In this document: one piece after another, positions 1 to 64,000 of the stretch
How the letters are laid out: each line of letters opens with the position of its first letter
Position numbering within the stretch: the first letter of the stretch is position 1
Translations under genes and position numbers: made by a program
Notes under the pieces: generated by a model
What the model was told of the DNA's origin: nothing
Seen by the model: the letters and a program-made list of their open reading frames with translations, nothing else
Database searches by the model: none
Source: Arcobacter sp. F2176
Lineage (GTDB): Bacteria; Campylobacterota; Campylobacteria; Campylobacterales; Arcobacteraceae
NCBI RefSeq assembly: GCF_004116465.1
Contig: NZ_PDJV01000011.1
Coordinates: forward strand, 1-64,000
Reading direction: 5' to 3'
Length of the DNA: 64,000 bases

Positions 1-138
1 GTATTTTTTTATGTATTCTTTTGAATTATATGTATAATAATCATCTGCTAATATCTCTTCTAATTCATCTGATATTTCAAAATAATTAAACTTACTGTAG
101 TCATTATCCTTTTCAATTAAATATTTTTTCTCAATCAT
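1..138 (-). CDS. hypothetical protein, C-terminus outside the window
   Basis: A reading frame starts at an ATG (138-136, minus strand) behind a good AGGAG ribosome binding site and stays open for 46 codons to the window edge. The visible part is acidic and rich in Lys, Glu, Asp and Tyr, with no signal peptide or membrane segment. I do not recognise it. It diverges from the methylase relic next door and belongs to the same accessory patch. Confidence 0.5.
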   Translation of the reverse strand, partial: MIEKKYLIEKDNDYSKFNYFEISDELEEILADDYYTYNSKEYIKKY

Positions 139-209
139 AAATCTCCTTTTTTAAATAAATATTATATCAAATATTACTTAGTGTTATAAGAAAGTATAAT
201 TTTGAAAAT

Positions 210-521
210 ATGTCTTTTCAAAAGTTAATACCTCTATATGATAAAGATGAGGTTCTTTTTTATCTTGACCCACCATATGTATCTACTGAAAGTTACTACA
301 AAAATACAGGTGGATTTGGAATCAAAGAGCATAAAGAGTTAGCAGCACTGTTGTCACAAATAAAAGGTAAGTTTTTACTCTCATATAATGACTGTGAGCT
401 AGTGCGTGAGTTATATAAAGACTTTAAGATAGTAAGTAGTAAAGAGATAGAGTACACGCTGGGTAAAAATATGCATGGGAAGAATAAGAGTGTTCGGGAG
501 GTTTTTGTTATGAATTATTAG
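210..521 (+). pseudogene. C-terminal relic of a D12-class DNA adenine N6-methyltransferase (Dam-like)
   Basis: The 103 residues carry the catalytic motif IV (FYLDPPYV, residues 17-24) and the C-terminal part typical of D12-class adenine methylases. The N-terminal AdoMet-binding motif and most of the target-recognition region are missing; full family members have about 260-300 residues. The frame is open back to a stop at 156-158, and the residues before the ATG (KYNFEN) still look like the family, so the ATG is not a true start. It is very probably a phage- or restriction-derived remnant and inactive. No restriction partner is in view. Confidence 0.8.
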
Positions 522-545
522 AGAAGGATTTATTTCCTTGTCTAA

Positions 546-899
546 TTAAAATCTTGAAAGAGAACATGAACCCATATTTACATAAAATCTAATATTATTG
601 TTATCAAGTTTTAAAGGTATCATTGTTCTCTCTTTAAAAGTTAGATGAGAAATATTTTGTTCGGCACTTCCATCTTCTTCAAGATAACCATATTTTAAAT
701 CTATAATTTCTCCAGCTGGAGTAACTTCTAACCAACCAAAACCTACCCCTTTATAATTTTCAAATAAATTATCTGTTTCTTCTAATTCAAATAAATTGTT
801 TGATAATAAGTTAATTTGCTCTTGAGTAAGTTTTTGTTCAATTTTTGAATGTAATTTTGTAGAGATTGTATTGTTTGGTTTATAGTGTAATATTTGCAT
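546..899 (-). CDS. hypothetical protein, 117 aa
   Basis: I chose the ATG at 899 (protein begins MQILHYKPNN) because GAGGAA sits just upstream; a longer frame to 959 has no such site. The product is soluble and acidic with no signal peptide. It contains a central GVGFGWLEV segment and a cysteine near the C-terminus. I do not recognise the family. It is transcribed divergently from the S24-type repressor across a 122-bp intergenic region, so the two may share regulation. Confidence 0.6.
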   Translation of the reverse strand: MQILHYKPNNTISTKLHSKIEQKLTQEQINLLSNNLFELEETDNLFENYKGVGFGWLEVTPAGEIIDLKYGYLEEDGSAEQNISHLTFKERTMIPLKLDNNNIRFYVNMGSCSLSRF

Positions 900-971
900 T
901 GTTTTTCCTCTTTTTATATGTATAGAGAATAACATTGCTTCGGCGATGAAGTCAAGCAAAAATGCTATTTT

Positions 972-1003
972 TACAAAATATTTGTATATAAAATGTTAGT
1001 AAA
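972..1003 (+). promoter_or_regulatory. candidate operator region in front of the S24 repressor gene
   Basis: A small palindrome, TACAAA-ATA-TTTGTA (972-986), is followed by AAAATGTTAGTAAA (990-1003). The second sequence recurs at 2649-2662 just after the repressor-partner unit, with an inverted copy at 2693-2703. A -10-like TATGATAAT follows at 1005-1013, so a protein bound here would cover the promoter. Autoregulation is an inference. Confidence 0.4.
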
Positions 1004-1021
1004 TTATGATAATATTTAAAT

Positions 1022-1669
1022 ATGAAAAAATTTAGTGAAATAATAGAAAAATTAAAAGATATCCTCTCTCAAGAGCATGGTAATAAAAAAGTATTAGACA
1101 AAGATGTTGCAGCAGCTCTTGGAATAGAAGAGTCAAACTTTAGAAAACAAAAGCATCGTAATAGTATCCCATACTTTGAGATAATGAGCTTCTTAGCTAA
1201 AAGAAATATATCTATCAATTGGTTCTTCTTTAACCAGCTTCCTGAGTCCGTGATTGAATCTACCTCAAACTATATAATATTAAAGTATCAAAGAACAGTT
1301 ACAGCTTCAGCTGGAGGAGGAGCTATAAACTATGAACTTGACTCAACTCCACTTGTAATAGATAAACAATTATTAGACCATATCAATAGCAGCTACAAAT
1401 ATACTGAAGTATTAAAAGTATTTGGTGAGTCCATGGAACCTGATATAAAAGATGGAAGCCTAGTCTTTATAGATAAGAATAAAACAGATATAAATAGTAC
1501 AGGTGTATATCTAATCAATACAAATGATGGCTTATATATTAAATGTATTAAAGTAGAAAATGATAAAGTTATTCTAAAATCAAACAACCAAACTTTTGAT
1601 GATATAACATTACATATAGATGATGTTGATATTGTTGGTAGAGTTTGTGGTGTGTTAATAAAGGTGTAG
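1022..1669 (+). CDS. S24-family (LexA/CI-like) transcriptional repressor
   Basis: The 215 residues show a phage-repressor helix-turn-helix region (about 25-70) and a C-terminal S24 peptidase-like domain. Visible landmarks are the Ala97-Gly98 cleavage-type site in the ASAGGG segment, Ser137 in GESMEP and Lys174 in LYIKCI, matching the Ser/Lys dyad of self-cleaving LexA/CI repressors. It should repress nearby genes and inactivate itself on RecA activation, as known for the family. The next gene starts one base after its stop, so the two are probably co-transcribed. Repeats that may be its operators lie in front of it and behind its partner. Confidence 0.88.
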   Translation: MKKFSEIIEKLKDILSQEHGNKKVLDKDVAAALGIEESNFRKQKHRNSIPYFEIMSFLAKRNISINWFFFNQLPESVIESTSNYIILKYQRTVTASAGGGAINYELDSTPLVIDKQLLDHINSSYKYTEVLKVFGESMEPDIKDGSLVFIDKNKTDINSTGVYLINTNDGLYIKCIKVENDKVILKSNNQTFDDITLHIDDVDIVGRVCGVLIKV

Positions 1670-1670
1670 T

Positions 1671-2636
1671 ATGTCAAATAAAGGTCTTTATGAAAAACTG
1701 TGTGATGATATTAAATTCTCAATAAAGGATGAGTTTAATAATTATGACTCAGATATTGATGAAACAAAACACTTTAAAAACGTTATGTTTGATTATATAA
1801 ACTGGAGGAAAAGATTTATTAAATTAAAATCAAGAAGAGTAGTTTATTCATATGAAATAAAACAAAACCCTCATTATAGGATATATAAAAAAGGCATTGA
1901 GAAAATTGCATATAAAATAAAGCAAGGAGAGGATATTACTTCGTTCTTATCTACTAAAGTTGTACATGCACCATATAAAGAAAATTCTAAAAGCTCCTCT
2001 CCTGATAAAGATAACTTCTTAAATGCATTTGATATACATCATCTACACATGGGAAGTACATACAAAGATAAAGATATAAAAGGTGTTAAGTTTGCAGAAC
2101 GTAGTAATGGTATGCTTCTATTTATATTGGTTAAACATGATGTTGTTTACTTTATAGATATAGAAGGTCATAACTTTGGTAATTTAAAGCTCTTTAGAAT
2201 TATAAAGAAAAATTGGGAACATTTAGTAAAACCATACAAAATGAGTTATTCAATTAATGATATGGCAATAAAAAATCTTTCAGATGAAGATATAGAGGCT
2301 TTATTACAAGCTGGAGTAAACCCTACAGTTCCAATTGATAATGAAGTTTACGGCTTTAGTCATATTATAACAAGTGGACATAGTATGAATATTCATAGAG
2401 AAATAGATACATTCGCTTTACATTTAAATAAAGTATGTACGGTCTTGCTACTTGATGAACATTTAAGACAGCAGTTAAATAACCCTGATTATAAGATGGT
2501 AGTTAGTAACGGTTTATTATATTTAGTTGATAATGACTCAAAGTGTACGATATGGATAGACCATAAGCTAGAAGAAAAAGAGATATTAAATGAGTATTGT
2601 TATAAAAAAGCTCATTTGTTTGATTTTAACTTTTAA
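1671..2636 (+). CDS. hypothetical protein coupled to the S24 repressor
   Basis: This 321-residue soluble protein starts one base after the repressor stop codon, which implies co-transcription and probably translational coupling. I do not recognise the family. Features seen are a lysine-rich N-terminal third, a histidine-rich FDIHHLHMG segment near residue 120, a hydrophobic LLFILV stretch followed by VVYFIDIEGH near residues 148-165, and an acidic C-terminus. There is no signal peptide or membrane helix. Pairing with a damage-responsive repressor suggests an accessory, prophage- or defence-type role, but that is only context. Confidence 0.7.
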   Translation: MSNKGLYEKLCDDIKFSIKDEFNNYDSDIDETKHFKNVMFDYINWRKRFIKLKSRRVVYSYEIKQNPHYRIYKKGIEKIAYKIKQGEDITSFLSTKVVHAPYKENSKSSSPDKDNFLNAFDIHHLHMGSTYKDKDIKGVKFAERSNGMLLFILVKHDVVYFIDIEGHNFGNLKLFRIIKKNWEHLVKPYKMSYSINDMAIKNLSDEDIEALLQAGVNPTVPIDNEVYGFSHIITSGHSMNIHREIDTFALHLNKVCTVLLLDEHLRQQLNNPDYKMVVSNGLLYLVDNDSKCTIWIDHKLEEKEILNEYCYKKAHLFDFNF

Positions 2637-2649
2637 ACGTTTGCTTTTA

Positions 2650-2703
2650 AAATGTTAGTAAAATTCAGTACATAAAAACCCATTATATAGTGTACTAACA
2701 TTT
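2650..2703. repeat. 11-bp inverted repeat matching the sequence upstream of the repressor
   Basis: AAATGTTAGTA (2650-2660) and TACTAACATTT (2693-2703) are perfect inverted copies with a 32-bp spacer. The left arm, extended to AAAATGTTAGTAAA (2649-2662), is identical to 990-1003. The two direct copies therefore bracket the repressor and its partner gene. They may be operators or the ends of an inserted unit. Confidence 0.55.
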
Positions 2704-2876
2704 CATAGGCAAATAATTAACATTTCAAAAGCCGTTTTACATACACATTTAAGAAGTATAAAATAGTTTTTATTAGTTAAACTTCCAATTAACTTAATGT
2801 ATATTAAAATAAAGCATATTTATCCTTTTAAAAAGGAAATAAATATAGTAATTAATGATATGAAGACCCATATATA

Positions 2877-2905
2877 TTGACATTGCATAAGAAAAAAGTT
2901 ATAAT
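2877..2905 (+). promoter_or_regulatory. promoter of the S10-spc operon
   Basis: TTGACA (2877-2882) and TATAAT (2900-2905) are both perfect sigma70 hexamers at the optimal 17-bp spacing. A GC-rich discriminator (GCGCG) follows, the type found at stringently controlled ribosomal promoters. A full -35 consensus is unusual in Campylobacterota, where most promoters rely on an extended -10. Confidence 0.85.
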
Positions 2906-2971
2906 GCGCGTCCATGAAAAATGGTTAGAGTGTGTTTATCGCACATTTAACGAGTTCTTTAAAGGAAAAAA

Positions 2972-3286
2972 ATGGAAAAAATAAGATTAAAGCTTAAGGC
3001 TTACGATCACAGAGTTTTAGACAGAAGTGTTGCTTCAATTGTTGAAGCTGTTAAGAGAACTGGTGCTGAGTTGAGAGGTCCTATACCTTTACCAACTAAA
3101 ATCAGAAGATATACAGTAATCAAAGGTCCTCACGTAAATAAAGATTCAAGAGAACAATTCGAAATCAGAGTTCATTCAAGAATGATTGATATCGTATCTG
3201 CAACTCCTGATACAGTAGATTCATTAATGAAACTTGACTTAGCTCCTGAAGTTGATGTTGAAGTTAGATCTATGGGTCAAGAATAA
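2972..3286 (+). CDS. rpsJ: 30S ribosomal protein S10
   Basis: First gene of the operon, 104 residues, the usual size for S10. The protein begins [20 protein letters not shown] and keeps the RGPIPLPT and [13 protein letters not shown] motifs of the family. It is a small-subunit head protein that doubles as the antitermination factor NusE. AAAGGA precedes the ATG. The leader runs about 60 bases from the consensus promoter. Confidence 0.98.
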
Positions 3287-3299
3287 GAAAGGGTAACAA

Positions 3300-3875
3300 A
3301 TGGAATTTATCGTAGAAAAAATTGGTATGAGTAGAACTGTTTCAGTTCCTGCTGTTCCTGTTACACTTTTAAAAGTTCTTGATACAAAAGTATGTGAAGT
3401 AACTGATGGTGTAGCAATTGTATCATATAGTAATGGTAAGAAATTTAACAAGACTATAGAAGGGCAACAAAAAAAATACAACTTATCTAAAGAATTCAAT
3501 AGATTTGCAACTATGGAAGTAGCAAATACTGAAGCTGGAGATTTAGATGTATCTGGATTAGCAGAAGCTAAAATTTTAAAAACTACTTTTAAAACTAAAG
3601 GTAGAGGTTTCTCTGGTGCAGTTAAAAGATGGAACTTTGCTGGTGGTAGAGCATCACATGGTCATAGAATGGGAAAAAGAACTGGTTCAATCGGTAATGC
3701 TGAGTGGCCAGGTAGAGTTCAACCAGGTAAAAAAATGCCAGGACAATACGGAAATACAAATGTAAGTGTTAAAAATGAAATTTTCTCTTTTGATGCTGAG
3801 ACAGGTATTTTAGCTGTTAAAGGTTCAGTATCTGGACCAAATGGTGGATTAGGAAAAGTAAGGATTGCTAAATGA
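3300..3875 (+). CDS. rplC: 50S ribosomal protein L3
   Basis: 191 residues, a little shorter than E. coli L3 (209). The hallmark loop [18 protein letters not shown] and the downstream [11 protein letters not shown] segment, which reach toward the peptidyl-transferase centre, are intact. L3 is an early assembly protein of the large subunit. Its stop overlaps the rplD start by 4 bases (ATGA), so the two are translationally coupled. Confidence 0.98.
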
Positions 3876-4459
3876 GTAATGCAGTAGTAGTAAAAACAAG
3901 TGAATTACCTGAAACATTTAAAGATGTTAATTCACATAACTTATACTTATATGTAAAATCATACCTAGCAGCTCAAAGAGCAAACACAGCTAGAGTAAAA
4001 AACAGAACTGAAGTTAGAGGTGGTGGTAAAAAACCTAAAGCTCAAAAAGGTTCTGGTGGTGCAAGATGGGGTTCTAAAAGATCACCATTATTTGTTGGAG
4101 GTGGACAAGTATTTGGACCATCTGCTAGAAATTACAATCAAAAAATTAACAAAAAACAAAAAGTTTTAGCATTAAGATTTGCTATTAATACTCATGTTGA
4201 AAAAGAGTCTTTATTTGTAGTTGATTCTGTTAAATTAGAATCAGGTAAAACTAAAGATGCGGTTGCAGTTATAAATGAATTAAAACAAAGAGATACTTTA
4301 ATCATCGTTGATACAATTGATGAGAAAACTTACTTAGCGTATAGAAACATTAAGAACTGTTATATGATTGAAAAACAAGAAGTAAATGCTTATATTGCAG
4401 CTGCTTATCACTCAATCTTAGTTGAGAAGTCAGTTCTTGAAGCATTAAAAGAGGCATAA
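3872..4459 (+). CDS. rplD: 50S ribosomal protein L4
   Basis: 195 residues. The basic extended loop ([20 protein letters not shown]) that lines the exit tunnel is present, followed by the globular C-terminal half. In E. coli L4 also represses its own operon; no L4-binding leader hairpin was identifiable here by eye. It overlaps rplC by 4 bases and is followed by rplW after one base. Confidence 0.97.
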
Positions 4460-4460
4460 G

Positions 4461-4742
4461 ATGGCAGATATTACAGATATTAAAGCAATATTATACACAG
4501 AAAAAACTATTGAGTTACAAGAAAGTGGTGTAATCGTTGTTCAGACTAGTCCTAGAATGACTAAAAGCGGATTAAAAGATGTTTTTAAAGAATATTTTGG
4601 AGTTACACCTTCAAAAGTTAATTCATTAAAACAAAGTGGTAAAGTTAAAAGATTTAGAGGGAAAATCGGTAAAAGAGCTGATTTCAAAAAATTCTATGTA
4701 ACATTACCTGAGGGCGCTGAAATAGCGAACCTTTCAGCATAA
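4461..4742 (+). CDS. rplW: 50S ribosomal protein L23
   Basis: 93 residues with the family pattern: an N-terminal [12 protein letters not shown] segment and the [21 protein letters not shown] region. L23 sits at the tunnel exit and docks trigger factor and SRP. Position between rplD and rplB is the canonical S10 order. Confidence 0.97.
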
Positions 4743-4751
4743 GGGGATAGT

Positions 4752-5579
4752 ATGGCAATTAAAAAATTTAGACCAATAACTCCTGCTAGAAGATTTATGT
4801 CAGTTATGGATACTTCTGATATTACTTCAAAACCAACAGTTAGATCTTTACTTACAAGAGTAAAAGCTACAGCTGGTAGAAATAGTAACGGAAGAATCAC
4901 TTCAAGACATAGAGAAGCAGGTGCTAAAAAACTTTACAGAATTATCGATTTCAAAAGAGATAAATTTGGTGTAGAGGGTACTGTTTCTACAATTGAGTAC
5001 GACCCATATAGAAACTGTAGAATCTGTTTAGTAACTTATACAGATGGTGATAAAAGATATATTTTACAACCAAGTGGTTTAAAAGTTGGAGCTAAAGTTT
5101 CTGCTGCTGAATCTGGTTTAGATATTCTTCCTGGAAATTCAATGAGACTTGTTAATATTCCAGTTGGTACTATGGTTCATAATATTGAAATGAAACCAGG
5201 AAAAGGCGGTCAAATCGCTAGATCTGCTGGTGGATATGCTCAAATTATGGGTAGAGAAGATAAATATGTAATTATGAGACTTCCTTCAGGTGAAATGAGA
5301 AAAATTCTTGCTGTTTGTATGGCAACTATTGGTATCGTTGGTAATGAAGATTTCTCTAACATGGTTGTTGGTAAAGCTGGTAGAAGTAGACACCTTGGTA
5401 TTAGACCTCAAACTAGAGGATCTGCAATGAATCCAATTGATCACCCACACGGTGGTGGTGAAGGTAAAACTAACTCAGGTAGACATCCAGTTACTCCATG
5501 GGGTATGCCAACTAAAGGTTATAAAACTAGAAAGAAAAAAGCTAGTGATAAATTAATCATTTCAAGAAAAAAGAAGTAA
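4752..5579 (+). CDS. rplB: 50S ribosomal protein L2
   Basis: 275 residues, essentially the same length as E. coli L2. The conserved C-terminal segment [14 protein letters not shown], with the histidine important for peptidyl-transferase activity, and the basic RKKK tail are present. L2 contacts 23S rRNA domain IV and is needed for subunit association. GGGGATAG precedes the ATG. Confidence 0.98.
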
Positions 5580-5588
5580 GGGTTTAAG

Positions 5589-5867
5589 ATGTCAAGATCA
5601 GTAAAAAAAGGTCCATTTATAGACGCGCACTTAATGAAAAAAGTTATCAAAGCAGTTGAGACTAAAGATAGAAAACCAATTAAAACTTGGTCAAGAAGAT
5701 CAACAGTTTTACCTGATATGATTGGCTTAACTTTTAATGTGCACAATGGAAGAAACTTCGTACCTGTAAATGTTACAGAGAACCACGTGGGTTACAAATT
5801 AGGTGAATTTGCACCAACTAGAACTTTTAAGGGTCACAAAGGCTCTGTTCAGAAGAAGGTAGGATAA
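5589..5867 (+). CDS. rpsS: 30S ribosomal protein S19
   Basis: 92 residues beginning [12 protein letters not shown], with the family core [18 protein letters not shown] and the C-terminal [13 protein letters not shown]19 forms the small-subunit head dimer with S13 near the A site. It is followed by rplV after one base. Confidence 0.98.
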
Positions 5868-5868
5868 G

Positions 5869-6201
5869 ATGGGTAAAGCTATATTAAGATTTATTAGAGT
5901 TTCTCCAATTAAAGCAAGACTTATTGCTAGAGAAGTTCAAGGTATGAATGCAGAGTATGCTATTGCATCTTTAGAATTTACACCTAACAAAGCTGCTGGA
6001 TTAATTTCAAAAGTTATTGCTTCTGCAGTTGCAAACTCTGGATTAGAAGCTGAAGATGCAATTATTACATCTGCAAGAGTTGATAAAGGTCCAGTATTAA
6101 AAAGATTTACTCCAAGAGCAAGAGGTTCTGCTTCTCCAAAGCATAAGCCAACGGCACATATTTTTATTGAAGTAGAAGCTGCACCTAAAGGAGATAAGTA
6201 A
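5869..6201 (+). CDS. rplV: 50S ribosomal protein L22
   Basis: 110 residues, the usual length. The N-terminal part ([17 protein letters not shown]) and the long beta-hairpin region around [12 protein letters not shown], which lines the exit tunnel, are clear. Its stop overlaps the rpsC start by one base (TAATG). Confidence 0.97.
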
Positions 6202-6899
6202 TGGGTCAAAAAGTTAATCCAATTGGTTTAAGATTAGGTATCAATAGAAACTGGGAATCAAGATGGTTTCCTAAATTCTCTTCTATGCCTGCTAATGTTG
6301 CAGAAGATAGCAAAATCAGAAAATTCGTTAAAAAAGAGCTTTACTATGCAGGAATCGCTCAAACTTTAATCGAAAGAACAGCTAAAAAAGTAAGAGTAAC
6401 AGTTGTTGCTGCAAGACCTGGTATCATTATTGGTAAAAAAGGTGCAGACGTTGAGAAATTAAAAAATTCTTTAACTAAATTAGTTGGTAAAGAAATTGCT
6501 GTAAACATTAAAGAAGAGAGAAAACCACAACTTTCTGGTCAATTAGCTGCTGAAAATGTTGCTCAACAATTAGAAAGAAGAGTTGCATTTAGAAGAGCTA
6601 TGAAAAGAGTTATGCAAAATGCTATTAAAGGTGGAGCAAAAGGAATTAAAGTTTCTGTTTCTGGTAGACTTGGTGGAGCTGAAATGGCTAGAACTGAGTG
6701 GTACTTAGAAGGAAGAGTTCCTTTACATACTTTAAGAGCTAGAATTGATTATGGTTTTGCTGAAGCACATACTACATATGGTTGTGTTGGTGTAAAAGTT
6801 TGGATTTTCAAAGGTGAAGTACTTGCTAAAGGTATTCCAGTTGAAAAAGAAGAAGCTTCTAAACCAAAAAGAAGACCAACAAAGAAAAGAGGTAAATAA
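6201..6899 (+). CDS. rpsC: 30S ribosomal protein S3
   Basis: 232 residues. The start [13 protein letters not shown] is diagnostic, the KH domain shows [14 protein letters not shown], and the C-terminal domain has [20 protein letters not shown]. The tail is strongly basic. S3 lines the mRNA entry channel. It is coupled to rplV by a one-base stop/start overlap. Confidence 0.98.
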
Positions 6900-6901
6900 T
6901 T

Positions 6902-7327
6902 ATGTTAATGCCTAAAAGAACAAAATATAGAAAAGTAATGAAGGGTCGAAATAGAGGTAAATCTATGAGAGCCAACACATTAGCATATGGTAATATTGGA
7001 ATTAAAGCTTTAGAGCATGGAAGAATCGATTCAAGACAAATCGAAGCTGCCAGAATTGCTATGACAAGAGCTATTAAAAGACAAGGTAAAGTATGGATTT
7101 GTGTATTCCCAGCTAAACCACTTACTGCTAAACCATTAGAAACAAGAATGGGTAAAGGTAAAGGTCCAGTTGACAAATGGGTAATGAACATTAAGCCAGG
7201 AAGAATTTGTTTCGAGATGGCTGGTGTAAGTGATGAAGTTGCTAGAGCAGCATTGACTTTAGCAGTTCACAAATTACCATTTAAATGTAAAATTGTAACA
7301 AAAGAGAGCGAAAATGACTTATTCTGA
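6902..7327 (+). CDS. rplP: 50S ribosomal protein L16
   Basis: 141 residues. The start [19 protein letters not shown] parallels the MLQPKRTKFRK start of E. coli L16, so I kept the ATG at 6902 rather than the one at 6908. The [13 protein letters not shown]-type core and [11 protein letters not shown] loop near the A-site tRNA are present. Its end overlaps rpmC by 14 bases. Confidence 0.97.
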
Positions 7328-7505
7328 TATTAAAGATAAAAGCCTAAACGAGCTAAACGAGTTATTAAAAGAGAAAAAGGTGCTTCTTTTTGAATTAAAA
7401 GCTAAGCTAAAAACTATGCAGTTGACTAATACATCTGAATTAAACGTTGCGAAAAAAGATATCGCAAAAATTCAAACAGCTATTACTGCAGTAAAAGCTA
7501 AGTAA
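7314..7505 (+). CDS. rpmC: 50S ribosomal protein L29
   Basis: 63 residues, two predicted helices, beginning [18 protein letters not shown] as in the family. L29 sits by L23 at the tunnel exit. The reading frame begins inside the last codons of rplP, a 14-base overlap suggesting coupled translation. Confidence 0.95.
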
Positions 7506-7516
7506 GGATCTGTAGT

Positions 7517-7771
7517 ATGAGTACGCATAAAAGAGAGATTCAAGGTGTAGTGGTAAAAGTTTCTGGAGAAAAAACTGCTTCTGTTTTAGTAACAAGATCA
7601 GTATTACATCCTAAATACCACAAAACTGTTAAGAGATTTAAAAAATATTTAGTTCATGATGAAAAAAATGAATTAGCTGAAGGTGATACTGTAATTGCGA
7701 TTGAGTGTAGACCTTTATCTAAAACTAAATCTTTTAGATTAAAGACAATTGTTGCTACAGGAGTTAAATAA
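7517..7771 (+). CDS. rpsQ: 30S ribosomal protein S17
   Basis: 84 residues with the OB-fold signature: [41 protein letters not shown] and the [19 protein letters not shown] segment. S17 is an early-binding small-subunit protein. Its stop overlaps the rplN start by one base. Confidence 0.97.
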
Positions 7772-8139
7772 TGATTCAAAGTTTTACTAGATTAAACGTA
7801 GCAGACAACACAGGTGCAAAAGAGATCATGTGTATCAAAGTTTTAGGTGGTTCTAAAAGAAGATATGCAACAGTTGGTGACGTTATTGTTGCTTCTGTTA
7901 AAAAAGCTATTCCTACTGGAAAAGTTAAAAAAGGTCAAGTTGTTAAAGCTGTTGTTGTTAGAACTCACAAAGAAGTTCAAAGAGAAAATGGTTCATTAAT
8001 CAGATTTGATGATAATGCAGCAGTTATTCTTGATGCAAAAAAAGAACCAATTGGAACAAGAATTTTTGGACCAGTTGCTAGAGAAGTTAGATATTCAGGT
8101 TTCATGAAGATCGTTTCACTTGCACCGGAGGTATTATAA
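7771..8139 (+). CDS. rplN: 50S ribosomal protein L14
   Basis: 122 residues, exactly the typical length. It begins [18 protein letters not shown] and carries the [11 protein letters not shown] and [12 protein letters not shown] motifs. L14 lies at the subunit interface and is the docking point of RsfS. It is coupled to rpsQ by a one-base overlap. Confidence 0.98.
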
Positions 8140-8140
8140 T

Positions 8141-8380
8141 ATGGCGGTTAAATTAAAAATTAAAAAAGGTGATACAGTTAAAATCATCGCAGGTGATGAT
8201 AAAGGTAAAACTGGTGAAGTTTTAAGAGTTATCCCATCTAAATTACAAGTTATTGTAAAAGATTGTAAAGTTGCTAAAAAAACTGTAAAGCCTGATCAAG
8301 ACAAAAACCCTAATGGTGGTTTTGTAAACAAAGAGATGCCAATGGATATCTCTAATGTAGCAAAAGTAGAAGGTGAGTAA
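8141..8380 (+). CDS. rplX: 50S ribosomal protein L24
   Basis: 79 residues. I start it at the ATG at 8141 ([11 protein letters not shown]) because GGAGG (8127-8131) is correctly placed. A longer in-frame version beginning at 8120 would overlap rplN and adds residues foreign to the family. The KOW motif ([20 protein letters not shown]) is intact. L24 initiates large-subunit assembly. Confidence 0.95.
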
Positions 8381-8381
8381 G

Positions 8382-8930
8382 ATGGCGAACAGATTATACG
8401 AAAGATATAACGCAGAGATTAAACCAGCTTTACAAAATGAGTTTCCTAAAAACAAAATGTTAACTGCTAAGTTAGAAAAAGTAGTTATCTCTGTTGGTGC
8501 GGGTGAAGCAATGAAAGATACTAAATTGATGCAAAACATTCAAGATACTATCTCTTTAATTGCAGGACAACATGCTATTCAAATCATTGCTAAAAAATCA
8601 GTTGCTGGTTTTAAAGTAAGAGAAGGTATGCCTGTAGGTGTAAAAGTTACACTTAGAGGTGAAAATATGTATGCATTCATTGATAAATTATGTTCTATTG
8701 CATTACCTAGAGTAAAAGACTTCCAAGGTTTAGATAGAAATGGTTTTGATGGAAGAGGAAATTTTAACTTTGGTCTTAATGAGCAATTAATGTTTCCAGA
8801 AGTTGTTTACGATAACATTATTAAAACACATGGTATGAATATTTCTATTACAACATCTTCTGCTTCTGATAAAGAAGCTTATAGATTATTAGAGCTTGTA
8901 GGAATTCCATTTACAAAAGGTAGAGAATAA
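8382..8930 (+). CDS. rplE: 50S ribosomal protein L5
   Basis: 182 residues starting [13 protein letters not shown] at 8382; an in-frame start at 8373 lies inside rplX and is not expected. Family landmarks are the VGAGEAMKD segment, [10 protein letters not shown] and the [17 protein letters not shown] region. L5 binds 5S rRNA. It ends with a one-base overlap with rpsN. Confidence 0.96.
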
Positions 8931-9115
8931 TGGCTAAGAAATCTATGATTATGAAACAACAACGAACTCCTAAGTTTGCTGTTAGAGCATATACAAGATG
9001 TTCAGTATGTGGAAGACCACATTCAGTTTACAAAGACTTTGGTCTTTGTAGAATTTGTTTAAGAAAAATGGCTAACGAAGGTTTATTACCTGGTGTTAGA
9101 AAAGCTAGTTGGTAA
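8930..9115 (+). CDS. rpsN: 30S ribosomal protein S14, zinc-binding type
   Basis: 61 residues, the short type-Z form. Two CxxC pairs ([20 protein letters not shown]) form the zinc ribbon, in contrast to the about 100-residue zinc-free form of E. coli. It helps build the small-subunit head. Zinc-dependent S14 links ribosome assembly to zinc supply, as known for the family. Confidence 0.97.
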
Positions 9116-9127
9116 GGAAATAAAGCT

Positions 9128-9526
9128 ATGATGAATGATATAATCGCAGATGCTTTAACTAGAATTAGAAATGCAGCATTGAGAAAACTTGAAGTTACTA
9201 CTTTGTTACATTCTAATACAGTTGTAGGTATCTTAACAGTATTAGAGGCAAAGGGTTACATTGACTCTTTCAAAGTTGTTGATGGAACTAATAATAAAAA
9301 AACTATTCAAGTTACATTAAAATATGATGAAAAAGAAACTTCTGCAATCAATGAGATTAAAAGAGTTTCTAAATCAGGAAGAAGAGTTTATAAAGCTTCT
9401 TCTGAATTGAAAAATTTCAAAAACGGATATGGTACAATCATTGTTTCTACAAACAAGGGTGTTATCGCTAACGATGAAGCTTATGCTGCAAATGTTGGTG
9501 GTGAAGTACTGTGTACTGTTTGGTAG
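9128..9526 (+). CDS. rpsH: 30S ribosomal protein S8
   Basis: 132 residues beginning [16 protein letters not shown], with the C-terminal [15 protein letters not shown] segment and the family ending GEVLCTVW. S8 binds the central domain of 16S rRNA and in E. coli represses the spc operon. The second Met is an alternative start. Confidence 0.96.
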
Positions 9527-9537
9527 GGAGTTAGATA

Positions 9538-10074
9538 ATGTCAAGAATTGGAAAACAACCTATTGCTATACCAACAGGTGTTGAAGTAACAGTTGATGGT
9601 ACAGTTGTAAACGTAAAAAAAGGTAACAAAACTTCTTCAGTAGAGACTCACGGTAGAGTTTCTGTAGAAATTGCAAATAACACTGTAGTTTTAGCAAGAG
9701 TTGGTGAAACAAAAGAATCATCAGCTTTCTGGGGAACATATAGAGCTTTATTAAATAATGCTATTGTTGGTTTAAGTGAAGGTTTCAAAAAATCTTTAGA
9801 AATCAACGGTGTTGGTTATAGAGCTGCTGTAAAAGGTAGTGTTTTAGAACTACAATTAGGTTATTCTCACCCAATTAACTATGAAATCGCTGATGGATTA
9901 GAAATTACTGTTGAGAAAAATGTGATTAATGTTATTGGTGCTGACAAACAACAAGTTGGTCAAGCTGCTGCAATTATTAGAGGCTTTAGAAAACCAGAAC
10001 CTTACAAAGGTAAAGGTGTTAAATATACTGATGAGAAAATCATCAGAAAAGCCGGAAAAACTGCTAAGAAGTAA
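9538..10074 (+). CDS. rplF: 50S ribosomal protein L6
   Basis: 178 residues, two tandem L6 folds. It begins [17 protein letters not shown] and ends with the conserved [23 protein letters not shown] segment. L6 lies near the factor-binding site of the large subunit. Confidence 0.97.
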
Positions 10075-10084
10075 GGTGTAAAGA

Positions 10085-10444
10085 ATGAGTAGAGCAAAAG
10101 ATATAGCTAAAAAAAATTCTTTAAGAATTAAAAGAAAAAGAAGAGTAAGAGGATCAATTTCTGGTACTGCTTCTAAGCCAAGAGTTTCAATTTTTAAATC
10201 AAACAAATATTTAAGTGCGCAAGCAATTAATGATGTTGAAGGTGTTACACTGGCTTCGGTTAGTTCAAAAGCATTGGATTTAACAGTTAATAAAGATAAT
10301 GCAGTTAAAGTTGCAGCACAATTTGCTGAAAATTTAAAAGCTGCTGGGATTGATACAGTTGTATTTGATAGAAATGGTTACCTATATCACGGTGTTATTG
10401 CTGCATTTGCACAATCACTAAGAGATAATGGTATCAAATTATAA
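10085..10444 (+). CDS. rplR: 50S ribosomal protein L18
   Basis: 119 residues: basic N-terminus ([15 protein letters not shown]), then [18 protein letters not shown] and the C-terminal [24 protein letters not shown]18 binds 5S rRNA together with L5. Confidence 0.97.
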
Positions 10445-10450
10445 GGGTTA

Positions 10451-10897
10451 ATGATGGCAGCAGTAAATAGAGAAGATTTTCAAGAAGCAATCGTTAAAAT
10501 CGGAAGAGTAACAAAAGTTGTAAAGGGTGGAAGAAGATTCAGATTTACAGCTTTAGTTGTTGTTGGAGATAAAAACGGTACTGTAGGTTTTGGTATGGGT
10601 AAAGCTAAAGAAGTTCCAGATGCTATTAAAAAAGCTTTAGATGATGCATTTAAATCTTTAGTAAAAGTGTCTATTCATGGAACTACAATTGCACATGATA
10701 TTGAGCATAAATATAATGCTTCTAAAATATTATTAAAACCAGCATCTGAAGGTACAGGACTTATTGCAGGTGGTGCGGCAAGACCTGTTCTTGAGCTTTC
10801 TGGAGTTAAAGATATTATCGCAAAATCTTTAGGTTCAAATAATCCTAACAACTTAGTGCAAGCTACAGTTGAAGCTTTAGCTAGAATAAAAGGATAA
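10451..10897 (+). CDS. rpsE: 30S ribosomal protein S5
   Basis: 148 residues, slightly shorter than E. coli S5 (167). The double-stranded RNA-binding half carries [19 protein letters not shown] and the C-terminal half [22 protein letters not shown]5 sits at the mRNA entry channel and affects decoding accuracy. The next gene follows after 3 bases, so no rpmD (L30) gene fits between rpsE and rplO. Confidence 0.97.
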
Positions 10898-10900
10898 TAA

Positions 10901-11299
10901 ATGACATTAGAAACTTTAAGACCAGCAGATGGTAGTACAAAGAATGTTAAAAGAGTTGGAAGAGGACAAGGTAGTGGTACAGGTAAAACTGCCGGTAAAG
11001 GTAACAAAGGTCAAAAAGCTAGATCTGGTTACAAAATAAAAAGAGGTTTTGAAGGTGGGCAAATGCCAATCCAAAAAAGACTTCCTAAAATCGGTTTTGT
11101 ATCAAGAGTAACTAAACCTTATTCAATTAATGTTGATAAAGTTAAGCAAGTTGCTGAGTTAAGTGAAATTACATTAGAGACAATTAAATCTGTGTATAAA
11201 TTATCAAAATCAGTAACAAAAGTTAAACTAGTTGGATCTTGCGCAAAAGATTTAACTTCTAAGATCAAAGATGAAAACGTTACTACAACTGGTAAATAA
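10901..11299 (+). CDS. rplO: 50S ribosomal protein L15
   Basis: 132 residues. The glycine-rich basic N-terminus ([20 protein letters not shown]) and the [17 protein letters not shown] segment are diagnostic. L15 is a late-assembly protein of the large subunit. It is followed by secY after 2 bases. Confidence 0.96.
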
Positions 11300-11301
11300 C
11301 C

Positions 11302-12564
11302 ATGAGTAAAGATCTAATAAATAAGATTCTTATTACATTAGGTTTTATATTTCTATACAGAGTATTGGCATACGTGCCAGTACCTGGTGTAAATATTGAC
11401 GTAGTAAAAGAATTTTTCGACTCAAATGCAAACAATGCATTAGGTCTTGTTAATATGTTTAGTGGAAATGCAATCTCAAGATTGTCTATTATTTCACTAG
11501 GTATTATGCCTTACATTACAGCTTCAATTATAATGGAGCTTCTAGCCGCAACTTTCCCTGCACTTGGTAAAATGAAAAAAGAACGTGATGGTATGCAAAA
11601 ATATATGCAAATTATCAGATATGCAACTATTGTAATTACTTTAATTCAAGCAGTTGGAGTATCAATGGGTCTTAATTCTTTAACAGGTAAAGCAGGTCAA
11701 AGTGCAATCACAATAGACATGGATACATTTGTTGCAGTTTCTGCAATCTCAATGTTAACTGGTACTATGCTTTTAATGTGGATTGGTGAACAAATCACAC
11801 AAAAAGGTATAGGAAATGGTATTTCATTAATTATCTTTGCTGGTATTGTTTCTGCAATTCCTCATGCAATTGGTGGTACTGTTGAATTAGTTAATAATGG
11901 ACAAATGAATTTCTTAACTGTTATTGCAATTTTAGTAATAATTCTTGCAACAGTTGGAGCAATTATTTATGTAGAACTAGGAGAAAGAAGAGTTCCTGTT
12001 TCTTATTCTAGAAAAGTTATGATGCAAAGTCAAAATAAAAGAGTAATGAATTATATTCCTATTAAAGTAAATTTAAGTGGTGTAATTCCTGCAATTTTTG
12101 CCTCTGCAATTTTAATGTTTCCAGCTACAATTTTACATGGAAGTCAAAATAAAATTTTATTAGCTATTGCTGACTTTTTAAGTCCAACTAGTTATACATT
12201 TAATGTTTTGATGTTTTTACTTGTAGTTTTCTTTGCTTATTTTTATGCATCAATTACTTTTAATGCAAAAGATATTTCAGAAAATTTAAAAAAACAAGGT
12301 GGTTTTATTCCAGGTATTAGACCCGGAGAAGGAACAGCTGAGTTTTTAAATGAAACAGCAGGTAGATTAACACTATGGGGAGCTTTATACTTAGGAGCAA
12401 TTTCTACAGTGCCATGGCTTTTAGTTAAGTCTATGGGAGTTCCATTTTACTTTGGTGGGGTTGCAGTACTTATTGTTGTTCAAGTTGCTATTGATACTAT
12501 GAGAAAAATTGAAGCTCAACAGTATATGAACAAATATGACACTTTAAGTGCGGTTGGTTTATAA
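11302..12564 (+). CDS. secY: protein translocase channel subunit SecY
   Basis: 420 residues with ten predicted membrane segments. Family landmarks are the first segment followed by AYVPVPGVN, the GIMPYITASIIMEL plug/TM2 region, GNGISLIIFAGIV, RRVPVSYSRK in a cytosolic loop and the RPGEGTAEFLN loop before the last helices. It forms the inner-membrane Sec channel with SecE and SecG. Location at the end of the spc operon is canonical. Confidence 0.97.
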   Translation: MSKDLINKILITLGFIFLYRVLAYVPVPGVNIDVVKEFFDSNANNALGLVNMFSGNAISRLSIISLGIMPYITASIIMELLAATFPALGKMKKERDGMQKYMQIIRYATIVITLIQAVGVSMGLNSLTGKAGQSAITIDMDTFVAVSAISMLTGTMLLMWIGEQITQKGIGNGISLIIFAGIVSAIPHAIGGTVELVNNGQMNFLTVIAILVIILATVGAIIYVELGERRVPVSYSRKVMMQSQNKRVMNYIPIKVNLSGVIPAIFASAILMFPATILHGSQNKILLAIADFLSPTSYTFNVLMFLLVVFFAYFYASITFNAKDISENLKKQGGFIPGIRPGEGTAEFLNETAGRLTLWGALYLGAISTVPWLLVKSMGVPFYFGGVAVLIVVQVAIDTMRKIEAQQYMNKYDTLSAVGL

Positions 12565-12569
12565 AAATC

Positions 12570-13328
12570 ATGGCAATTGCACTAAGAAAACAAAACGAGA
12601 TAGAAAAGCTTCGAGCTGCTTCACATGCAGTTGGGAAGACTTTGAATTATCTAAGAGAAAACGTTAAACCAGGCATGACTTTATTAGAAGTTGATGCTCT
12701 GGGTGACGATTTCATAGCTAGTTTAGGTGCTAGACCTTCATTTAAAGGCCTTTATGGTTTCCCTAATGCAGTATGTACTTCTCTAAATGAAGTTGTTATT
12801 CATGGTATACCATCGAATACTGTTCTACAAGAAGGTGATATTTTAGGTTTAGACATAGGTACTGAAATTGATGGTTGGTATGGTGATGCTGCCATTACTA
12901 TGCCTGTTGGAAAAATATCAAAAGAGGATGAGGAATTAATTGCTTGTTCGAAAGATGCATTATATTATGCTATTGATATTATAAAAGAAGGTATGAGATT
13001 TAAAGAGTTATCTTTTGCAATAGAGCAATTTATTGTGCAAAGAGGATATCAACCGTTAATTAGATTCTGTGGACATGGTATTGGGAAAAAGCCCCATACT
13101 GAACCTGAAATTCCAAATTATGTAGAAACACCAAATATTAAATCCGGACCAAAAATAAAAAATGGAATGGTATTTTGTTTGGAACCAATGGTTTGTCAAA
13201 AAGATAGAGAACCTGTTATTTTAGACAATGGTTGGGATGTTGTATCAAAAGATGGATTAAGAACTAGTCATTATGAACATACAGTTGCTGTTATCAATGG
13301 AAAAGCAGTAATTTTAAGCGAGGCATAG
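12570..13328 (+). CDS. map: methionine aminopeptidase, type I
   Basis: 252 residues, the normal size. Metal ligands of the pita-bread fold are recognisable: Asp in [19 protein letters not shown] (two Asp), His in [17 protein letters not shown], Glu in FCLEPM and Glu near HYEHTVAV. It removes the initiator methionine from nascent proteins. It lies 5 bases after secY in the same operon. Confidence 0.96.
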
Positions 13329-13339
13329 AAGGAAAAAAT

Positions 13340-13561
13340 GTGGCAAAAGATGATGTAATTGTAATTGATGGTAAAGTTATTGAAGCTTTACCAAATGCAA
13401 TGTTTAGAGTTGAATTGGATAATAATGGGCATGTAGTTTTGTGTCATATATCTGGAAAAATGAGAATGCACTACATAAAAATTTTACCTAATGATAAAGT
13501 TAAAGTAGAAATCACCCCTTATTCACTTGATAAGGGTAGAATTACTCACCGATATAAATAA
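13340..13561 (+). CDS. infA: translation initiation factor IF-1, GTG start
   Basis: 73 residues beginning [20 protein letters not shown], with the S1/OB-fold ending [20 protein letters not shown]. Translation must begin at GTG (13340): the ATG at 13338 overlaps it in another frame and reaches a stop within seven codons. AAGGA lies about 5 bases upstream. IF-1 blocks the A site during initiation. It is the last gene of the operon, and a terminator follows. Confidence 0.95.
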
Positions 13562-13568
13562 AAGAAAA

Positions 13569-13599
13569 GAAAGTATTATATTAATACTTTCTTTTTTTT
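13569..13599 (+). terminator. Rho-independent terminator of the S10-spc operon
   Basis: GAAAGTATTA (13569-13578) pairs perfectly with TAATACTTTC (13582-13591) around a 3-base loop, followed by eight T (13592-13599). It begins 8 bases after the infA stop. Confidence 0.9.
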
Positions 13600-13622
13600 A
13601 GCTTATTTTAAAATCTTATTGA

Positions 13623-13628
13623 TATAAT
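13623..13628 (+). promoter_or_regulatory. -10 element of the diguanylate cyclase gene
   Basis: TATAAT in the context TTGATATAATC, 33 bases before the start codon. The same extended -10 context precedes several other genes in this window. No convincing -35 is seen. Confidence 0.6.
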
Positions 13629-13661
13629 CTCTGTATATACTTATATAACTATTGGAAAAAA

Positions 13662-14786
13662 ATGGAAAAAAACATTAATAATATTGATGATTTTAAAAAA
13701 GACAAAAAAGAAGATCAAAAGTTTAATGTTATATCTAATGACTTACTTAACTTCACAAAATCTGAACTACAAAATATTGAAATACTAAAATTTATTACCT
13801 ATTTACCAGAATTATTAAAGCCTTCAATTGAACAATCAATTTATCATAAGATAGAAGAAGTAATTTTTGAGTTAATGAAAAGTCCTGAAAAACTTGATGA
13901 TGAATCAATGATTAATAAATTAATTAATATTACTAATGAAAGAGTAGATTTAGATAGAGCTGTTTTTAAATCAAAATCTGAAGATATTAAAAAGTTTATA
14001 GCATTATTAATGAAAGAGTATGAAAATAGTTTACTACTTAGTGATAATTCTTCATCAAAATTAGAGATTTTCAAAAATGATTTAAAAGAGCTAAATGTTT
14101 CAGAACACTCTAATAGAGAGCTAAGAATATTACATGCAAAACTTGCTGATTTGATATATAATATAGAAACAAACTTAGATGATTCAAAGATTCAGTTAAT
14201 CAAGGGCAAAGAAAAATGCTCTAAATTAGAAAATAATATTGCCAAATTACAAGATGATTTAGAAAAATTAAAAATAGAAAAAGATATTGACTTTTTAACT
14301 GGTGCACTTAATAGAAGAGGATATACTTCTGTAATTTTAAAAGTCGAAAATAGATATGTAACTTTTAATTCTAGATATGCAATTATATTTATTGATATTG
14401 ACGATTTTAAAGAAATAAATGATGTCAATGGACATGAATGTGGTGATGTTATATTAAAAAGTTTTTCTACTATACTTAGAAAACTTATGAGAGAAGAAGA
14501 TATTTTATGTAGATATGGTGGTGAAGAGTTTGTAATTCTTGTAAGTTATACAGAGGAAGAAGAAGTATACAAATACATAAAAAGAGTAAAAGAAATTATA
14601 GATAGCCACAAATTTATTTACAATAAAGATCTTAGTGTAAAAGTTGGTTTTTCTGCTGGAGTATCTTATAGAACAAATTATAACTCTTATGAAGATGCGA
14701 TGAAATATGCTGATATATTATTGTATAAAGCAAAACATGAAGGGAAAAGTAGAATTATTTTTGATAATGATAAAATACTACTCTAA
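13662..14786 (+). CDS. cytoplasmic diguanylate cyclase (GGDEF domain)
   Basis: 374 residues. The N-terminal about 200 are charged and helical without a recognised sensor domain; 140-208 looks like a coiled coil that would dimerise the catalytic part. The GGDEF domain starts at DFLTGALNRRG (210-220), has the active-site GGEEF at 286-290 and the inhibitory RxxD site at 277-280, so it should be active and feedback-inhibited by c-di-GMP. No membrane segment or signal peptide is visible. It is a single-gene unit with its own -10. Confidence 0.93.
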   Translation: MEKNINNIDDFKKDKKEDQKFNVISNDLLNFTKSELQNIEILKFITYLPELLKPSIEQSIYHKIEEVIFELMKSPEKLDDESMINKLINITNERVDLDRAVFKSKSEDIKKFIALLMKEYENSLLLSDNSSSKLEIFKNDLKELNVSEHSNRELRILHAKLADLIYNIETNLDDSKIQLIKGKEKCSKLENNIAKLQDDLEKLKIEKDIDFLTGALNRRGYTSVILKVENRYVTFNSRYAIIFIDIDDFKEINDVNGHECGDVILKSFSTILRKLMREEDILCRYGGEEFVILVSYTEEEEVYKYIKRVKEIIDSHKFIYNKDLSVKVGFSAGVSYRTNYNSYEDAMKYADILLYKAKHEGKSRIIFDNDKILL

Positions 14787-14795
14787 TACTTATAC

Positions 14796-14860
14796 CTATG
14801 AAGCCTTAGTCATTTACTTGCGCGCAATTTAAAAGTATACAAATAACTAAAACCCCATAG
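14796..14860 (-). ncRNA. stem-loop that pairs fully only as a bottom-strand RNA
   Basis: Arms 14796-14815 and 14841-14860 form a 20-bp helix. On the top strand five positions would be A-C mismatches; on the bottom strand the same five become G-U wobbles, so every base pairs. The 25-base loop contains the perfect palindrome TTGCGCGCAA (14818-14827), GC-rich for this genome. It lies just downstream of the minus-strand HTH gene and may be its 3' structure or terminator; there is no clear U-tract. Confidence 0.4.
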
Positions 14861-14869
14861 ATATAAATA

Positions 14870-15091
14870 CTAAATATCTTCAGGCACTCTTTCTTTTGTT
14901 AAACTAATCTCTTTTTCTAATATCTCTTTTTGTTGAATCAACGAATTTAAATTATTTTTTAACATCTCTTTATCTTTATATGAATCAATAATAAATTCAA
15001 ATAATTTAGGTCTATTTTTTTTCCAATTATGCAATGTAGTTTTATTTATTTCTAAATCATTTTCTAATTTTCTTAAACTTGGAGCAGTCAT
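14870..15091 (-). CDS. small helix-turn-helix protein, 73 aa
   Basis: I start at the ATG at 15091 (MTAPSLRKLENDLEINK) with AGGA upstream; the open frame to 15244 would add a hydrophobic stretch overlapping the next gene. Residues 5-30 (LRKLENDLEINKTTLHNWKK) read as a helix-turn-helix, and the C-terminal 35 residues as a coiled coil for dimerisation. The divergent region in front (15124-15215) carries repeated palindromic motifs, so it may bind there and regulate itself and the glycosylase-like gene. No family name can be given. Confidence 0.65.
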   Translation of the reverse strand: MTAPSLRKLENDLEINKTTLHNWKKNRPKLFEFIIDSYKDKEMLKNNLNSLIQQKEILEKEISLTKERVPEDI

Positions 15092-15123
15092 AATCAATCC
15101 TATAATATATCTTACTTTGAGTA

Positions 15124-15215
15124 TTGTACAAATATTTGGAACAAATGTCAATAATAATATTAATATTGTTCCAATAATTTGAACAAATTTAAAAAAAAGG
15201 GATAATTTTGTACAA
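15124..15215. promoter_or_regulatory. cluster of TTG..ACAA palindromic motifs between divergent genes
   Basis: Five related motifs occur in 92 bases: TTGTACAA (15124-15131), TTGGAACAA (15136-15144), its inverted copy TTGTTCCAA (15166-15174), ATTTGAACAAAT (15176-15187) and TTGTACAA again (15208-15215). The second and third make a 9-bp inverted repeat. The arrangement is that of an operator array for a dimeric DNA-binding protein. Confidence 0.5.
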
Positions 15216-15221
15216 TCTTGC

Positions 15222-15890
15222 ATGACAAAAAATTTACAAAACAAATTACTTTATCAATTGAACTTTCTAAAATCTATTGGATATGAATATGGTGAAAATC
15301 TAAATTTTAAAAATAGTAATACAGAACAAGTAAAATTACCTGATAATATAAAACAATTAGAAGAGCTAGTAAAAAATTGTCATTTATGCCAATTATCAAA
15401 GTACAGGGAAAATGTTTTATTTGGAAGTGGAAATATAAATTCTAATATCATGATTTTAAAAGAGTCTCCTACTGTAAGTGAAGATGAAGTTGATGCTTTT
15501 TATGTGGGTAAATCAGGTGACTTATTAAAAAACATGATTGAAAAAGTTTTAAAAGTACCTTGTGAAACTGTTTATATAACAAATATAGTAAAATGTATTT
15601 CTCCTAATAGTGAAATAAAAGCGGAGCATATTAATAATTGTAAATCCTATTTAGACAAACAAATAGAGTTAGTAAAACCAAAATTATTGGTTATACTAGG
15701 AGAAAGTGTATATCGATACTTTACAAGTGATAATACAGCTTTTAGTGAAATTAGAGGTAAAGTTATCCCTAATAATGATTTAGATATTATATGTACTTAT
15801 GAGCCAAGTTATCTTTTACGAAACCCTTCCTCTAAAGGAGAGGCTTATGAAGATTTATTAAAAATTAAAGCAATTATGGAGCAAATGTGA
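15222..15890 (+). CDS. family-4-like uracil-DNA glycosylase homologue with altered motifs
   Basis: 222 residues. The four cysteines expected to hold the 4Fe-4S cluster are present (Cys53, Cys56, Cys125, Cys140), and the YITNIVKC segment matches family-4 enzymes. The two active-site motifs differ: the usual GEAPG-x-x-ED is KESPTVSED (80-88), and the usual HP-x-YLLR reads EPSYLLR (194-200), losing the histidine. The fold is probably kept, but uracil excision is uncertain. The next gene overlaps by 4 bases. Confidence 0.8.
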   Translation: MTKNLQNKLLYQLNFLKSIGYEYGENLNFKNSNTEQVKLPDNIKQLEELVKNCHLCQLSKYRENVLFGSGNINSNIMILKESPTVSEDEVDAFYVGKSGDLLKNMIEKVLKVPCETVYITNIVKCISPNSEIKAEHINNCKSYLDKQIELVKPKLLVILGESVYRYFTSDNTAFSEIRGKVIPNNDLDIICTYEPSYLLRNPSSKGEAYEDLLKIKAIMEQM

Positions 15891-16984
15891 AACATCTTTA
15901 TCTTTTAGTCGCAATACTTTTCTTATTTACTGCTTGTGCTAATAAAGAAATAAAATTACCTAATCAAAATAATTCAAAAATTAATAATACTAATGCAAAT
16001 GAAAATATCTATACTCCAAGTTCAATTTTTACTCAAAATAATAATGAAGAATTGGAAGATGAAGATTTTAAAATAGCAATTATATTTCCTTCAAAAGTAG
16101 TTGGAAAATATGGTAATTCAACTATTAATAGTGTAATTGGATATTTATTATTCCAAAATAAAAAATTTGAAATAGAATCATTTGACAGTGAAGATGAAAG
16201 CTTTGAAAATATATCTAATACAATGTATGAAATAAAAAATAAAGGATATAAAAAAATTATTGCTTTATTTACAAGTGATGCTTTAAGTAACATCAGAAAT
16301 ATTTCTGCATTTACTGATATGCAAGTATATTTTCCTTTAATAAGTAGAAATGATGCTTATTTTATCACTTCATCTAATTTTATTTATGGAGCTATTTCTT
16401 ATGAAAATCAAATGAAAAAGCTTTTGGAATTATCAACGGGTGATAATGCACAGTTTTATGAAGATTCAAGTATCGGAAATATGCTAAAAGGTATTTATGA
16501 AAGATTAGTTCCAAATATTGTTGTAAATCAAAAAGTAATGCAAAGCAATAATAACTTTAAAAATATGGTTACAAATGAAAGTTTAAAACATACTAATTTG
16601 ATGATAAATACTACCTTAGTAAAATCTTCTATTATTCTTTCTCAACTTTATGCTTATGAGACTGAAAATGGTGTAATTATGACTACTCAACTTAATTTTG
16701 ATCCTTTAATTTTATCATTAACTCAGTACGAAGATAGATTAAATCTAATTTTAGCTAGTTCTATAGAAGATACGGATGCTAAATTAACAGAATTATTATA
16801 TTTGCTCGACACAGATATTAAATATAACTGGGTAAATTATTCAACATTAGTAGGGATTAACTATTTATTTACAAAGAATAAAAATGCCTTAATAAAAAAT
16901 CAGATTTTAAATCAAGAAGTACTTTATGATACACATTTGTATTATTCTACAAAAAGTAGTTTCAAAAAACTAGAACTTAAATAA
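15887..16984 (+). CDS. lipoprotein, possible periplasmic-binding-type fold
   Basis: 365 residues. A signal peptide ends in a lipobox (LFTAC, Cys17), then comes an Asn-rich linker to about residue 55 and a globular part starting [17 protein letters not shown]. The alternating hydrophobic strands ([19 protein letters not shown]) resemble type-I periplasmic binding or LpoA/LppC-like lipoproteins, but I cannot assign a ligand. It starts with GTG, overlapping the upstream stop by 4 bases, so it is coupled to the glycosylase homologue. Confidence 0.7.
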
Positions 16985-17015
16985 CACTTTAAAAAAACTC
17001 TCAACAACTTTTAGA

Positions 17016-17021
17016 TATAAT
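17016..17021 (+). promoter_or_regulatory. -10 element of aspS
   Basis: TATAAT in the context TTAGATATAATCG, 45 bases before the aspS start; no clear -35 box. A nearly identical context precedes the second adenylate kinase gene. Confidence 0.6.
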
Positions 17022-17066
17022 CGCGTATATTTTATAAAGGGCAAATGCCCTGTTTTGGAGCACGAA

Positions 17067-18818
17067 TTGAGAACGCATTATTGTACAGAAGTTACAGAAT
17101 CACTTATTGGTCAAGAAGTTACTGTTGCAGGTTGGGTAAATAGTAGAAGAGATCATGGTGGTATTATTTTTATTGATTTAAGAGACAAGGGTGGTTTAGT
17201 ACAACTTGTTGCTGATCCTGCTGATTGTAAAGATGCTTTAGAAACTGCTGAAAAAGTTAGAGATGAGTTTGTTTTGATTGCAACTGGAAAAGTAAGAGCT
17301 AGAGGTGAAGGATTAGAAAATCCAAACTTAGTAACAGGAAAAATTGAAATTGTTTTGTCTGATTTGATTATTGAAAACAGATCAAAACCTATGCCATTTG
17401 ATTTAGGTGATGAAAAAGTTAATGAAGAGATTAGATTAAGAAATAGATTTTTAGAATTAAGAACAAAAAGATCTTATGATATTTTCAAACTTAGAAGTAC
17501 AGCAAATATAGCTATTCGAAACTGTTTAAATGAAATGGAATTTTTAGATGTAGAAACTCCAATTTTGACTAAATCTACACCAGAGGGTGCTAGAGATTAC
17601 TTAGTCCCATCAAGAGTTCATCCTGGTGAATTTTATGCATTACCACAATCTCCTCAAATCTTTAAACAACTTCTTATGGTAAGTGGTTTTGATAAATATT
17701 TTCAAATAGCAAAATGTTTTAGAGATGAAGATTTAAGAGCAGATAGACAACCAGAATTTACTCAAATAGATGTTGAGATGAGTTTTTGTACTCAAGAAGA
17801 TGTTATAAAAGTTGCTGAGAAATTGATTCATGATACTTTTACTGCTTGTGGTAAAGATGTTCCTTCAACTTTCCCAAGAATGACTTATAATGAAGCAATG
17901 GAACAATATGGAAGTGATAAACCTGATTTAAGATTTGATATGCCTCTTGTAGATGTTATTGATATTTTTGCAAGAAGTTCAAATGAAATTTTTGCTGGTA
18001 TTGCAAAAGATAAAGCTCATAATAGAATCAAAGCAATTAAATGTCCAAATGGAGATAATATTTTCTCAAAAAGACAAATGAAGGCTTTTGAAGATTACGT
18101 AAGAAAATTTGGGGCTCAAGGTTTAGGGTATTTTCAAATGAAAGAAGATGGTTTAAAAGGACCATTAACAAAATTCTTTACAGAAGCTGATTTAGAAGAG
18201 ATTGTAAAAGTAACAGAACTTGAAGTAGGTGATGTTGTATTCTTTGGAGCTGGGCATAAAAAGATAGTTTGGGATTATATGGGAAGATTTAGACTTCACT
18301 TAGCAGATCAAATGGAAATTGTTCCTGCAGATACTTTTAAATTTCTATGGGTAGTTGATTTTCCTATGTTTGAAGTGGAAGATGGAAGAGTAAAAGCTTT
18401 ACATCATCCATTTACTATGCCAAAAGATTTAAATAAAGATAATCTTGAAGAAATAGAATCTATTGCTTATGATATTGTGTTAAATGGTACAGAATTAGGT
18501 GGTGGAAGTATAAGAATTCATAAAGAGAATATTCAATCAGAAGTATTCTCTTTAATGGGAATATCAGATGAAGAAGCAAGAGAAAAATTTGGTTTCTTAC
18601 TTGATGCACTTCAATTTGGTGCACCACCACATGGTGGATTTGCTTTAGGACTTGATAGAATGATTATGCTTTTAGCTGGTACTGATTCTATCAGAGATGT
18701 TATTGCTTTCCCTAAAACTCAAAGAGCACAATGTCTTATGACTCAAGCACCAAGCCCTGTTGATGAAGAACAACTAAAAGAGCTAAGTCTAAGAATTAGA
18801 AAACAAGCTAATATCTAG
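17067..18818 (+). CDS. aspS: aspartyl-tRNA synthetase
   Basis: 583 residues from the TTG at 17067, which gives MRTHYCTEV as in the family and has GGAG six bases upstream; the TTG at 17055 would place that GGAG inside the coding region. Domain order is the OB-fold anticodon-binding part ([15 protein letters not shown]), class II motif 2 ([20 protein letters not shown]), the bacterial GAD insertion and motif 3 ([14 protein letters not shown]). It charges tRNA-Asp. Many Campylobacterota versions are non-discriminating and also charge tRNA-Asn; that was not checked here. Confidence 0.96.
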
Positions 18819-18834
18819 GATATTAGTTTTATAT

Positions 18835-18860
18835 AAAAAGGAAGTTTTAACTTCTTTTTT
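18835..18860 (+). terminator. terminator after aspS
   Basis: AAAAAGGAAGTT (18835-18846) pairs with AACTTCTTTTTT (18849-18860), with one G-U pair; the right arm ends in six T. It lies 16 bases after the aspS stop and just before the next gene. Confidence 0.75.
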
Positions 18861-18873
18861 ATAAACTATCATA

Positions 18874-19674
18874 ATGAAAAAATTAATATTACTCCTTACC
18901 CTTTTATCTACTTTTATTTATGCAAGAGTTTCTTATACAGTAACTATTGAACCTCAAAAATTCTTTTTAGAAAGAATTGGACAAAGCAAAGTAAAAGTTA
19001 GAACTTTATATGAAGGGGTAGATTACACTCAGAAATTAGATCATGTATATTTTAGAAGATTTGCTTTTTCAGATGCTTATTTGAAAATAGGACTTCCAGT
19101 AGAAGAAGAGTATGCAAAAGAATTACTTGGATTTAATAGTGATTTGAAAGTTATTGATACAAGTAAAGATGTTGAAAAACTTTATGATAATGGAGAAGTT
19201 AATCCTTATTTTTGGTTAGATCCTTTAAGAGTTAGAAAAGTCACAAAAGTTATGCTTGATATCCTTATAAAAAATGATCCAAGTAATAAAGAGTTTTTTG
19301 AATTAAATTATCAAACTTTGATGGTGGAGTTAGATAAAATATTTTTACGATTAAAAGATACTTTATTTTATTCTACAAATGCTGTAATGGTTTTCAATGA
19401 TAAATTAGAATATTTTTTAAATAGATTTGATGTTAGATATTATCGTGCAGAAAATGAAATATTAAGTGGTCCTAAATTTACAGAAATTTATAGACTAAGT
19501 AAAGAAAAAAATATAAAATATTTAATAGTTGATAAAAGCATTAATTACAATGTTTATAATACTTGGTCAAATGCAAACAATATGGAAGTTATTCATACTG
19601 ATATTTACTCTTTTAATTGGTTCGCTGATTTATTTGTTCTTTCAGACAAAATAGCCTCTAAAAAAGAGGAATAA
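18874..19674 (+). CDS. ZnuA-like periplasmic binding protein lacking the metal histidines
   Basis: 266 residues with a signal peptide (cleavage after IYA, about residue 17). The body follows the cluster A-I metal-binding protein layout: an N-terminal strand and helix, a WLDP segment, a long backbone helix and a C-terminal lobe. The usual metal ligands are changed: the PH-x-x-EP loop reads VDYTQK, DPH-x-WLDP reads NPYFWLDP, and the later FHD motif reads FND. Classical Zn/Mn binding is unlikely. No permease or ATPase gene is adjacent; the radical SAM gene follows after one base. Confidence 0.7.
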   Translation: MKKLILLLTLLSTFIYARVSYTVTIEPQKFFLERIGQSKVKVRTLYEGVDYTQKLDHVYFRRFAFSDAYLKIGLPVEEEYAKELLGFNSDLKVIDTSKDVEKLYDNGEVNPYFWLDPLRVRKVTKVMLDILIKNDPSNKEFFELNYQTLMVELDKIFLRLKDTLFYSTNAVMVFNDKLEYFLNRFDVRYYRAENEILSGPKFTEIYRLSKEKNIKYLIVDKSINYNVYNTWSNANNMEVIHTDIYSFNWFADLFVLSDKIASKKEE

Positions 19675-19675
19675 A

Positions 19676-21406
19676 ATGTTTTTACCCACTACAAAAGAAG
19701 AGATGGAAAAACTTGGTTGGGAACAACTTGATGTTATTTTAATCTCAGGAGATGCTTATGTTGATTCACCGTTTATTGGTGTGGCAGTTGTTGGTAGAAT
19801 ACTTGAAGACTTAGGTTTTAAAGTAGGAATTATCGGACAACCAAATTTAGAAAATGGTGATATTACAAGACTTGGTGAGCCTAAGCTTTATTGGGGTGTT
19901 AGTGGTGGAAGTATTGATTCGATGGTTTCAAACTATACAGCAACTAAGAAGTTTAGAAATAGTGATGATTATACTCCTGGTGGAAAGAATAATAAAAGGC
20001 CAGATAGAGCAACATTAGTTTATACAAATCTAATTAGACGGCATTTTAAAAATACAGTTCCTATTGTACTTGGTGGAATAGAAGCAAGTCTTAGAAGAGT
20101 TACTCATTATGATTATTGGACAAATAAATTAAAAAAACCCATTCTTTTTGATGCAAAAGCTGATTATATGATTTATGGTATGGGTGAAATTGCAATAAGA
20201 GAGTTTACTCAAGCCTTATCAAAGGGTGAAGACCCAAGAAAAGTTAGGGGTGTTTGTTATATCTCAAATGAGCCAAAAGAAGAGTATATACAACTACCTA
20301 GTCATGATGATTGTGTTAAAGATAAAAATAAATATATTGATTTATTTGATCATTTTTATCAAAACAATGACCCCATAAATGCAAATGGACTATGTCAAAA
20401 AGTTGATACAAGATTTTTGATTCAAAATCCACCTTGTGATTATCTGGATGAGAAAGAGATGGATTATATCGCTGATTTTAAATATACAAGAGATTTGCAT
20501 CCTTATCATAAGCCAGAGGGAAAAGTAAAATGTTTAGAGACAGTTAAGTTCTCTATTCAAACTCATCATGGATGTTGGGGAGAATGTAATTTTTGTGCTA
20601 TTGGTGTTCATCAAGGACGAACAATACGAACAAGAAGCGAAGAAAATATTTTAAAAGAAGCAAAAGAGTTTACTACTTACAAAGACTTCAAAGGTGTTAT
20701 CTCTGATGTTGGAGGACCAACGGCTAATATGTATGGCTATGAGTGTGGGAAAAAACTTAAAAAAGGTACTTGTGATGACATAAGATGTGTAGACTTTGAT
20801 AGACTTTGTAAAGTTATGAAAGTAGATCATTCTAGACATTTGAAACTTTTACAAAACATTAGAAAAGTACCTGGAATAAAAAAAGCTTTTGTTGCTTCAG
20901 GTCTTAGATATGATTTTATTAGTGCTGATAAAAAACATGGATATGAATACCTAAAAGAGTTAGTTAATCATCATATATCAGGACAAATGAAAGTAGCACC
21001 TGAACATACTTCTGATAGAGTATTAAAACTTATGGGGAAACCAGGAAAACAACCTTTAATAGAGTTCAAAAAGATGTATGATAGACTAAATAAAGAGGCT
21101 GGTAAACAACAGTTTTTAACATATTATTTAATAGCAGCACATCCAGGGTGTGAAGAAAAAGATATGCATGAACTAAAACATTTTACAAAACATGAATTAA
21201 AAATGAACCCAGAACAAGCACAAGTATTTACTCCTACTCCCGGAACTTATTCTAGTGTGATGTATTATACAGAATTAGACCCAGTAACTAGAAAAAAAAT
21301 CTATGTTGAAAAAGATACAAAAAGAAAAGAAAAACAAAAAGACATAGTAATTGATAAATCATATTATCAAAGAAGGAAATCTGGAGGGACTAACTTCCAA
21401 AGCTAA
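19676..21406 (+). CDS. ygiQ: YgiQ family radical SAM protein
   Basis: 576 residues. An N-terminal region (ISGDAYVDSPFIGVAVVGRIL, then VGIIGQPN) is followed by a radical SAM core with the canonical Cx3Cx2C motif (CWGECNFC) and the family segment HQGRTIRTRS. Later conserved parts include QMKVAPEHTSDRVLKLMGKPG and FTPTPGTYS. It should hold a 4Fe-4S cluster and use SAM, but the substrate of the YgiQ family is not established. It is co-directional with the ZnuA-like gene, with a terminator immediately downstream. Confidence 0.93.
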   Translation: MFLPTTKEEMEKLGWEQLDVILISGDAYVDSPFIGVAVVGRILEDLGFKVGIIGQPNLENGDITRLGEPKLYWGVSGGSIDSMVSNYTATKKFRNSDDYTPGGKNNKRPDRATLVYTNLIRRHFKNTVPIVLGGIEASLRRVTHYDYWTNKLKKPILFDAKADYMIYGMGEIAIREFTQALSKGEDPRKVRGVCYISNEPKEEYIQLPSHDDCVKDKNKYIDLFDHFYQNNDPINANGLCQKVDTRFLIQNPPCDYLDEKEMDYIADFKYTRDLHPYHKPEGKVKCLETVKFSIQTHHGCWGECNFCAIGVHQGRTIRTRSEENILKEAKEFTTYKDFKGVISDVGGPTANMYGYECGKKLKKGTCDDIRCVDFDRLCKVMKVDHSRHLKLLQNIRKVPGIKKAFVASGLRYDFISADKKHGYEYLKELVNHHISGQMKVAPEHTSDRVLKLMGKPGKQPLIEFKKMYDRLNKEAGKQQFLTYYLIAAHPGCEEKDMHELKHFTKHELKMNPEQAQVFTPTPGTYSSVMYYTELDPVTRKKIYVEKDTKRKEKQKDIVIDKSYYQRRKSGGTNFQS

Positions 21407-21443
21407 AAAAAGGGGCAAAACTTATAAGTTTTGCCCCTTTTTT
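21405..21443. terminator. bidirectional terminator between ygiQ and adk
   Basis: A near-perfect palindrome: seven A, then GGGGCAAAACTTA, its exact complement TAAGTTTTGCCCC, then six T. It begins at the ygiQ stop codon and serves both convergent genes. Confidence 0.92.
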
Positions 21444-21459
21444 ATTTTTATAAAGTAAT

Positions 21460-22098
21460 TTAAAGTGCAGCAATCATATCTTTAGTTACATCTGATACAT
21501 CTTTTGTACCATCAAGTTCAACAAATACACCCATATCAGTATAAAAATCAATAAGTGGTGCTGTTTGTGCATGATAAGCTTCTAATCTACTTTTTACAGT
21601 CTCTGCATTGTCATCTTTTCTAATGATAAGCTCTCCACCACAGTAGTCACATACATTTTCTTCTTTTGAAGGATTAAATTCTACATGAAATGAAGCACCA
21701 CATTTAGAACAAACTCTTCTTCCTGTAATTCTTCCCACAATTAGTTCATCAGGAACATTTAATGAGATTACTTTATCAAGTAATATTTCCATATCTGCCA
21801 TTAATTTATCTAAAGCTTCTGCTTGAGCTAATGTTCTTGGAAAACCATCAAGGATAAAACCTTTTTTACAGTCATCTTCAGCCAATCTATCTTTTATAAT
21901 ACCAATAATTGTTGAATCAGGAACTAGCTTCCCTTCATCCATGAATTTTTTTGCTTCCATTCCCATATCTGTATTATCAGCAATAGCTGCTCTTAAAATA
22001 TCTCCTGTAGAGATTTGAGGAATACCATACTTTTCAATTAAAAATTTTGCTTGTGTTCCTTTACCAGCACCTGGTGCACCAAATAGCATTAAATTCAT
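21460..22098 (-). CDS. adk: adenylate kinase, long form with zinc lid
   Basis: 212 residues. The P-loop is GAPGAGKGTQ, the DGFPRT motif is present, and the LID domain holds a four-cysteine zinc site (CSKC and CDYC). It interconverts ATP, AMP and ADP. This is the long, zinc-bearing form. A second adenylate kinase-like gene, short-lid, is transcribed divergently 113 bases away. Confidence 0.95.
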   Translation of the reverse strand: MNLMLFGAPGAGKGTQAKFLIEKYGIPQISTGDILRAAIADNTDMGMEAKKFMDEGKLVPDSTIIGIIKDRLAEDDCKKGFILDGFPRTLAQAEALDKLMADMEILLDKVISLNVPDELIVGRITGRRVCSKCGASFHVEFNPSKEENVCDYCGGELIIRKDDNAETVKSRLEAYHAQTAPLIDFYTDMGVFVELDGTKDVSDVTKDMIAAL

Positions 22099-22175
22099 AG
22101 TTTATCTTCCTTAGTTTTTAGGTATTGTATAGAAAAAGCATTTAATAACAAATAAAAAATTTAAATCAATTTAGA

Positions 22176-22181
22176 TATAAT
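22176..22181 (+). promoter_or_regulatory. -10 element of the second adenylate kinase gene
   Basis: TATAAT in the context TTTAGATATAATC, 30 bases before the start codon; it matches the aspS -10 context closely. Confidence 0.6.
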
Positions 22182-22211
22182 CATGCCACTTAAATACAAC
22201 TAAGGGCATAA

Positions 22212-22781
22212 ATGAAAAAACTATTTTTAATTATTGGAGCACCTGGAAGTGGCAAAACTACAGATGCTCAATTAATAGCTGCAAAACATGATAATATCAC
22301 TCATTATTCAACTGGAGATATGTTTAGAGCAGAAGTTGCAAGTGGAAGTGAAAGAGGGAAAATTATTGGTACTTATATTAGTGTTGGAAATATAGTACCA
22401 ATTGACATAGCTATTGAGACAATTTTAGGGGCGATTAAAAAAGCTTCGACAGATGTGGTAATTATAGATGGTTATCCTAGAAGTTTTGAACAAATGTCAG
22501 AACTTGACAAATATTTAAAAAATGAAGCTGAAGTTGAATTGTTAAATGTTATAGAAGTAGTAGTATCTCAAGAGGTTGCGTGTGATAGAGTTCTTGGACG
22601 AGCAAGGGGAGCTGATGACAATGTTGAAGTATTTAATAATAGAATGAAAATTTATACTGAGCCATTAGATGAAATTCAAGAGTTTTATAAAAGAAAGAAT
22701 CTTTTAAAAAGAATTGATGGGGAAAGAACTATTGATGAGATTGTTGATGAAATCGATAATTTTATTCAATCAAAAATTTAA
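22212..22781 (+). CDS. short-lid adenylate kinase-like protein
   Basis: 189 residues, P-loop GAPGSGKTTDAQ, NMP-binding HYSTGDMFRAEV and IDGYPRS. Between RVLGRARG and VFNNRMKIY the LID is only a few residues long, as in the single adenylate kinase I know from Campylobacter. It is clearly a paralogue of adk, not a duplicate: the Cys4 zinc lid is absent. Substrate may be AMP or another NMP. Its stop overlaps the next start by one base, tying it to the MoCF-domain gene. Confidence 0.88.
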   Translation: MKKLFLIIGAPGSGKTTDAQLIAAKHDNITHYSTGDMFRAEVASGSERGKIIGTYISVGNIVPIDIAIETILGAIKKASTDVVIIDGYPRSFEQMSELDKYLKNEAEVELLNVIEVVVSQEVACDRVLGRARGADDNVEVFNNRMKIYTEPLDEIQEFYKRKNLLKRIDGERTIDEIVDEIDNFIQSKI

Positions 22782-23536
22782 TGAAAAAAGAATTTAACTT
22801 TTACTCAGTTATTATTGGAACTGAGCTATTAAATGGGCGTCGAAAAGATGCTCATTTCTCTTTTTTAAATGAACAACTTCTTAAAAGAGGTTGGATACAC
22901 AAAGCCTCTTTTGTGATTGAAGATGATATTAACTTGATGAAAAATATTTTCAGACTTATAAAAACTGATAAAGATTCAGTGATGTTTTGTTTTGGCGGTA
23001 TTGGAGCTACGCCTGATGATTATACAAGACAAATAGCTGCTGAAGTTTTTACAGATGGACAAATGGAATACCATGAAAAAGCAAAAAACTTAATCATAAA
23101 ACAATTTAGAGAGGAAGCATATCCCCATAGAATTGAAATGTCAAATTTACCCATAAATGCAAAGCTTCTTAAAAATGTTGTAAATAATGTAGCTGGCTTT
23201 TATTTAGAAAATAGATTTTTCTTTACACCTGGCTTTCCTTCTATGAGTCAAAGTATGGTTATTGAAGCACTTGATAGTCATTACAAAATAAACAAAGTTA
23301 AAAAGTTTAGATTAACGCTTAGTGCTTTTTGTGGAGAAAATAACTTAATAGATATTATGAAAAAGGTTTCAAGCGAAGTTGAGTTGTCATCATTGCCTAA
23401 AATTATTGATAACAAAAGAATAGTTGTTTTATCTTTAATATCAAAAGATGAAAAACTAGTAAAAGAAAATTTCTCTATGTTTACTAAATATTTAAATGAA
23501 AAACAAATAGAGTATGAATTAAAAGACTTTGATTAA
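22781..23536 (+). CDS. MoCF/CinA-type molybdopterin-binding domain protein
   Basis: 251 residues. The N-terminal part has the family pattern IIGTELLNGRRKDAHFSFLN and FGGIGATPDDYTRQ, matching the MoaB/MogA/CinA-N fold. The C-terminal amidase domain of CinA is absent, so this is a stand-alone form. The reaction is unknown; related proteins act on nucleotide-type pyrophosphates. It is coupled to the short adenylate kinase by TAATG. Its stop overlaps the stop of the convergent Sel1-repeat gene by 4 bases. Confidence 0.82.
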   Translation: MKKEFNFYSVIIGTELLNGRRKDAHFSFLNEQLLKRGWIHKASFVIEDDINLMKNIFRLIKTDKDSVMFCFGGIGATPDDYTRQIAAEVFTDGQMEYHEKAKNLIIKQFREEAYPHRIEMSNLPINAKLLKNVVNNVAGFYLENRFFFTPGFPSMSQSMVIEALDSHYKINKVKKFRLTLSAFCGENNLIDIMKKVSSEVELSSLPKIIDNKRIVVLSLISKDEKLVKENFSMFTKYLNEKQIEYELKDFD

Positions 23537-24183
23537 GGTTGATTGTAAAATTTAAATTTAAATCCTTTATCTTCTTTGTACTTGGATAGATTAAAATCTT
23601 CCCAAACTTTTTTACAAAGATTATATCCTTTGTCATATCCTGGTTTTGCAAAGGCATGGGCTCTTCCCATATTTTGCCAGACACCTTTCCCTGAAGCATA
23701 CATAAATGCCAAGTTACATTGAGCTTGAATATATCCTTGTTTTGATGAAGCTTCATACCATTTAACAGCTTCTTTATAATCTTTATCTATAACTATTCCT
23801 GTTGTTAAAAACATACCTACTTTATTTTGTGCTGGTGCATAACCTTTTCTTGCAAGTTCTAGAAAATAAGAAAAGGCTTTTTTAGGATCATAAAAATTTG
23901 TTTGGTTACTTAAATAAAAAAGTCCTAGGTTATATGTACCTTTTATGCTCCCCAAGTAAGAAGCTGCTCCAAAATACTCTAAAGCTTTTTTATAATCTTT
24001 AAAAACATATTTACCTTCAAAATATATCTTTCCTAACTCAAAAAAAGCATTTGGATCATTTTTTAAAGCAGACTCTTCATATGTATTTATTAGTTCAAGA
24101 CTTTTTAATTCTTCACTTATTGAAAGATTATCTTGTGCCATTAAATTCAATACACAAAAAAGTGATAATAGGTATTTTTTCAT
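23533..24183 (-). CDS. exported Sel1-repeat protein
   Basis: 216 residues with a signal peptide (to about residue 16, LMA-QD). At least three Sel1-like/TPR units follow, for example [40 protein letters not shown] and [20 protein letters not shown]. Such proteins form a periplasmic solenoid for protein contacts. It overlaps alr by 4 bases, so it is the last gene of a uvrC-alr-sel1 operon. It is much shorter than the paralogues at 49-57 kb. Confidence 0.85.
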
Positions 24184-25202
24184 ATTACTTCCCTTTTTAA
24201 TTCTGTACTTAGTGTGGTTACTATTTCATAAGTTATTGTATTGTGAATTTTTGCTAAAGCTTTAGCATCATCAAACATACAAACTTCTTCATCTTGTGAA
24301 TCTAATGATAAGTTATCCATTGATATTCTTCCTAAGACTCTAAATCCTTTTGGAGTTTTGTAAGCTTGATTTTCATTTATTCTTAAAAATCCATCTCCAT
24401 ATCCAATATCATAAGTTGAGACTATTATATCTTTGTCTGTTTTGTATGTTCCTCCATATCCCACAGATTGATTTTTTTTCAAGGTTCTTGTTGCAATTTT
24501 CTGTGCCCAAAGTGATAAAACTGGTTTCAAATCTATTTTATCAAAGGCAGGTGGATTTCCAATATATCCATAACAAGCTATACCAACTCTAGCAAAATCA
24601 TCATCCAAATCAGTTGTTCTAAATAGGGCAGCTGAATTACAAGAATGGAACAAAGGCAAGGGTAAAAAAAGTTGTTCACATATTCTTTTCACTTCTTCTT
24701 TCACAAGTCTAAAATTGCGCTTTTGCCAAAAGAATTCACTGTTTAGTTCATCTGCTCCTCTATGGTGTGTCATGATACCAGTTAAATTTAAGTTTTGGCT
24801 ACAAATACCATCAATAGCCTCTTTAAGCTGGTTTTTAGATATGCCATTTCTATGCATCCCTGTGTCAACTTTAAGGTGAACATTCGTATTTTTAGGAAGT
24901 TTATATATTTGTTCAAGGTGATTAATTACTATGTGAAAAGAATGTGAATAAGTGTGAAAAACATTCTCAGATAAAATTATAATATCTTCAAAAAATTCTT
25001 CAATCTTTAATGCTTCTTTAAGGTTTTTTACGACAGCTTTTTTTATTCCAAATTCTTTTGCAATTTTTGAAATTTCTATAATTCCATGTCCATATGCATT
25101 GTCTTTTAATACAACTGCAACTTTTTCTTTTGAACCAGCTTGCTTAGAAATAATATCTAAGTTATGTAGATAATTTTTTTTGTTTATAATAATTCTAGAC
25201 AA
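24180..25202 (-). CDS. alr: alanine racemase
   Basis: 340 residues, slightly short for the family (about 360). The PLP-lysine motif [11 protein letters not shown] (Lys33) is intact, with [13 protein letters not shown] and [12 protein letters not shown] in the barrel and YGDGFLR and [10 protein letters not shown] in the C-terminal domain. It makes D-alanine for peptidoglycan. It follows uvrC by 18 bases and overlaps the Sel1-repeat gene by 4. Confidence 0.93.
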
Positions 25203-25220
25203 TAACTTAACCTTGTTATT

Positions 25221-27053
25221 TTAGTTTTGATTAAAATGATTTGATATTAGAATACTATCTTTTTCATTTAAAACCTCTTTTAGAGTTTCAATAGATGCTT
25301 CTTTTATCTTTTCAAAGGTTCCAAAATAAAGAAGAAGTTTTTTAACCTTTGCTTCACCAATACCTTTTATGTTTAATAAAGAGATTTGTTTATCTTCTGC
25401 TCTTTTTTGTTTTTTGTGAAAATTGATAACAAATCGATGAGCTTCATCCCTTTGTCTTTGTACAAAGTGTAATCTTCTATCTGAAGTTAATAATTTAATA
25501 GAAGTAATTTCTTCACCTTGTTTATAATGAACAATATCTTTTGCAGCACCTTTTGCTCTATGGGCTTTAAAATCAATTTTTTCTTTTGCAATTGCAATGA
25601 TATCTAACTTTAGACCAACTGATTGCACAATATCATATGCAAGTTTCAATAAAGTAGATCCACCATCAATTACCCATAAATCTGGTGCAGGATTTTTTTC
25701 AAAGTTTTCAACTCTTCGTATTAGCATTTCTCTCATTTGAGAGTATTCATCATGGGCTTCTAAGTTGTAGTGTCTAAAATCACTTTTTACAAATTTGTCA
25801 TTATCCCATACAACCATTGCACCAACAGTCGCTTGTCCCATCATATGTGAGTTGTCAAAGCTTTCAACTCTATTTGGTATTTGAGAGAGATTAAATAACT
25901 CTTTAATCTCTTCATAAAGTGTATTTGTACCTTTTGTACTATCTATTCTCAACAATTCGTCACAGTTGTTTAAAGCAACATCTATTATGTCTTTTTTCTT
26001 TCCAAGTTTTGGATTGATAATATTTATCTTTTTAACAAGTTTATTTTTTAAGAACTCTTTTATATCTTCCATATCTTCAAGTTCTTTAGCAATAAGTATC
26101 TCTTTTGGAATGATAGGAATTTCATTTGAATAATAGTTGATTATAGCTCTTTTATATGCTTCTTCGTAATCAAACTCTTCAGTTTCTTCTACATTTGACT
26201 TAAGATAATCATGTGAAGAAGAAGCCAATTTCCCATCTCTAATAAACATTCTTACAATCACAGCTTTTGAGTTGATATTTTTAATAGCAAAAATATCTAA
26301 GTTTTCATTTGTAGCTAAATCCATACCTGTTTTTATCTCTGATTTTTCTATAGTTTTTATTCTATCTCTTATTTTCATAGCCTCTTCAAAACGAAAATCA
26401 TCTGAATACTCTTGCATTTTTACTTTAAGTTTTGAGATTAGTTTTGATTTGTTGTAAATATACTCCATAGAATCATTTAAAATATTTGTATAATCTTCTT
26501 TTGAAACTCTATTTTCACAGGGAGCTAAGCATTTTTTGATTTGAAAAAACAAGCAAGCCTCTTTTCCTTTTATACATGATTTCTTTTGTACAAGTGGAAA
26601 AGTCTCATATATTGAGTCTAATATATCTCTGGCACCAGATGAGTAGGGACCAAAATATTTTATATTTGAACCTTTTAAAACTTTTCTTGTAATTTCTAAT
26701 CTTGGGAAATCCTCATTTAAATCAACATAAATATAAGGGTAAGTTTTATCGTCACGAAGAAGAATATTATATTTGGGTTTTAACTGTTTGATAAGAGAGT
26801 TTTCTAAAATTAGTGCATCATGTTCATTTGGTACTACAATCCATTCACATGATTCTACTTGAGTTATCATTTTATAAATTCTAGGACCTAGTTTATCAGC
26901 AGGTCTAAGTTGGGGAGTAAATTTAAAGTATGATTTAACTCTATTTTTTAAAACTTTTGCTTTTCCAACATAAAGTAAATGTCCATCTTTATCAAAATAT
27001 TGATATACACCTGCATCATTTGGAAGCTGTTTAAGTTTGTTTTCTAAATCCAT
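25221..27053 (-). CDS. uvrC: excinuclease ABC subunit C
   Basis: 610 residues. Domain order is the GIY-YIG nuclease (NDAGVYQYFDKDGHLLYVGK, residues 13-33), the UVR motif near 205-240, the RNase H-like C-terminal nuclease with FDNSHMMG and VIDGG, and a helix-hairpin-helix end (LLNIKGIGEAKVKKLL). It makes both incisions in UvrABC nucleotide excision repair. It is the first gene of a three-gene minus-strand operon. Confidence 0.96.
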   Translation of the reverse strand: MDLENKLKQLPNDAGVYQYFDKDGHLLYVGKAKVLKNRVKSYFKFTPQLRPADKLGPRIYKMITQVESCEWIVVPNEHDALILENSLIKQLKPKYNILLRDDKTYPYIYVDLNEDFPRLEITRKVLKGSNIKYFGPYSSGARDILDSIYETFPLVQKKSCIKGKEACLFFQIKKCLAPCENRVSKEDYTNILNDSMEYIYNKSKLISKLKVKMQEYSDDFRFEEAMKIRDRIKTIEKSEIKTGMDLATNENLDIFAIKNINSKAVIVRMFIRDGKLASSSHDYLKSNVEETEEFDYEEAYKRAIINYYSNEIPIIPKEILIAKELEDMEDIKEFLKNKLVKKINIINPKLGKKKDIIDVALNNCDELLRIDSTKGTNTLYEEIKELFNLSQIPNRVESFDNSHMMGQATVGAMVVWDNDKFVKSDFRHYNLEAHDEYSQMREMLIRRVENFEKNPAPDLWVIDGGSTLLKLAYDIVQSVGLKLDIIAIAKEKIDFKAHRAKGAAKDIVHYKQGEEITSIKLLTSDRRLHFVQRQRDEAHRFVINFHKKQKRAEDKQISLLNIKGIGEAKVKKLLLYFGTFEKIKEASIETLKEVLNEKDSILISNHFNQN

Positions 27054-27174
27054 ATTGGAATACTAGCGAAAAAAGGCTTTTTAAATGTTGTAATTTTACT
27101 AAAATTTTAAGTTAAAATGTAAAGTTAAATGTAAAGCTTATTTAGCAAGAATAATAATTAACAAGGAGTTTATA

Positions 27175-27567
27175 ATGCCACATTTACAATTTGAGATAAA
27201 TAAAAAAGTAAGCGATGATACCAAAAAAAGTTTTTGTGAAAAGATAAGAGAATCTTTTGCAAAAATCATGGATACTCAAACAGGTCATATCGCTATTTCT
27301 ATTAGGGAATATGAGCCTTTTAACTTATCAATTGGAAGAGTTAATATTGGTGATGAAGTCTGTTTGATGAATTTAGATATAAGGGACGGGCGATTAATAG
27401 AAAAAAGAAGAGAATTAGCATTAGTATATATGAGCATAGTAAATGATGAATTTAAAATACCAAATAACAATCAATACATAACTTTTACTCAACATGATGG
27501 AGAAGACTTTCACTTGATAGAAAAGTATTTATCTTCTTGGGCAAGTGGAGAAGACCCTCTGGCTTAA
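27175..27567 (+). CDS. tautomerase/MIF-superfamily protein
   Basis: 130 residues beginning MPHLQFEINKKVS. Pro2 would become the N-terminal catalytic proline after Met removal, as in the tautomerase superfamily, and the length suits a MIF-like double beta-alpha-beta unit. The VNIGDEVCLMNLDIRDGR segment fits the second half. Substrate unknown. AAGGAG precedes the ATG. Confidence 0.7.
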   Translation: MPHLQFEINKKVSDDTKKSFCEKIRESFAKIMDTQTGHIAISIREYEPFNLSIGRVNIGDEVCLMNLDIRDGRLIEKRRELALVYMSIVNDEFKIPNNNQYITFTQHDGEDFHLIEKYLSSWASGEDPLA

Positions 27568-27617
27568 GTTATATTAATCATATATTTGATACATTTCTTT
27601 TTTAATTAGGAGTAATA

Positions 27618-27896
27618 TTGAGTATTATAAAACAAACAATTTATCAATCAAGAAAAAATAAAGAGAAAGAATTAGAAATAAAGCTATACAATTTGAAAAA
27701 TTTATTGGTAGATTTTGAAGCTTGTGATTATTTTGGCGTATATAAATCAGATGATTGTGATGATGAGTTCTTAGTTTATGAAGAGTGGAAAAGTGAAGAA
27801 GATTATGTAGCTTCACAAGATAGTGAAGCCTATAAATCTTTTCAAAAAACATACGATGAATTGGTATTAAAAAAACATAATTTACCAGTTTTTTGA
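27618..27896 (+). CDS. ABM-domain (quinol monooxygenase-like) protein
   Basis: 92 residues. The pattern of a ferredoxin-like dimeric barrel is visible: IIKQTIYQS, a helix, then DYFGVYKSDDCDDEFLVYEEWKSEEDYVASQDSEAY, matching antibiotic-biosynthesis-monooxygenase-type proteins. Translation starts at TTG with AGGAGT upstream. It follows the tautomerase-like gene and may share its transcript. Substrate unknown. Confidence 0.72.
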   Translation: MSIIKQTIYQSRKNKEKELEIKLYNLKNLLVDFEACDYFGVYKSDDCDDEFLVYEEWKSEEDYVASQDSEAYKSFQKTYDELVLKKHNLPVF

Positions 27897-27903
27897 TTTA
27901 GCA

Positions 27904-27925
27904 AAATATTTATTTATAAATATTT
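27904..27925. terminator. hairpin between convergent genes
   Basis: AAATATTTA (27904-27912) and TAAATATTT (27917-27925) form a 9-bp stem with a 4-base loop, overlapping the end of the membrane J-domain gene. It is all A-T with no clear U-tract. Confidence 0.35.
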
Positions 27926-28380
27926 AGAAGTACATCTTTGTGATGATTTAACTCTTGCATTAATTCATCACCATTATTATTAATATCTGGATGATACTTC
28001 TTAGCTAATTCTTTATATTTTTTCTTTATCTCTTCTCTTGTTGGTTCACTTGTAAACCCAAAAAAATCTTTTGCTTTTTGAACTTCATTCATGGAAGGTT
28101 GTGCTTTAAAATTACCACTTTGGAAATCTTCATAATTGAATTTAAAACCTTGATTTGCACCTTGGTTAAAATCTCTTCCATTAAAATGAAACTCAAAACC
28201 TTGTGTTCTAGCTTGTTCTTTTATATTTTTGATTTTTTTATAGACGAAGAAATAAATTAATAATATAACTACAGCAATAGCAATTAGAAAAGTACCAAAA
28301 TTTGTAAATATAAGATAAAGTATAAAAAATAGTATCGAAAATCTTATTAGTCTAGAAAAAAAATAGTCTATATTCCCCAT
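27910..28380 (-). CDS. membrane-anchored J-domain protein
   Basis: 156 residues. Two closely spaced hydrophobic segments occupy residues 10-47 and are followed by a basic stretch (KKIKNIKEQ). A Gly/Asn/Phe-rich linker (about 60-95) leads to a C-terminal J domain with the catalytic tripeptide in KKYHPDINN. It should recruit DnaK to the membrane, with the J domain on the cytoplasmic side if positive-inside holds. It faces a second small J-domain gene across a 463-base gap. Confidence 0.88.
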   Translation of the reverse strand: MGNIDYFFSRLIRFSILFFILYLIFTNFGTFLIAIAVVILLIYFFVYKKIKNIKEQARTQGFEFHFNGRDFNQGANQGFKFNYEDFQSGNFKAQPSMNEVQKAKDFFGFTSEPTREEIKKKYKELAKKYHPDINNNGDELMQELNHHKDVLLNIYK

Positions 28381-28843
28381 AAAAAATTGTAATCCTTGTA
28401 AAATTTATTTTAAAGTATATCCATTTTTGTTTGTTTCTCTTATTAATAAGATGTAATTTTCTTTCAAGTAGTTAATTTATTCACCAAATGATAGTTTTGA
28501 GAATAGCCAATATGCGTGAGTTCTTTTATCACTTAGAATTAGTACAAATGTAATCATTAATATTGTGTAAAAATATATAAATCAAACAAATTAAAATATT
28601 ATTTTTAATTTATATCTTTTTTTATAATAGTCTATTTTAATATATTAGTTGTTGATTATCTATAAAAACACAGCAGTTAAGCAAATTTTTAGATCTTCTA
28701 TACATAGTAGTTAATGCTTCTTTATAATTATTATTTAATAAGATAGATGAATCCTTAATTAGCAATTAAATTATATAATTGTAATATAAATTACATAAGT
28801 ATTTAAAAAATTTTGGTATTATTATCAATATTAGGATAATATA
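28381..28843. other. 463-base gene-free A+T-rich region
   Basis: No credible gene, RNA or strong terminator was seen. It contains a short perfect palindrome, TCTTATTAATAAGA (28437-28450), and near its right end -10-like sequences (GGATAATATAATGG) just before the small J-domain gene. It may be decayed sequence or a long regulatory region. Confidence 0.5.
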
Positions 28844-29110
28844 ATGGACTATGATGAGTTTCAAAAAGCTGTTGATGCCTTGGGCATTATAACAAAGCTT
28901 GATTATAAAGGTTTGAGAAAGAACTATTTGCGATTATCTAAAAAGTATCACCCTGATGCCGAAGATGGAAGTGAAGAAAAGTTTAAAGAGGTAAATGAAG
29001 CTTATAATCTTTTAAAAGCTTATATTGAGAATTATAAATTTTCTTTTGAAAAAGATGAATTTTTAAGTCAATATCCCTCGTTTACAAATTATAAAAATTG
29101 GAATAGGTAA
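28844..29110 (+). CDS. small J-domain protein
   Basis: 88 residues that are little more than a J domain: LDYKGLRKNYLRLSKKYHPDAEDG with the HPD tripeptide, then the KFKEVNEAYNLLKAY helix IV. No membrane segment. It precedes the ADP-ribosylglycohydrolase homologue by 11 bases, so the two form an operon. It should stimulate DnaK; why it is paired with its neighbour is unknown. Confidence 0.87.
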   Translation: MDYDEFQKAVDALGIITKLDYKGLRKNYLRLSKKYHPDAEDGSEEKFKEVNEAYNLLKAYIENYKFSFEKDEFLSQYPSFTNYKNWNR

Positions 29111-29121
29111 AGGAAACTATA

Positions 29122-29991
29122 ATGTTTGATAAAAGAAAAGCGAAAGAACTTGTTTTAGGGGCTTTAATTGCTGATTCTTACTGTTTGGCTTCTCATTGGG
29201 TATATGATGAAAAAGAACTAAAAAACTTACAAATAAATTGGGAAGATTTAAATAATGCTTGTTCAATTTGGCATAAAGGCAAAAAAGCAGGGGAATTCAC
29301 ACATTATGGAGATCAACTTTACTTTTTATATGAATTTGTATGTGAAAATGAAGATTTTGATTTAGAAAAATATGTACATTTTTGGAAAGAAAAAATCGAA
29401 AAGTATGATGGATACATTGATGGAGCAACGAGAGTTACCCTAGAAAATATTAATGCAAATAAAACTATTCCTTGTGGTTCAGAGTCTACTGATATCTCAG
29501 TAATAGGAAGAATCGCACCTTTATTACTTATTAGTAAAACAAAAAAACAATTTCTTGATAATGTTGAAAAGTTTGTTAAATCAACCCATGATTCTGTAAT
29601 AGTTGTAGAGGGTGCTAAGTTTTTTGCAAAAGTTTTACTTGATGTATTGGATGATATTGAGATGATGGAATCAATTAAAGAAAGAAAAGATGAATTCTCA
29701 ACTACTATTCAAAAATATGTTAAAGATGGATTTTCATCTATTGATGATGAAACCTTTGAAGTAATAAGAAAATTTGGTCCAGCTTGTGGTATAGATGAAG
29801 CATTTAGTGGAGTTATTCATCTTTTAGGTAAATATACAAACTTTAAAGAAGCTTTAATAAAAAATGCTCAAGCAGGTGGGGATAACTCAGCTCGTGCTAT
29901 GATTGTATCGATGTTTTTTATAGCTAGATATGGATTAAAAGTAATACCAAAAAATCTTACTAAAATAAAAGTACAAATAGATATTTCTTAA
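29122..29991 (+). CDS. ADP-ribosylglycohydrolase-family protein
   Basis: 289 residues. The N-terminal LVLGALIADSYCLASHWVYD and C-terminal NAQAGGDNSARAMI segments are the family's two metal-site regions, and GATRVTLENI lies between. The first motif lacks the second acidic residue seen in many DraG/ARH enzymes (usually GD-x-x-G), so hydrolase activity is plausible but not certain. It is in an operon with a small J-domain gene. Confidence 0.8.
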   Translation: MFDKRKAKELVLGALIADSYCLASHWVYDEKELKNLQINWEDLNNACSIWHKGKKAGEFTHYGDQLYFLYEFVCENEDFDLEKYVHFWKEKIEKYDGYIDGATRVTLENINANKTIPCGSESTDISVIGRIAPLLLISKTKKQFLDNVEKFVKSTHDSVIVVEGAKFFAKVLLDVLDDIEMMESIKERKDEFSTTIQKYVKDGFSSIDDETFEVIRKFGPACGIDEAFSGVIHLLGKYTNFKEALIKNAQAGGDNSARAMIVSMFFIARYGLKVIPKNLTKIKVQIDIS

Positions 29992-30002
29992 AATATCTAT
30001 TT
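29975..30002. terminator. perfect hairpin at two convergent gene ends
   Basis: AAATAGATATTT (29975-29986) and AAATATCTATTT (29991-30002) are exact inverted copies with a 4-base loop, spanning the stop codons of both convergent genes. No strong U-tract follows. Confidence 0.45.
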
Positions 30003-30624
30003 AGAAATAAATATTTGAACTCAAATTTTCTATATGTTTCAAAATATTATTTACATTGTTATATTCGATATTTATAGGGTATAACTCTTTTTTATACTGC
30101 AAAATTAAAGATGGGAAATTGAAAACTTTTAGTTCTCTTCTTTTTTCTAAATCTTTTTGAAATAATTGTTCTATTTTTTCACTTTTTAAATCATTTGAAA
30201 ATTTTTCTATATCTAATTTTAAATCTTGGGCAAGAGAGATTAAAGTCTCTTCATCACTTGGATTTTTTGCTTTAAGATAATATGCTTTTTGGATTGAATT
30301 TATCATTTCGTCTTCCATATTTTGTTCTTTTGCACAAAGTACAGCTTTACAAGCAGGATAGGTTGATCTTCTTGGTTTACAAAGTCTCCAAAAATCATGG
30401 TTAAACTTTGCCCCTGTGAATTTTTCAATATCATACCAGACTGTCTGAATCTTTTCTTGCATTTCTTTTGGCATTATTTCATCAGTATCTTTTGCTAGAC
30501 CACCTAATATATTTATTATCTCAATATTCTTTGGCAACTTCTTTTTTAAATTATCAAGGTCTTTTTTAAAAGCATAACACCAAGAACACATGGGATCGTG
30601 GATATAGTATAATTTATTTTTCAT
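30001..30624 (-). CDS. DsbA-family thioredoxin-fold protein, cytoplasmic
   Basis: 207 residues without a signal peptide. It begins YYIHDPMCSWCYAFK, with a CxxC active site (CSWC) right after the first strand as in FrnE/DsbA-like proteins. A helical insertion (about 60-150) and the NFPSLILQ cis-Pro region complete the fold. It probably acts as a cytoplasmic disulfide oxidoreductase. It is convergent with the ADP-ribosylglycohydrolase homologue. Confidence 0.85.
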   Translation of the reverse strand: MKNKLYYIHDPMCSWCYAFKKDLDNLKKKLPKNIEIINILGGLAKDTDEIMPKEMQEKIQTVWYDIEKFTGAKFNHDFWRLCKPRRSTYPACKAVLCAKEQNMEDEMINSIQKAYYLKAKNPSDEETLISLAQDLKLDIEKFSNDLKSEKIEQLFQKDLEKRRELKVFNFPSLILQYKKELYPINIEYNNVNNILKHIENLSSNIYF

Positions 30625-30694
30625 AAACTTATTTTACCCTTTATATCTTAAAGTTAGAAAATTAGAAATTAAGTGAAATAATATAAAAAATTAA

Positions 30695-30700
30695 TATAAT
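30695..30700 (+). promoter_or_regulatory. -10 element of the PsiE-like gene
   Basis: TATAAT in AATTAATATAATAC, 25 bases before the ATG; AGGAG follows at 30713-30717. Confidence 0.5.
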
Positions 30701-30725
30701 ACTATTTTAAATAGGAGTTATTAGT

Positions 30726-31169
30726 ATGAAAGACCTTGTAGATGCATTAAATAAAGATAAACATTATACAGAGATTGTACTTGCGGGGGGATTATTTCTT
30801 GTAGCATTGTATTATCATATGTTAATGGATTTTATTATTTATATGTTATATTTTGTAATATACTTAGAAATAACAAGAACAGTAATAAATTATATTAGAG
30901 AAAAAACTGTTGTTCTTTCAATAATTGTTGATGCCTTTATCATACTTACTTTAAGAGAATTAATTGTAAATGTTGTAAAAATCAATAATGAAAAATTAAA
31001 CTCACTTGATGACCTTTTGACAAGTGTTTTAAACTGGAACATTTTTATAATAGCAGGAGTAATTTTGTTTTTATTGATTGTGAGATATTTATCTGTAAAA
31101 ACTTCTGAAACTTATATGTTAGATAAAAAGAAAGAAAAAGATTATATAAAAAACAATGAATTATCATGA
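30726..31169 (+). CDS. PsiE-like four-helix membrane protein
   Basis: 147 residues with four predicted membrane segments (about 17-36, 38-54, 60-80, 103-122) and a lysine-rich cytoplasmic tail. Layout and the TLRELIV motif resemble phosphate-starvation-inducible PsiE proteins. Function is unknown even in E. coli. It overlaps the radical SAM gene by 14 bases. Confidence 0.72.
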   Translation: MKDLVDALNKDKHYTEIVLAGGLFLVALYYHMLMDFIIYMLYFVIYLEITRTVINYIREKTVVLSIIVDAFIILTLRELIVNVVKINNEKLNSLDDLLTSVLNWNIFIIAGVILFLLIVRYLSVKTSETYMLDKKKEKDYIKNNELS

Positions 31170-32040
31170 GCCATTATATAGACCACCAGCTGAAGCTAAC
31201 TCTTTAATCTTACAAATTACATTGGGCTGTAGTTACAATAAATGTAGCTTTTGCTCGATGTATGAAACAAAAAAATTTGAAATCAAAAGTATAGAAAAAA
31301 TCACAAAAGAAATCGATGAGTTTTCTATATATAAAGATGTAAGAAGAGTGTTTTTAGCTGATGGCGATGCCTTATCTTGTGATACAAACTTTTTAGTGCA
31401 AATTTTACAGTATCTTAAAAAATCTTTTCCAAAACTGCAAAGAGTAGCTTCATATGCAAGTCCATATAACCTCTTAGAAAAGAGCCAAGAAGAATTAAAT
31501 TTATTAAGAGAAAATGGCTTGAGTTTTGTTTATTATGGAATTGAAAGTGGAAACCATGAATTACTAAAATATATAAATAAACCTATGAAACCAAGTAAAA
31601 TGGTAGAGGGTATAAATAAAGCCTATTATGCAAATATGAAAATATCTGCCACAGTAATACTGGGACTTGGTGGGAAAAAATTATCTATACAACACATAGA
31701 AGATACAGCAAAGTTAGTAAGTGAATGTGAACATATAAATTATCTATCTACTTTACAATTAGCAGTAAGTAGTACAAAAGAAGATGACTTTTTTAAAAGA
31801 TTTGAAAACAAAAATCAAGAATTTGTTTTTTGTAGTGATAAAGATATTTTAGAGGAACAAAAAAGATTTATAAGTCTAATTACTCCAAAAAGTTCGATAA
31901 TTTTTAGGTCAAATCACGCCTCAAATGCTTTAGCACTAAAAGGTACACTTCCCAAAGATAAGGATGAATTATTAGAGACTTTAGACAAAGCTATAGAAGA
32001 TGAATCTATGCTTCGTCCAAAGTTTTTACGAGGTTTTTAA
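31156..32040 (+). CDS. radical SAM protein with a CX4CX2C motif
   Basis: 294 residues beginning MNYHEPLYRPPAEANSLILQ. The cluster motif is CSYNKCSFC (Cys25, Cys30, Cys33): four rather than three residues separate the first two cysteines. VRRVFLADGDAL, YYGIESGN and ATVILGLGG match the SAM-binding barrel strands of Elp3/HemN-type proteins. Substrate unknown. It is translationally coupled to the PsiE-like gene. Confidence 0.85.
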   Translation: MNYHEPLYRPPAEANSLILQITLGCSYNKCSFCSMYETKKFEIKSIEKITKEIDEFSIYKDVRRVFLADGDALSCDTNFLVQILQYLKKSFPKLQRVASYASPYNLLEKSQEELNLLRENGLSFVYYGIESGNHELLKYINKPMKPSKMVEGINKAYYANMKISATVILGLGGKKLSIQHIEDTAKLVSECEHINYLSTLQLAVSSTKEDDFFKRFENKNQEFVFCSDKDILEEQKRFISLITPKSSIIFRSNHASNALALKGTLPKDKDELLETLDKAIEDESMLRPKFLRGF

Positions 32041-32058
32041 AACCTTGTTATTTTTTAG
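32031..32058 (+). terminator. hairpin terminator after the radical SAM gene
   Basis: AGGTTTT (32031-32037) pairs with AAAACCT (32039-32045), followed by a T-rich stretch TTATTTTTT. It overlaps the stop codon; the convergent lysine-rich gene ends 8 bases on. Confidence 0.5.
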
Positions 32059-32251
32059 ATTTTTTCTTTGAATCTTTTTTCTTAGACTTCTTTTTTGAGT
32101 TTTTTTTCTTAGCTTTTACAGCTTTTTTTGCTTTCTTTTTTTTATCTAGTTTTTTCTTTTTGATAACTTTCTTTTTCTCTTTTTTAGTTGCTTTTTTCTT
32201 AGCAGCTTTTTTAGCTTTTAATTTTTTCTCTTCTTCTTTTTTCTTTGCCAT
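32048..32251 (-). CDS. lysine-rich histone-like basic protein
   Basis: 67 residues, of which 41 are Lys (61 percent) and none Arg; the rest are mostly Ala, Glu and Ser. AAGGAG stands eight bases before the ATG, which supports translation of what would otherwise look like low-complexity sequence. The blocks AKKAAKKKATKK and SKKKSKKKDSKKK resemble the tails of histone H1-like bacterial proteins, so DNA or RNA binding is likely. It is convergent with the radical SAM gene. Confidence 0.75.
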   Translation of the reverse strand: MAKKKEEEKKLKAKKAAKKKATKKEKKKVIKKKKLDKKKKAKKAVKAKKKNSKKKSKKKDSKKKSKK

Positions 32252-32411
32252 ATTATGACTCCTTATATAAAATATAGAGAATGGTACTACTTTATATGAT
32301 TAATGTCAATAAAATATTAGTAAAATATCAAAATAATATCAATTTATAATACTTTTTAGTCTAATAAATATAATATATTAAAATACTCTTATAAATCATA
32401 GGAGTGTATTT

Positions 32412-32933
32412 ATGGGAAAAGAGCTTTCAAATATAATAGTTGATGATAAAATATTTATTATCAGAGGTATTCAAGTTATGATAGATAGAGATTTGGCTGA
32501 GTTATACCAAGTTGAAACTAAGAGATTAAATGAGCAAGTAAAAAGAAATATAAAAAAGTTTCCAAATGATTTTATGTTTCAACTAATGGATGAAGAATAA
32601 AATGAATTAGTCGCAAAATGCGACCGGTTAGAAAGATTGAAACACTCAAGTTCAAATCCATTTGTATTTACTGAACATGGTGTGTATATGCTTTCTAGTG
32701 TATTAAAAAGTAAAATAGCTATAGATGTAAGTCTATCTATCATGAGAACATTTGTTAGGTTGAAAAATCAAGCTGTGCCTTATTTTGATATTATAAAAAG
32801 ATTAGAGAAGTTAGAAACTAGTGATAAAGAGACAAGAGAACTTTTAAGTAAGGTTGTACAAGTAGTTTCAAGTATGCAAGATATTCAAGAAGAGGCTAAA
32901 GAGGGGACAAATAAGATTGGGTTTGTGAAATAA
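32412..32933 (+). pseudogene. ORF6N-domain DNA-binding protein, interrupted by one stop codon
   Basis: The first part (62 residues) contains the ORF6N signature: [29 protein letters not shown] and FPNDFMFQL. It ends at TAA (32598-32600). The same frame then continues without shift through NELVAKCDR to NPFVFTEHGVYMLSSVLKSK and a coiled C-terminus ending at 32933. A single nonsense change thus splits an otherwise complete gene of 173 codons. ORF6N proteins are phage-type regulators. A sequencing error or readthrough are alternatives. Confidence 0.85.
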
Positions 32934-32943
32934 AAGATAGCAC

Positions 32944-33510
32944 TCTCTTGAAGAGGTAAACCTCTCCGCTTTCTTACTTTGTGTGGACAAAGTAAGCAAA
33001 ACCACCAACGCTATCAAAGCCCTTTGGGTTCCCTCATTTATTATTTATCTTTTCTACCTTGCAAAACTTATATAAAAATATGCTCTATAGCATATTTATT
33101 ATATTCAAACAGTTGCAAGTCTTTTCCGAAAAGAGAAATAAACATTCGGCTTTTGCAAATGTTGGAATAAAGGTGGGATAAGGACATTTACATTTTTGAT
33201 TGAAAGCTATTCTTAACTTCTTATATTCTCAATTACTAAAAGATTGTTCAAATTATTATTAAAAAGACACCAAAGAATATTACTACATCTACAGAAGCCG
33301 AACGTTTATTTTTCTCTTTTCTAAATAAGATTGGTAACTGTCTGAGTGTTTAAAAGTTCCTAAATGGAAGTTTTAATAAACGAGTTTTACCAATCAGAAA
33401 AGATAAAAATAATAAGTGAGGGAACCTTTGGCTTCTCAGCCGTAGTTGTTTTTGCTTACTTTTCGTCAATACAAAAGTAAGAAAGCGAAGAGGTTTACCT
33501 CTTCAAGAGA
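32944..33510. repeat. 567-bp imperfect inverted-repeat element
   Basis: The left arm (32944 to about 33166) and the right arm (about 33288-33510) are inverted copies. The outer 37 bases match with one difference, and further matched blocks lie at TTCCCTCA-TTATTAT-TATCTTTTCT and at GAAAAGAGAA-AATAAAC-TTCGGCTT. Each tip also holds its own palindrome, AGAGGT-AA-ACCTCT. The central 120 bases are unpaired. It lies between the ORF6N relic and the attC-linked gene. It looks like a non-autonomous (MITE-like) element or a structured RNA. Confidence 0.8.
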
Positions 33511-33513
33511 ATT

Positions 33514-33573
33514 AAAACAACAAAATGTAGTTTTATCACGATTTTGACAAATAGGTATACATTATGTTGTTTT
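33514..33573. repeat. 16-bp inverted repeat next to the large element
   Basis: 33514-33529 and 33558-33573 match as inverted copies at 15 of 16 positions, separated by 28 bases. It abuts the right tip of the 567-bp element and may be a terminator-like hairpin or part of the same insertion. Confidence 0.5.
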
Positions 33574-33799
33574 ATTAGGTAAATACAGGGGTAAACCATA
33601 CATGAAATTTCAGAAATATGCTTTGAAAATATATCAACACAGACAAATTAAAATCAATAATTCCAAGAAAAGCTTAAATAAAGGCTTTTATTTAATATAA
33701 TAAACCAACATTTATTATGTTATAAATATCACTAATTTAAGGCTATTTTATATAAAATGTATTACTAATAAGTAGTTAGATACAAAAGGAATACGCAGA

Positions 33800-34624
33800 A
33801 TGATAGATACAATATTAAATTTTATAAATCAAGGATGGGTAGGAACGAGTATAGGTATAATTGGAATAATTATTGGAGCTATTTTATCATATAGATTTTC
33901 AATTAAAAAACCTATACCAGCTTATCAAGAACACTCTTTAGAGATTATTAGAAAAAACCAGTTAGAGTTATCAAAAGATATTAAAATATTATTTAATGAA
34001 CAACAAGTTGATAATTTAACTAAAATACAAATAGTTTTTTGGAATCATGGAACAGATACATTGAGAATAGAAAACATAGTAAAAGATGATCCTTTACTAT
34101 TTAAATTCTCACAAGATGCAATTATTTTAAGTTCTAAAATAATCAAAAAAAGTAGAGATATTAATAAGTCTTTTATCAAAAATTCAGAATCAGATTTAAA
34201 TATTGCATATTTTGGATTTGATTATTTAGACCAAAACGATGGTATTGTATTTGAAATAATACACACTGATATAAAAAGTTACCCTGAAGTAAAAGGAACA
34301 TTTAAAGGTATTCCTGAAGGTATACAGAACTTTGGTCAAGTTAATTTAAATACTAGAAAATGTACAAGTAAGTTATCATGTTTATTGACTAATAGTTCAT
34401 TCTTATTATTTTTTACTTCATTTCTGGGTATTACTATTATGCTAATGGGCATTTACCCTTCTGTATATGAAAAAATAAATTCAATTAACGATTTATTTTT
34501 TACGGGTAATACTAAAAATACATTTATTATAATTTTTGGATTCCTATATTTTATATTACCATTATTTATATTTTGGCAAAAAAGAAAAAGGTTTCCTAAA
34601 AGCTTGGTTTTAACTGATGATTAA
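33800..34624 (+). CDS. hypothetical membrane protein, possible integron cassette gene
   Basis: 274 residues. One hydrophobic segment near the N-terminus (GTSIGIIGIIIGAILSYRF, about 15-33), a soluble central domain of about 160 residues with many Asp, Lys and Ile, and two C-terminal membrane segments (about 196-216 and 236-258) ending in a basic tail. I do not recognise the family. An attC-like site begins nine bases after its stop codon, the arrangement of a gene cassette. It stands between phage-like relics and a toxin-antitoxin pair. Confidence 0.7.
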   Translation: MIDTILNFINQGWVGTSIGIIGIIIGAILSYRFSIKKPIPAYQEHSLEIIRKNQLELSKDIKILFNEQQVDNLTKIQIVFWNHGTDTLRIENIVKDDPLLFKFSQDAIILSSKIIKKSRDINKSFIKNSESDLNIAYFGFDYLDQNDGIVFEIIHTDIKSYPEVKGTFKGIPEGIQNFGQVNLNTRKCTSKLSCLLTNSSFLLFFTSFLGITIMLMGIYPSVYEKINSINDLFFTGNTKNTFIIIFGFLYFILPLFIFWQKRKRFPKSLVLTDD

Positions 34625-34632
34625 ATATAATT

Positions 34633-34765
34633 ATCTAACAAAACCTTGGAAGAAAAACAAGGGTAAACAGCGGTTAATTTAAATTTTTTAGAACAAAAAA
34701 GCTAAAATCAAATTTGAAATAATCAAGTGGAATCATACCCTTGTTTTTCAAGTCCAACGTTATAA
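34633..34765. other. attC-like recombination site
   Basis: The 133-base site has the layout of an integron attC. The outer 5' box ATCTAAC (34633-34639) fits RYYYAAC; the 3' end holds AACGTTA, with TAAC pairing GTTA (34759-34762). Inside, TTGGA pairs TCCAA (34753-34757), a 1-versus-3-base bulge follows, then a perfect 14-bp stem (34652-34665 with 34736-34749) and a 70-base variable loop. The 3' box GTTATAA departs from GTTRRRY at two positions. No integrase is in the window. Confidence 0.5.
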
Positions 34766-34821
34766 TAATCTCCATATCAAAAGATAAAACACAAAATTTG
34801 TAATCATCATAAATATTTTGA

Positions 34822-34827
34822 TATAAT
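34822..34827 (+). promoter_or_regulatory. -10 element of the mntA-hepT pair
   Basis: TATAAT in the context TTTGATATAATCA, 26 bases before the ATG; no clear -35. Confidence 0.55.
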
Positions 34828-34853
34828 CAAAATACTTTAAAATAGAGGCACTT

Positions 34854-35165
34854 ATGGATAATCAAGAAGTATTTGAAAACTTAAAAGCAATAAAACAAAC
34901 ACTAATCAATGATGGCTTTATTATTGATGGAATTTTTGGCTCTTACGCTAGAAATGAAAATCTTAAAGATAGTGATGTTGATATCTTATATCATCTTGAT
35001 AAAGTATTTTATGATAAATATAGTGGCTTTATTGGCTTTAAAAAACTTGATGAAATAAAAGAACATATAAGTAAAAGTTTAGGAAAGAAGATTGATTTAG
35101 CACCTAAAACAAATCTTTCAAAAACAGCAAAAAAATATATTTTAAATGATGTAATTTATGTCTGA
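34854..35165 (+). CDS. MntA-type minimal nucleotidyltransferase antitoxin
   Basis: 103 residues of the MNT family. The active-site pattern IFGSYARNENLKDSDVDIL (Gly-Ser, then Asp-x-Asp) is intact. In MntA/HepT systems the enzyme AMPylates a tyrosine of the HEPN toxin and so neutralises it. Its end overlaps the HEPN gene by 8 bases, the usual coupled order of this toxin-antitoxin type. Confidence 0.88.
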   Translation: MDNQEVFENLKAIKQTLINDGFIIDGIFGSYARNENLKDSDVDILYHLDKVFYDKYSGFIGFKKLDEIKEHISKSLGKKIDLAPKTNLSKTAKKYILNDVIYV

Positions 35166-35505
35166 AAACTCTTTTTTAGCAAAAATTGATTTTATCCTTG
35201 AAATGATAGAAAATATCGAGTTAATAGTTAATAGACATAAAGGTATTGTTGAAACTTTAGAAGATATTGAAGGTCAAATGGCTGTTTTAATGGCTATTTC
35301 TCAAATTGGCGAAACCCTTAAAAAACTTGACGATACTTTAATCGAAGAATATGATTTAAAAGAAGATAAAGAGGGTGCTTATTATACTCGAAATTATATA
35401 GTACATGATTATGAAGGTGTTGATTTGGGCTTTATAGAAAATATTCTTAGAGAATATCTTCCTAATCTTAAAAATAAGATACTAAAAATCAAAAGTGATT
35501 TTTAG
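35158..35505 (+). CDS. HepT-type HEPN ribonuclease toxin (DUF86)
   Basis: 115 residues, all helical. The catalytic Rx4HxY motif appears as RNYIVHDY near residue 80; the Tyr is the residue AMPylated by MntA in characterised pairs. It should cleave RNA when released. It is translationally coupled to the antitoxin gene and convergent with xth. Confidence 0.88.
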   Translation: MSENSFLAKIDFILEMIENIELIVNRHKGIVETLEDIEGQMAVLMAISQIGETLKKLDDTLIEEYDLKEDKEGAYYTRNYIVHDYEGVDLGFIENILREYLPNLKNKILKIKSDF

Positions 35506-35510
35506 TATTT

Positions 35511-36296
35511 CTATATCTCCATCTCCAAAGCAATAGGACAATGATCACTTCCCATTACATCACTCATAATATAAGCATTTGAAATATGAGGTTTTAAGTC
35601 CTCACTTACATAAAAATAATCAATCCTCCAGCCAACGTTATTGGCTCTTGCATTTGCTCGGTAACTCCACCAGCTGTAATTATCTGGCTCATCACCAATA
35701 ACATGTCTTAGAGTATCTATATATCCGTGAGATAAGAACTTATCTATCCACTCTCTCTCCATAGGTAAGAAGCCTGAGGTACCTTCATTTGCTTTTGGTC
35801 TTGCCAAGTCTATCTCTTTGTGGGCTGTGTTTACATCTCCACATACTATGATTGACTTACCTTGTTTTTTTAATTCTTCACAATGATTTAAAAACCTATC
35901 GTAAAACTCCATTTTATATACAAGTCTCTCTTCTTTACTTTGCCCATTTGGGAAATAAACATTAAAAAATGCTATATCTTTATCTCCTAAAGTAAAGTGA
36001 ACTTCATTGATTCTTCCTTCATCAAGTACATCAACAGTAGGGCAAGTACACTCAAAAGTTATGTCCAAGTCAGTAAATAGGGCCGTTCCGCTCCTACCTT
36101 TTATAGCTGACTCACTTGCTGTTACATTTTTGAAGTTTTTTTCAAAGATAGTTTGGGGAATTTGTGTTTTCATTGATTTTGTTTCTTGTACACCTAAAAG
36201 ATGAATTTCATGTTCATCTACCCATTTAAGTGCTTCTTTTTTATCAACTGCTCGTATACCATTTACATTCCATGATACAAATTTGTATTTACTCAT
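35511..36296 (-). CDS. xth: exodeoxyribonuclease III
   Basis: 261 residues. Landmarks of the ExoIII/AP-endonuclease family: VSWNVNGIRA at the N-terminus, GVQETKS, NVYFPNGQ, VCGDVNTAHKEIDLARP, NVGWRIDYFYVS and GSDHCPI at the C-terminus, covering the metal and catalytic residues. It cleaves at abasic sites in base-excision repair. It is a single-gene unit. Confidence 0.96.
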   Translation of the reverse strand: MSKYKFVSWNVNGIRAVDKKEALKWVDEHEIHLLGVQETKSMKTQIPQTIFEKNFKNVTASESAIKGRSGTALFTDLDITFECTCPTVDVLDEGRINEVHFTLGDKDIAFFNVYFPNGQSKEERLVYKMEFYDRFLNHCEELKKQGKSIIVCGDVNTAHKEIDLARPKANEGTSGFLPMEREWIDKFLSHGYIDTLRHVIGDEPDNYSWWSYRANARANNVGWRIDYFYVSEDLKPHISNAYIMSDVMGSDHCPIALEMEI

Positions 36297-36380
36297 TTAA
36301 AACCTTGTTTTCTATTTGATAGTAGATATATTTTTAAACATTAACAAAAGCATTTGCTTTTGTCAAGTTCATAAAATCAT

Positions 36381-37046
36381 TTATCGTTTGTTTATAATAT
36401 CTTTTTTGATTGTGTCAGTTATAGTTTTAGGTTCACATCTTTTTCTATGGTTAGCATCAACAAAAGCATATATTATTTCATAGTTTTTATTTACAATATA
36501 AGTTCCTGGAAGTGGTAAATCATAAGTACCATTTCTATTTGCTTCTAATATATCTATTTTTTGTTTTTCATATACAGCGATTACTTCATTACTCAAAGTA
36601 TAATTTATACCAAACTCTTTTGCTATAGTATTATTTTTGTCATAAAGAATATCAAATGTAAAAGAGTGTTTTTCTTTTAAATAAGATGATTTATCTTGTG
36701 TTTGAGGACAAAGTGTGATTAATGATGCATTAAAAATTTTTAATTGCGAAACAATCTTTTGCAAGGCAAGTAATTCTAATATAGCATATGGAGACCAAGA
36801 GCCTTCAAAAAAACACAAAACAGTGTATTTATTTTTCTCAACAATATCTTTTATGTTGATAACTTTTCTATCTTGGTTAGAAATAGAGAACTCGGGAATT
36901 TTATTTCCTACTTTTAAAGCTTTGGTAAAACTGTCTGATTCTTCTAATTGTTTAATAGCATTATATAGAGTATCTTGAGTCTCTTTTGGGACTCTTCCTT
37001 GAAATTCTACTAAATAATCTTCTATATCTTTTTCTAGCGTAGGCAT
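36381..37046 (-). CDS. AhpC/TSA peroxiredoxin-like protein without active-site cysteine
   Basis: 221 residues. After a helical N-terminal extension (1-45) comes a thioredoxin-fold AhpC/TSA domain (VGNKIPEFSISNQ, YTVLCFFEGSWSPYAILELLAL). The peroxidatic position of the usual WCPYC-type motif is Ser85 and the next cysteine position is Ala88, so peroxidase chemistry is not expected. The rest of the fold (LPGTYIVNKNYEIIYAFVD) is well kept. Possibly a sensor or binding protein; function unknown. Confidence 0.8.
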   Translation of the reverse strand: MPTLEKDIEDYLVEFQGRVPKETQDTLYNAIKQLEESDSFTKALKVGNKIPEFSISNQDRKVINIKDIVEKNKYTVLCFFEGSWSPYAILELLALQKIVSQLKIFNASLITLCPQTQDKSSYLKEKHSFTFDILYDKNNTIAKEFGINYTLSNEVIAVYEKQKIDILEANRNGTYDLPLPGTYIVNKNYEIIYAFVDANHRKRCEPKTITDTIKKDIINKR

Positions 37047-37180
37047 ATAAGCTCCTTATGTGAAAAGAATATCTCATTTTTTCACAACAAATTATAAAAT
37101 ATTTTGTCAGCATTATAAAGAAAGGAAACTTTAACTTTATTTTATTATAGTACAAATTTACAACATTTTAAGGAATTCTT

Positions 37181-37897
37181 TTGAGTCAAGAAATAATTTT
37201 AGGGCTAATAACCTTTTTTACATCAACAATCGCAGGTGTTGTTGGACTTGGCGGAGGCATGATTTTAATAGCAGTTTTACCTTCTTTTCTGCCTTTAAAT
37301 GCTTTAATCCCAGTACATGGTATAAGCCAAATGACAAGTAATCTAAGTAGAGCAGCCTTTGGATACAAAGATGTAAAATTTGAAGTGATACCAAAGTTTT
37401 TAATTGGTTCAATTGTTGGAATAAGCTTTTTCGCTTCAATTTTATATATTATTTCTTTAGAATATGTGCCTTTATTTATAGGAACTTATATTTTACTTTC
37501 TCTTTGGAGTAAAAAATTCAATGAAAAGTTAAGAAAATACGAAAATTATTATTTGCTTGGATTTTTCCAAACAGGGCTTTCAATAGTTGTAGGGGCAACA
37601 GGACCTCTTACTATGACTCTTTTACTAAAAGACTATGAAGATAAAGATATTGTAGTATCAACAGCTGCTGCCTTGATGAGCATTACTCATATTTTAAAAG
37701 TATTTGCTTTTATGATTTTTGGATTTGTATTTTTTGATTATATTGGAATCTTATTTGCCATGATTATAGGTGCTATTATTGGAAGTTGGACAGGGACAAA
37801 ACTTCGAAATGTAATTGATGGTAAAAAATTTATTATGATACTAAAAGTTTTATTATCACTTTTAGCTGTAAAAGTAATAGTAAGTGCATTTATTTAA
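37181..37897 (+). CDS. TauE/SafE-family permease
   Basis: 238 residues, seven to eight membrane segments. The N-terminal half has the repeat signature GVVGLGGGMILIAVLPSF and the C-terminal half VGATGPLTMTLLL, as in the sulfite-exporter TauE/SafE family. Substrate unknown, probably a sulfur-containing organic anion. TTG start with AAGGA upstream. Confidence 0.87.
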   Translation: MSQEIILGLITFFTSTIAGVVGLGGGMILIAVLPSFLPLNALIPVHGISQMTSNLSRAAFGYKDVKFEVIPKFLIGSIVGISFFASILYIISLEYVPLFIGTYILLSLWSKKFNEKLRKYENYYLLGFFQTGLSIVVGATGPLTMTLLLKDYEDKDIVVSTAAALMSITHILKVFAFMIFGFVFFDYIGILFAMIIGAIIGSWTGTKLRNVIDGKKFIMILKVLLSLLAVKVIVSAFI

Positions 37898-37910
37898 ATA
37901 AGTGCACTTA
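37881..37910. terminator. bidirectional hairpin at convergent gene ends
   Basis: A 30-base near-perfect palindrome centred at 37895/37896 (TAAGTGCATTTATTT against AAATAAGTGCACTTA, one mismatch) covers the last codons of the permease gene and the stop of the small secreted protein gene. Confidence 0.55.
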
Positions 37911-38180
37911 TAAACCTAGATCTTCCAATTCTTTTAAGTTTTTCTCTTCATCTTTTTCTATAGGTGTTTCTTTACTTGCTTTGAACTTCTTTTTTTCTTC
38001 TTTTGCACCTAAGTTGCTTAGATTGTTTGAGTTCATATTTGAAAAAGAGTTATTATTGCCGCTTAATGAATCACTATTCCCACCATGCATATCTATTTTT
38101 TGTGAGTTTGAATCTGAATAAGAATAATTAGCAAATAAGCTAGTAAAAAAAAATGTTGTAAGTATTAAAATGATTTTCAT
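37908..38180 (-). CDS. small exported protein, 90 aa
   Basis: A signal peptide (about residues 1-17, ending FTSLFA-N) is followed by a Ser/Asn-rich region (20-57) and a charged Lys/Glu C-terminus. The mature part is low-complexity and probably unstructured. Family not recognised. It lies 12 bases downstream of the AEC transporter gene and is probably co-transcribed. Confidence 0.65.
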   Translation of the reverse strand: MKIILILTTFFFTSLFANYSYSDSNSQKIDMHGGNSDSLSGNNNSFSNMNSNNLSNLGAKEEKKKFKASKETPIEKDEEKNLKELEDLGL

Positions 38181-38192
38181 AGATTTTCCTTT

Positions 38193-39107
38193 TTAAACAA
38201 AATAATGTAAAACAAAAAGTATACATACCATTGATATAAGCGTTTGAACTGTAATGATTGACGACATCAATCCTATATCCCCACCTAGTTGTCTAGCTAA
38301 AATAAAAGATGAAGGTGCAGTTGGTAAAACACCAAATAAAACTAATATTGAAAGCATCATTCCATCTATTCCAAATATTTTACCAAAAATAAAAATAAAA
38401 ATTGGGAAAATTAGGTGTTTCCCTATTATTGCAATGATCAATTCACTTTTTGAAGATTTAATCTCTTTTATTACAAGTCCAAATCCTACAGATAAAAGTC
38501 CCATTGGAAGTGCGGCATGACTAAGTATCTCTAAAGTATTATTTAAAACAAGTGGCAGATGAATCCCTAGAAAATTTATACCTCCACCAATAATACAAGC
38601 TACTATTAGAGGATTTTTGAAAATAGATTTTAACAAATAAATAAAATCTAATTTATCATTTGAAACATAAAGTGCAAATATTGTTATACACAAAATATTT
38701 ATAAATGGAATTGCAAAGGTAAGTATGATTGCTGATAGTATTAAGCCTTCATTTCCAAAAATTGAGCCAGCTAAAGCTAAAAAAACATAAGTATTAAATC
38801 TAATTGAACCTTGTATAATAGAAGTAAAAGCACTAGGAGATGTTGGTTTGATTTTATTTACAATAATAAGTATAACCATTGTCAAAAATATTGCTAAAAG
38901 AGCAGAACCCACAAATCCTAAACTATTATCTGAGTCTAAAGAAGCACTTGAAAGTTTATAAATTAAAAGTGAAGGCATCAATACATAATAAGTTAGTTTA
39001 TCAGCTTGTGGCCAAAACTCATGAGAAGGGAATTTTATTCTTTTAAAAAAATATCCTATTAGAATAAGACTAAATACAGGAATGAGTGCTGAAAATATAT
39101 GTATCAT
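38193..39107 (-). CDS. AEC-family (auxin efflux carrier-type) transporter
   Basis: 304 residues with about ten membrane segments in two similar halves; the first half begins ALIPVFSLILIGYFFKRI and the second half has SVGFGLVIKEI and GVLPTAPSSFILARQLGGD, as in the AEC permease family. These export small organic acids or amino acids; the substrate here cannot be told. Confidence 0.88.
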   Translation of the reverse strand: MIHIFSALIPVFSLILIGYFFKRIKFPSHEFWPQADKLTYYVLMPSLLIYKLSSASLDSDNSLGFVGSALLAIFLTMVILIIVNKIKPTSPSAFTSIIQGSIRFNTYVFLALAGSIFGNEGLILSAIILTFAIPFINILCITIFALYVSNDKLDFIYLLKSIFKNPLIVACIIGGGINFLGIHLPLVLNNTLEILSHAALPMGLLSVGFGLVIKEIKSSKSELIIAIIGKHLIFPIFIFIFGKIFGIDGMMLSILVLFGVLPTAPSSFILARQLGGDIGLMSSIITVQTLISMVCILFVLHYFV

Positions 39108-39226
39108 AAAAATTCTTTCTATTTAATATTGCATAGAATATTATCATATTAACCATAAATTATTAAGAAACCCACTTTAAAGCCTCCCCAAGATGCTAAA
39201 ATTTTTTTTTGCAAAAGGAGAACATA

Positions 39227-40663
39227 ATGTTAGCAGAAATAAATACATTCCTAAATGACCTTATTTGGGGATCGATTTTAATTTACGTACTACCTATTCT
39301 TGGTATCTTTTTCACAGTAAGTTCTAGATTTGTACAATTTAGATACTTCTTTAAGATGTTTCACATTTTAAGAGAAACAGCTCATGATAAAGAAGGACAT
39401 ATTAGTTCATTTCAAGCTTTAATGTTAAGTGTTGCTGGTCGTGTTGGTGGTGGAAACATCGCTGGAGTTGCAGTTGCTATCACACTTGGTGGAGCTGGTT
39501 CTGTATTTTGGATGTGGGTTATTGGACTTGTTGGAATGGCAACAAGTTTCTTTGAGTGTTCATTGGCACAACTGTATAAAGAAAAAGATGGCATAGATTC
39601 TGGAGTATATAGAGGTGGACCTGCTTATTATGCAACTAAAGCATTAGGTCAAAGATGGTTAGGTGTTATCATTTCTATTTTACTTATGATTACATTTGGT
39701 TTTGCATTTAATGCAACTCAATCATTTATTATCTCAACTTCATTTGAAGCAACATTTGACATTCCTACTTGGATTTCAGGAATTGTTTTAACAATTGTTT
39801 TTGGACTTACAATTTTTGGTGGAGTAAAAAGAATTGCTAGAATGTCAGAAGTAATAGTTCCTGTTATGGCAGGAAGTTATTTACTTATTGCTCTTGTTGT
39901 TATTGTTTTAAATATAGGTGAAATCCCAGGTTTAATTAATATGATTATAACAGAAGCATTTAATCCAAGTTCTGCAATTGGTGGTGGTATTGGTGCTGTT
40001 ATTTTACAAGGTGCAAAAAGAGGAATGTTTTCAAATGAAGCTGGTCTAGGTTCTGCTCCAAATGTTGCTGCAGTTGCTTATGTTGGACATCCAGTTCAAC
40101 AAGGGATTGTACAATCATTTTCTGTATTTATTGATACAATTATTTTATGTTCTTGTACAGCATTTATTATTCTTTTATCAGGTGTTTACACTCCAGGTGA
40201 AGAAGGTGTTCAAGGTGTTTTATTAACTCAAAATGCCTTAATCGAACAAGTAGGACCATTAGGTGGTTACTTTGTTACAATCGCCTTATTCTTATTTGGA
40301 TTTTCTTCAATGATTTATAACTATTATTTAGCTGAAAATAGTTTAAACTTCTTTAGTAAAGGAAATAAAACTGCCTTTAATATATTTAAAGTTATTTGTA
40401 TAACTTTAATTATTTGGGGTTCATTTCAAGATTTAGGTTCAATTTTCTCATTTGCTGATTTATCAATGGGATTATTAGCAGTTATCAATATGACTGTAAT
40501 TGCATTATTATATAAACCTGTTTTACAATTAATCAAAGGTTATGAAAGACAAGTAAAAGAAGGGAAAGTTCCTGTTCTTAGATATAATGATTACAATGAA
40601 TTTAAAATCGATAAAGCTATTTGGAAAGAGATTGTTGATAATATTAACGATAAAAAATCATAA
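39227..40663 (+). CDS. alanine or glycine:sodium symporter (AGCS family)
   Basis: 478 residues from the ATG at 39227, which has AAAGGAG six bases upstream; an upstream TTG at 39209 would put that site inside the gene. The family signatures are VGGGNIAGVAVAITLGGAG near residue 80, the FWMWVIGLVGMATSF helix and GAKRGMFSNEAGLGSAPNVA in the middle. Eleven or so membrane segments. It imports alanine or glycine with sodium. A terminator follows. Confidence 0.93.
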   Translation: MLAEINTFLNDLIWGSILIYVLPILGIFFTVSSRFVQFRYFFKMFHILRETAHDKEGHISSFQALMLSVAGRVGGGNIAGVAVAITLGGAGSVFWMWVIGLVGMATSFFECSLAQLYKEKDGIDSGVYRGGPAYYATKALGQRWLGVIISILLMITFGFAFNATQSFIISTSFEATFDIPTWISGIVLTIVFGLTIFGGVKRIARMSEVIVPVMAGSYLLIALVVIVLNIGEIPGLINMIITEAFNPSSAIGGGIGAVILQGAKRGMFSNEAGLGSAPNVAAVAYVGHPVQQGIVQSFSVFIDTIILCSCTAFIILLSGVYTPGEEGVQGVLLTQNALIEQVGPLGGYFVTIALFLFGFSSMIYNYYLAENSLNFFSKGNKTAFNIFKVICITLIIWGSFQDLGSIFSFADLSMGLLAVINMTVIALLYKPVLQLIKGYERQVKEGKVPVLRYNDYNEFKIDKAIWKEIVDNINDKKS

Positions 40664-40665
40664 AT

Positions 40666-40694
40666 AAAAAGTGTGAGTTAATTCTCACACTTTT
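40666..40694 (+). terminator. terminator after the AGCS symporter gene
   Basis: AAAAGTGTGAG pairs perfectly with CTCACACTTTT (40684-40694) around a 6-base loop; TTTTCTTTTC follows. Confidence 0.85.
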
Positions 40695-40711
40695 CTTTTC
40701 AAGGAAAACAA

Positions 40712-41836
40712 GTGTTTAATAAAGATGGAATTCCATTTTTTATAATAATGATACCTTTTTTATGTATCATTTTTTGCGCATTTTTTATTAGTTCATACTA
40801 TATGAAAGTCTCAGAAAAAAATTTTCAAGATGATGTGAAAATTCTAATTCAAACATATCCCAAAAAATATTTTAGTACCAAAGTAATACAAGAAGTTATA
40901 CAAGACAAAAAAGTAGTTTATGAAAAGAATAAATCAGATTTTTTATATTTTATAAAAGTTGTGACTTTATGTGTTTTGTGTTTTATGGCTTTATTTACTT
41001 TCCTTATGACTTCTATTGTAAAAGATATTGTCAACAAATACATGAGTAAAGTAAAAAATGAACAAAATAAATTAAAAAATCTAAATGAAACCTTATCTTC
41101 AAAAGTAGCTTTTGGAATAGAAGAAGGAAAAAGAAAAGATAAAGCAATCTTAGAACAATCAAAAATGGCAAAAGTTGGTTCAATGATTTCTATGATAGCT
41201 CACCAATGGAGGCAACCTTTAAGTGAATTGTCAGGTGTTTTGATGGAGTTAGAAACTGCAACAAGATTTAAGAAAGTCGATGAAAAACATATTTTAAATT
41301 CTATAGATAGAAGTAATGATATGATTGAATTTATGTCAAATACCATAGATGATTTTAGAAATTTTTATAAACCAGATAAGAAAAAAGAGTATTTTAATAT
41401 AAGTGATGCTTGTAAAAAAGCTATAAATTTAGTAGATGCAACATTACATAATTTATCAATAGATTTAATATTTGATATAAAAAAAGATAAAAAAATATTT
41501 GGTTATCCAACAGAATATTCGCAAGTTATTTTAAATCTAATTAGCAATGCAAAAGATATATTAGTAGAAAAACAAATAAAAGACCCAAAGATTAATCTTA
41601 CTATTACCTCAAGAGGTATGCAAAGCATAGTAACTATAAAAGATAATGCAGGTGGAATTGGTGAAGAAAATCTTGATTTGATTTTTGACCCTTATTATAG
41701 TACAAAAGATTCTTCTAAAGGAACAGGACTTGGTTTATATATTTCAAAATTGATTATTGAAAAAAACATGGGTGGTGAACTTAGTGTGCAAAATGATGAA
41801 GAAGGTGCTGTTTTTAAAGTAATAGTGTTAGGATAG
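40712..41836 (+). CDS. membrane sensor histidine kinase
   Basis: 374 residues, GTG start with AAGGA upstream. Two membrane segments (about 8-28 and 82-102) enclose a short periplasmic loop of about 50 residues, too small for a known sensor fold. After a coiled-coil linker come the H box (MIAHQWRQPLSE, His164) and the HATPase domain with N box (LNLISNAKD), KDNAGGIG and GTGLGLYISK. It is of the HWRQP type common in Campylobacterota. The partner regulator starts 2 bases later. Confidence 0.92.
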   Translation: MFNKDGIPFFIIMIPFLCIIFCAFFISSYYMKVSEKNFQDDVKILIQTYPKKYFSTKVIQEVIQDKKVVYEKNKSDFLYFIKVVTLCVLCFMALFTFLMTSIVKDIVNKYMSKVKNEQNKLKNLNETLSSKVAFGIEEGKRKDKAILEQSKMAKVGSMISMIAHQWRQPLSELSGVLMELETATRFKKVDEKHILNSIDRSNDMIEFMSNTIDDFRNFYKPDKKKEYFNISDACKKAINLVDATLHNLSIDLIFDIKKDKKIFGYPTEYSQVILNLISNAKDILVEKQIKDPKINLTITSRGMQSIVTIKDNAGGIGEENLDLIFDPYYSTKDSSKGTGLGLYISKLIIEKNMGGELSVQNDEEGAVFKVIVLG

Positions 41837-41838
41837 AT

Positions 41839-42525
41839 ATGGATAATGAATTATTAAAAGAAAAATTAAAAGATATAAGTATTTTATGTGTTGAAGATGA
41901 AGATGGAATTAGAGAGTTTCTTGTAAGTACTTTGAAGTATTATTTTAAAGAAGTGTATGAAGCTAGAAATGGTTTAGAAGCTTTAGAAATGTATGAAGAA
42001 TACAGACCTAAAATAATTTTAAGTGATATAGAAATGCCAAAAATGAATGGTCTTGATTTTGTAAAAAAAGTACGACAAAATGACATATCAACTTCTATTA
42101 TTATGCTTACTGCTTATTCTAATGAAGAGTATCTTATGAATTTGATAAATTTAAATATTGACCATTTTATTTTAAAACCTTTAAATTCAAAAAAATTAAA
42201 TGAAGCTTTGAATAAGTACATAGAAAGAAACTTTTCAGAGCAAATATCACTAAGTGAGAATTTAAAACTTGACTTATCAAAAAGAGAGTTGATTTTTGAT
42301 GATTCTACAATAATTCCTTTACGAAAAAGAGAAAATGATTTTTTAAATCTTTTATATAAAAATAAAAATTCAATAACAACATACGAACAAATCGAGATAG
42401 AGTTATGGCAAGATAAAATTATGACAAGTCATGCTTTGAAGTCTTTTATAAAAGAGCTTAGAAATAAAATGCCAACAAATATTATCAAAAATATTTCACA
42501 AGCAGGATATATTTTAGAAAATTGA
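41839..42525 (+). CDS. response regulator with winged-helix output domain
   Basis: 228 residues. The receiver domain has the acidic pair in VEDEDG (19-22), the phosphoacceptor Asp63 in LSDIEMPKMNG, a Thr in MLTAYS and Lys in LKPL. The C-terminal part (LDLSKRELIFDD, FLNLLYKNK, SFIKELRNKM, SQAGYIL) matches OmpR-type winged helices, somewhat diverged. Cognate partner of the kinase just upstream; target genes unknown. Confidence 0.92.
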   Translation: MDNELLKEKLKDISILCVEDEDGIREFLVSTLKYYFKEVYEARNGLEALEMYEEYRPKIILSDIEMPKMNGLDFVKKVRQNDISTSIIMLTAYSNEEYLMNLINLNIDHFILKPLNSKKLNEALNKYIERNFSEQISLSENLKLDLSKRELIFDDSTIIPLRKRENDFLNLLYKNKNSITTYEQIEIELWQDKIMTSHALKSFIKELRNKMPTNIIKNISQAGYILEN

Positions 42526-42543
42526 AAATATTAAATTTTTTGA

Positions 42544-42549
42544 TATAAT
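42544..42549 (+). promoter_or_regulatory. -10 element of the hypothetical membrane protein gene
   Basis: TATAAT in TTTTTGATATAATA, 26 bases before the ATG. Confidence 0.5.
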
Positions 42550-42575
42550 ATTAAAAATTTCAAGAAAGATAGAGT

Positions 42576-43400
42576 ATGCAGTTTTTTAAAACACATTGGA
42601 ATAAAATCTTAATTTTGTGCTTTTCCATTGCAATAATATTTTTTGCCTTTTCATATATATTAGATATTAAAGGAAAGGAACTAGTTGATAAAAGTTTTAA
42701 CCAATCTGTAATAGTCTTTGGTAGTGCAAAAGCTCTAAATGCTGTTATTTCACTAGCCCAAGGTACTGAGCTTGATTTGCCTTTTTTTACAGTTGCTATT
42801 GGGGAAGTTTTAGATCCTATAAATGACTTAATCGAACAATTCTCTTTAGTAATGCTTGCTAGTATGGTTTCCCTTGGTATTCAAAAAATCATGATGAATT
42901 TTGTAACTGCTGATATTTATAATTATATTTTACTTTTTTCAATTCTTATTTTAAATCTTTGGATGTTTTTTAGATTTACAAAAGATGAAAGATTTAGAAC
43001 GCTATTTTTTAAAATCACAGTGATACTTATTTTTCTTCGTTTTGCAGTTCCACTTATAGGATTAGCCAATGATTTTGTTTATAATAATTTTGTTAAACAA
43101 GAATATAATATCCAAGAGTTAAATCAAGATATTGTAAAAGTAAAAGATGATGTAAATGAAGTGACCAAAAATACAATAGAAAATAAAGAAGATAGTTCTT
43201 TTTTTACTAAAATCACAGAAAAATTTGACTCAAGTTATTATGATAAAAAAATAGAAGAGTATAAAAAGGCTGTGGATAAGTCAAGTGATTATATAGTAGC
43301 TTTAATTATCGCTTTTGTTTTTCAAACTATTCTTCTACCTATTATTTTCCTTTTTATTCTTTATCATTTTGTAAGAGGAATTTTTAATCTGGGGAAATAA
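42576..43400 (+). CDS. hypothetical membrane protein, 274 aa
   Basis: Membrane segments lie near residues 10-29, 85-103, 110-131, 145-165 and 242-268. A soluble, coiled-coil-like region (about 180-235, IQELNQDIVKVKDDVNEVTK) sits before the last segment. The motif FGSAKALNAVISLAQGTELD near 50-70 is distinctive. No family recognised. It has its own -10 and is not obviously part of the two-component operon. Confidence 0.7.
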   Translation: MQFFKTHWNKILILCFSIAIIFFAFSYILDIKGKELVDKSFNQSVIVFGSAKALNAVISLAQGTELDLPFFTVAIGEVLDPINDLIEQFSLVMLASMVSLGIQKIMMNFVTADIYNYILLFSILILNLWMFFRFTKDERFRTLFFKITVILIFLRFAVPLIGLANDFVYNNFVKQEYNIQELNQDIVKVKDDVNEVTKNTIENKEDSSFFTKITEKFDSSYYDKKIEEYKKAVDKSSDYIVALIIAFVFQTILLPIIFLFILYHFVRGIFNLGK

Positions 43401-43496
43401 GCTTTAAACTGTCCTTGTAAAATATTAAAATCTGTATCTTTTAAAAAGGACAATTTAATGATAGTATTCTTTTATATTTAAGATAAAAGGAATATT

Positions 43497-43946
43497 ATGA
43501 CAAATAAAATAAATTTAAAAAAATCAAATCCAACTATATTTAACAAAGTAATTGAATTAAATAATGAAGTTAAATTACTTATAAAAAAAGCAAATATAGA
43601 AGAGAGCTTTTTTCATCTTTTATTGTTAAGAGTTTCTCAAATAAATGGTTGTGCTTATTGTCTTAGAATGCATACTAAAGATGCACTTGATTGTGGTGAG
43701 AGTATAGAAAGAATAAGTGTCATACCTGCATGGAGAGAAACGCAATATTTCAACGAAAAAGAAAGAGCTAGTTTGTCTTTAGTTGAAGCTATAAGTAATA
43801 TCATACAAGGACAAGTTCCCAATGAAGTTTATGAAGATGTAAAAGAGGTTTTAAACGAAGATGAAATTGCAGCTGTTGAATGGTCAGCAATCACAATGAA
43901 TACATTAAATAGAATAGCAATAGCAAGTCGATATGAAGTTAAATAA
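43497..43946 (+). CDS. AhpD-like carboxymuconolactone decarboxylase-family protein
   Basis: 149 residues, all helical. The redox signature CAYCLRMHTKDA (CxxC then His) is that of AhpD/YcnD-type alkylhydroperoxidase-like proteins, preceded by LLLRVSQINGC. It probably acts in peroxide or thiol redox chemistry. It is one of two CMD-fold proteins in the window; the other (57200) lacks the CxxC. Confidence 0.88.
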   Translation: MTNKINLKKSNPTIFNKVIELNNEVKLLIKKANIEESFFHLLLLRVSQINGCAYCLRMHTKDALDCGESIERISVIPAWRETQYFNEKERASLSLVEAISNIIQGQVPNEVYEDVKEVLNEDEIAAVEWSAITMNTLNRIAIASRYEVK

Positions 43947-44032
43947 TAGTTAAAAGTTTTGTTGAGTTTGATTCTCAAAAAAAAGTAAAATGATGTTATG
44001 ATTCTAAAAATTATTTTACACAAAGAGAAAAA

Positions 44033-44962
44033 TTGAACTACAAAAAAGCATTACTTTTTCCATTTATTTTATTATTATTTATTGCTATTTTTTATAATTT
44101 TAAAAAAGAGATTAGTTTCTCTTTTTACCATTGGGAAAATAGCTATAATTTACAAAATAACCAAAAGAAACTTTATATAAAAGTTTTAGATATAAACTAT
44201 TCAAATAAACTAGAAATAATAAAAACAAAATTTATAACTAAACCAACAAAAGGTTTTGTGCCTGTTATATATATCACAAATAAAGCTATGGGGCAGGAGC
44301 CTTTAAGTTTGATGGTAAAAAAGGTTTTAAATAACTTAAAAGATATACCTTATTCTTATGATGAAATACAAATTGATTGTGATTGGTCTCTTTCAACAAA
44401 GGCAAAATATTTTGATTTTTTAAGAGAAATAAAACTAAAAAGCAATAAAAAACTTAGTGTTACTATACGATTACATCAAATAAAATATGCAAAAAAAACT
44501 GGAATCCCGCCAGTTGATTATGGAGTTTTGATGTATTATAATATGTCTGATATCGCAAATTTTAATACCAAAAACTCAATTTTAGATAATGATGTTGCAA
44601 GACAATATCATTATAATTTTGACATTTATCCCTTAAAATTAAAACTTGCCTTGCCTTTGTACTCTCAAGGTGTACAATTTAGAAATAAAAAAGCAATAGA
44701 TATATTTGAGGGCTTAGAAAAAAAGGATTTTGCACAAAATTTTACTCTCATAAAAAAAAACTTTTATGAAGTAAATAAAAGCTTTTATTTTAAAGGTAGA
44801 TACATCTATAAAGGGGATATTTTAAGGTTCGAAGATTCAAATTTTGAAGACTTAAAAGTAGCGATGGATGATTTTTTTGAGCTTGCAAAAAATCCTTTTT
44901 ATGAGGTGATATTTTATACAATAAAATATAAAGACAAATATGATTTAAATAAATTAAAGTAA
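44033..44962 (+). CDS. DUF3142-like membrane-anchored protein
   Basis: 309 residues, TTG start. An N-terminal hydrophobic segment (6-23) anchors or exports it. The rest reads as a TIM-barrel: FYHWENSY, KLYIKVLDINY, VPVIYITNKAM, YDEIQIDCDWSLSTKAKYF, LSVTIRLHQIKY and VDYGVLMYYNMS are consecutive strand regions, resembling DUF3142 proteins. Acidic residues in EIQIDCDW could be catalytic. The 857-residue gene follows after 15 bases, so the two form an operon. Confidence 0.65.
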   Translation: MNYKKALLFPFILLLFIAIFYNFKKEISFSFYHWENSYNLQNNQKKLYIKVLDINYSNKLEIIKTKFITKPTKGFVPVIYITNKAMGQEPLSLMVKKVLNNLKDIPYSYDEIQIDCDWSLSTKAKYFDFLREIKLKSNKKLSVTIRLHQIKYAKKTGIPPVDYGVLMYYNMSDIANFNTKNSILDNDVARQYHYNFDIYPLKLKLALPLYSQGVQFRNKKAIDIFEGLEKKDFAQNFTLIKKNFYEVNKSFYFKGRYIYKGDILRFEDSNFEDLKVAMDDFFELAKNPFYEVIFYTIKYKDKYDLNKLK

Positions 44963-44977
44963 GAAGGAATATTTATA

Positions 44978-47551
44978 GTGTTTTTTAGAATAATATTTTT
45001 ATGGGTGTTTTTGCACCACTTTTTGTTTGCCTGTGGAGGTGGCTTTTGGCCAGAGGATTATGAGTTTAAGTTTTTGCACAAAAGAGATTATGCTTTTTCC
45101 AATATACAAGATAATTTAAACTTCTCTTCTACATATAATAATATAGTTATGAACTCAGATAAAGAGGCAAAAAAAGAGAATCTAAAAGAGTGGCAAAAAG
45201 AGTTTGGAAAACAATACTCCCTCAAACAAATTGAAGAGTTTTTATATGAGGGAAAAAATCTTTCATCAATAAAAAATAAAGAGATAAGAGCTTATATAGA
45301 TTTTGTAAATTTACAAGCACCTTTTGTAACTTCATGGAGAAAATATTATTTAAAATATGGATATAAGGGGAAAAAATTAAAAGAATCAGATGTTGATTTA
45401 TTAATAAGTAAAGCTATATCAAATATACAAAGTACAAAATCAAAATATTTAAAACAAAGATACTTCTTTTTAGCATTAAGACTTGCACACTATTATAATA
45501 AAGATAATGCATATTCAATTTATACTGCAAATAAAAAGTTATTACAAAGAAGTGATTCTATTGTAAAGGATTGGATTCAAGGTTTATATGCTGGAATTTT
45601 GATAAAAAATGGTGAAAATGTAAAGGGTGTTTATGAATTCACTAAGTTATTTGATAAGTCTAAGTCAAATTGGTATTTGGCATTTTATAATTTTAATGCA
45701 ATTAAAACAGACAAGGATTGGAATGATTTAGTCTCTATGGCAAAAGATAAAGATGAAAAAATCAAATTTCTTACTCTAAGAGCTTTAGATGCAAATGCAA
45801 ATATTGTAGAAGAGCTTAAAAATATCGCAAAAATTGATCTTAATTCAAAAAATTATGACCTATTATTATTTAGAGAAGTTTTAAAATCACAAGACTTTTT
45901 TAATATTTATCCACAAGATTCATATTATGAAGTTAAACCCAAAAATATAGATAAATATACTCCTTTGGTAAATTATTTACAAACTGTATCAAAAGATAAT
46001 ATGTACACAGTTGATTTAGCTTTAGCATATTTCTCTTTTTATAAAGGAGATATCGCTTCTTCAAAAGATTACTTACAAAAAGCATACAAAGAAGTAAAGG
46101 GTGAGGATATTCACGAATTAAATGCTTTAGGTTATATTATTTATTTAAACGGCTTAAAAACTATTAATACAGATATTGAAAATAATATTGCAACTAGACT
46201 TGATAAACTGATGACTCAAAAGTGTAATAAAGATTCTTTATTTAAATATACATTTTATAAAGTTAAAGATTTGTATAAAGATAAAGGTGATGAGTTTAAA
46301 TATTTTATTGCTTCAAACTATAGATACCTAAGTATCAATAGTATAAATTTAGAGAAGTATGAAAAAATAGAGGAGTTAAAGAATAAAAAAGATAAATCTG
46401 GCTTAGAAAAGTATATGCTAGAAAAGATTATCTTTAAGTATAAAGATTTTGATAAATCTTTACAAAAAGCCTATTTTAGTATTTTGATGAATAACTTAGA
46501 ATTTGAAAAATTACTTAAAGAGTACCCTGATAAGTTAAATTATAAGTTGAGATTTAATATTTTTAATAACTTAATAGCGGGAAATAATAGAAGAGTATCT
46601 CCTACACAGGTTACTTTGAAAGAGACTTTAGAAAAGATAATAAAAATCAAAGAGAATTTAAAGAAAAATCCAAATGATGCTATGAGTAATTATTTGTATG
46701 CAACTGCCTTGTATAACTTAAGTTATTGGGGAAATTCAAATACTCTTACAACAGTTTATAGAAGTTCCTACTCATTTAAAGAAAAAGAGTTGGAACTAAG
46801 AAAAATAAACCTCTCAAACAAATATCTTAATAAAGCACTTGAAAACTTTACAAAAAAAGAGTTTAAAGCAAAAGTAACATATATGTTAGCAAAAAATGAA
46901 CTTGCCTTGTATGATATTAAGAATTCTACAAAAAGTGAATACAATCAAGAAATAAGTTATAGAACTGACAATTGGTATTCGTTTGGATATGATTTTAAAA
47001 ATATTCAAAGATATATGGTAAGTGGATATGGAAAATATTTTGATAAATTAAAGAATGATTTTGATGATACTTCTTATTATCAAGAGCTTATTAAAGAGTG
47101 TTCTAATTTAAGAAATTATCAAAGCACTTTAAAAAAAGTATATGACAAAGATGCCCTTGGGATTTCACTAACAGATCTTGAAAAAGAATTAAGTACTATG
47201 TATAAACAAAAAAAGACTCGTATTGCAAATAAGTATAATACAATCTTTTTTTGGAAGTTGATGGTTCAAGAACCAATCACAAATAAAACAGTTGAAAGCT
47301 ATAACAATATCGCATATTATTTAGAGAAACTACATAGAGAAGAATATTCTATTATTTTATTAGAAAAGATAATAGAGAAATATCCAAATAGAGTTGTGGC
47401 TTATTATAATCTTGGTGATGCATATTGGTCATACTGGAAAAAAGACAAAGCTAAAAATGCTTATAAAAAGTATATTGAACTTATGATAAAAGAGGGAAAA
47501 GAGAAGAAAATACCTAAAAAAGTAAAAGATAGAGTAGATATAAAAGATTAA
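44978..47551 (+). CDS. large exported repeat lipoprotein, 857 aa
   Basis: GTG start. The signal peptide ends in a lipobox-like LFACGGGFWPED (Cys19). The body is a long helical-repeat protein; near the C-terminus a TPR unit is clear (VVAYYNLGDAYWSYWKKDKA). It is rich in Lys and Tyr with many paired-helix patterns but no catalytic motif I can name. It is probably an envelope scaffold working with the DUF3142-like protein upstream. It is convergent with the Sel1/DUF4153-like operon, with 8 bases between the stop codons. Confidence 0.7.
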   Translation: MFFRIIFLWVFLHHFLFACGGGFWPEDYEFKFLHKRDYAFSNIQDNLNFSSTYNNIVMNSDKEAKKENLKEWQKEFGKQYSLKQIEEFLYEGKNLSSIKNKEIRAYIDFVNLQAPFVTSWRKYYLKYGYKGKKLKESDVDLLISKAISNIQSTKSKYLKQRYFFLALRLAHYYNKDNAYSIYTANKKLLQRSDSIVKDWIQGLYAGILIKNGENVKGVYEFTKLFDKSKSNWYLAFYNFNAIKTDKDWNDLVSMAKDKDEKIKFLTLRALDANANIVEELKNIAKIDLNSKNYDLLLFREVLKSQDFFNIYPQDSYYEVKPKNIDKYTPLVNYLQTVSKDNMYTVDLALAYFSFYKGDIASSKDYLQKAYKEVKGEDIHELNALGYIIYLNGLKTINTDIENNIATRLDKLMTQKCNKDSLFKYTFYKVKDLYKDKGDEFKYFIASNYRYLSINSINLEKYEKIEELKNKKDKSGLEKYMLEKIIFKYKDFDKSLQKAYFSILMNNLEFEKLLKEYPDKLNYKLRFNIFNNLIAGNNRRVSPTQVTLKETLEKIIKIKENLKKNPNDAMSNYLYATALYNLSYWGNSNTLTTVYRSSYSFKEKELELRKINLSNKYLNKALENFTKKEFKAKVTYMLAKNELALYDIKNSTKSEYNQEISYRTDNWYSFGYDFKNIQRYMVSGYGKYFDKLKNDFDDTSYYQELIKECSNLRNYQSTLKKVYDKDALGISLTDLEKELSTMYKQKKTRIANKYNTIFFWKLMVQEPITNKTVESYNNIAYYLEKLHREEYSIILLEKIIEKYPNRVVAYYNLGDAYWSYWKKDKAKNAYKKYIELMIKEGKEKKIPKKVKDRVDIKD

Positions 47552-47559
47552 TTTTAAAT

Positions 47560-49278
47560 CTACTTATTCTTCTTTTTTATTTTAAAAAGAAGAATACCTT
47601 TACCAGCATTTATTCTTAAATCATAGAGAGAATCTTTTTCTACAATGAATAAACTTTTTATAAAAAGTCTTATTTTTATATTTTCATTTTCCATATCAAA
47701 AATAGCTTTTTGATAGTTTGTCTTATCTAAATATTCTACTTTATCTTTGCGTAGTTCTTTTACAATAGCTTTTAAATCAAATTTAAAAATTTGCTTTTCT
47801 ATGTTGATTGTCAATATAGAATTTTGCATAGAATAATTCAAAGACTTTGCTCCAAATTGCATAGATTTCTTAAGGGAATTAAATACTAAATCAGCCACAT
47901 AATCATAACCTGTAGTTCTTATAGCAATGTTATTAAGAGAAATATTTTTTAAATATTTTGGTTGTAATAAAGTATATTTGTTTGTATATTGCACATTGAT
48001 ATATTTCAAAGCTTCTTCTTTAGATGATATATTTTTATCAAATAGTTTACTAAGAGCATTTTTACTTATATCTTTATTTACAAGATACTTGATTGTTTCA
48101 CTGATTGCAATTTTTTGGGATGTGGGAAGCTCTTCTTTAGTAGCTATTACTTTATTATTTATATACATATTATTTTTGATCAATATAGTTTTAAGTCGAT
48201 TAAGCTGAGAATTTATTGATATATCTTTAGCATTAAATGGACTAATTGATGTTACTAGGCTTAATAAAAAAAGCGAAATAAGAGCATTTTTTATGCTAAA
48301 ACTTTTTTTAATAAGTTCATATAAAAATAAATATGTAAACCAAATACTACACATGATTAATAAATATCTCAATACTGTAAATCCGTATTGTTCTACTCTT
48401 GTATAAATTGCTATATTTAAAAAAACTATAGGAACTATCATCAAATAGATGAAATATTTGTTTAAAAAGTTACTTATTTTATTGTGATTGTTTAATCCTA
48501 CAAGTAAACTTTTTAATAAAATACCAATAGTCAAAAAAAGACATATAATGGTAGATAATTCACCTTTAGGTAACTCTTGTAAAAATATAATCTTTGCAAA
48601 ATAAATATAAAGAATAGAAGCATAAATCAAAATTATTGGTGATAAGATATTTTTAATAAGTAGCAAAAATGCATTATCATATTTAAAATTTATAGTATTT
48701 AAAAAGTCATCTTTTAATATATTAGATAGTGCAAGAAGTGGAAATAAAACAGTGAAAATTGTTATTGCTATATCATAGTGATAAAGTTTATTAAAATGCA
48801 TGTTAAATAGATATATTAGTGTGAAAATTATTGATTCAATTCCAGCAAATAATATGAGTGAGCTAAGTAGGGCAAAACTAATAGTTGAGAGTAATACTAG
48901 GTTGAATAATAAAATATCTTCATTGGAAGAATTTCTAAATAAAAAAGGTGCAAAACTTAAAAGTAAAAGAGTGCTAAGGAAAAATATAAATTCTGATTGA
49001 GTATATACAAATACACACAAAAATACAGCTAAAAAAGACAATACCCATACAATAGTTTTATATAATATAGATAATCTTTTTTTATAAAAAAATAGATGTA
49101 TAGAAACTGAAATAATCATCATAAATAATGAATAATAAAATTCAGATGTTAAAGTAGTTCCTTTATGATTACCGTAAATTCCTAAGAATAGAGTAGTTCC
49201 CATAAATATAAATATTGAGGGGAACTTTGAAAATATATCCTTAGAGAACTGATTTTTTAACTTATGTACCAATGCCAA
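47560..49278 (-). CDS. DUF4153-like polytopic membrane protein
   Basis: 572 residues. About eleven hydrophobic segments fill residues 15-345. The last about 220 residues are soluble and probably periplasmic (NAKDISINSQLNRLKTILIK, then YLVNKDISKNALSKLF and IAIRTTGYDYVADLVF). The layout resembles DUF4153-type proteins, a family without known function. It is the last gene of the five-gene operon, one base after the fourth Sel1 protein gene, so it should be made together with these exported proteins. Confidence 0.65.
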   Translation of the reverse strand: MALVHKLKNQFSKDIFSKFPSIFIFMGTTLFLGIYGNHKGTTLTSEFYYSLFMMIISVSIHLFFYKKRLSILYKTIVWVLSFLAVFLCVFVYTQSEFIFFLSTLLLLSFAPFLFRNSSNEDILLFNLVLLSTISFALLSSLILFAGIESIIFTLIYLFNMHFNKLYHYDIAITIFTVLFPLLALSNILKDDFLNTINFKYDNAFLLLIKNILSPIILIYASILYIYFAKIIFLQELPKGELSTIICLFLTIGILLKSLLVGLNNHNKISNFLNKYFIYLMIVPIVFLNIAIYTRVEQYGFTVLRYLLIMCSIWFTYLFLYELIKKSFSIKNALISLFLLSLVTSISPFNAKDISINSQLNRLKTILIKNNMYINNKVIATKEELPTSQKIAISETIKYLVNKDISKNALSKLFDKNISSKEEALKYINVQYTNKYTLLQPKYLKNISLNNIAIRTTGYDYVADLVFNSLKKSMQFGAKSLNYSMQNSILTINIEKQIFKFDLKAIVKELRKDKVEYLDKTNYQKAIFDMENENIKIRLFIKSLFIVEKDSLYDLRINAGKGILLFKIKKKNK

Positions 49279-49279
49279 C

Positions 49280-51220
49280 TTATTTTGCCTTTTCTATATT
49301 TGCTTTTTCATACCACTGTTTTGCAAGTTCTGAATTGCTTGTTATTGAACCTTTTCCTATTTCATATATTTTTGCTATGTATTTAGCTACATCTTTGTTT
49401 TTATCTAGTTCATATGATTTTTTATAATATTCTAAAGCTTTATTCATATCTTTTTTTAGTATTTGTATATAACCTTCTTCATAATATTTAGCCATATAAG
49501 CATAACAAACTCCCTCTCCTAAGGCAACACATTTTTTAAAATAGTCAATTGCTATAGCGTGATCTAATGTTTGATGATAGTATATTCCAAGTGTCATATA
49601 GGCTAGTGGATAACCCAATTTTGCTGATGCTTTATAATAATACATAGCTTTTCTATTGTCTATTTTACCAAACATTCCTGATTCATACATTTTTGCTATG
49701 AAATACTCTTTACCACCTGGTTTTTTGTTTTTTTCAATTTTATCTGCTTGTGCTAAAATAAGACCACTTTTTACATCACCTAGTTTGATGGCTTGATTTA
49801 GATAATTTCTAGCAAGTTTATTATCATTGATTTTATTTTGTTCATACAAATCTCTTAGAGTTAAGATATTTTTTTCTTTTATCTCTTTTGTTTCTATTTT
49901 TTCTCTTAGTTTTGTATACTCTTTATATAAAATAGGAGATTTACCAATGGCATTTCTTAATTTAGATATAAGATATGGTTTGTTACTATTTAAGATAATT
50001 TTTTGCCATTTTCTATTTACTACTGCCACATCAGGGTCATAATAGCCATATGTATCTCCAGATGAAAATGGACTAGTAGATTTCTTTTTAAAAGGTTTTA
50101 TTGCTAGTTCTATCATGGCATTTTCATTGCCTTTTTTTGCCAACTCATTTAATATTTTCATTGCTTTTTCTTTATCTCTATTGTTAAATAAATAATCAGC
50201 CAAAGCTCTTTTTGATTCGTTGAGGTTTAAAAGCTTTTTTTCTAAAGCAAGATATGCATCTTTATATTTTACATTTTTTAGATAAATCTCTAAAAGCTCT
50301 TTTGTAGCATCATAACTATCTAATAAAGCAGCTTTTTGTAAAAACCCAACTAATAGGTCTTCATTTTGTGTTGTTTTATATGCTTGAATTGCTTCATAAA
50401 TCTTAGCCTTATTATAATAATATGATATAGCTTTTGTATCATCAAGTTTTGTTACATCTGTATTATCTATTTTTAAAGCTTTTTCATAAAACTTTTTACC
50501 TTCATCAGCTTTATATTTTCCATAAAAAAAATCAGCAGTTACTACAAGTAAATTATAATCATCTAAAGCATATATCTCATCTGCTTTTTCTTTGACTTTT
50601 TTCATATCATATGTATTATATAAAGTGTCTAGTTCTAAAAGCTTATCAAGATTAGGTGCTTTAAAATTTAGTTGTTTTATAAGTTTACTTGTTAGTCTCG
50701 CCCTTAGAAGTCTTTCGTATGATGTAGTTTTAGTATCTAATAAATACTTAGTATATAAATCAATTAGTCTTTGTTCTTTCGCACTTTTAATAGCATCATC
50801 AAAAAATTTTTTTAATTCTTTGTTATTTGTTACTTCTTCCAGTACTTGCTCAGTTGTTACATATTTATCAATCAACATATATACAGCTTCTTTGTTTCCA
50901 AGTTTAATGGCTTTATTTAAAAGTACTATATAATTTTTGATACCATCACTAAACATATCTTGGTATTTACCATAAACATTTGCAAAAGCGATAATATCTT
51001 TAGTATCCTTACTTTTTAATACTAAATCATACCACTTTGTATAAAAATCAACTCCCTCTTTTGTTTGAGGAAATAAGTAGATTTTATTTAACTCAAGCAT
51101 TGCTTGTACATCGTTTTTATTTGCTTTTTTTATGAGTGTTTGTTTACTTTGTACTTGTGAAGCATTAGCATATGTTGTTAGTATAAATATATTAATAAGT
51201 ATAAAAAATAGTATTCTCAT
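49280..51220 (-). CDS. exported Sel1-repeat protein, paralogue 4
   Basis: 646 residues. Signal peptide ending TTYANA-SQ (about residue 20), no lipobox. The N-terminal module shared by all four paralogues is clear (KANKNDVQAMLELNKIYLFP, then FYTKWYDLVL). Sel1 units follow and are best seen at the C-terminus (MYESGMFGKIDNRKAMYYYK, EEGYIQILKKDMNKALEYYK, GSITSNSELAKQWYEKAN). Its start overlaps the stop of paralogue 3 by one base. The closest sister by signal peptide is paralogue 3. Confidence 0.85.
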   Translation of the reverse strand: MRILFFILINIFILTTYANASQVQSKQTLIKKANKNDVQAMLELNKIYLFPQTKEGVDFYTKWYDLVLKSKDTKDIIAFANVYGKYQDMFSDGIKNYIVLLNKAIKLGNKEAVYMLIDKYVTTEQVLEEVTNNKELKKFFDDAIKSAKEQRLIDLYTKYLLDTKTTSYERLLRARLTSKLIKQLNFKAPNLDKLLELDTLYNTYDMKKVKEKADEIYALDDYNLLVVTADFFYGKYKADEGKKFYEKALKIDNTDVTKLDDTKAISYYYNKAKIYEAIQAYKTTQNEDLLVGFLQKAALLDSYDATKELLEIYLKNVKYKDAYLALEKKLLNLNESKRALADYLFNNRDKEKAMKILNELAKKGNENAMIELAIKPFKKKSTSPFSSGDTYGYYDPDVAVVNRKWQKIILNSNKPYLISKLRNAIGKSPILYKEYTKLREKIETKEIKEKNILTLRDLYEQNKINDNKLARNYLNQAIKLGDVKSGLILAQADKIEKNKKPGGKEYFIAKMYESGMFGKIDNRKAMYYYKASAKLGYPLAYMTLGIYYHQTLDHAIAIDYFKKCVALGEGVCYAYMAKYYEEGYIQILKKDMNKALEYYKKSYELDKNKDVAKYIAKIYEIGKGSITSNSELAKQWYEKANIEKAK

Positions 51221-52938
51221 TATTTAGCCCCTAGTTTTTTTAGTGTATTTTTTGCCATGTTAATATTTGATTTTCTAAGCCATTGTTTTGCTAATTCTAA
51301 ATTCTTTTTCACACCAGCTCCACCTACTAAGTATATTTGACCGATGTTATTAGCTGCATAATCATTTTTATTTATACTATATGCTTTTTTATAGTATTTT
51401 ATGGCTTCGCTTAGATTTTGTTTTGTATCTAAACCTAAGTGATTGTAATAACCTACATAGAAATAACAACTAGGATTATCAAAAAGAGTGCATCTTTGAG
51501 CATATTTCATTGCTTCTTTGTAGTTCTTTTGCTCATGATATATTATTCTTAGTTTATCTATTGCTCTTGAAGATCCTGCATTAGCTGCTATTTCATAATA
51601 TTCTATAGCTTTTTTTATATCTTTTGATTTGTAATAAGAATAAGCCAAATCATTTATTGCTGAAATCTTTCCTTCACTTGCCAGTTTTTCAAGTATTTCA
51701 TTCGATTTTACTTTATCTCTTTTATCATATGTATAAAAATTTGCCAAATCATTACTACTTTTTTCATCTCCTAATTTTGAAGCTGTTTCTAGATATTTCT
51801 CAGATAGTTTTTTATTCTTTCTTTTATAATAATTAGATAATTCTCTTAGTGTGTAGATATTTTCTTCTTTTATCTCTTTTTCTTCTAATTTTTCTCTTAA
51901 ATCTTTATATATATCATAGGTAATTATATTGTTTGAGATTGTAGTTCTTAGTTTAGATATCAAATAAGGTTTATTATCATTTATAATAAATTCTTGCCAT
52001 TTTAGAGCTCCTTTTGAATCATCAAGTAAATAGTTAGTATTTTTTGGTATTGGCTTTGCGACTATTTTTATATTGGAATCTTCATATACTTTTTTTGCTG
52101 CTACACTTAGAATTTCAAAAATTCTTTCTTGTGAATCAGTAAGTTTTTCCTTTGAATCTCTTTTAATATCGTATCTAAATCCATTTCTTGGTTTCGTTGC
52201 TAGAGTTGCTATTGCATCAGCATTTCCTTTTTTTGCTAACTCTTCTAAAAGTCGAATTCCTTTTGTTTTATTTATATACTCATAAAAAAAATCTGCTAGT
52301 GCTCTTTTTGATTCATTTAGTTTTAATGCTTTTTTCTCAAAAGCTAAATACTCATCTAGATATTTTTTATCTCTTAGATATTTTTTTAAAAGATATCTTG
52401 TGGCAAGATAGTTATCTTTTAAAGCAGCTTTTTTTAATTTTTTTATATCCATAGTGCTGTATTCATTTGATTTTTTGATAACTATATCTTTTGGGTTTAT
52501 TTTTTTAACTACTCTTTCATAGAACTTCTTTGGTTTTTCATAATTGCCAACTACCCGGCTAAAGTCCATATCATTTTTATATTGATTAACTAAAATAATT
52601 GCCGCATTTTTATTGCCAAGTTTATCAGCTGCTTCTAAAAGCTCTATATATTTTAACTCACCATTTATAAACATACTTTTGTATTCGTTATATACTTTTG
52701 CAAAGCTGAGTAGATCTTTTGACTTATTATTTTTTAATACAAGGTTATACCACTTTTTATAAAACTCAAAACCCTCTTTTGTTTGAGGGAATAAATATAT
52801 TTTATTAAGCTCAATCATAGCTTGAATATTTCCCTTATTTGCTTTTTTGATAAGTGCTTCTTTACTTGCTATTTCTGAAGCATTTGTATAAGTTGTAAAT
52901 ATAAATAGATTAATTAATATAAATAAAATTATTTTCAT
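51220..52938 (-). CDS. exported Sel1-repeat protein, paralogue 3
   Basis: 572 residues, the shortest of the four. Signal peptide ending TTYTNA-SE, no lipobox. The shared N-terminal module (KANKGNIQAMIELNKIYLFP, then FYKKWYNLVL) and the LNESKRALADFFYE segment are present. C-terminal Sel1 units include SYYKSKDIKKAIEYYEIA, HLGLDTKQNLSEAIKYYKKA and VGGAGVKKNLELAKQWLRKS. It starts 2 bases after the stop of paralogue 2. About 80 residues of the middle region found in the others are missing. Confidence 0.85.
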   Translation of the reverse strand: MKIILFILINLFIFTTYTNASEIASKEALIKKANKGNIQAMIELNKIYLFPQTKEGFEFYKKWYNLVLKNNKSKDLLSFAKVYNEYKSMFINGELKYIELLEAADKLGNKNAAIILVNQYKNDMDFSRVVGNYEKPKKFYERVVKKINPKDIVIKKSNEYSTMDIKKLKKAALKDNYLATRYLLKKYLRDKKYLDEYLAFEKKALKLNESKRALADFFYEYINKTKGIRLLEELAKKGNADAIATLATKPRNGFRYDIKRDSKEKLTDSQERIFEILSVAAKKVYEDSNIKIVAKPIPKNTNYLLDDSKGALKWQEFIINDNKPYLISKLRTTISNNIITYDIYKDLREKLEEKEIKEENIYTLRELSNYYKRKNKKLSEKYLETASKLGDEKSSNDLANFYTYDKRDKVKSNEILEKLASEGKISAINDLAYSYYKSKDIKKAIEYYEIAANAGSSRAIDKLRIIYHEQKNYKEAMKYAQRCTLFDNPSCYFYVGYYNHLGLDTKQNLSEAIKYYKKAYSINKNDYAANNIGQIYLVGGAGVKKNLELAKQWLRKSNINMAKNTLKKLGAK

Positions 52939-52940
52939 TT

Positions 52941-54899
52941 TTATTTTCCATTCTTTTTAGTATTTTTTTTACTACTTTCATTGAGTAAGTCTTCATATGT
53001 CTGTACTTTTTTTGGTACAACTTTTTCATACCAATTCTTACCTTCTTTTTCATTTTGATATATATCTTCAAGAGCAGAATATGCTCCTGAACTTCCTAAT
53101 TCAGAAGCTTTTTTATAATATTGTATTGCCTTTTTTTTGTCTCTTTTTACGATTTTCCCAATTTTATAAGTTCCGCCTAATCTATAAAGTAAGTTTGCAT
53201 TTTTATCTTCTATTGCTTTATTGATATAAATTTCGCTTTGTTCTTGATTATAAGTAGGACAATCAGGACAAATGTAATAAACAATAATATCTTCTAAAGC
53301 ACTTTTATCACCATTTTTATATGCTTTTTTATAGTAGTATAAAGATTTATTTACATCTTCTTTTGTATTACCTGATGGTGCATAACTATATGCAGTTCCC
53401 AACTCTTTATAAGCTTTTATATCGCCTTGTTTTATGAGTTCATTGTATATTGCTATTCTTTTTTTAGATTCTTTCTTATCGTAGTAGTTATACTTATTTG
53501 CAAGAAGATATTTACTTTCAACATCACCAAATGAAGCAGCTTTTTGTAAATAAGGTATTGCCTCATCTTTTTCGATATTAGTGCTAAATTTTGTATTTTT
53601 GGCTAACTCTTTGAGTACAGTGATATTATTGTTTTCTATTTGTTTTTGAATGATTTTGTTTTTAAACTCAATATCTTCTCTATATATAAGATATGGTTTT
53701 AACATCTCTTTTAAATAGACTTGATCACTATTTAAAACAAAGTTTTTCCATTTATCAATAAGGGCATCTTTTTCAGGATTAAACTCTTTACTTTTATAAC
53801 TTCGTGCTAAACTTATAATAGCTTGGCTATTATTTTTTTGTGCTAGTTCATTTAAAAGTGTATCACCTTCAGTGATTCGATTTTGTTTATAATAAAAGTC
53901 TGCCAATGCTCTTTTTGATTCATTTAGCTTTAGAATTTTTTGTTTTAAATCAAAATATGCTTGAGTATTTTTTTCTTTTAAAAAGATTTCCAATAGTTGT
54001 TCTGTTGCTTTATAATTATCTAACAAAGCAGCTTTCGTAAGATGAAATATGATTTGTTCTTTGTATTTATGTTTTGAGGTATCAATTATTTTATACTCAT
54101 TTGCTAAGTTAAAATGTATAAGGGAATCTTTATCATTTAGTTTTACAGCTTTTTCAAGGTATGCTTTTGCTCTGTACCATCTTGCATCATCAAATAGTAC
54201 ATTTGCCATACCTGATATAAGTTTTGGATCATTTGAATTTATTGTATCTTTTATGATTTCATTGTATTCAAGACCTTTTTCTCTTGGTTGTAAATATATA
54301 AGATGTGTATAAAAAAGTTTATCATTTAGTGATAATGAATGAAAATACTCTTTATTAGTTTTTGTGATTAGTTTTTCTATCTTCTTCGCTTCATTCTTTT
54401 GACGACTAAATAGATATATATTATGAAGTGTTATGAGTTTATCTTGATTTTTTTCTTTTATGATTTTTTCTGATATTTTTTTAAGTTTGTCATATTGCTT
54501 GTTTCGAATAAGATGAGAAGACAATATGTATAAAGCTTTTTGACTTCCTAAATCTACAGCTGTTTCTAATATATTTTCATATTTTTCATCTGCGTTTATA
54601 AACATCTTTTTATATTTAGTAAAGATAGGATAAAACTCCATAATATCTTCAGTATTATTACTTTTTAAAACAAGAGGGTACCATTTATTGTATAACTCTA
54701 AGCCTTCTTTAGTTTCAGGAAATAAATATACTCTATTTAACTCTATCATAGCTTTTATATCACCCTTATTTGCCTTTGATATAAGAGTATTCTTTTGCGT
54801 TGTTGGTATGATTGTAGAGTTAGTTTCAAGATTATTATTTGCACAACTTGCGAATAATAATACTATTAAGAATAAACTTATAACTTTTATTTTATTCAT
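52941..54899 (-). CDS. Sel1-repeat lipoprotein, paralogue 2
   Basis: 652 residues. The signal peptide ends in a lipobox (LLFASC, Cys19). The shared module reads KANKGDIKAMIELNRVYLFP then LYNKWYPLVL; the central LNESKRALADFYYKQNR segment matches paralogues 3 and 4. C-terminal Sel1 units include SYAPSGNTKEDVNKSLYYYK and YKIGKIVKRDKKKAIQYYKK. It overlaps the end of paralogue 1 by 8 bases, so translation is coupled. Confidence 0.85.
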   Translation of the reverse strand: MNKIKVISLFLIVLLFASCANNNLETNSTIIPTTQKNTLISKANKGDIKAMIELNRVYLFPETKEGLELYNKWYPLVLKSNNTEDIMEFYPIFTKYKKMFINADEKYENILETAVDLGSQKALYILSSHLIRNKQYDKLKKISEKIIKEKNQDKLITLHNIYLFSRQKNEAKKIEKLITKTNKEYFHSLSLNDKLFYTHLIYLQPREKGLEYNEIIKDTINSNDPKLISGMANVLFDDARWYRAKAYLEKAVKLNDKDSLIHFNLANEYKIIDTSKHKYKEQIIFHLTKAALLDNYKATEQLLEIFLKEKNTQAYFDLKQKILKLNESKRALADFYYKQNRITEGDTLLNELAQKNNSQAIISLARSYKSKEFNPEKDALIDKWKNFVLNSDQVYLKEMLKPYLIYREDIEFKNKIIQKQIENNNITVLKELAKNTKFSTNIEKDEAIPYLQKAASFGDVESKYLLANKYNYYDKKESKKRIAIYNELIKQGDIKAYKELGTAYSYAPSGNTKEDVNKSLYYYKKAYKNGDKSALEDIIVYYICPDCPTYNQEQSEIYINKAIEDKNANLLYRLGGTYKIGKIVKRDKKKAIQYYKKASELGSSGAYSALEDIYQNEKEGKNWYEKVVPKKVQTYEDLLNESSKKNTKKNGK

Positions 54900-56880
54900 T
54901 ATTTTCCTTCATCTCTTGAAGCACTTTATTTGCTTCTTTTGTATTTGCTTTTTTTAACCAATATTTTGCAAGTTTTAGGTCTTTTTTTACTTCACCATCT
55001 CCATCTTTATAGATAAGACCTATGTTATAAGCAGCTGTTTCTTCTTTTGCTAAATTATATGATTGGGTGAAGTAATAAATAGCTTTTTTCATATCTTTTT
55101 TCACACCATTTCCTGTAGTATAAAGCCAACCTAGATTAAAGTTATATTTAACTATACCTTCATCTACTAATTTTTGGGCATAGAATTTAGCTTTTTTATA
55201 ATCAATTAGTTCCTTAGTACTTTTACAACTTTCACACATAAAAATACGAGCTAATGTTTCTGTAGAACTTCTATCTCCTAAAGAAGAGGCTATTTCATAA
55301 TATTTTACCGCTTTTGTTTTATCTTTTGAAGTTAAATCATAATGTAAGGCTGTTTTAATTGCAGCAGTTCTATCTCCTTTTATTGCTAATTCTTCTAAGG
55401 TTTTTATAGCAAAAAGAATGTCTTCTTTTGTATTTTTTTGTCGATATACTTTTATAAGCTCATAAGTACTACTTACATCACCAAAATTCACAGCTTTTTG
55501 TAAGTACTCCATCGCTTTTGTTGGATTAGAGTTTTTCAAATCTTTATACAATCTTCTAAGAGTAAAAATATTATCATTTTTTAAATCAATATTTGTAATA
55601 GCAACTTTTACATTATCTAATGATTTACTATTTTTGTATTTATAAGAGAATAAAACTTTTTTAAATCTTTTTTGTAAAGCGGGGTTATTACTATTTAAAA
55701 TATACTCTTGCCATTTTTTTGTATCTTCATCTCTTTTGAGGTCTGGTTGATAGGTATAAGGAACTCTTGTAGCTAAATGAACTATTGACTCTTCATCTCC
55801 ATTCATCGCAGCTTTTGTATAGTAATCTTTAATATTATCATCAGGAGTAAAAAAACTTCCACTTGATGAGTTTGCCAATATTCTATTTCCTTGGGTTGTT
55901 TTGCTTAACTTTTCAATTAAAAGTTCATAATCATTTTTAAAATATTTTTCTTTTGAATATACTTTTAATAATTTGCCATATGCTTCACTTTGTCCATATT
56001 TAATTGCTTCTTTTAGCTTTGAAATTATCTCTTCTTGATAATCTTTATACTTCTCATCTTTTCCATTTAAAACTCTATGTTGAGAAGCCATTTTGTCATA
56101 TAAATCTGCATATTCTAAATATTTATCTGCATCATCATTTGTAAGAGTTATTACTTTTTTGAAAAATAGTTTTGATTCTTCATACTCACCTCTAATTTTC
56201 AAAATATTAGCTGTTGTAACAATTTTTTCATATTCATTAGATGCTAAGATATCATTAAGTATTTTACTCACTTCCTCTTTTTTTAAGTTACGGAAATTTT
56301 TAAATCTCAAGAATTCTTTAGTAACAGGTATTGAATAACCTTTTTGTACTATTATAGTCTCTATTTTTTTTGCATCTTTTTCTTTACCCATATTTAAATA
56401 CAAATCATAAATCTTTGTCAAATCTTCTTTTGAAGCATTTAATAAAATTTTTGATTGGGTATCTTTTATCTTTTTATGGTCATAATCATATAGATATATT
56501 TGTAAAAGTTTAAATAAAGGCTTTTTGAACTTTTCATTTGATGCTGCTTCTAAAAGGGCTACATACTTTTCTTTTCCACTTATAAACATATCTTTGTATT
56601 CATAAAAAACTTCTGCAAAATCCATAATATCGCTTGAATTTTTACTTTGTAAGACAAGTGGGTACCATTTATTATAATAGTCAAACCCCTCTTTTGTTTC
56701 TGGGAAAACAAATTTCTTATTTAATTCAATCATTGCTTTAATATCACCCATGTTTGCTTGTGATATTAGTTCTTTTTTGTTTGATTTTATACTTAATTGT
56801 GTTTTGGCTAAGGGTAATTTATTTGAACACCCAGTTAAAGTAAGTAAAATAATAGTAATTGAAAATAATAATAATTTCAT
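54892..56880 (-). CDS. Sel1-repeat lipoprotein, paralogue 1 (first gene of operon)
   Basis: 662 residues. Lipobox LTGC (Cys18). The shared module reads QANMGDIKAMIELNKKFVFP then YYNKWYPLVL, followed by DIMDFAEVFYEYKDMFISGK. C-terminal Sel1 units include YTTGNGVKKDMKKAIYYFTQ and KDGDGEVKKDLKLAKYWLKK. Such proteins form superhelical protein-binding solenoids; no enzyme motif is seen. As the first gene it probably carries the operon promoter in 56881-56950. Confidence 0.85.
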   Translation of the reverse strand: MKLLLFSITIILLTLTGCSNKLPLAKTQLSIKSNKKELISQANMGDIKAMIELNKKFVFPETKEGFDYYNKWYPLVLQSKNSSDIMDFAEVFYEYKDMFISGKEKYVALLEAASNEKFKKPLFKLLQIYLYDYDHKKIKDTQSKILLNASKEDLTKIYDLYLNMGKEKDAKKIETIIVQKGYSIPVTKEFLRFKNFRNLKKEEVSKILNDILASNEYEKIVTTANILKIRGEYEESKLFFKKVITLTNDDADKYLEYADLYDKMASQHRVLNGKDEKYKDYQEEIISKLKEAIKYGQSEAYGKLLKVYSKEKYFKNDYELLIEKLSKTTQGNRILANSSSGSFFTPDDNIKDYYTKAAMNGDEESIVHLATRVPYTYQPDLKRDEDTKKWQEYILNSNNPALQKRFKKVLFSYKYKNSKSLDNVKVAITNIDLKNDNIFTLRRLYKDLKNSNPTKAMEYLQKAVNFGDVSSTYELIKVYRQKNTKEDILFAIKTLEELAIKGDRTAAIKTALHYDLTSKDKTKAVKYYEIASSLGDRSSTETLARIFMCESCKSTKELIDYKKAKFYAQKLVDEGIVKYNFNLGWLYTTGNGVKKDMKKAIYYFTQSYNLAKEETAAYNIGLIYKDGDGEVKKDLKLAKYWLKKANTKEANKVLQEMKENNE

Positions 56881-57031
56881 TGTTTTCCTTTGTTAATATA
56901 AATCTGCTGATATTATTATAATTGTTCTTAGAAAAATATTTTGAACGACTTTTTTGGATAAAGAATAGTAAAATTCGCACTTTATAATAATGATTTTACT
57001 TTTATTTTTTAATTAAAAAAAAATTATTTTT

Positions 57032-57126
57032 TTCTACTCTTGTGGTTATTCAAGTGTTTCTTTATTATATAGTTTAAGAAGTATCATAAAATTACCCCAT
57101 TACTTTATAGGGAACAAAACTTATAA
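57032..57126 (+). pseudogene. decayed 3' end of a third AraC-type regulator
   Basis: The bases from CTTGTGGTTATTCAAGTGT onward line up with the last codons of the AraC gene at 57621-58475. The helix segment CGYSSVS is readable; then a frameshift and a TAG replace the next codons, and the tail TPLLYREQNL-stop corresponds to TPLFYREQNL in the intact gene. Similarity continues past the stop into CTTATAC, so a duplicated segment is implied. Confidence 0.75.
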
Positions 57127-57167
57127 AATAAGTCTTTTTTCTTATACTTTTACTTCTTGGATTGACT

Positions 57168-57173
57168 TATAAT
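57168..57173 (+). promoter_or_regulatory. -10 element of the CMD-family gene
   Basis: TATAAT in GATTGACTTATAATCTTC, 27 bases before the ATG. A TTGAC is present but too close to be its -35. Confidence 0.45.
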
Positions 57174-57199
57174 CTTCATAAATAAAATAAAGGATTATT

Positions 57200-57571
57200 A
57201 TGAAATCAGATAGATATAAAAGAGGTTGGGAGAAGTTAAAAGAAGTAGATGGTAGTGCAGGGGAAAAAGTAATTGAGTCATTGAAAGATATTGCCCCAGA
57301 GTTTGCAGATTTGCTTATTGAGTTTCCTTTTGGAGATATTTATACAAGAGAAAAATTAGATTTAAAATCAAGAGAAATTGCAACTATTGCAGCACTTACA
57401 GTTATGGGAAATGCATCAGCACAATTAAAAGTGCATATTCATGCAGGACTAAATGTAGGTTGTACTAAAGAAGAGATTGTAGAAGTGATTATGCAAATGG
57501 CAGTTTACGGAGGTTTCCCTTGTGCTTTAAATGCCCTGTTTGCTGCAAAAGAGGTATTTAATGAAAATTGA
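57200..57571 (+). CDS. carboxymuconolactone decarboxylase-family protein
   Basis: 123 residues: YTREKLDLKSREIATIAALTVMGN, then QLKVHIHAGLNVGCTKEEIVEVIMQMAVYGGFP, the standard CMD pattern with the conserved HI-HAGLNVG. It has no CxxC redox pair, so it is closer to the decarboxylase-type branch than to AhpD. Substrate unknown. It lies directly before an AraC-type regulator that may control it. Confidence 0.88.
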   Translation: MKSDRYKRGWEKLKEVDGSAGEKVIESLKDIAPEFADLLIEFPFGDIYTREKLDLKSREIATIAALTVMGNASAQLKVHIHAGLNVGCTKEEIVEVIMQMAVYGGFPCALNALFAAKEVFNEN

Positions 57572-57620
57572 TATTAAAATAAGAGTAAATATTTTTATGC
57601 AAAAAAAAGTATAATTAATC

Positions 57621-58475
57621 ATGATTATTACTTTACCCAATTATATTTTTGAAAATAAAGATTTATATCAAATAATACATGATGATAGTGTTATAGTAGC
57701 AAAGTCATCAACATATAAAAAAGATAAAATCTCTTTAAGAAACAGTATGCATTTAGCTATTTTATTAATAAGTGGTGGAAAAATCTTACATCTTAATGAT
57801 GATGACATAAGTATAGATACTAGTGATATAGTTTTTCTATCTCAAGGCAATTATTTTATGGGTGAAATTCTTGGAGATAGAAATGACTTTGAATCTATAT
57901 TGATATATTTTGATGACGAATATGTTTTTAATTTTATAAAAAGATACAATATTACTATTGATACACTCGCACAAAATGGAATTTTATCTTTTAAAAGAGA
58001 TGAATTTATAAATAGTTGTGCTCAAACAATAAATCAATATTTTTTAACAAATATAGATAATAGTCTTGACTTAGTAAAGTTAAAACTTGATGAAATTTTT
58101 TTATACTCCCTTTCAAAAGATAAAGAAAAATTTACAGCTTTTTTAAATAAGATAGTACAAACTAAATCTTCACGGATAAAATATATTTTAGAAGAGAATC
58201 TTGATATCATAAATAATATTGATGATATGTGTAAACTCACAAGGCTTAATTCAAAAGCCTTAAGAAAAGAGGTAAATAGACTTTATAATCAAAATCCTAA
58301 AGAGTGGTTAGATGAAAGAAGGCTCTCTTTTGCTGTTCTGCTACTTAAAAATACTCAAAAAAGTGTATCACAGATAGCAACTTCATGTGGATATTCAAGT
58401 GTCTCTTGGTTTATAATACAATTTAAAAAATATTATAAAACTACCCCTTTATTCTATAGGGAACAAAACTTATAA
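57621..58475 (+). CDS. AraC-family transcriptional regulator, copy 1
   Basis: 284 residues. The N-terminal part (PNYIFENKDLYQIIHDDSVI) is a cupin-like ligand or dimer domain; the C-terminal about 95 residues contain two helix-turn-helices (NIDDMCKLTRLNSKALRKEV and SVSQIATSCGYSSVSWFIIQ) ending in the KKYYKTTPLFYREQ tail. It is a paralogue of the gene at 60880, and a decayed third copy lies at 57032. It probably regulates the adjacent CMD or MFS gene. Confidence 0.92.
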   Translation: MIITLPNYIFENKDLYQIIHDDSVIVAKSSTYKKDKISLRNSMHLAILLISGGKILHLNDDDISIDTSDIVFLSQGNYFMGEILGDRNDFESILIYFDDEYVFNFIKRYNITIDTLAQNGILSFKRDEFINSCAQTINQYFLTNIDNSLDLVKLKLDEIFLYSLSKDKEKFTAFLNKIVQTKSSRIKYILEENLDIINNIDDMCKLTRLNSKALRKEVNRLYNQNPKEWLDERRLSFAVLLLKNTQKSVSQIATSCGYSSVSWFIIQFKKYYKTTPLFYREQNL

Positions 58476-58614
58476 GATAATCATCTTTTCTTATACTCTA
58501 AACTCCCAAATTTATTTATAATACTCAAAATTAAAAAAGGAGTTTTTTTAATAAAGTTGTTTTCTATTTAATAAATTTATTCATTTAGAAAGCCTAGCTT
58601 AATAGAGGCGTGAT

Positions 58615-58620
58615 ACAATC
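58615..58620 (+). promoter_or_regulatory. -10 element of the MFS transporter gene
   Basis: TACAAT with an upstream TGA in GGCGTGATACAATC, an extended -10, 30 bases before the ATG. Confidence 0.45.
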
Positions 58621-58650
58621 TTATTAAAAAACATAAAGGTATATTAATTA

Positions 58651-59808
58651 ATGATTACTAAAAAACAAATCTTTGTCATGTCAGCAACAGCAGGAATTAG
58701 TGTTGCAAATATCTATTATAATCAACCAATTTTAAATGATATTGCAAAGGACTTAAATGTAAGTCATCTAGCAGTAGGAAATCTAACTACATTTTCCCAA
58801 GTTGGGTATGGTTTGGGACTATTTTTTGTAAGTCCACTTGGTGATAAGATGGATAGAAAAAAACTAATTATTATTTTACATGTTTTATTAGGTCTATCTT
58901 TACTTGGACTTTCATTTATAAGTAATATTTTTGTTTTATATATTTTAAGTCTTATGGCTGGATTATTTGCAGTTTCTGCACAAGTTGTTATTCCAATGGC
59001 AGCAGCTATGAGTGGAAAAGATAAGGGTAGAGTTGTAGGAACTATATTTAGTGGATTATTAACTGGAATATTATTAGCAAGAACTTTAAGTGGATATATT
59101 ACTGATTGGTTTGATAATTGGCATGTGATATTTGGTTTTTCTGCTCTTTTGGTATTTGCAACGATATTTTTTATCTCAAAGACTTTGCCAAACATGGAAC
59201 CGCACTTTGAAAATAGTTATTTTTCACTTTTAAAATCATCAATTTATCAGTTAAAAAGATTTTCACTACTTAGAAGAAATACCTTATTGATTGCAGTTTC
59301 ATTTGGAATTTTCTGTTCTTTTTGGACAACTTTAACTTTCAAATTAAGCCAAGCTCCTTTTAATTATGATAGTGACATTATTGGACTATTTGGTATACTA
59401 GCAGTAGCAGGTGCCTTATTAGCCCCTTATATTGGGAACATATCAGATAAGATAAATGGAAATGGAATTAAACTGATTTCTATATTGATGATAATACTTA
59501 GTGTAATTATAATTAAAGTATTTGATACAAATTTATATGCTTTTATTGTGGCAACTCTACTTTTAGATATAGGATTTCAAGCAATTCAAATCAATAATTT
59601 ATCTCAAATTTATGGCTTAGATGAAAAAGCACATAGTAGAATAAATACAGCCTATATATCTGCGATGTTTGTGGGTGGTTCAATTGGAACTTTTATTGGA
59701 GTACTATGTTGGGAAAAAGGTGGTTGGGATCTTGTAACTTTGCAATTATTAACTCTAGCAATTATCTCTTTAGGGATAATTGTATATAGTTACATAATAA
59801 AAATGTAG
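58651..59808 (+). CDS. major facilitator superfamily transporter
   Basis: 385 residues, twelve predicted membrane segments. The start ATAGISVANIYYNQPILNDIAKDL and the loop 2-3 motif SPLGDKMDRKKLI are typical of a drug-efflux (DHA1-like) subgroup; SGLLTGILLARTLSGYITDW is the motif in segment 5. Substrate unknown. Situated after an AraC-type regulator, which may control it. Confidence 0.9.
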   Translation: MITKKQIFVMSATAGISVANIYYNQPILNDIAKDLNVSHLAVGNLTTFSQVGYGLGLFFVSPLGDKMDRKKLIIILHVLLGLSLLGLSFISNIFVLYILSLMAGLFAVSAQVVIPMAAAMSGKDKGRVVGTIFSGLLTGILLARTLSGYITDWFDNWHVIFGFSALLVFATIFFISKTLPNMEPHFENSYFSLLKSSIYQLKRFSLLRRNTLLIAVSFGIFCSFWTTLTFKLSQAPFNYDSDIIGLFGILAVAGALLAPYIGNISDKINGNGIKLISILMIILSVIIIKVFDTNLYAFIVATLLLDIGFQAIQINNLSQIYGLDEKAHSRINTAYISAMFVGGSIGTFIGVLCWEKGGWDLVTLQLLTLAIISLGIIVYSYIIKM

Positions 59809-59837
59809 TAATAGCTGTTAATTAATAAAGGATAAAA

Positions 59838-60137
59838 ATGTTTATAATAAATTTAACTTATATAAAACCACTAGATGAAGTAGATACTCATCTTGAAGCC
59901 CATATAAAATATTTAAAAGAGCAATATAAAGAAGGTAACTTTATAGCTTCAGGAAGAAAAATTCCAAGAAATGGTGGAGTGATACTTTCAAAACTTGATT
60001 CAAAAGAGAAGTTACTAGAAGTTCTATCCCAAGATCCATTTAAACTTGTAAATGTCGCAAATTATGAAATAATAGAGTTTGTTCCAAGTATGACATTAGA
60101 TGAATTTGAAAATTTGAAAGAAAATGTAAATGAATAA
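59838..60137 (+). CDS. YciI-like protein
   Basis: 99 residues, ferredoxin-like fold: MFIINLTYIKPLDEVDTHLEAHIKYLKEQYKEG with the conserved His of the HxxYL segment, then FIASGRKIPRNGGVIL. Similar to YciI-domain proteins, whose Asp/His pair suggests a small-molecule catalytic role; reaction unknown. It overlaps the next gene by 8 bases. Confidence 0.82.
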   Translation: MFIINLTYIKPLDEVDTHLEAHIKYLKEQYKEGNFIASGRKIPRNGGVILSKLDSKEKLLEVLSQDPFKLVNVANYEIIEFVPSMTLDEFENLKENVNE

Positions 60138-60864
60138 TATTAGCATTTTAGGTAGTGGTTGGTTAGGTTTTCCATTAGCCCAAGTATTATCAGAAGAATT
60201 TTCTGTAAAATTATCTACAAGTACAAATGAAAAAATTGATAGATTAAGAGGTGAAAATATCACTCCATTTATTGTGGATACTACTAATTTAAATGATGAG
60301 GTTGATAAGTTTTTATGTTCAGATATTTTGATTATAAATATACCTTCAAAAAATATTGATGGATTTAAAGAGTTGATAAAACATATACTCAATTCAAATA
60401 TCAAAAAAATTGTTTTTATTAGTTCAATTTCAGTATTAAAAGATGAAACAAGTCCTTTAATTGAAATAGAAAATCTATTTAAAAAGACAAATCTCAAAAT
60501 AACAATTTTAAGATTTGGAGGACTTATAGGATATGGAAGAAATCCTGCAAAGTTTTTCCCAAACGGCAAAGTTGTAAAAGATGCAAATATACCTGTAAAT
60601 ATGATACATAGGGATGATTGTATTAGTATAATAGGAAATGTAATTAAACAAGATATTTTTGATGAAACTTTTAATTGTGCTGCTCCTTCCCATCCCACAA
60701 AAAAAGAGTTTTATACCTATTGTGCAAAAGTATCAGGTTTACCTGTTCCAACTTTTGATTCAGGGAAAAATGAAAGCAATAAAAAAATAGTAAAGAATGA
60801 TTTGCTTGTATCAAAACTAAATTATAAATTTATTCATGACGATTTGATGAAAATAGTATTTTAA
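60130..60864 (+). CDS. NAD(P)-binding epimerase-like protein (YeeZ-like)
   Basis: 244 residues. The Rossmann start is ISILGSGWLGFPLAQVL (GxGxxG), followed by DILIINIPSK, KKIVFISSISV and LRFGGLIGYGRNPAKFF, as in atypical short-chain dehydrogenases of the YeeZ type. The Tyr-x3-Lys pair of classical enzymes is not seen in the usual place. It overlaps the YciI-like gene by 8 bases and precedes an AraC-type gene by 15. Confidence 0.8.
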   Translation: MNNISILGSGWLGFPLAQVLSEEFSVKLSTSTNEKIDRLRGENITPFIVDTTNLNDEVDKFLCSDILIINIPSKNIDGFKELIKHILNSNIKKIVFISSISVLKDETSPLIEIENLFKKTNLKITILRFGGLIGYGRNPAKFFPNGKVVKDANIPVNMIHRDDCISIIGNVIKQDIFDETFNCAAPSHPTKKEFYTYCAKVSGLPVPTFDSGKNESNKKIVKNDLLVSKLNYKFIHDDLMKIVF

Positions 60865-60879
60865 AAAGGAAAAATCATC

Positions 60880-61731
60880 TTGACCTATGTAGTGCCAAAT
60901 TATTTTATTGAAAATAAATATAAAAATCTTTTAAAAATAGATGATTTATTGTGTTTAAATTATATTACTAAAACACAAAACTCCAATGTATATGCAAGAA
61001 CAACAATGCATAGTATGGGTATAGTACTTGAAGGTTCAAAAGTTATTCATCTAAGTAATGAAGATATTAATATACAAAAAACAGATATATTTTTTCTTAC
61101 TCAAAATAACTATTATATGAGTGAAAGATTGGTTAATGATTCTAAATACAAGTCATTATTAGTATATTTTGATGATAAATTTATTTTTGATTTTATAAAT
61201 AAATATAATATTCAAATCAATACAAAAGATGAAGAGAGTACAGTAAAGGCAAGTTATAAAAGTGATAAATTATTTGAAAATAGTGTACAAACTTTTCAAG
61301 AATATTTAAAAGTTGATTTCAATGAAAATCTTTTAAAACTTAAAATTGAAGAGATATTTCTACAAGCAATAAAACATAATGAAAAGCAAATGTACTCTTT
61401 TTTTAACTCAATTTTAGCTACAAGTCAAGATAGAATCAAATATATACTAGAATCAAACATTGATCTTATCCAAACCCTTGATGATATGTGTAAAATCACA
61501 AGATTATCAGAAAATAAAATTAGAAGATATATTAAAAAAGAGTTTAACCAAACTCCAAAAATATGGCTTGATACAAAAAGATTAGAAAAAGCAGTTTTAC
61601 TTTTAACTACTACTAATAAAAGCATCTCAGATATATCTACAACTTGTGGATACTCTACTGTTTCATGGTTTATTTCCCAATTTAAAAAATATCATAAGCA
61701 AACACCTAAAGAATTCCGACATAAAATCTAA
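60880..61731 (+). CDS. AraC-family transcriptional regulator, copy 2
   Basis: 283 residues, TTG start with AAGGA upstream. Same layout as copy 1: cupin-like N-terminus (VPNYFIENKYKNLLKIDD) and double helix-turn-helix (TLDDMCKITRLSENKIRRYI and SISDISTTCGYSTVSWFISQ), tail KKYHKQTPKEFRHK. The clear identity throughout shows that the two come from one duplication. It may control the upstream YciI/epimerase pair or the downstream PEBP gene. Confidence 0.92.
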   Translation: MTYVVPNYFIENKYKNLLKIDDLLCLNYITKTQNSNVYARTTMHSMGIVLEGSKVIHLSNEDINIQKTDIFFLTQNNYYMSERLVNDSKYKSLLVYFDDKFIFDFINKYNIQINTKDEESTVKASYKSDKLFENSVQTFQEYLKVDFNENLLKLKIEEIFLQAIKHNEKQMYSFFNSILATSQDRIKYILESNIDLIQTLDDMCKITRLSENKIRRYIKKEFNQTPKIWLDTKRLEKAVLLLTTTNKSISDISTTCGYSTVSWFISQFKKYHKQTPKEFRHKI

Positions 61732-61796
61732 GATTTCTTGTACATTTATATTTTAAACTTTTGTAAAATACTTATAGATTTACAAAAAGGAAGAGT

Positions 61797-62321
61797 ATGA
61801 AAAAAATATGTATTGGATTAATCTTTAGTGTTGGTTTGTTATTTGCCCAAGGTTTTACTTTAAGTAGTAATGATATACAAGGGCAACTTTCAAATGAACA
61901 AGTTTTTAATGGCTTTGGTTGTACTGGAAAAAATATCTCTCCACAACTTTCTTGGAAAGATGCACCTAAAGGAACAAAATCTTTTGCAATAACTGCTTAT
62001 GATCCTGATGCTCCAACAGGAAGTGGTTGGTGGCATTGGGTAGTTTTTAATATTCCAAAAGATAAAACAAGTTTAGAAAAGGGTTTTGGAAATAAAGAAT
62101 ATTCAAATATCATTCAAAGTGTGACTGACTATGGTAAAACTGGTTTTGGTGGTGCTTGTCCTCCCGTTGGAGATAAGGCTCATAGATACATTTTTACAGT
62201 GTATGCTTTAGATATAGATAAACTTGATTTAAATAAAAATGCATCAACAGCTTTAGTTGGATATATGATTAATGCCCATGCCATAGAAAAATCATCAATT
62301 ATTGCTTATTATGGGAGATAA
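61797..62321 (+). CDS. exported PEBP (YbhB/YbcL)-family protein
   Basis: 174 residues with a signal peptide (MKKICIGLIFSVGLLFAQ, cut near residue 17). The family core follows: NISPQLSWKDAPKGTKSFAI, AYDPDAPTGSGWWHWVVFNI, GACPPVGDKAHRYIFTVYAL. The DPDAP and HRY elements form the anion-binding pocket. Periplasmic location is predicted; function of bacterial members is unclear. Confidence 0.92.
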   Translation: MKKICIGLIFSVGLLFAQGFTLSSNDIQGQLSNEQVFNGFGCTGKNISPQLSWKDAPKGTKSFAITAYDPDAPTGSGWWHWVVFNIPKDKTSLEKGFGNKEYSNIIQSVTDYGKTGFGGACPPVGDKAHRYIFTVYALDIDKLDLNKNASTALVGYMINAHAIEKSSIIAYYGR

Positions 62322-62324
62322 TAT

Positions 62325-63074
62325 ATGAAAGAATCAAATAGTTGGAATGCAAACAAATATAAAAAACATGCAAATTTTGTATCAAATTTGGCATTAGGGG
62401 TAGTTGAATTACTAAATCCAAAAGAGGGTGAGAAAATTTTGGATTTAGGTTGTGGTGAGGGAACTTTGGCTTTAGAGATAAAAAAATCAAAGGCTGAAGT
62501 TATTGGTATAGATTTAAGTGAAGATATGGTTGAAAAAACAAAATCTAAAGGAATAATAGCAAGTGTTGGAAGTGCTACAGATTTGGATTTTGAAAATGAG
62601 TTTGATGCAGTTTTCTCAAATGCAGTATTGCATTGGGTAAAGAATAGTGAACTTGCAATTCAAAAGATAAATAAAGCATTAAAAAAAGAGGGTAGATTTG
62701 TAGCTGAATTTGGTGGCTATGGAAATATCAAGAGTCTAACTGATGCTATGCAAGAAGTTTTTGATAAGTATCCTTCCTGGGGAGAGTTTAATAATCCTTG
62801 GACTTTTTTAAGTGATACAGAGTATAAAATGCTTTTGGAAAATAATGGTTTTACTGTAGAATATATAGAACTAATACCAAGACCAACACCAATTGATGAT
62901 ATCACAAATTGGTTAGATATATTTGCAAATGGCATAACTAAAAATTTAACAGCTGAGCAAAAAGTATTGTTTAAAGAAGAAGTAAAAGAGATATTAACAC
63001 CAAAACTATATAATGAAAAGAATGGTTGGATTGCTGATTATGTAAGATTAAGAGTTAAGGCTATTAAGAAGTAA
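62325..63074 (+). CDS. class I SAM-dependent methyltransferase
   Basis: 249 residues. Motif I is ILDLGCGEGTLALEI, then EVIGIDLSEDMVEKT, FDAVFSNAVLHWV (motif with the Asn/His pair) and a C-terminal region TWLDIFANGITKNL-like (ITNWLDIFANG). It resembles trans-aconitate- or malonyl-ACP-type O-methyltransferases (Tam/BioC-like), but the acceptor is unknown. It starts 3 bases after the PEBP gene, so they are probably co-transcribed. Confidence 0.9.
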   Translation: MKESNSWNANKYKKHANFVSNLALGVVELLNPKEGEKILDLGCGEGTLALEIKKSKAEVIGIDLSEDMVEKTKSKGIIASVGSATDLDFENEFDAVFSNAVLHWVKNSELAIQKINKALKKEGRFVAEFGGYGNIKSLTDAMQEVFDKYPSWGEFNNPWTFLSDTEYKMLLENNGFTVEYIELIPRPTPIDDITNWLDIFANGITKNLTAEQKVLFKEEVKEILTPKLYNEKNGWIADYVRLRVKAIKK

Positions 63075-63087
63075 ATAGTATTTACTT

Positions 63088-64000
63088 CTAATAGGTCAAT
63101 ATTAGTTTTAATTGATTTGTTCTTTGCTTAGTTAAATATGCTTCCCAATTTTCTTTTTTTGAAGAGGGGTTTATTGCTAAAAAGAGTTTAGTATTAGCAT
63201 CTCTATATTTTATCCAAATCCTTTGAACAGTTCTTATATTATCAAAGGTTATTGGATATGACATTGTATATTCTATACTTGATTTTTTGAGTTTTTTTAG
63301 AACTTTTTTGTATGTTTCATTTAATTTTTTGTCATAGTATTTTAAAGAATACTTTAATTTGGGAGTAAGACCTTTTTGTACCTTTTTTAGTAGTTTTAAA
63401 TATTCGTTTTTTTGTTTAGTTTCTGAATTTATTAGAAAACTAGCTCTTCCTGAACCTCCATGTCCTTCTTCTAAAATAGCCTTTTTTTCGATAAATTTAT
63501 TTGTATATTTTAAAGTATCATTAAATAATGTTTGATTTTCTTTTGAAAGTATATTTCTAAATTGTTTTATCTCTTTATCTCTTTTTATTTGTTGTTTTTC
63601 TTCCTCTTTTTTTGCACAATATCCCATACCCATACCACTTGTGATAAAATTGCACAAGTCAAATTTAGCAATACCTTTTTGCCAATTTTTATATGTGGCT
63701 TTTACTGCTTCCTCATATTCTGCTGGTACATTTCCTCCTCTTACAACCAAATCAAAAACAAGTTTTGCATTGGCTTTTCCAAATCTTCCATTTTTTGCTG
63801 CTTCTTGGGCTAGTTCCCATATGAAATAAGGTGAAGAGTTTGTATTTTTTATATTGTATTTTTTTATAAATGCTTTTGCATCAAAATCACTAGATTTTAC
63901 TGCTAACTTTAGAGTTTCTACTATGTTTTTTTCATCATATAATTTTATATTTGGATTACTCTTTTTAGCTTGTTTATATACTTCTAAAGCTTTTTTAGGA
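63088..64000 (-). CDS. protein with C-terminal LprI-like domain, N-terminus outside the window
   Basis: At least 303 codons are open from the right edge to the stop at 63088; the frame does not begin at the TTG at 63750. The first part reads as helical repeats (PKKALEVYKQAKKSNPN, FIWELAQEAAKNGRFGKANA). Then comes FDLCNFITSGMGMGYCAKKEEE with two cysteines. The C-terminus (LNETYKKVLKKLKK, then QRIWIKYRDANTKLF) matches the DUF1311/LprI lysozyme-inhibitor-type domain, although its usual Cys in the last helix is missing. An envelope location is expected. Confidence 0.7.
   Translation of the reverse strand, partial: PKKALEVYKQAKKSNPNIKLYDEKNIVETLKLAVKSSDFDAKAFIKKYNIKNTNSSPYFIWELAQEAAKNGRFGKANAKLVFDLVVRGGNVPAEYEEAVKATYKNWQKGIAKFDLCNFITSGMGMGYCAKKEEEKQQIKRDKEIKQFRNILSKENQTLFNDTLKYTNKFIEKKAILEEGHGGSGRASFLINSETKQKNEYLKLLKKVQKGLTPKLKYSLKYYDKKLNETYKKVLKKLKKSSIEYTMSYPITFDNIRTVQRIWIKYRDANTKLFLAINPSSKKENWEAYLTKQRTNQLKLILTY

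Follow-up and report, generated by a model that had tools for sequence, protein, structure and literature searches.

What kind of entity is a 567-bp palindromic stretch that holds no gene? The question is posed by the window analysed here, a stretch of 64,000 nucleotides from Arcobacter sp. F2176, in which such an element adjoins an ORF6N gene that is indeed broken, as a first-pass annotation had noted, by an in-frame stop. That annotation proposed a non-autonomous transposable element, a smaller repeat present twice in opposite orientation, or a long structured RNA. On balance, we favour a large composite repeat akin to REPINs and BIMEs, probably spread by a structure-recognising enzyme supplied in trans and now likely to serve as a bidirectional terminator. 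The element appears to be new, as searches of openly licensed papers for Arcobacter MITEs, large structured repeats, the core motif and elements of REPIN type brought up no account of it; what it resembles is the REPIN type of miniature repeat.

Anatomy of the element

The palindrome described in the first-pass annotation is borne out by the sequence and by many recurrences in the same genome. The outer 37 nt (32944–32980 and 33474–33510) are complementary at 36 of 37 positions, inner blocks of 22–27 nt pair at 85%, 80% and 86%, and the 567 nt align with their own reverse complement over the full length at 69% identity. A 22-nt pattern at the tips occurs twice in the window and in none of 100 window shuffles. 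The arms, put at about 223 bases by the annotation, measure 221 nt (left) and 228 nt (right) when fitted with a covariance model; the centre is unpaired as described, and each tip carries its own small hairpin of 7 bp (Table 1). The region is also free of genes, the sole ORF noted within it (63 aa from a TTG start, 32979–33170) not being credible. The stop codon of the ORF6N gene lies 10 nt ahead of the left tip.

Table 1. Features of the two-armed element and its neighbour in the window.
Feature	Position	Strand	Details
Whole two-armed element	32944–33510	.	567 bp
Left arm (spacer-to-tip reading)	32944–33164	-	H2 loop type GUCCACAC; model R1 201.6 bits
Right arm (spacer-to-tip reading)	33283–33510	+	H2 loop type UCAAUAC; model R1 192.5 bits
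Spacer	33165–33282	.	118 nt, unpaired
Left tip hairpin H1	32950–32967	-	Inward reading (+) continues into CGCTTTCTTACTTT; terminator-like
Right tip hairpin H1	33487–33504	+	Inward reading (-) continues into CTTTCTTACTT; terminator-like (8 pairs)
Left second hairpin H2	32973–32996	-	CTTACTTT-loop-AAAGTAAG
Right second hairpin H2	33455–33481	+	CTTACTTTT-loop-AAAAGTAAG
Right-arm core	33338–33388	+	CTGTCTGAG-hairpin-GAGTTTT
Left-arm core	33064–33112	-	CTGTTTGAA-hairpin-AAGTTTT (- strand)
Broken ORF6N gene (outside the element)	32412–32933	+	In-frame stop; halves 32412–32600 and 32637–32933

It is the placement of two unlike arm types on either side of a spacer, with their tips facing out, that makes the region look like an imperfect palindrome. 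The annotation's proposal of a smaller repeat present in two inverted copies was correct, since the arm is a unit that is also found alone. The spacer of the window element is nearly identical in a second element of the same genome (L009) and in one of a sister species (L036).

Several features of the surroundings recur elsewhere. The right flank (33511–33683), which includes a 17-nt inverted repeat (33513–33574), shares homology with the flanks to the right of elements at other sites (L041 and L046 in the complete sister genome G001, L049 in G002); it may be another repeat, or a target that the elements prefer. Relatives of the ORF6N gene in G001 (L041) and G002 (L051) have an arm pair directly adjoining their 3′-end. 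A short palindrome, GGTCGCATTTTGCGACC, is found at 32609–32625, and variants of it recur beside several elements, including near L020 and L062. On the minus strand, 32048–32251 encodes a 67-aa ORF that is extremely lysine-rich, like a histone H1 tail.

Fold and covariation of the arm

The arm is a unit of ~222 nt that folds as a single strand into nine helices, on the same plan in each arm. Read from spacer to tip, it begins with a closing helix; next come a long stem that bears CUGUUUGAG-hairpin-GAGUUU and a minor side hairpin, and after these H2 and the tip hairpin H1. The closing helix differs by arm (CCAAC/GTTGG, CTAC/GTAG, CTGCC/GGCAG, CAGAC/GTCTG). A covariance model of one arm, R1, has 222 positions and 45 pairs. 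Across 33 arms, 93% of cells are paired and both sides have changed in 28 of the 45 pairs. The covariation score of this fold is 0.442, against 0.062–0.122 in controls with the partners slid. The alignment itself had served in part to draw the structure, so that these figures lean toward it. In 150 arms, whose alignment was fitted to the model, 95.3% of cells are paired and 43 of 45 pairs have changed on both sides; both this larger set and the slid control agree with the covariation result from the 33 arms. The long structure postulated by the first-pass annotation is thus supported by strong covariation within the arms. RNA and single-stranded DNA are inseparable on these data.

Among the 150 arms, the stems at the tips (helix 10) vary in sequence and keep their pairing, as would be expected if a folded strand, and not a terminal repeat in double-stranded form, is what is recognised. 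The ends conserved in aligned copies read TCTC(A/T)T(A/G)AA-hairpin-CGC. On the outward strand, G-U cells outnumber A-C cells (264 versus 100), most of the latter falling in two weak pairs and the preference being uneven across pairs; it is thus probably this strand that folds. Folding energy was also considered for the choice of strand: all 54 arms examined fold better outward, yet mononucleotide-shuffled arms keep most of the bias (mean -9.1 kcal/mol for arms, -6.3 for shuffles), and the argument was set aside because the difference is mostly one of base composition.

Copies, pairing rules and genomic position

The first-pass annotation had staked its reading on further copies within the Arcobacteraceae, and dozens were found. 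A sequence search of the F2176 genome returned 47 matching stretches, several of them full length, and BLAST gave matches in 10 of 41 genomes (this one and its relatives). Model R1, which recovers both window arms, matched at least 40 of 104 family genomes in at least 10 of 20 genera, with 43 arms in G001, and 91 loci examined over their full length contained 176 arm matches. Copy number among relatives ranges from none to dozens. Many copies occupy the same sites in three species, and so the activity may be ancient. Arcobacter sp. EP1 also belongs to the family, and the arm found in it by pattern match (L097) sits at the same place as the arm in G011 (C38). Some arms stand alone: L016, L018 and L021 begin at the closing helix and have one tip each. 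No match was obtained in the plasmid and phage collections searched.

Pairing of the arms follows strict rules. Among 69 neighbouring arm pairs (≤300 bp apart), 67 are arranged tips-outward (-/+), with spacers of 63–65 or 93–130 nt except in one overlapping match pair. Spacer sequence varies between subfamilies. Clustering of the arms assigns the partners to different types, namely types 1 and 3 in all pairs of G016 (9/9) and G107 (10/10), types 8 and 9 in G010 (6/6), and 5+7, 5+8, 7+8 or 2+10 in G001. Partners are 45–72% identical (82% in one pair), and in every genome tested this identity lies below that obtained by random re-pairing within the genome. The few pairs that share one cluster do so at 69–72% identity. 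Near-perfect long palindromes are unstable, and selection against them may perhaps explain why homotypic pairs are rare. Such strict order, fixed spacing and use of two different types mean that the pair is not a random juxtaposition.

Some copies clearly moved or were copied as whole units, as judged from the window element and L009, which have both arm types and the spacer in common and differ in their flanks. Arms have also been exchanged separately, since orthologous sites differ in their arms between species (L013 versus L037; the window element versus L041). The exact 567-bp palindrome is therefore not the conserved unit, orthologous sites in sister species holding other arm combinations. 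Independent variation of the arms, which the annotation had named as counting against its reading, is thus seen at these orthologous sites, yet the tips-outward order, the fixed spacing and the two-type pairing hold.

The elements lie close to the 3′-ends of genes. For 64 paired elements, a tip is found within 30 nt of a gene 3′-end in 25 of 76 cases and of a 5′-end in 1 of 52 (p = 8e-6); gene ends were taken from simple ORF calls, which shorten 5′ distances, and this excess is thus conservative. Only 6 of the 64 lie between divergent genes. A 1.6-kb stretch has four terminator-like sites where 0.3 would be expected, and two of the four are the tips of the window element read inward. At L040, a relative that lacks the element has a native terminator-like hairpin, AGAGAGAAAACTCTCTTTT, directly after the same stop codon. 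In decayed elements, the surviving part is the tip, or the tip with H2. These observations make bidirectional termination the most likely effect of the element on its host. A transcript arriving from either side would first meet a hairpin followed by a U-rich stretch, and the gain to the host would be at most that of a bidirectional terminator.

Mobility, alternative explanations and the wider class

Aligned copies have unrelated flanks, and in those of ~45 copies no target-site duplication was seen, the copies' ends being without a clean empty site to confirm them. Joined flanks of ~40 elements were compared with sister genomes, and none of the candidates examined was a clean empty site, each being occupied, a truncated remnant (C15 of the F2176 genome, C8 of G107, where tip remnants persist) or rearranged. 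The first-pass suggestion of a non-autonomous transposable element is accordingly plausible: the many scattered copies with unrelated flanks speak for it, and the lack of a visible target-site duplication or clean empty site limits it. A Y1 transposase was considered as an obligate mover and rejected, because its gene is distributed differently from the element: no Y1_Tnp match was obtained in 7 of the 14 genomes checked that carry the element (assemblies partly draft), that of F2176 among them. No consistent mover is thus apparent, and it may perhaps have been lost.

REPINs, or REP doublets, are scattered non-coding inverted doublets and singlets with a spacer and compensatory changes, whose hairpins are predicted in ssDNA or mRNA and which are linked to Y1-type transposases (Bertels and Rainey 2011; PMC3116915). 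The element matches this description in being a scattered, non-coding inverted doublet with a spacer, structured ends, singlets and compensatory changes. It departs from it in that its arm of nine helices makes each half about ten times larger than a REP of 16–40 nt, in combining two different arm types, and in occurring in tens rather than hundreds of copies. REPs tagged with GTAG or CGTC form head-to-head and tail-to-tail homo- and heterodimers with G-T(U) pairs in their stems, and the CGTC repeats are likewise without a known transposase (PMC3733652). The element is similarly a heterodimer of inverted units with G-T(U) pairs in its stems, whereas its conserved tip, which ends CTTCAAGAGA, carries neither a GTAG nor a CGTC tag; the tip alone is REP-sized, with a long multi-helix body behind it. 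A further, tentative likeness, judged by description, is to the intergenic repeats R178 and R200 of Pseudomonas fluorescens, which measure 100–350 bp and show a bias to tail-repeat-tail positions attributed to terminator-like stems (PMC2718517); the element is intergenic with a similar placement bias. Because it fails the unit size and the tag of REPINs and tagged REPs and has no consistent RAYT (REP-associated Y1 transposase), we regard it as kin to REPINs rather than a member.

That it is a REPIN proper moved by a RAYT is therefore quite unlikely, despite its inverted pairs, its structured ends and spacers close to REPIN lengths (PMC3116915). In one genus (G016 and G107), stretches that match the end of a transposase gene of IS200-like (RAYT) type do lie 14–72 nt from the tips of several elements, with 10 matches in 4.6 kb near tips against 2 in 44 kb farther out, and one arm lies ~100 nt from a RAYT gene. 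RAYT genes are absent from half of the carriers checked, the unit measures ~222 nt instead of 20–40, and the tip is untagged. Bacterial MITEs are short, gene-free and scattered, with terminal inverted repeats (review PMC10969869), and the element shares its size, its scattered copies, its lack of a gene and its terminal repeats (36 of 37 outer bases) with such a remnant of an internally deleted DDE insertion sequence. A classical MITE would also leave a target duplication, of which none is visible in the aligned copies; the terminal stems change in sequence and stay complementary, unlike a sequence-specific double-strand binding site; and the two-unit build with arms that also occur singly sets the element apart, which makes this origin very unlikely.

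Each arm could instead be the gene of a structured non-coding RNA, with a divergent pair sharing a promoter region in the spacer and being kept for RNA function. The extensive covariation in the arms, the excess of G-U over A-C on the outward strand, the constant spacer length and the retention of copies at the same sites in three species would all fit such a gene. We nevertheless consider it unlikely, given that promoter-like matches show no excess over shuffled sequence (10 versus 8.9), that spacer sequence differs between subfamilies, that single arms occur without partner and spacer, that relatives range from no copy to dozens, and that a covariance search of 32300–34200 against Rfam 15 gave no match up to E=1. 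There might also be no single entity at all, only ordinary intrinsic terminators that grew in place through inverted duplication or through template switching at hairpins. The tips do occupy the positions expected of terminators, and hairpin-templated copying can yield complementary changes without selection. That the same full-length arms recur genome-wide and in 10 genera, at fixed spacings and in pairs of two types, renders this account barely credible.

For the composite repeat that we favour, the folded tips, either on single-stranded DNA or on a copy in RNA, would have been what an enzyme supplied in trans recognised as it spread pairs or single arms. The RAYT-like sequence near the tips in G016 and G107 also gives this reading a link to RAYT-type biology. 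Insertions may have been favoured, or tolerated, at gene 3′-ends, and later recombination between copies could have swapped arms.

Comparable units can be found well outside the family. A scan with the core pattern CTGTTTGAGCG-(4–34)-GCGAGTTT gave at least 120 matches, and those listed include Pontibacter, Paludibacter, Polaromonas, Comamonas, Rheinheimera, Marinobacterium and many MAGs. Structure was assessed in 118 of the listed matches: a flanking stem of ≥6 bp is present in 64 (2.6% in shuffles), a downstream hairpin of ≥8 bp in 62 (7 when shuffled), and both in 44, where the hairpin is often CTTACTTTTT...AAAAAGTAAG. This is strong evidence, at the level of sequence patterns, that units in Bacteroidota and Proteobacteria share the core architecture of the arm. 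The best scores of model R1 outside the family are ≤20.5 bits (E ~0.03–1), by which common descent is not shown. We tentatively suggest that the arm may belong to an undescribed, phylum-spanning class of structured mobile units (core CUGUUUGAG-hairpin-GAGUUU, H2 ACUUU..AAAGU, terminal hairpin) whose spread depends on recognition of the fold, with the two-type, tips-outward pairing having evolved in the Arcobacter family.

Most bacterial miniature repeats are 20–200 nt long. Here, the half-unit is a ~222-nt fold under visible base-pair constraint; its orientation, its spacing and the type of its partner are strictly ordered, and half of the family's sampled genera have it, while its core architecture is also seen in distant phyla. 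The element offers a test case for what moves such repeats, a folded DNA strand or RNA, and for whether two different partners are needed, and it might supply portable bidirectional terminators. Annotators should be aware that these regions readily give spurious short ORFs.

Smaller repeats accompany the elements. A 22-bp insert, CTCAAAGAGAGTGCAAGCACAA, consisting of two mini-hairpins, follows TTTT at two different internal arm positions (arms L010, L036, L046, L051, L062 and L066) and at further places in four genomes (among them G001 C1:6436, C1:84539 and C1:3007420); it is possibly a still smaller mobile repeat. The stretch GATTGTATTGGAAATAAACTTTGAGATAATTTA is repeated ahead of several elements or solo tips (L010 in G000 C18; L038 in G001). 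RAYT-type repeats, AGTGGAGATTCATTCTCAGGGG, cluster beside the tips of L205–L223 (G016, G107); the RAYT gene in L246 has a similar 3′-end. Positions 1556–1649 of L038 hold a miniature form, tip-H2-tip, of ~90 bp.
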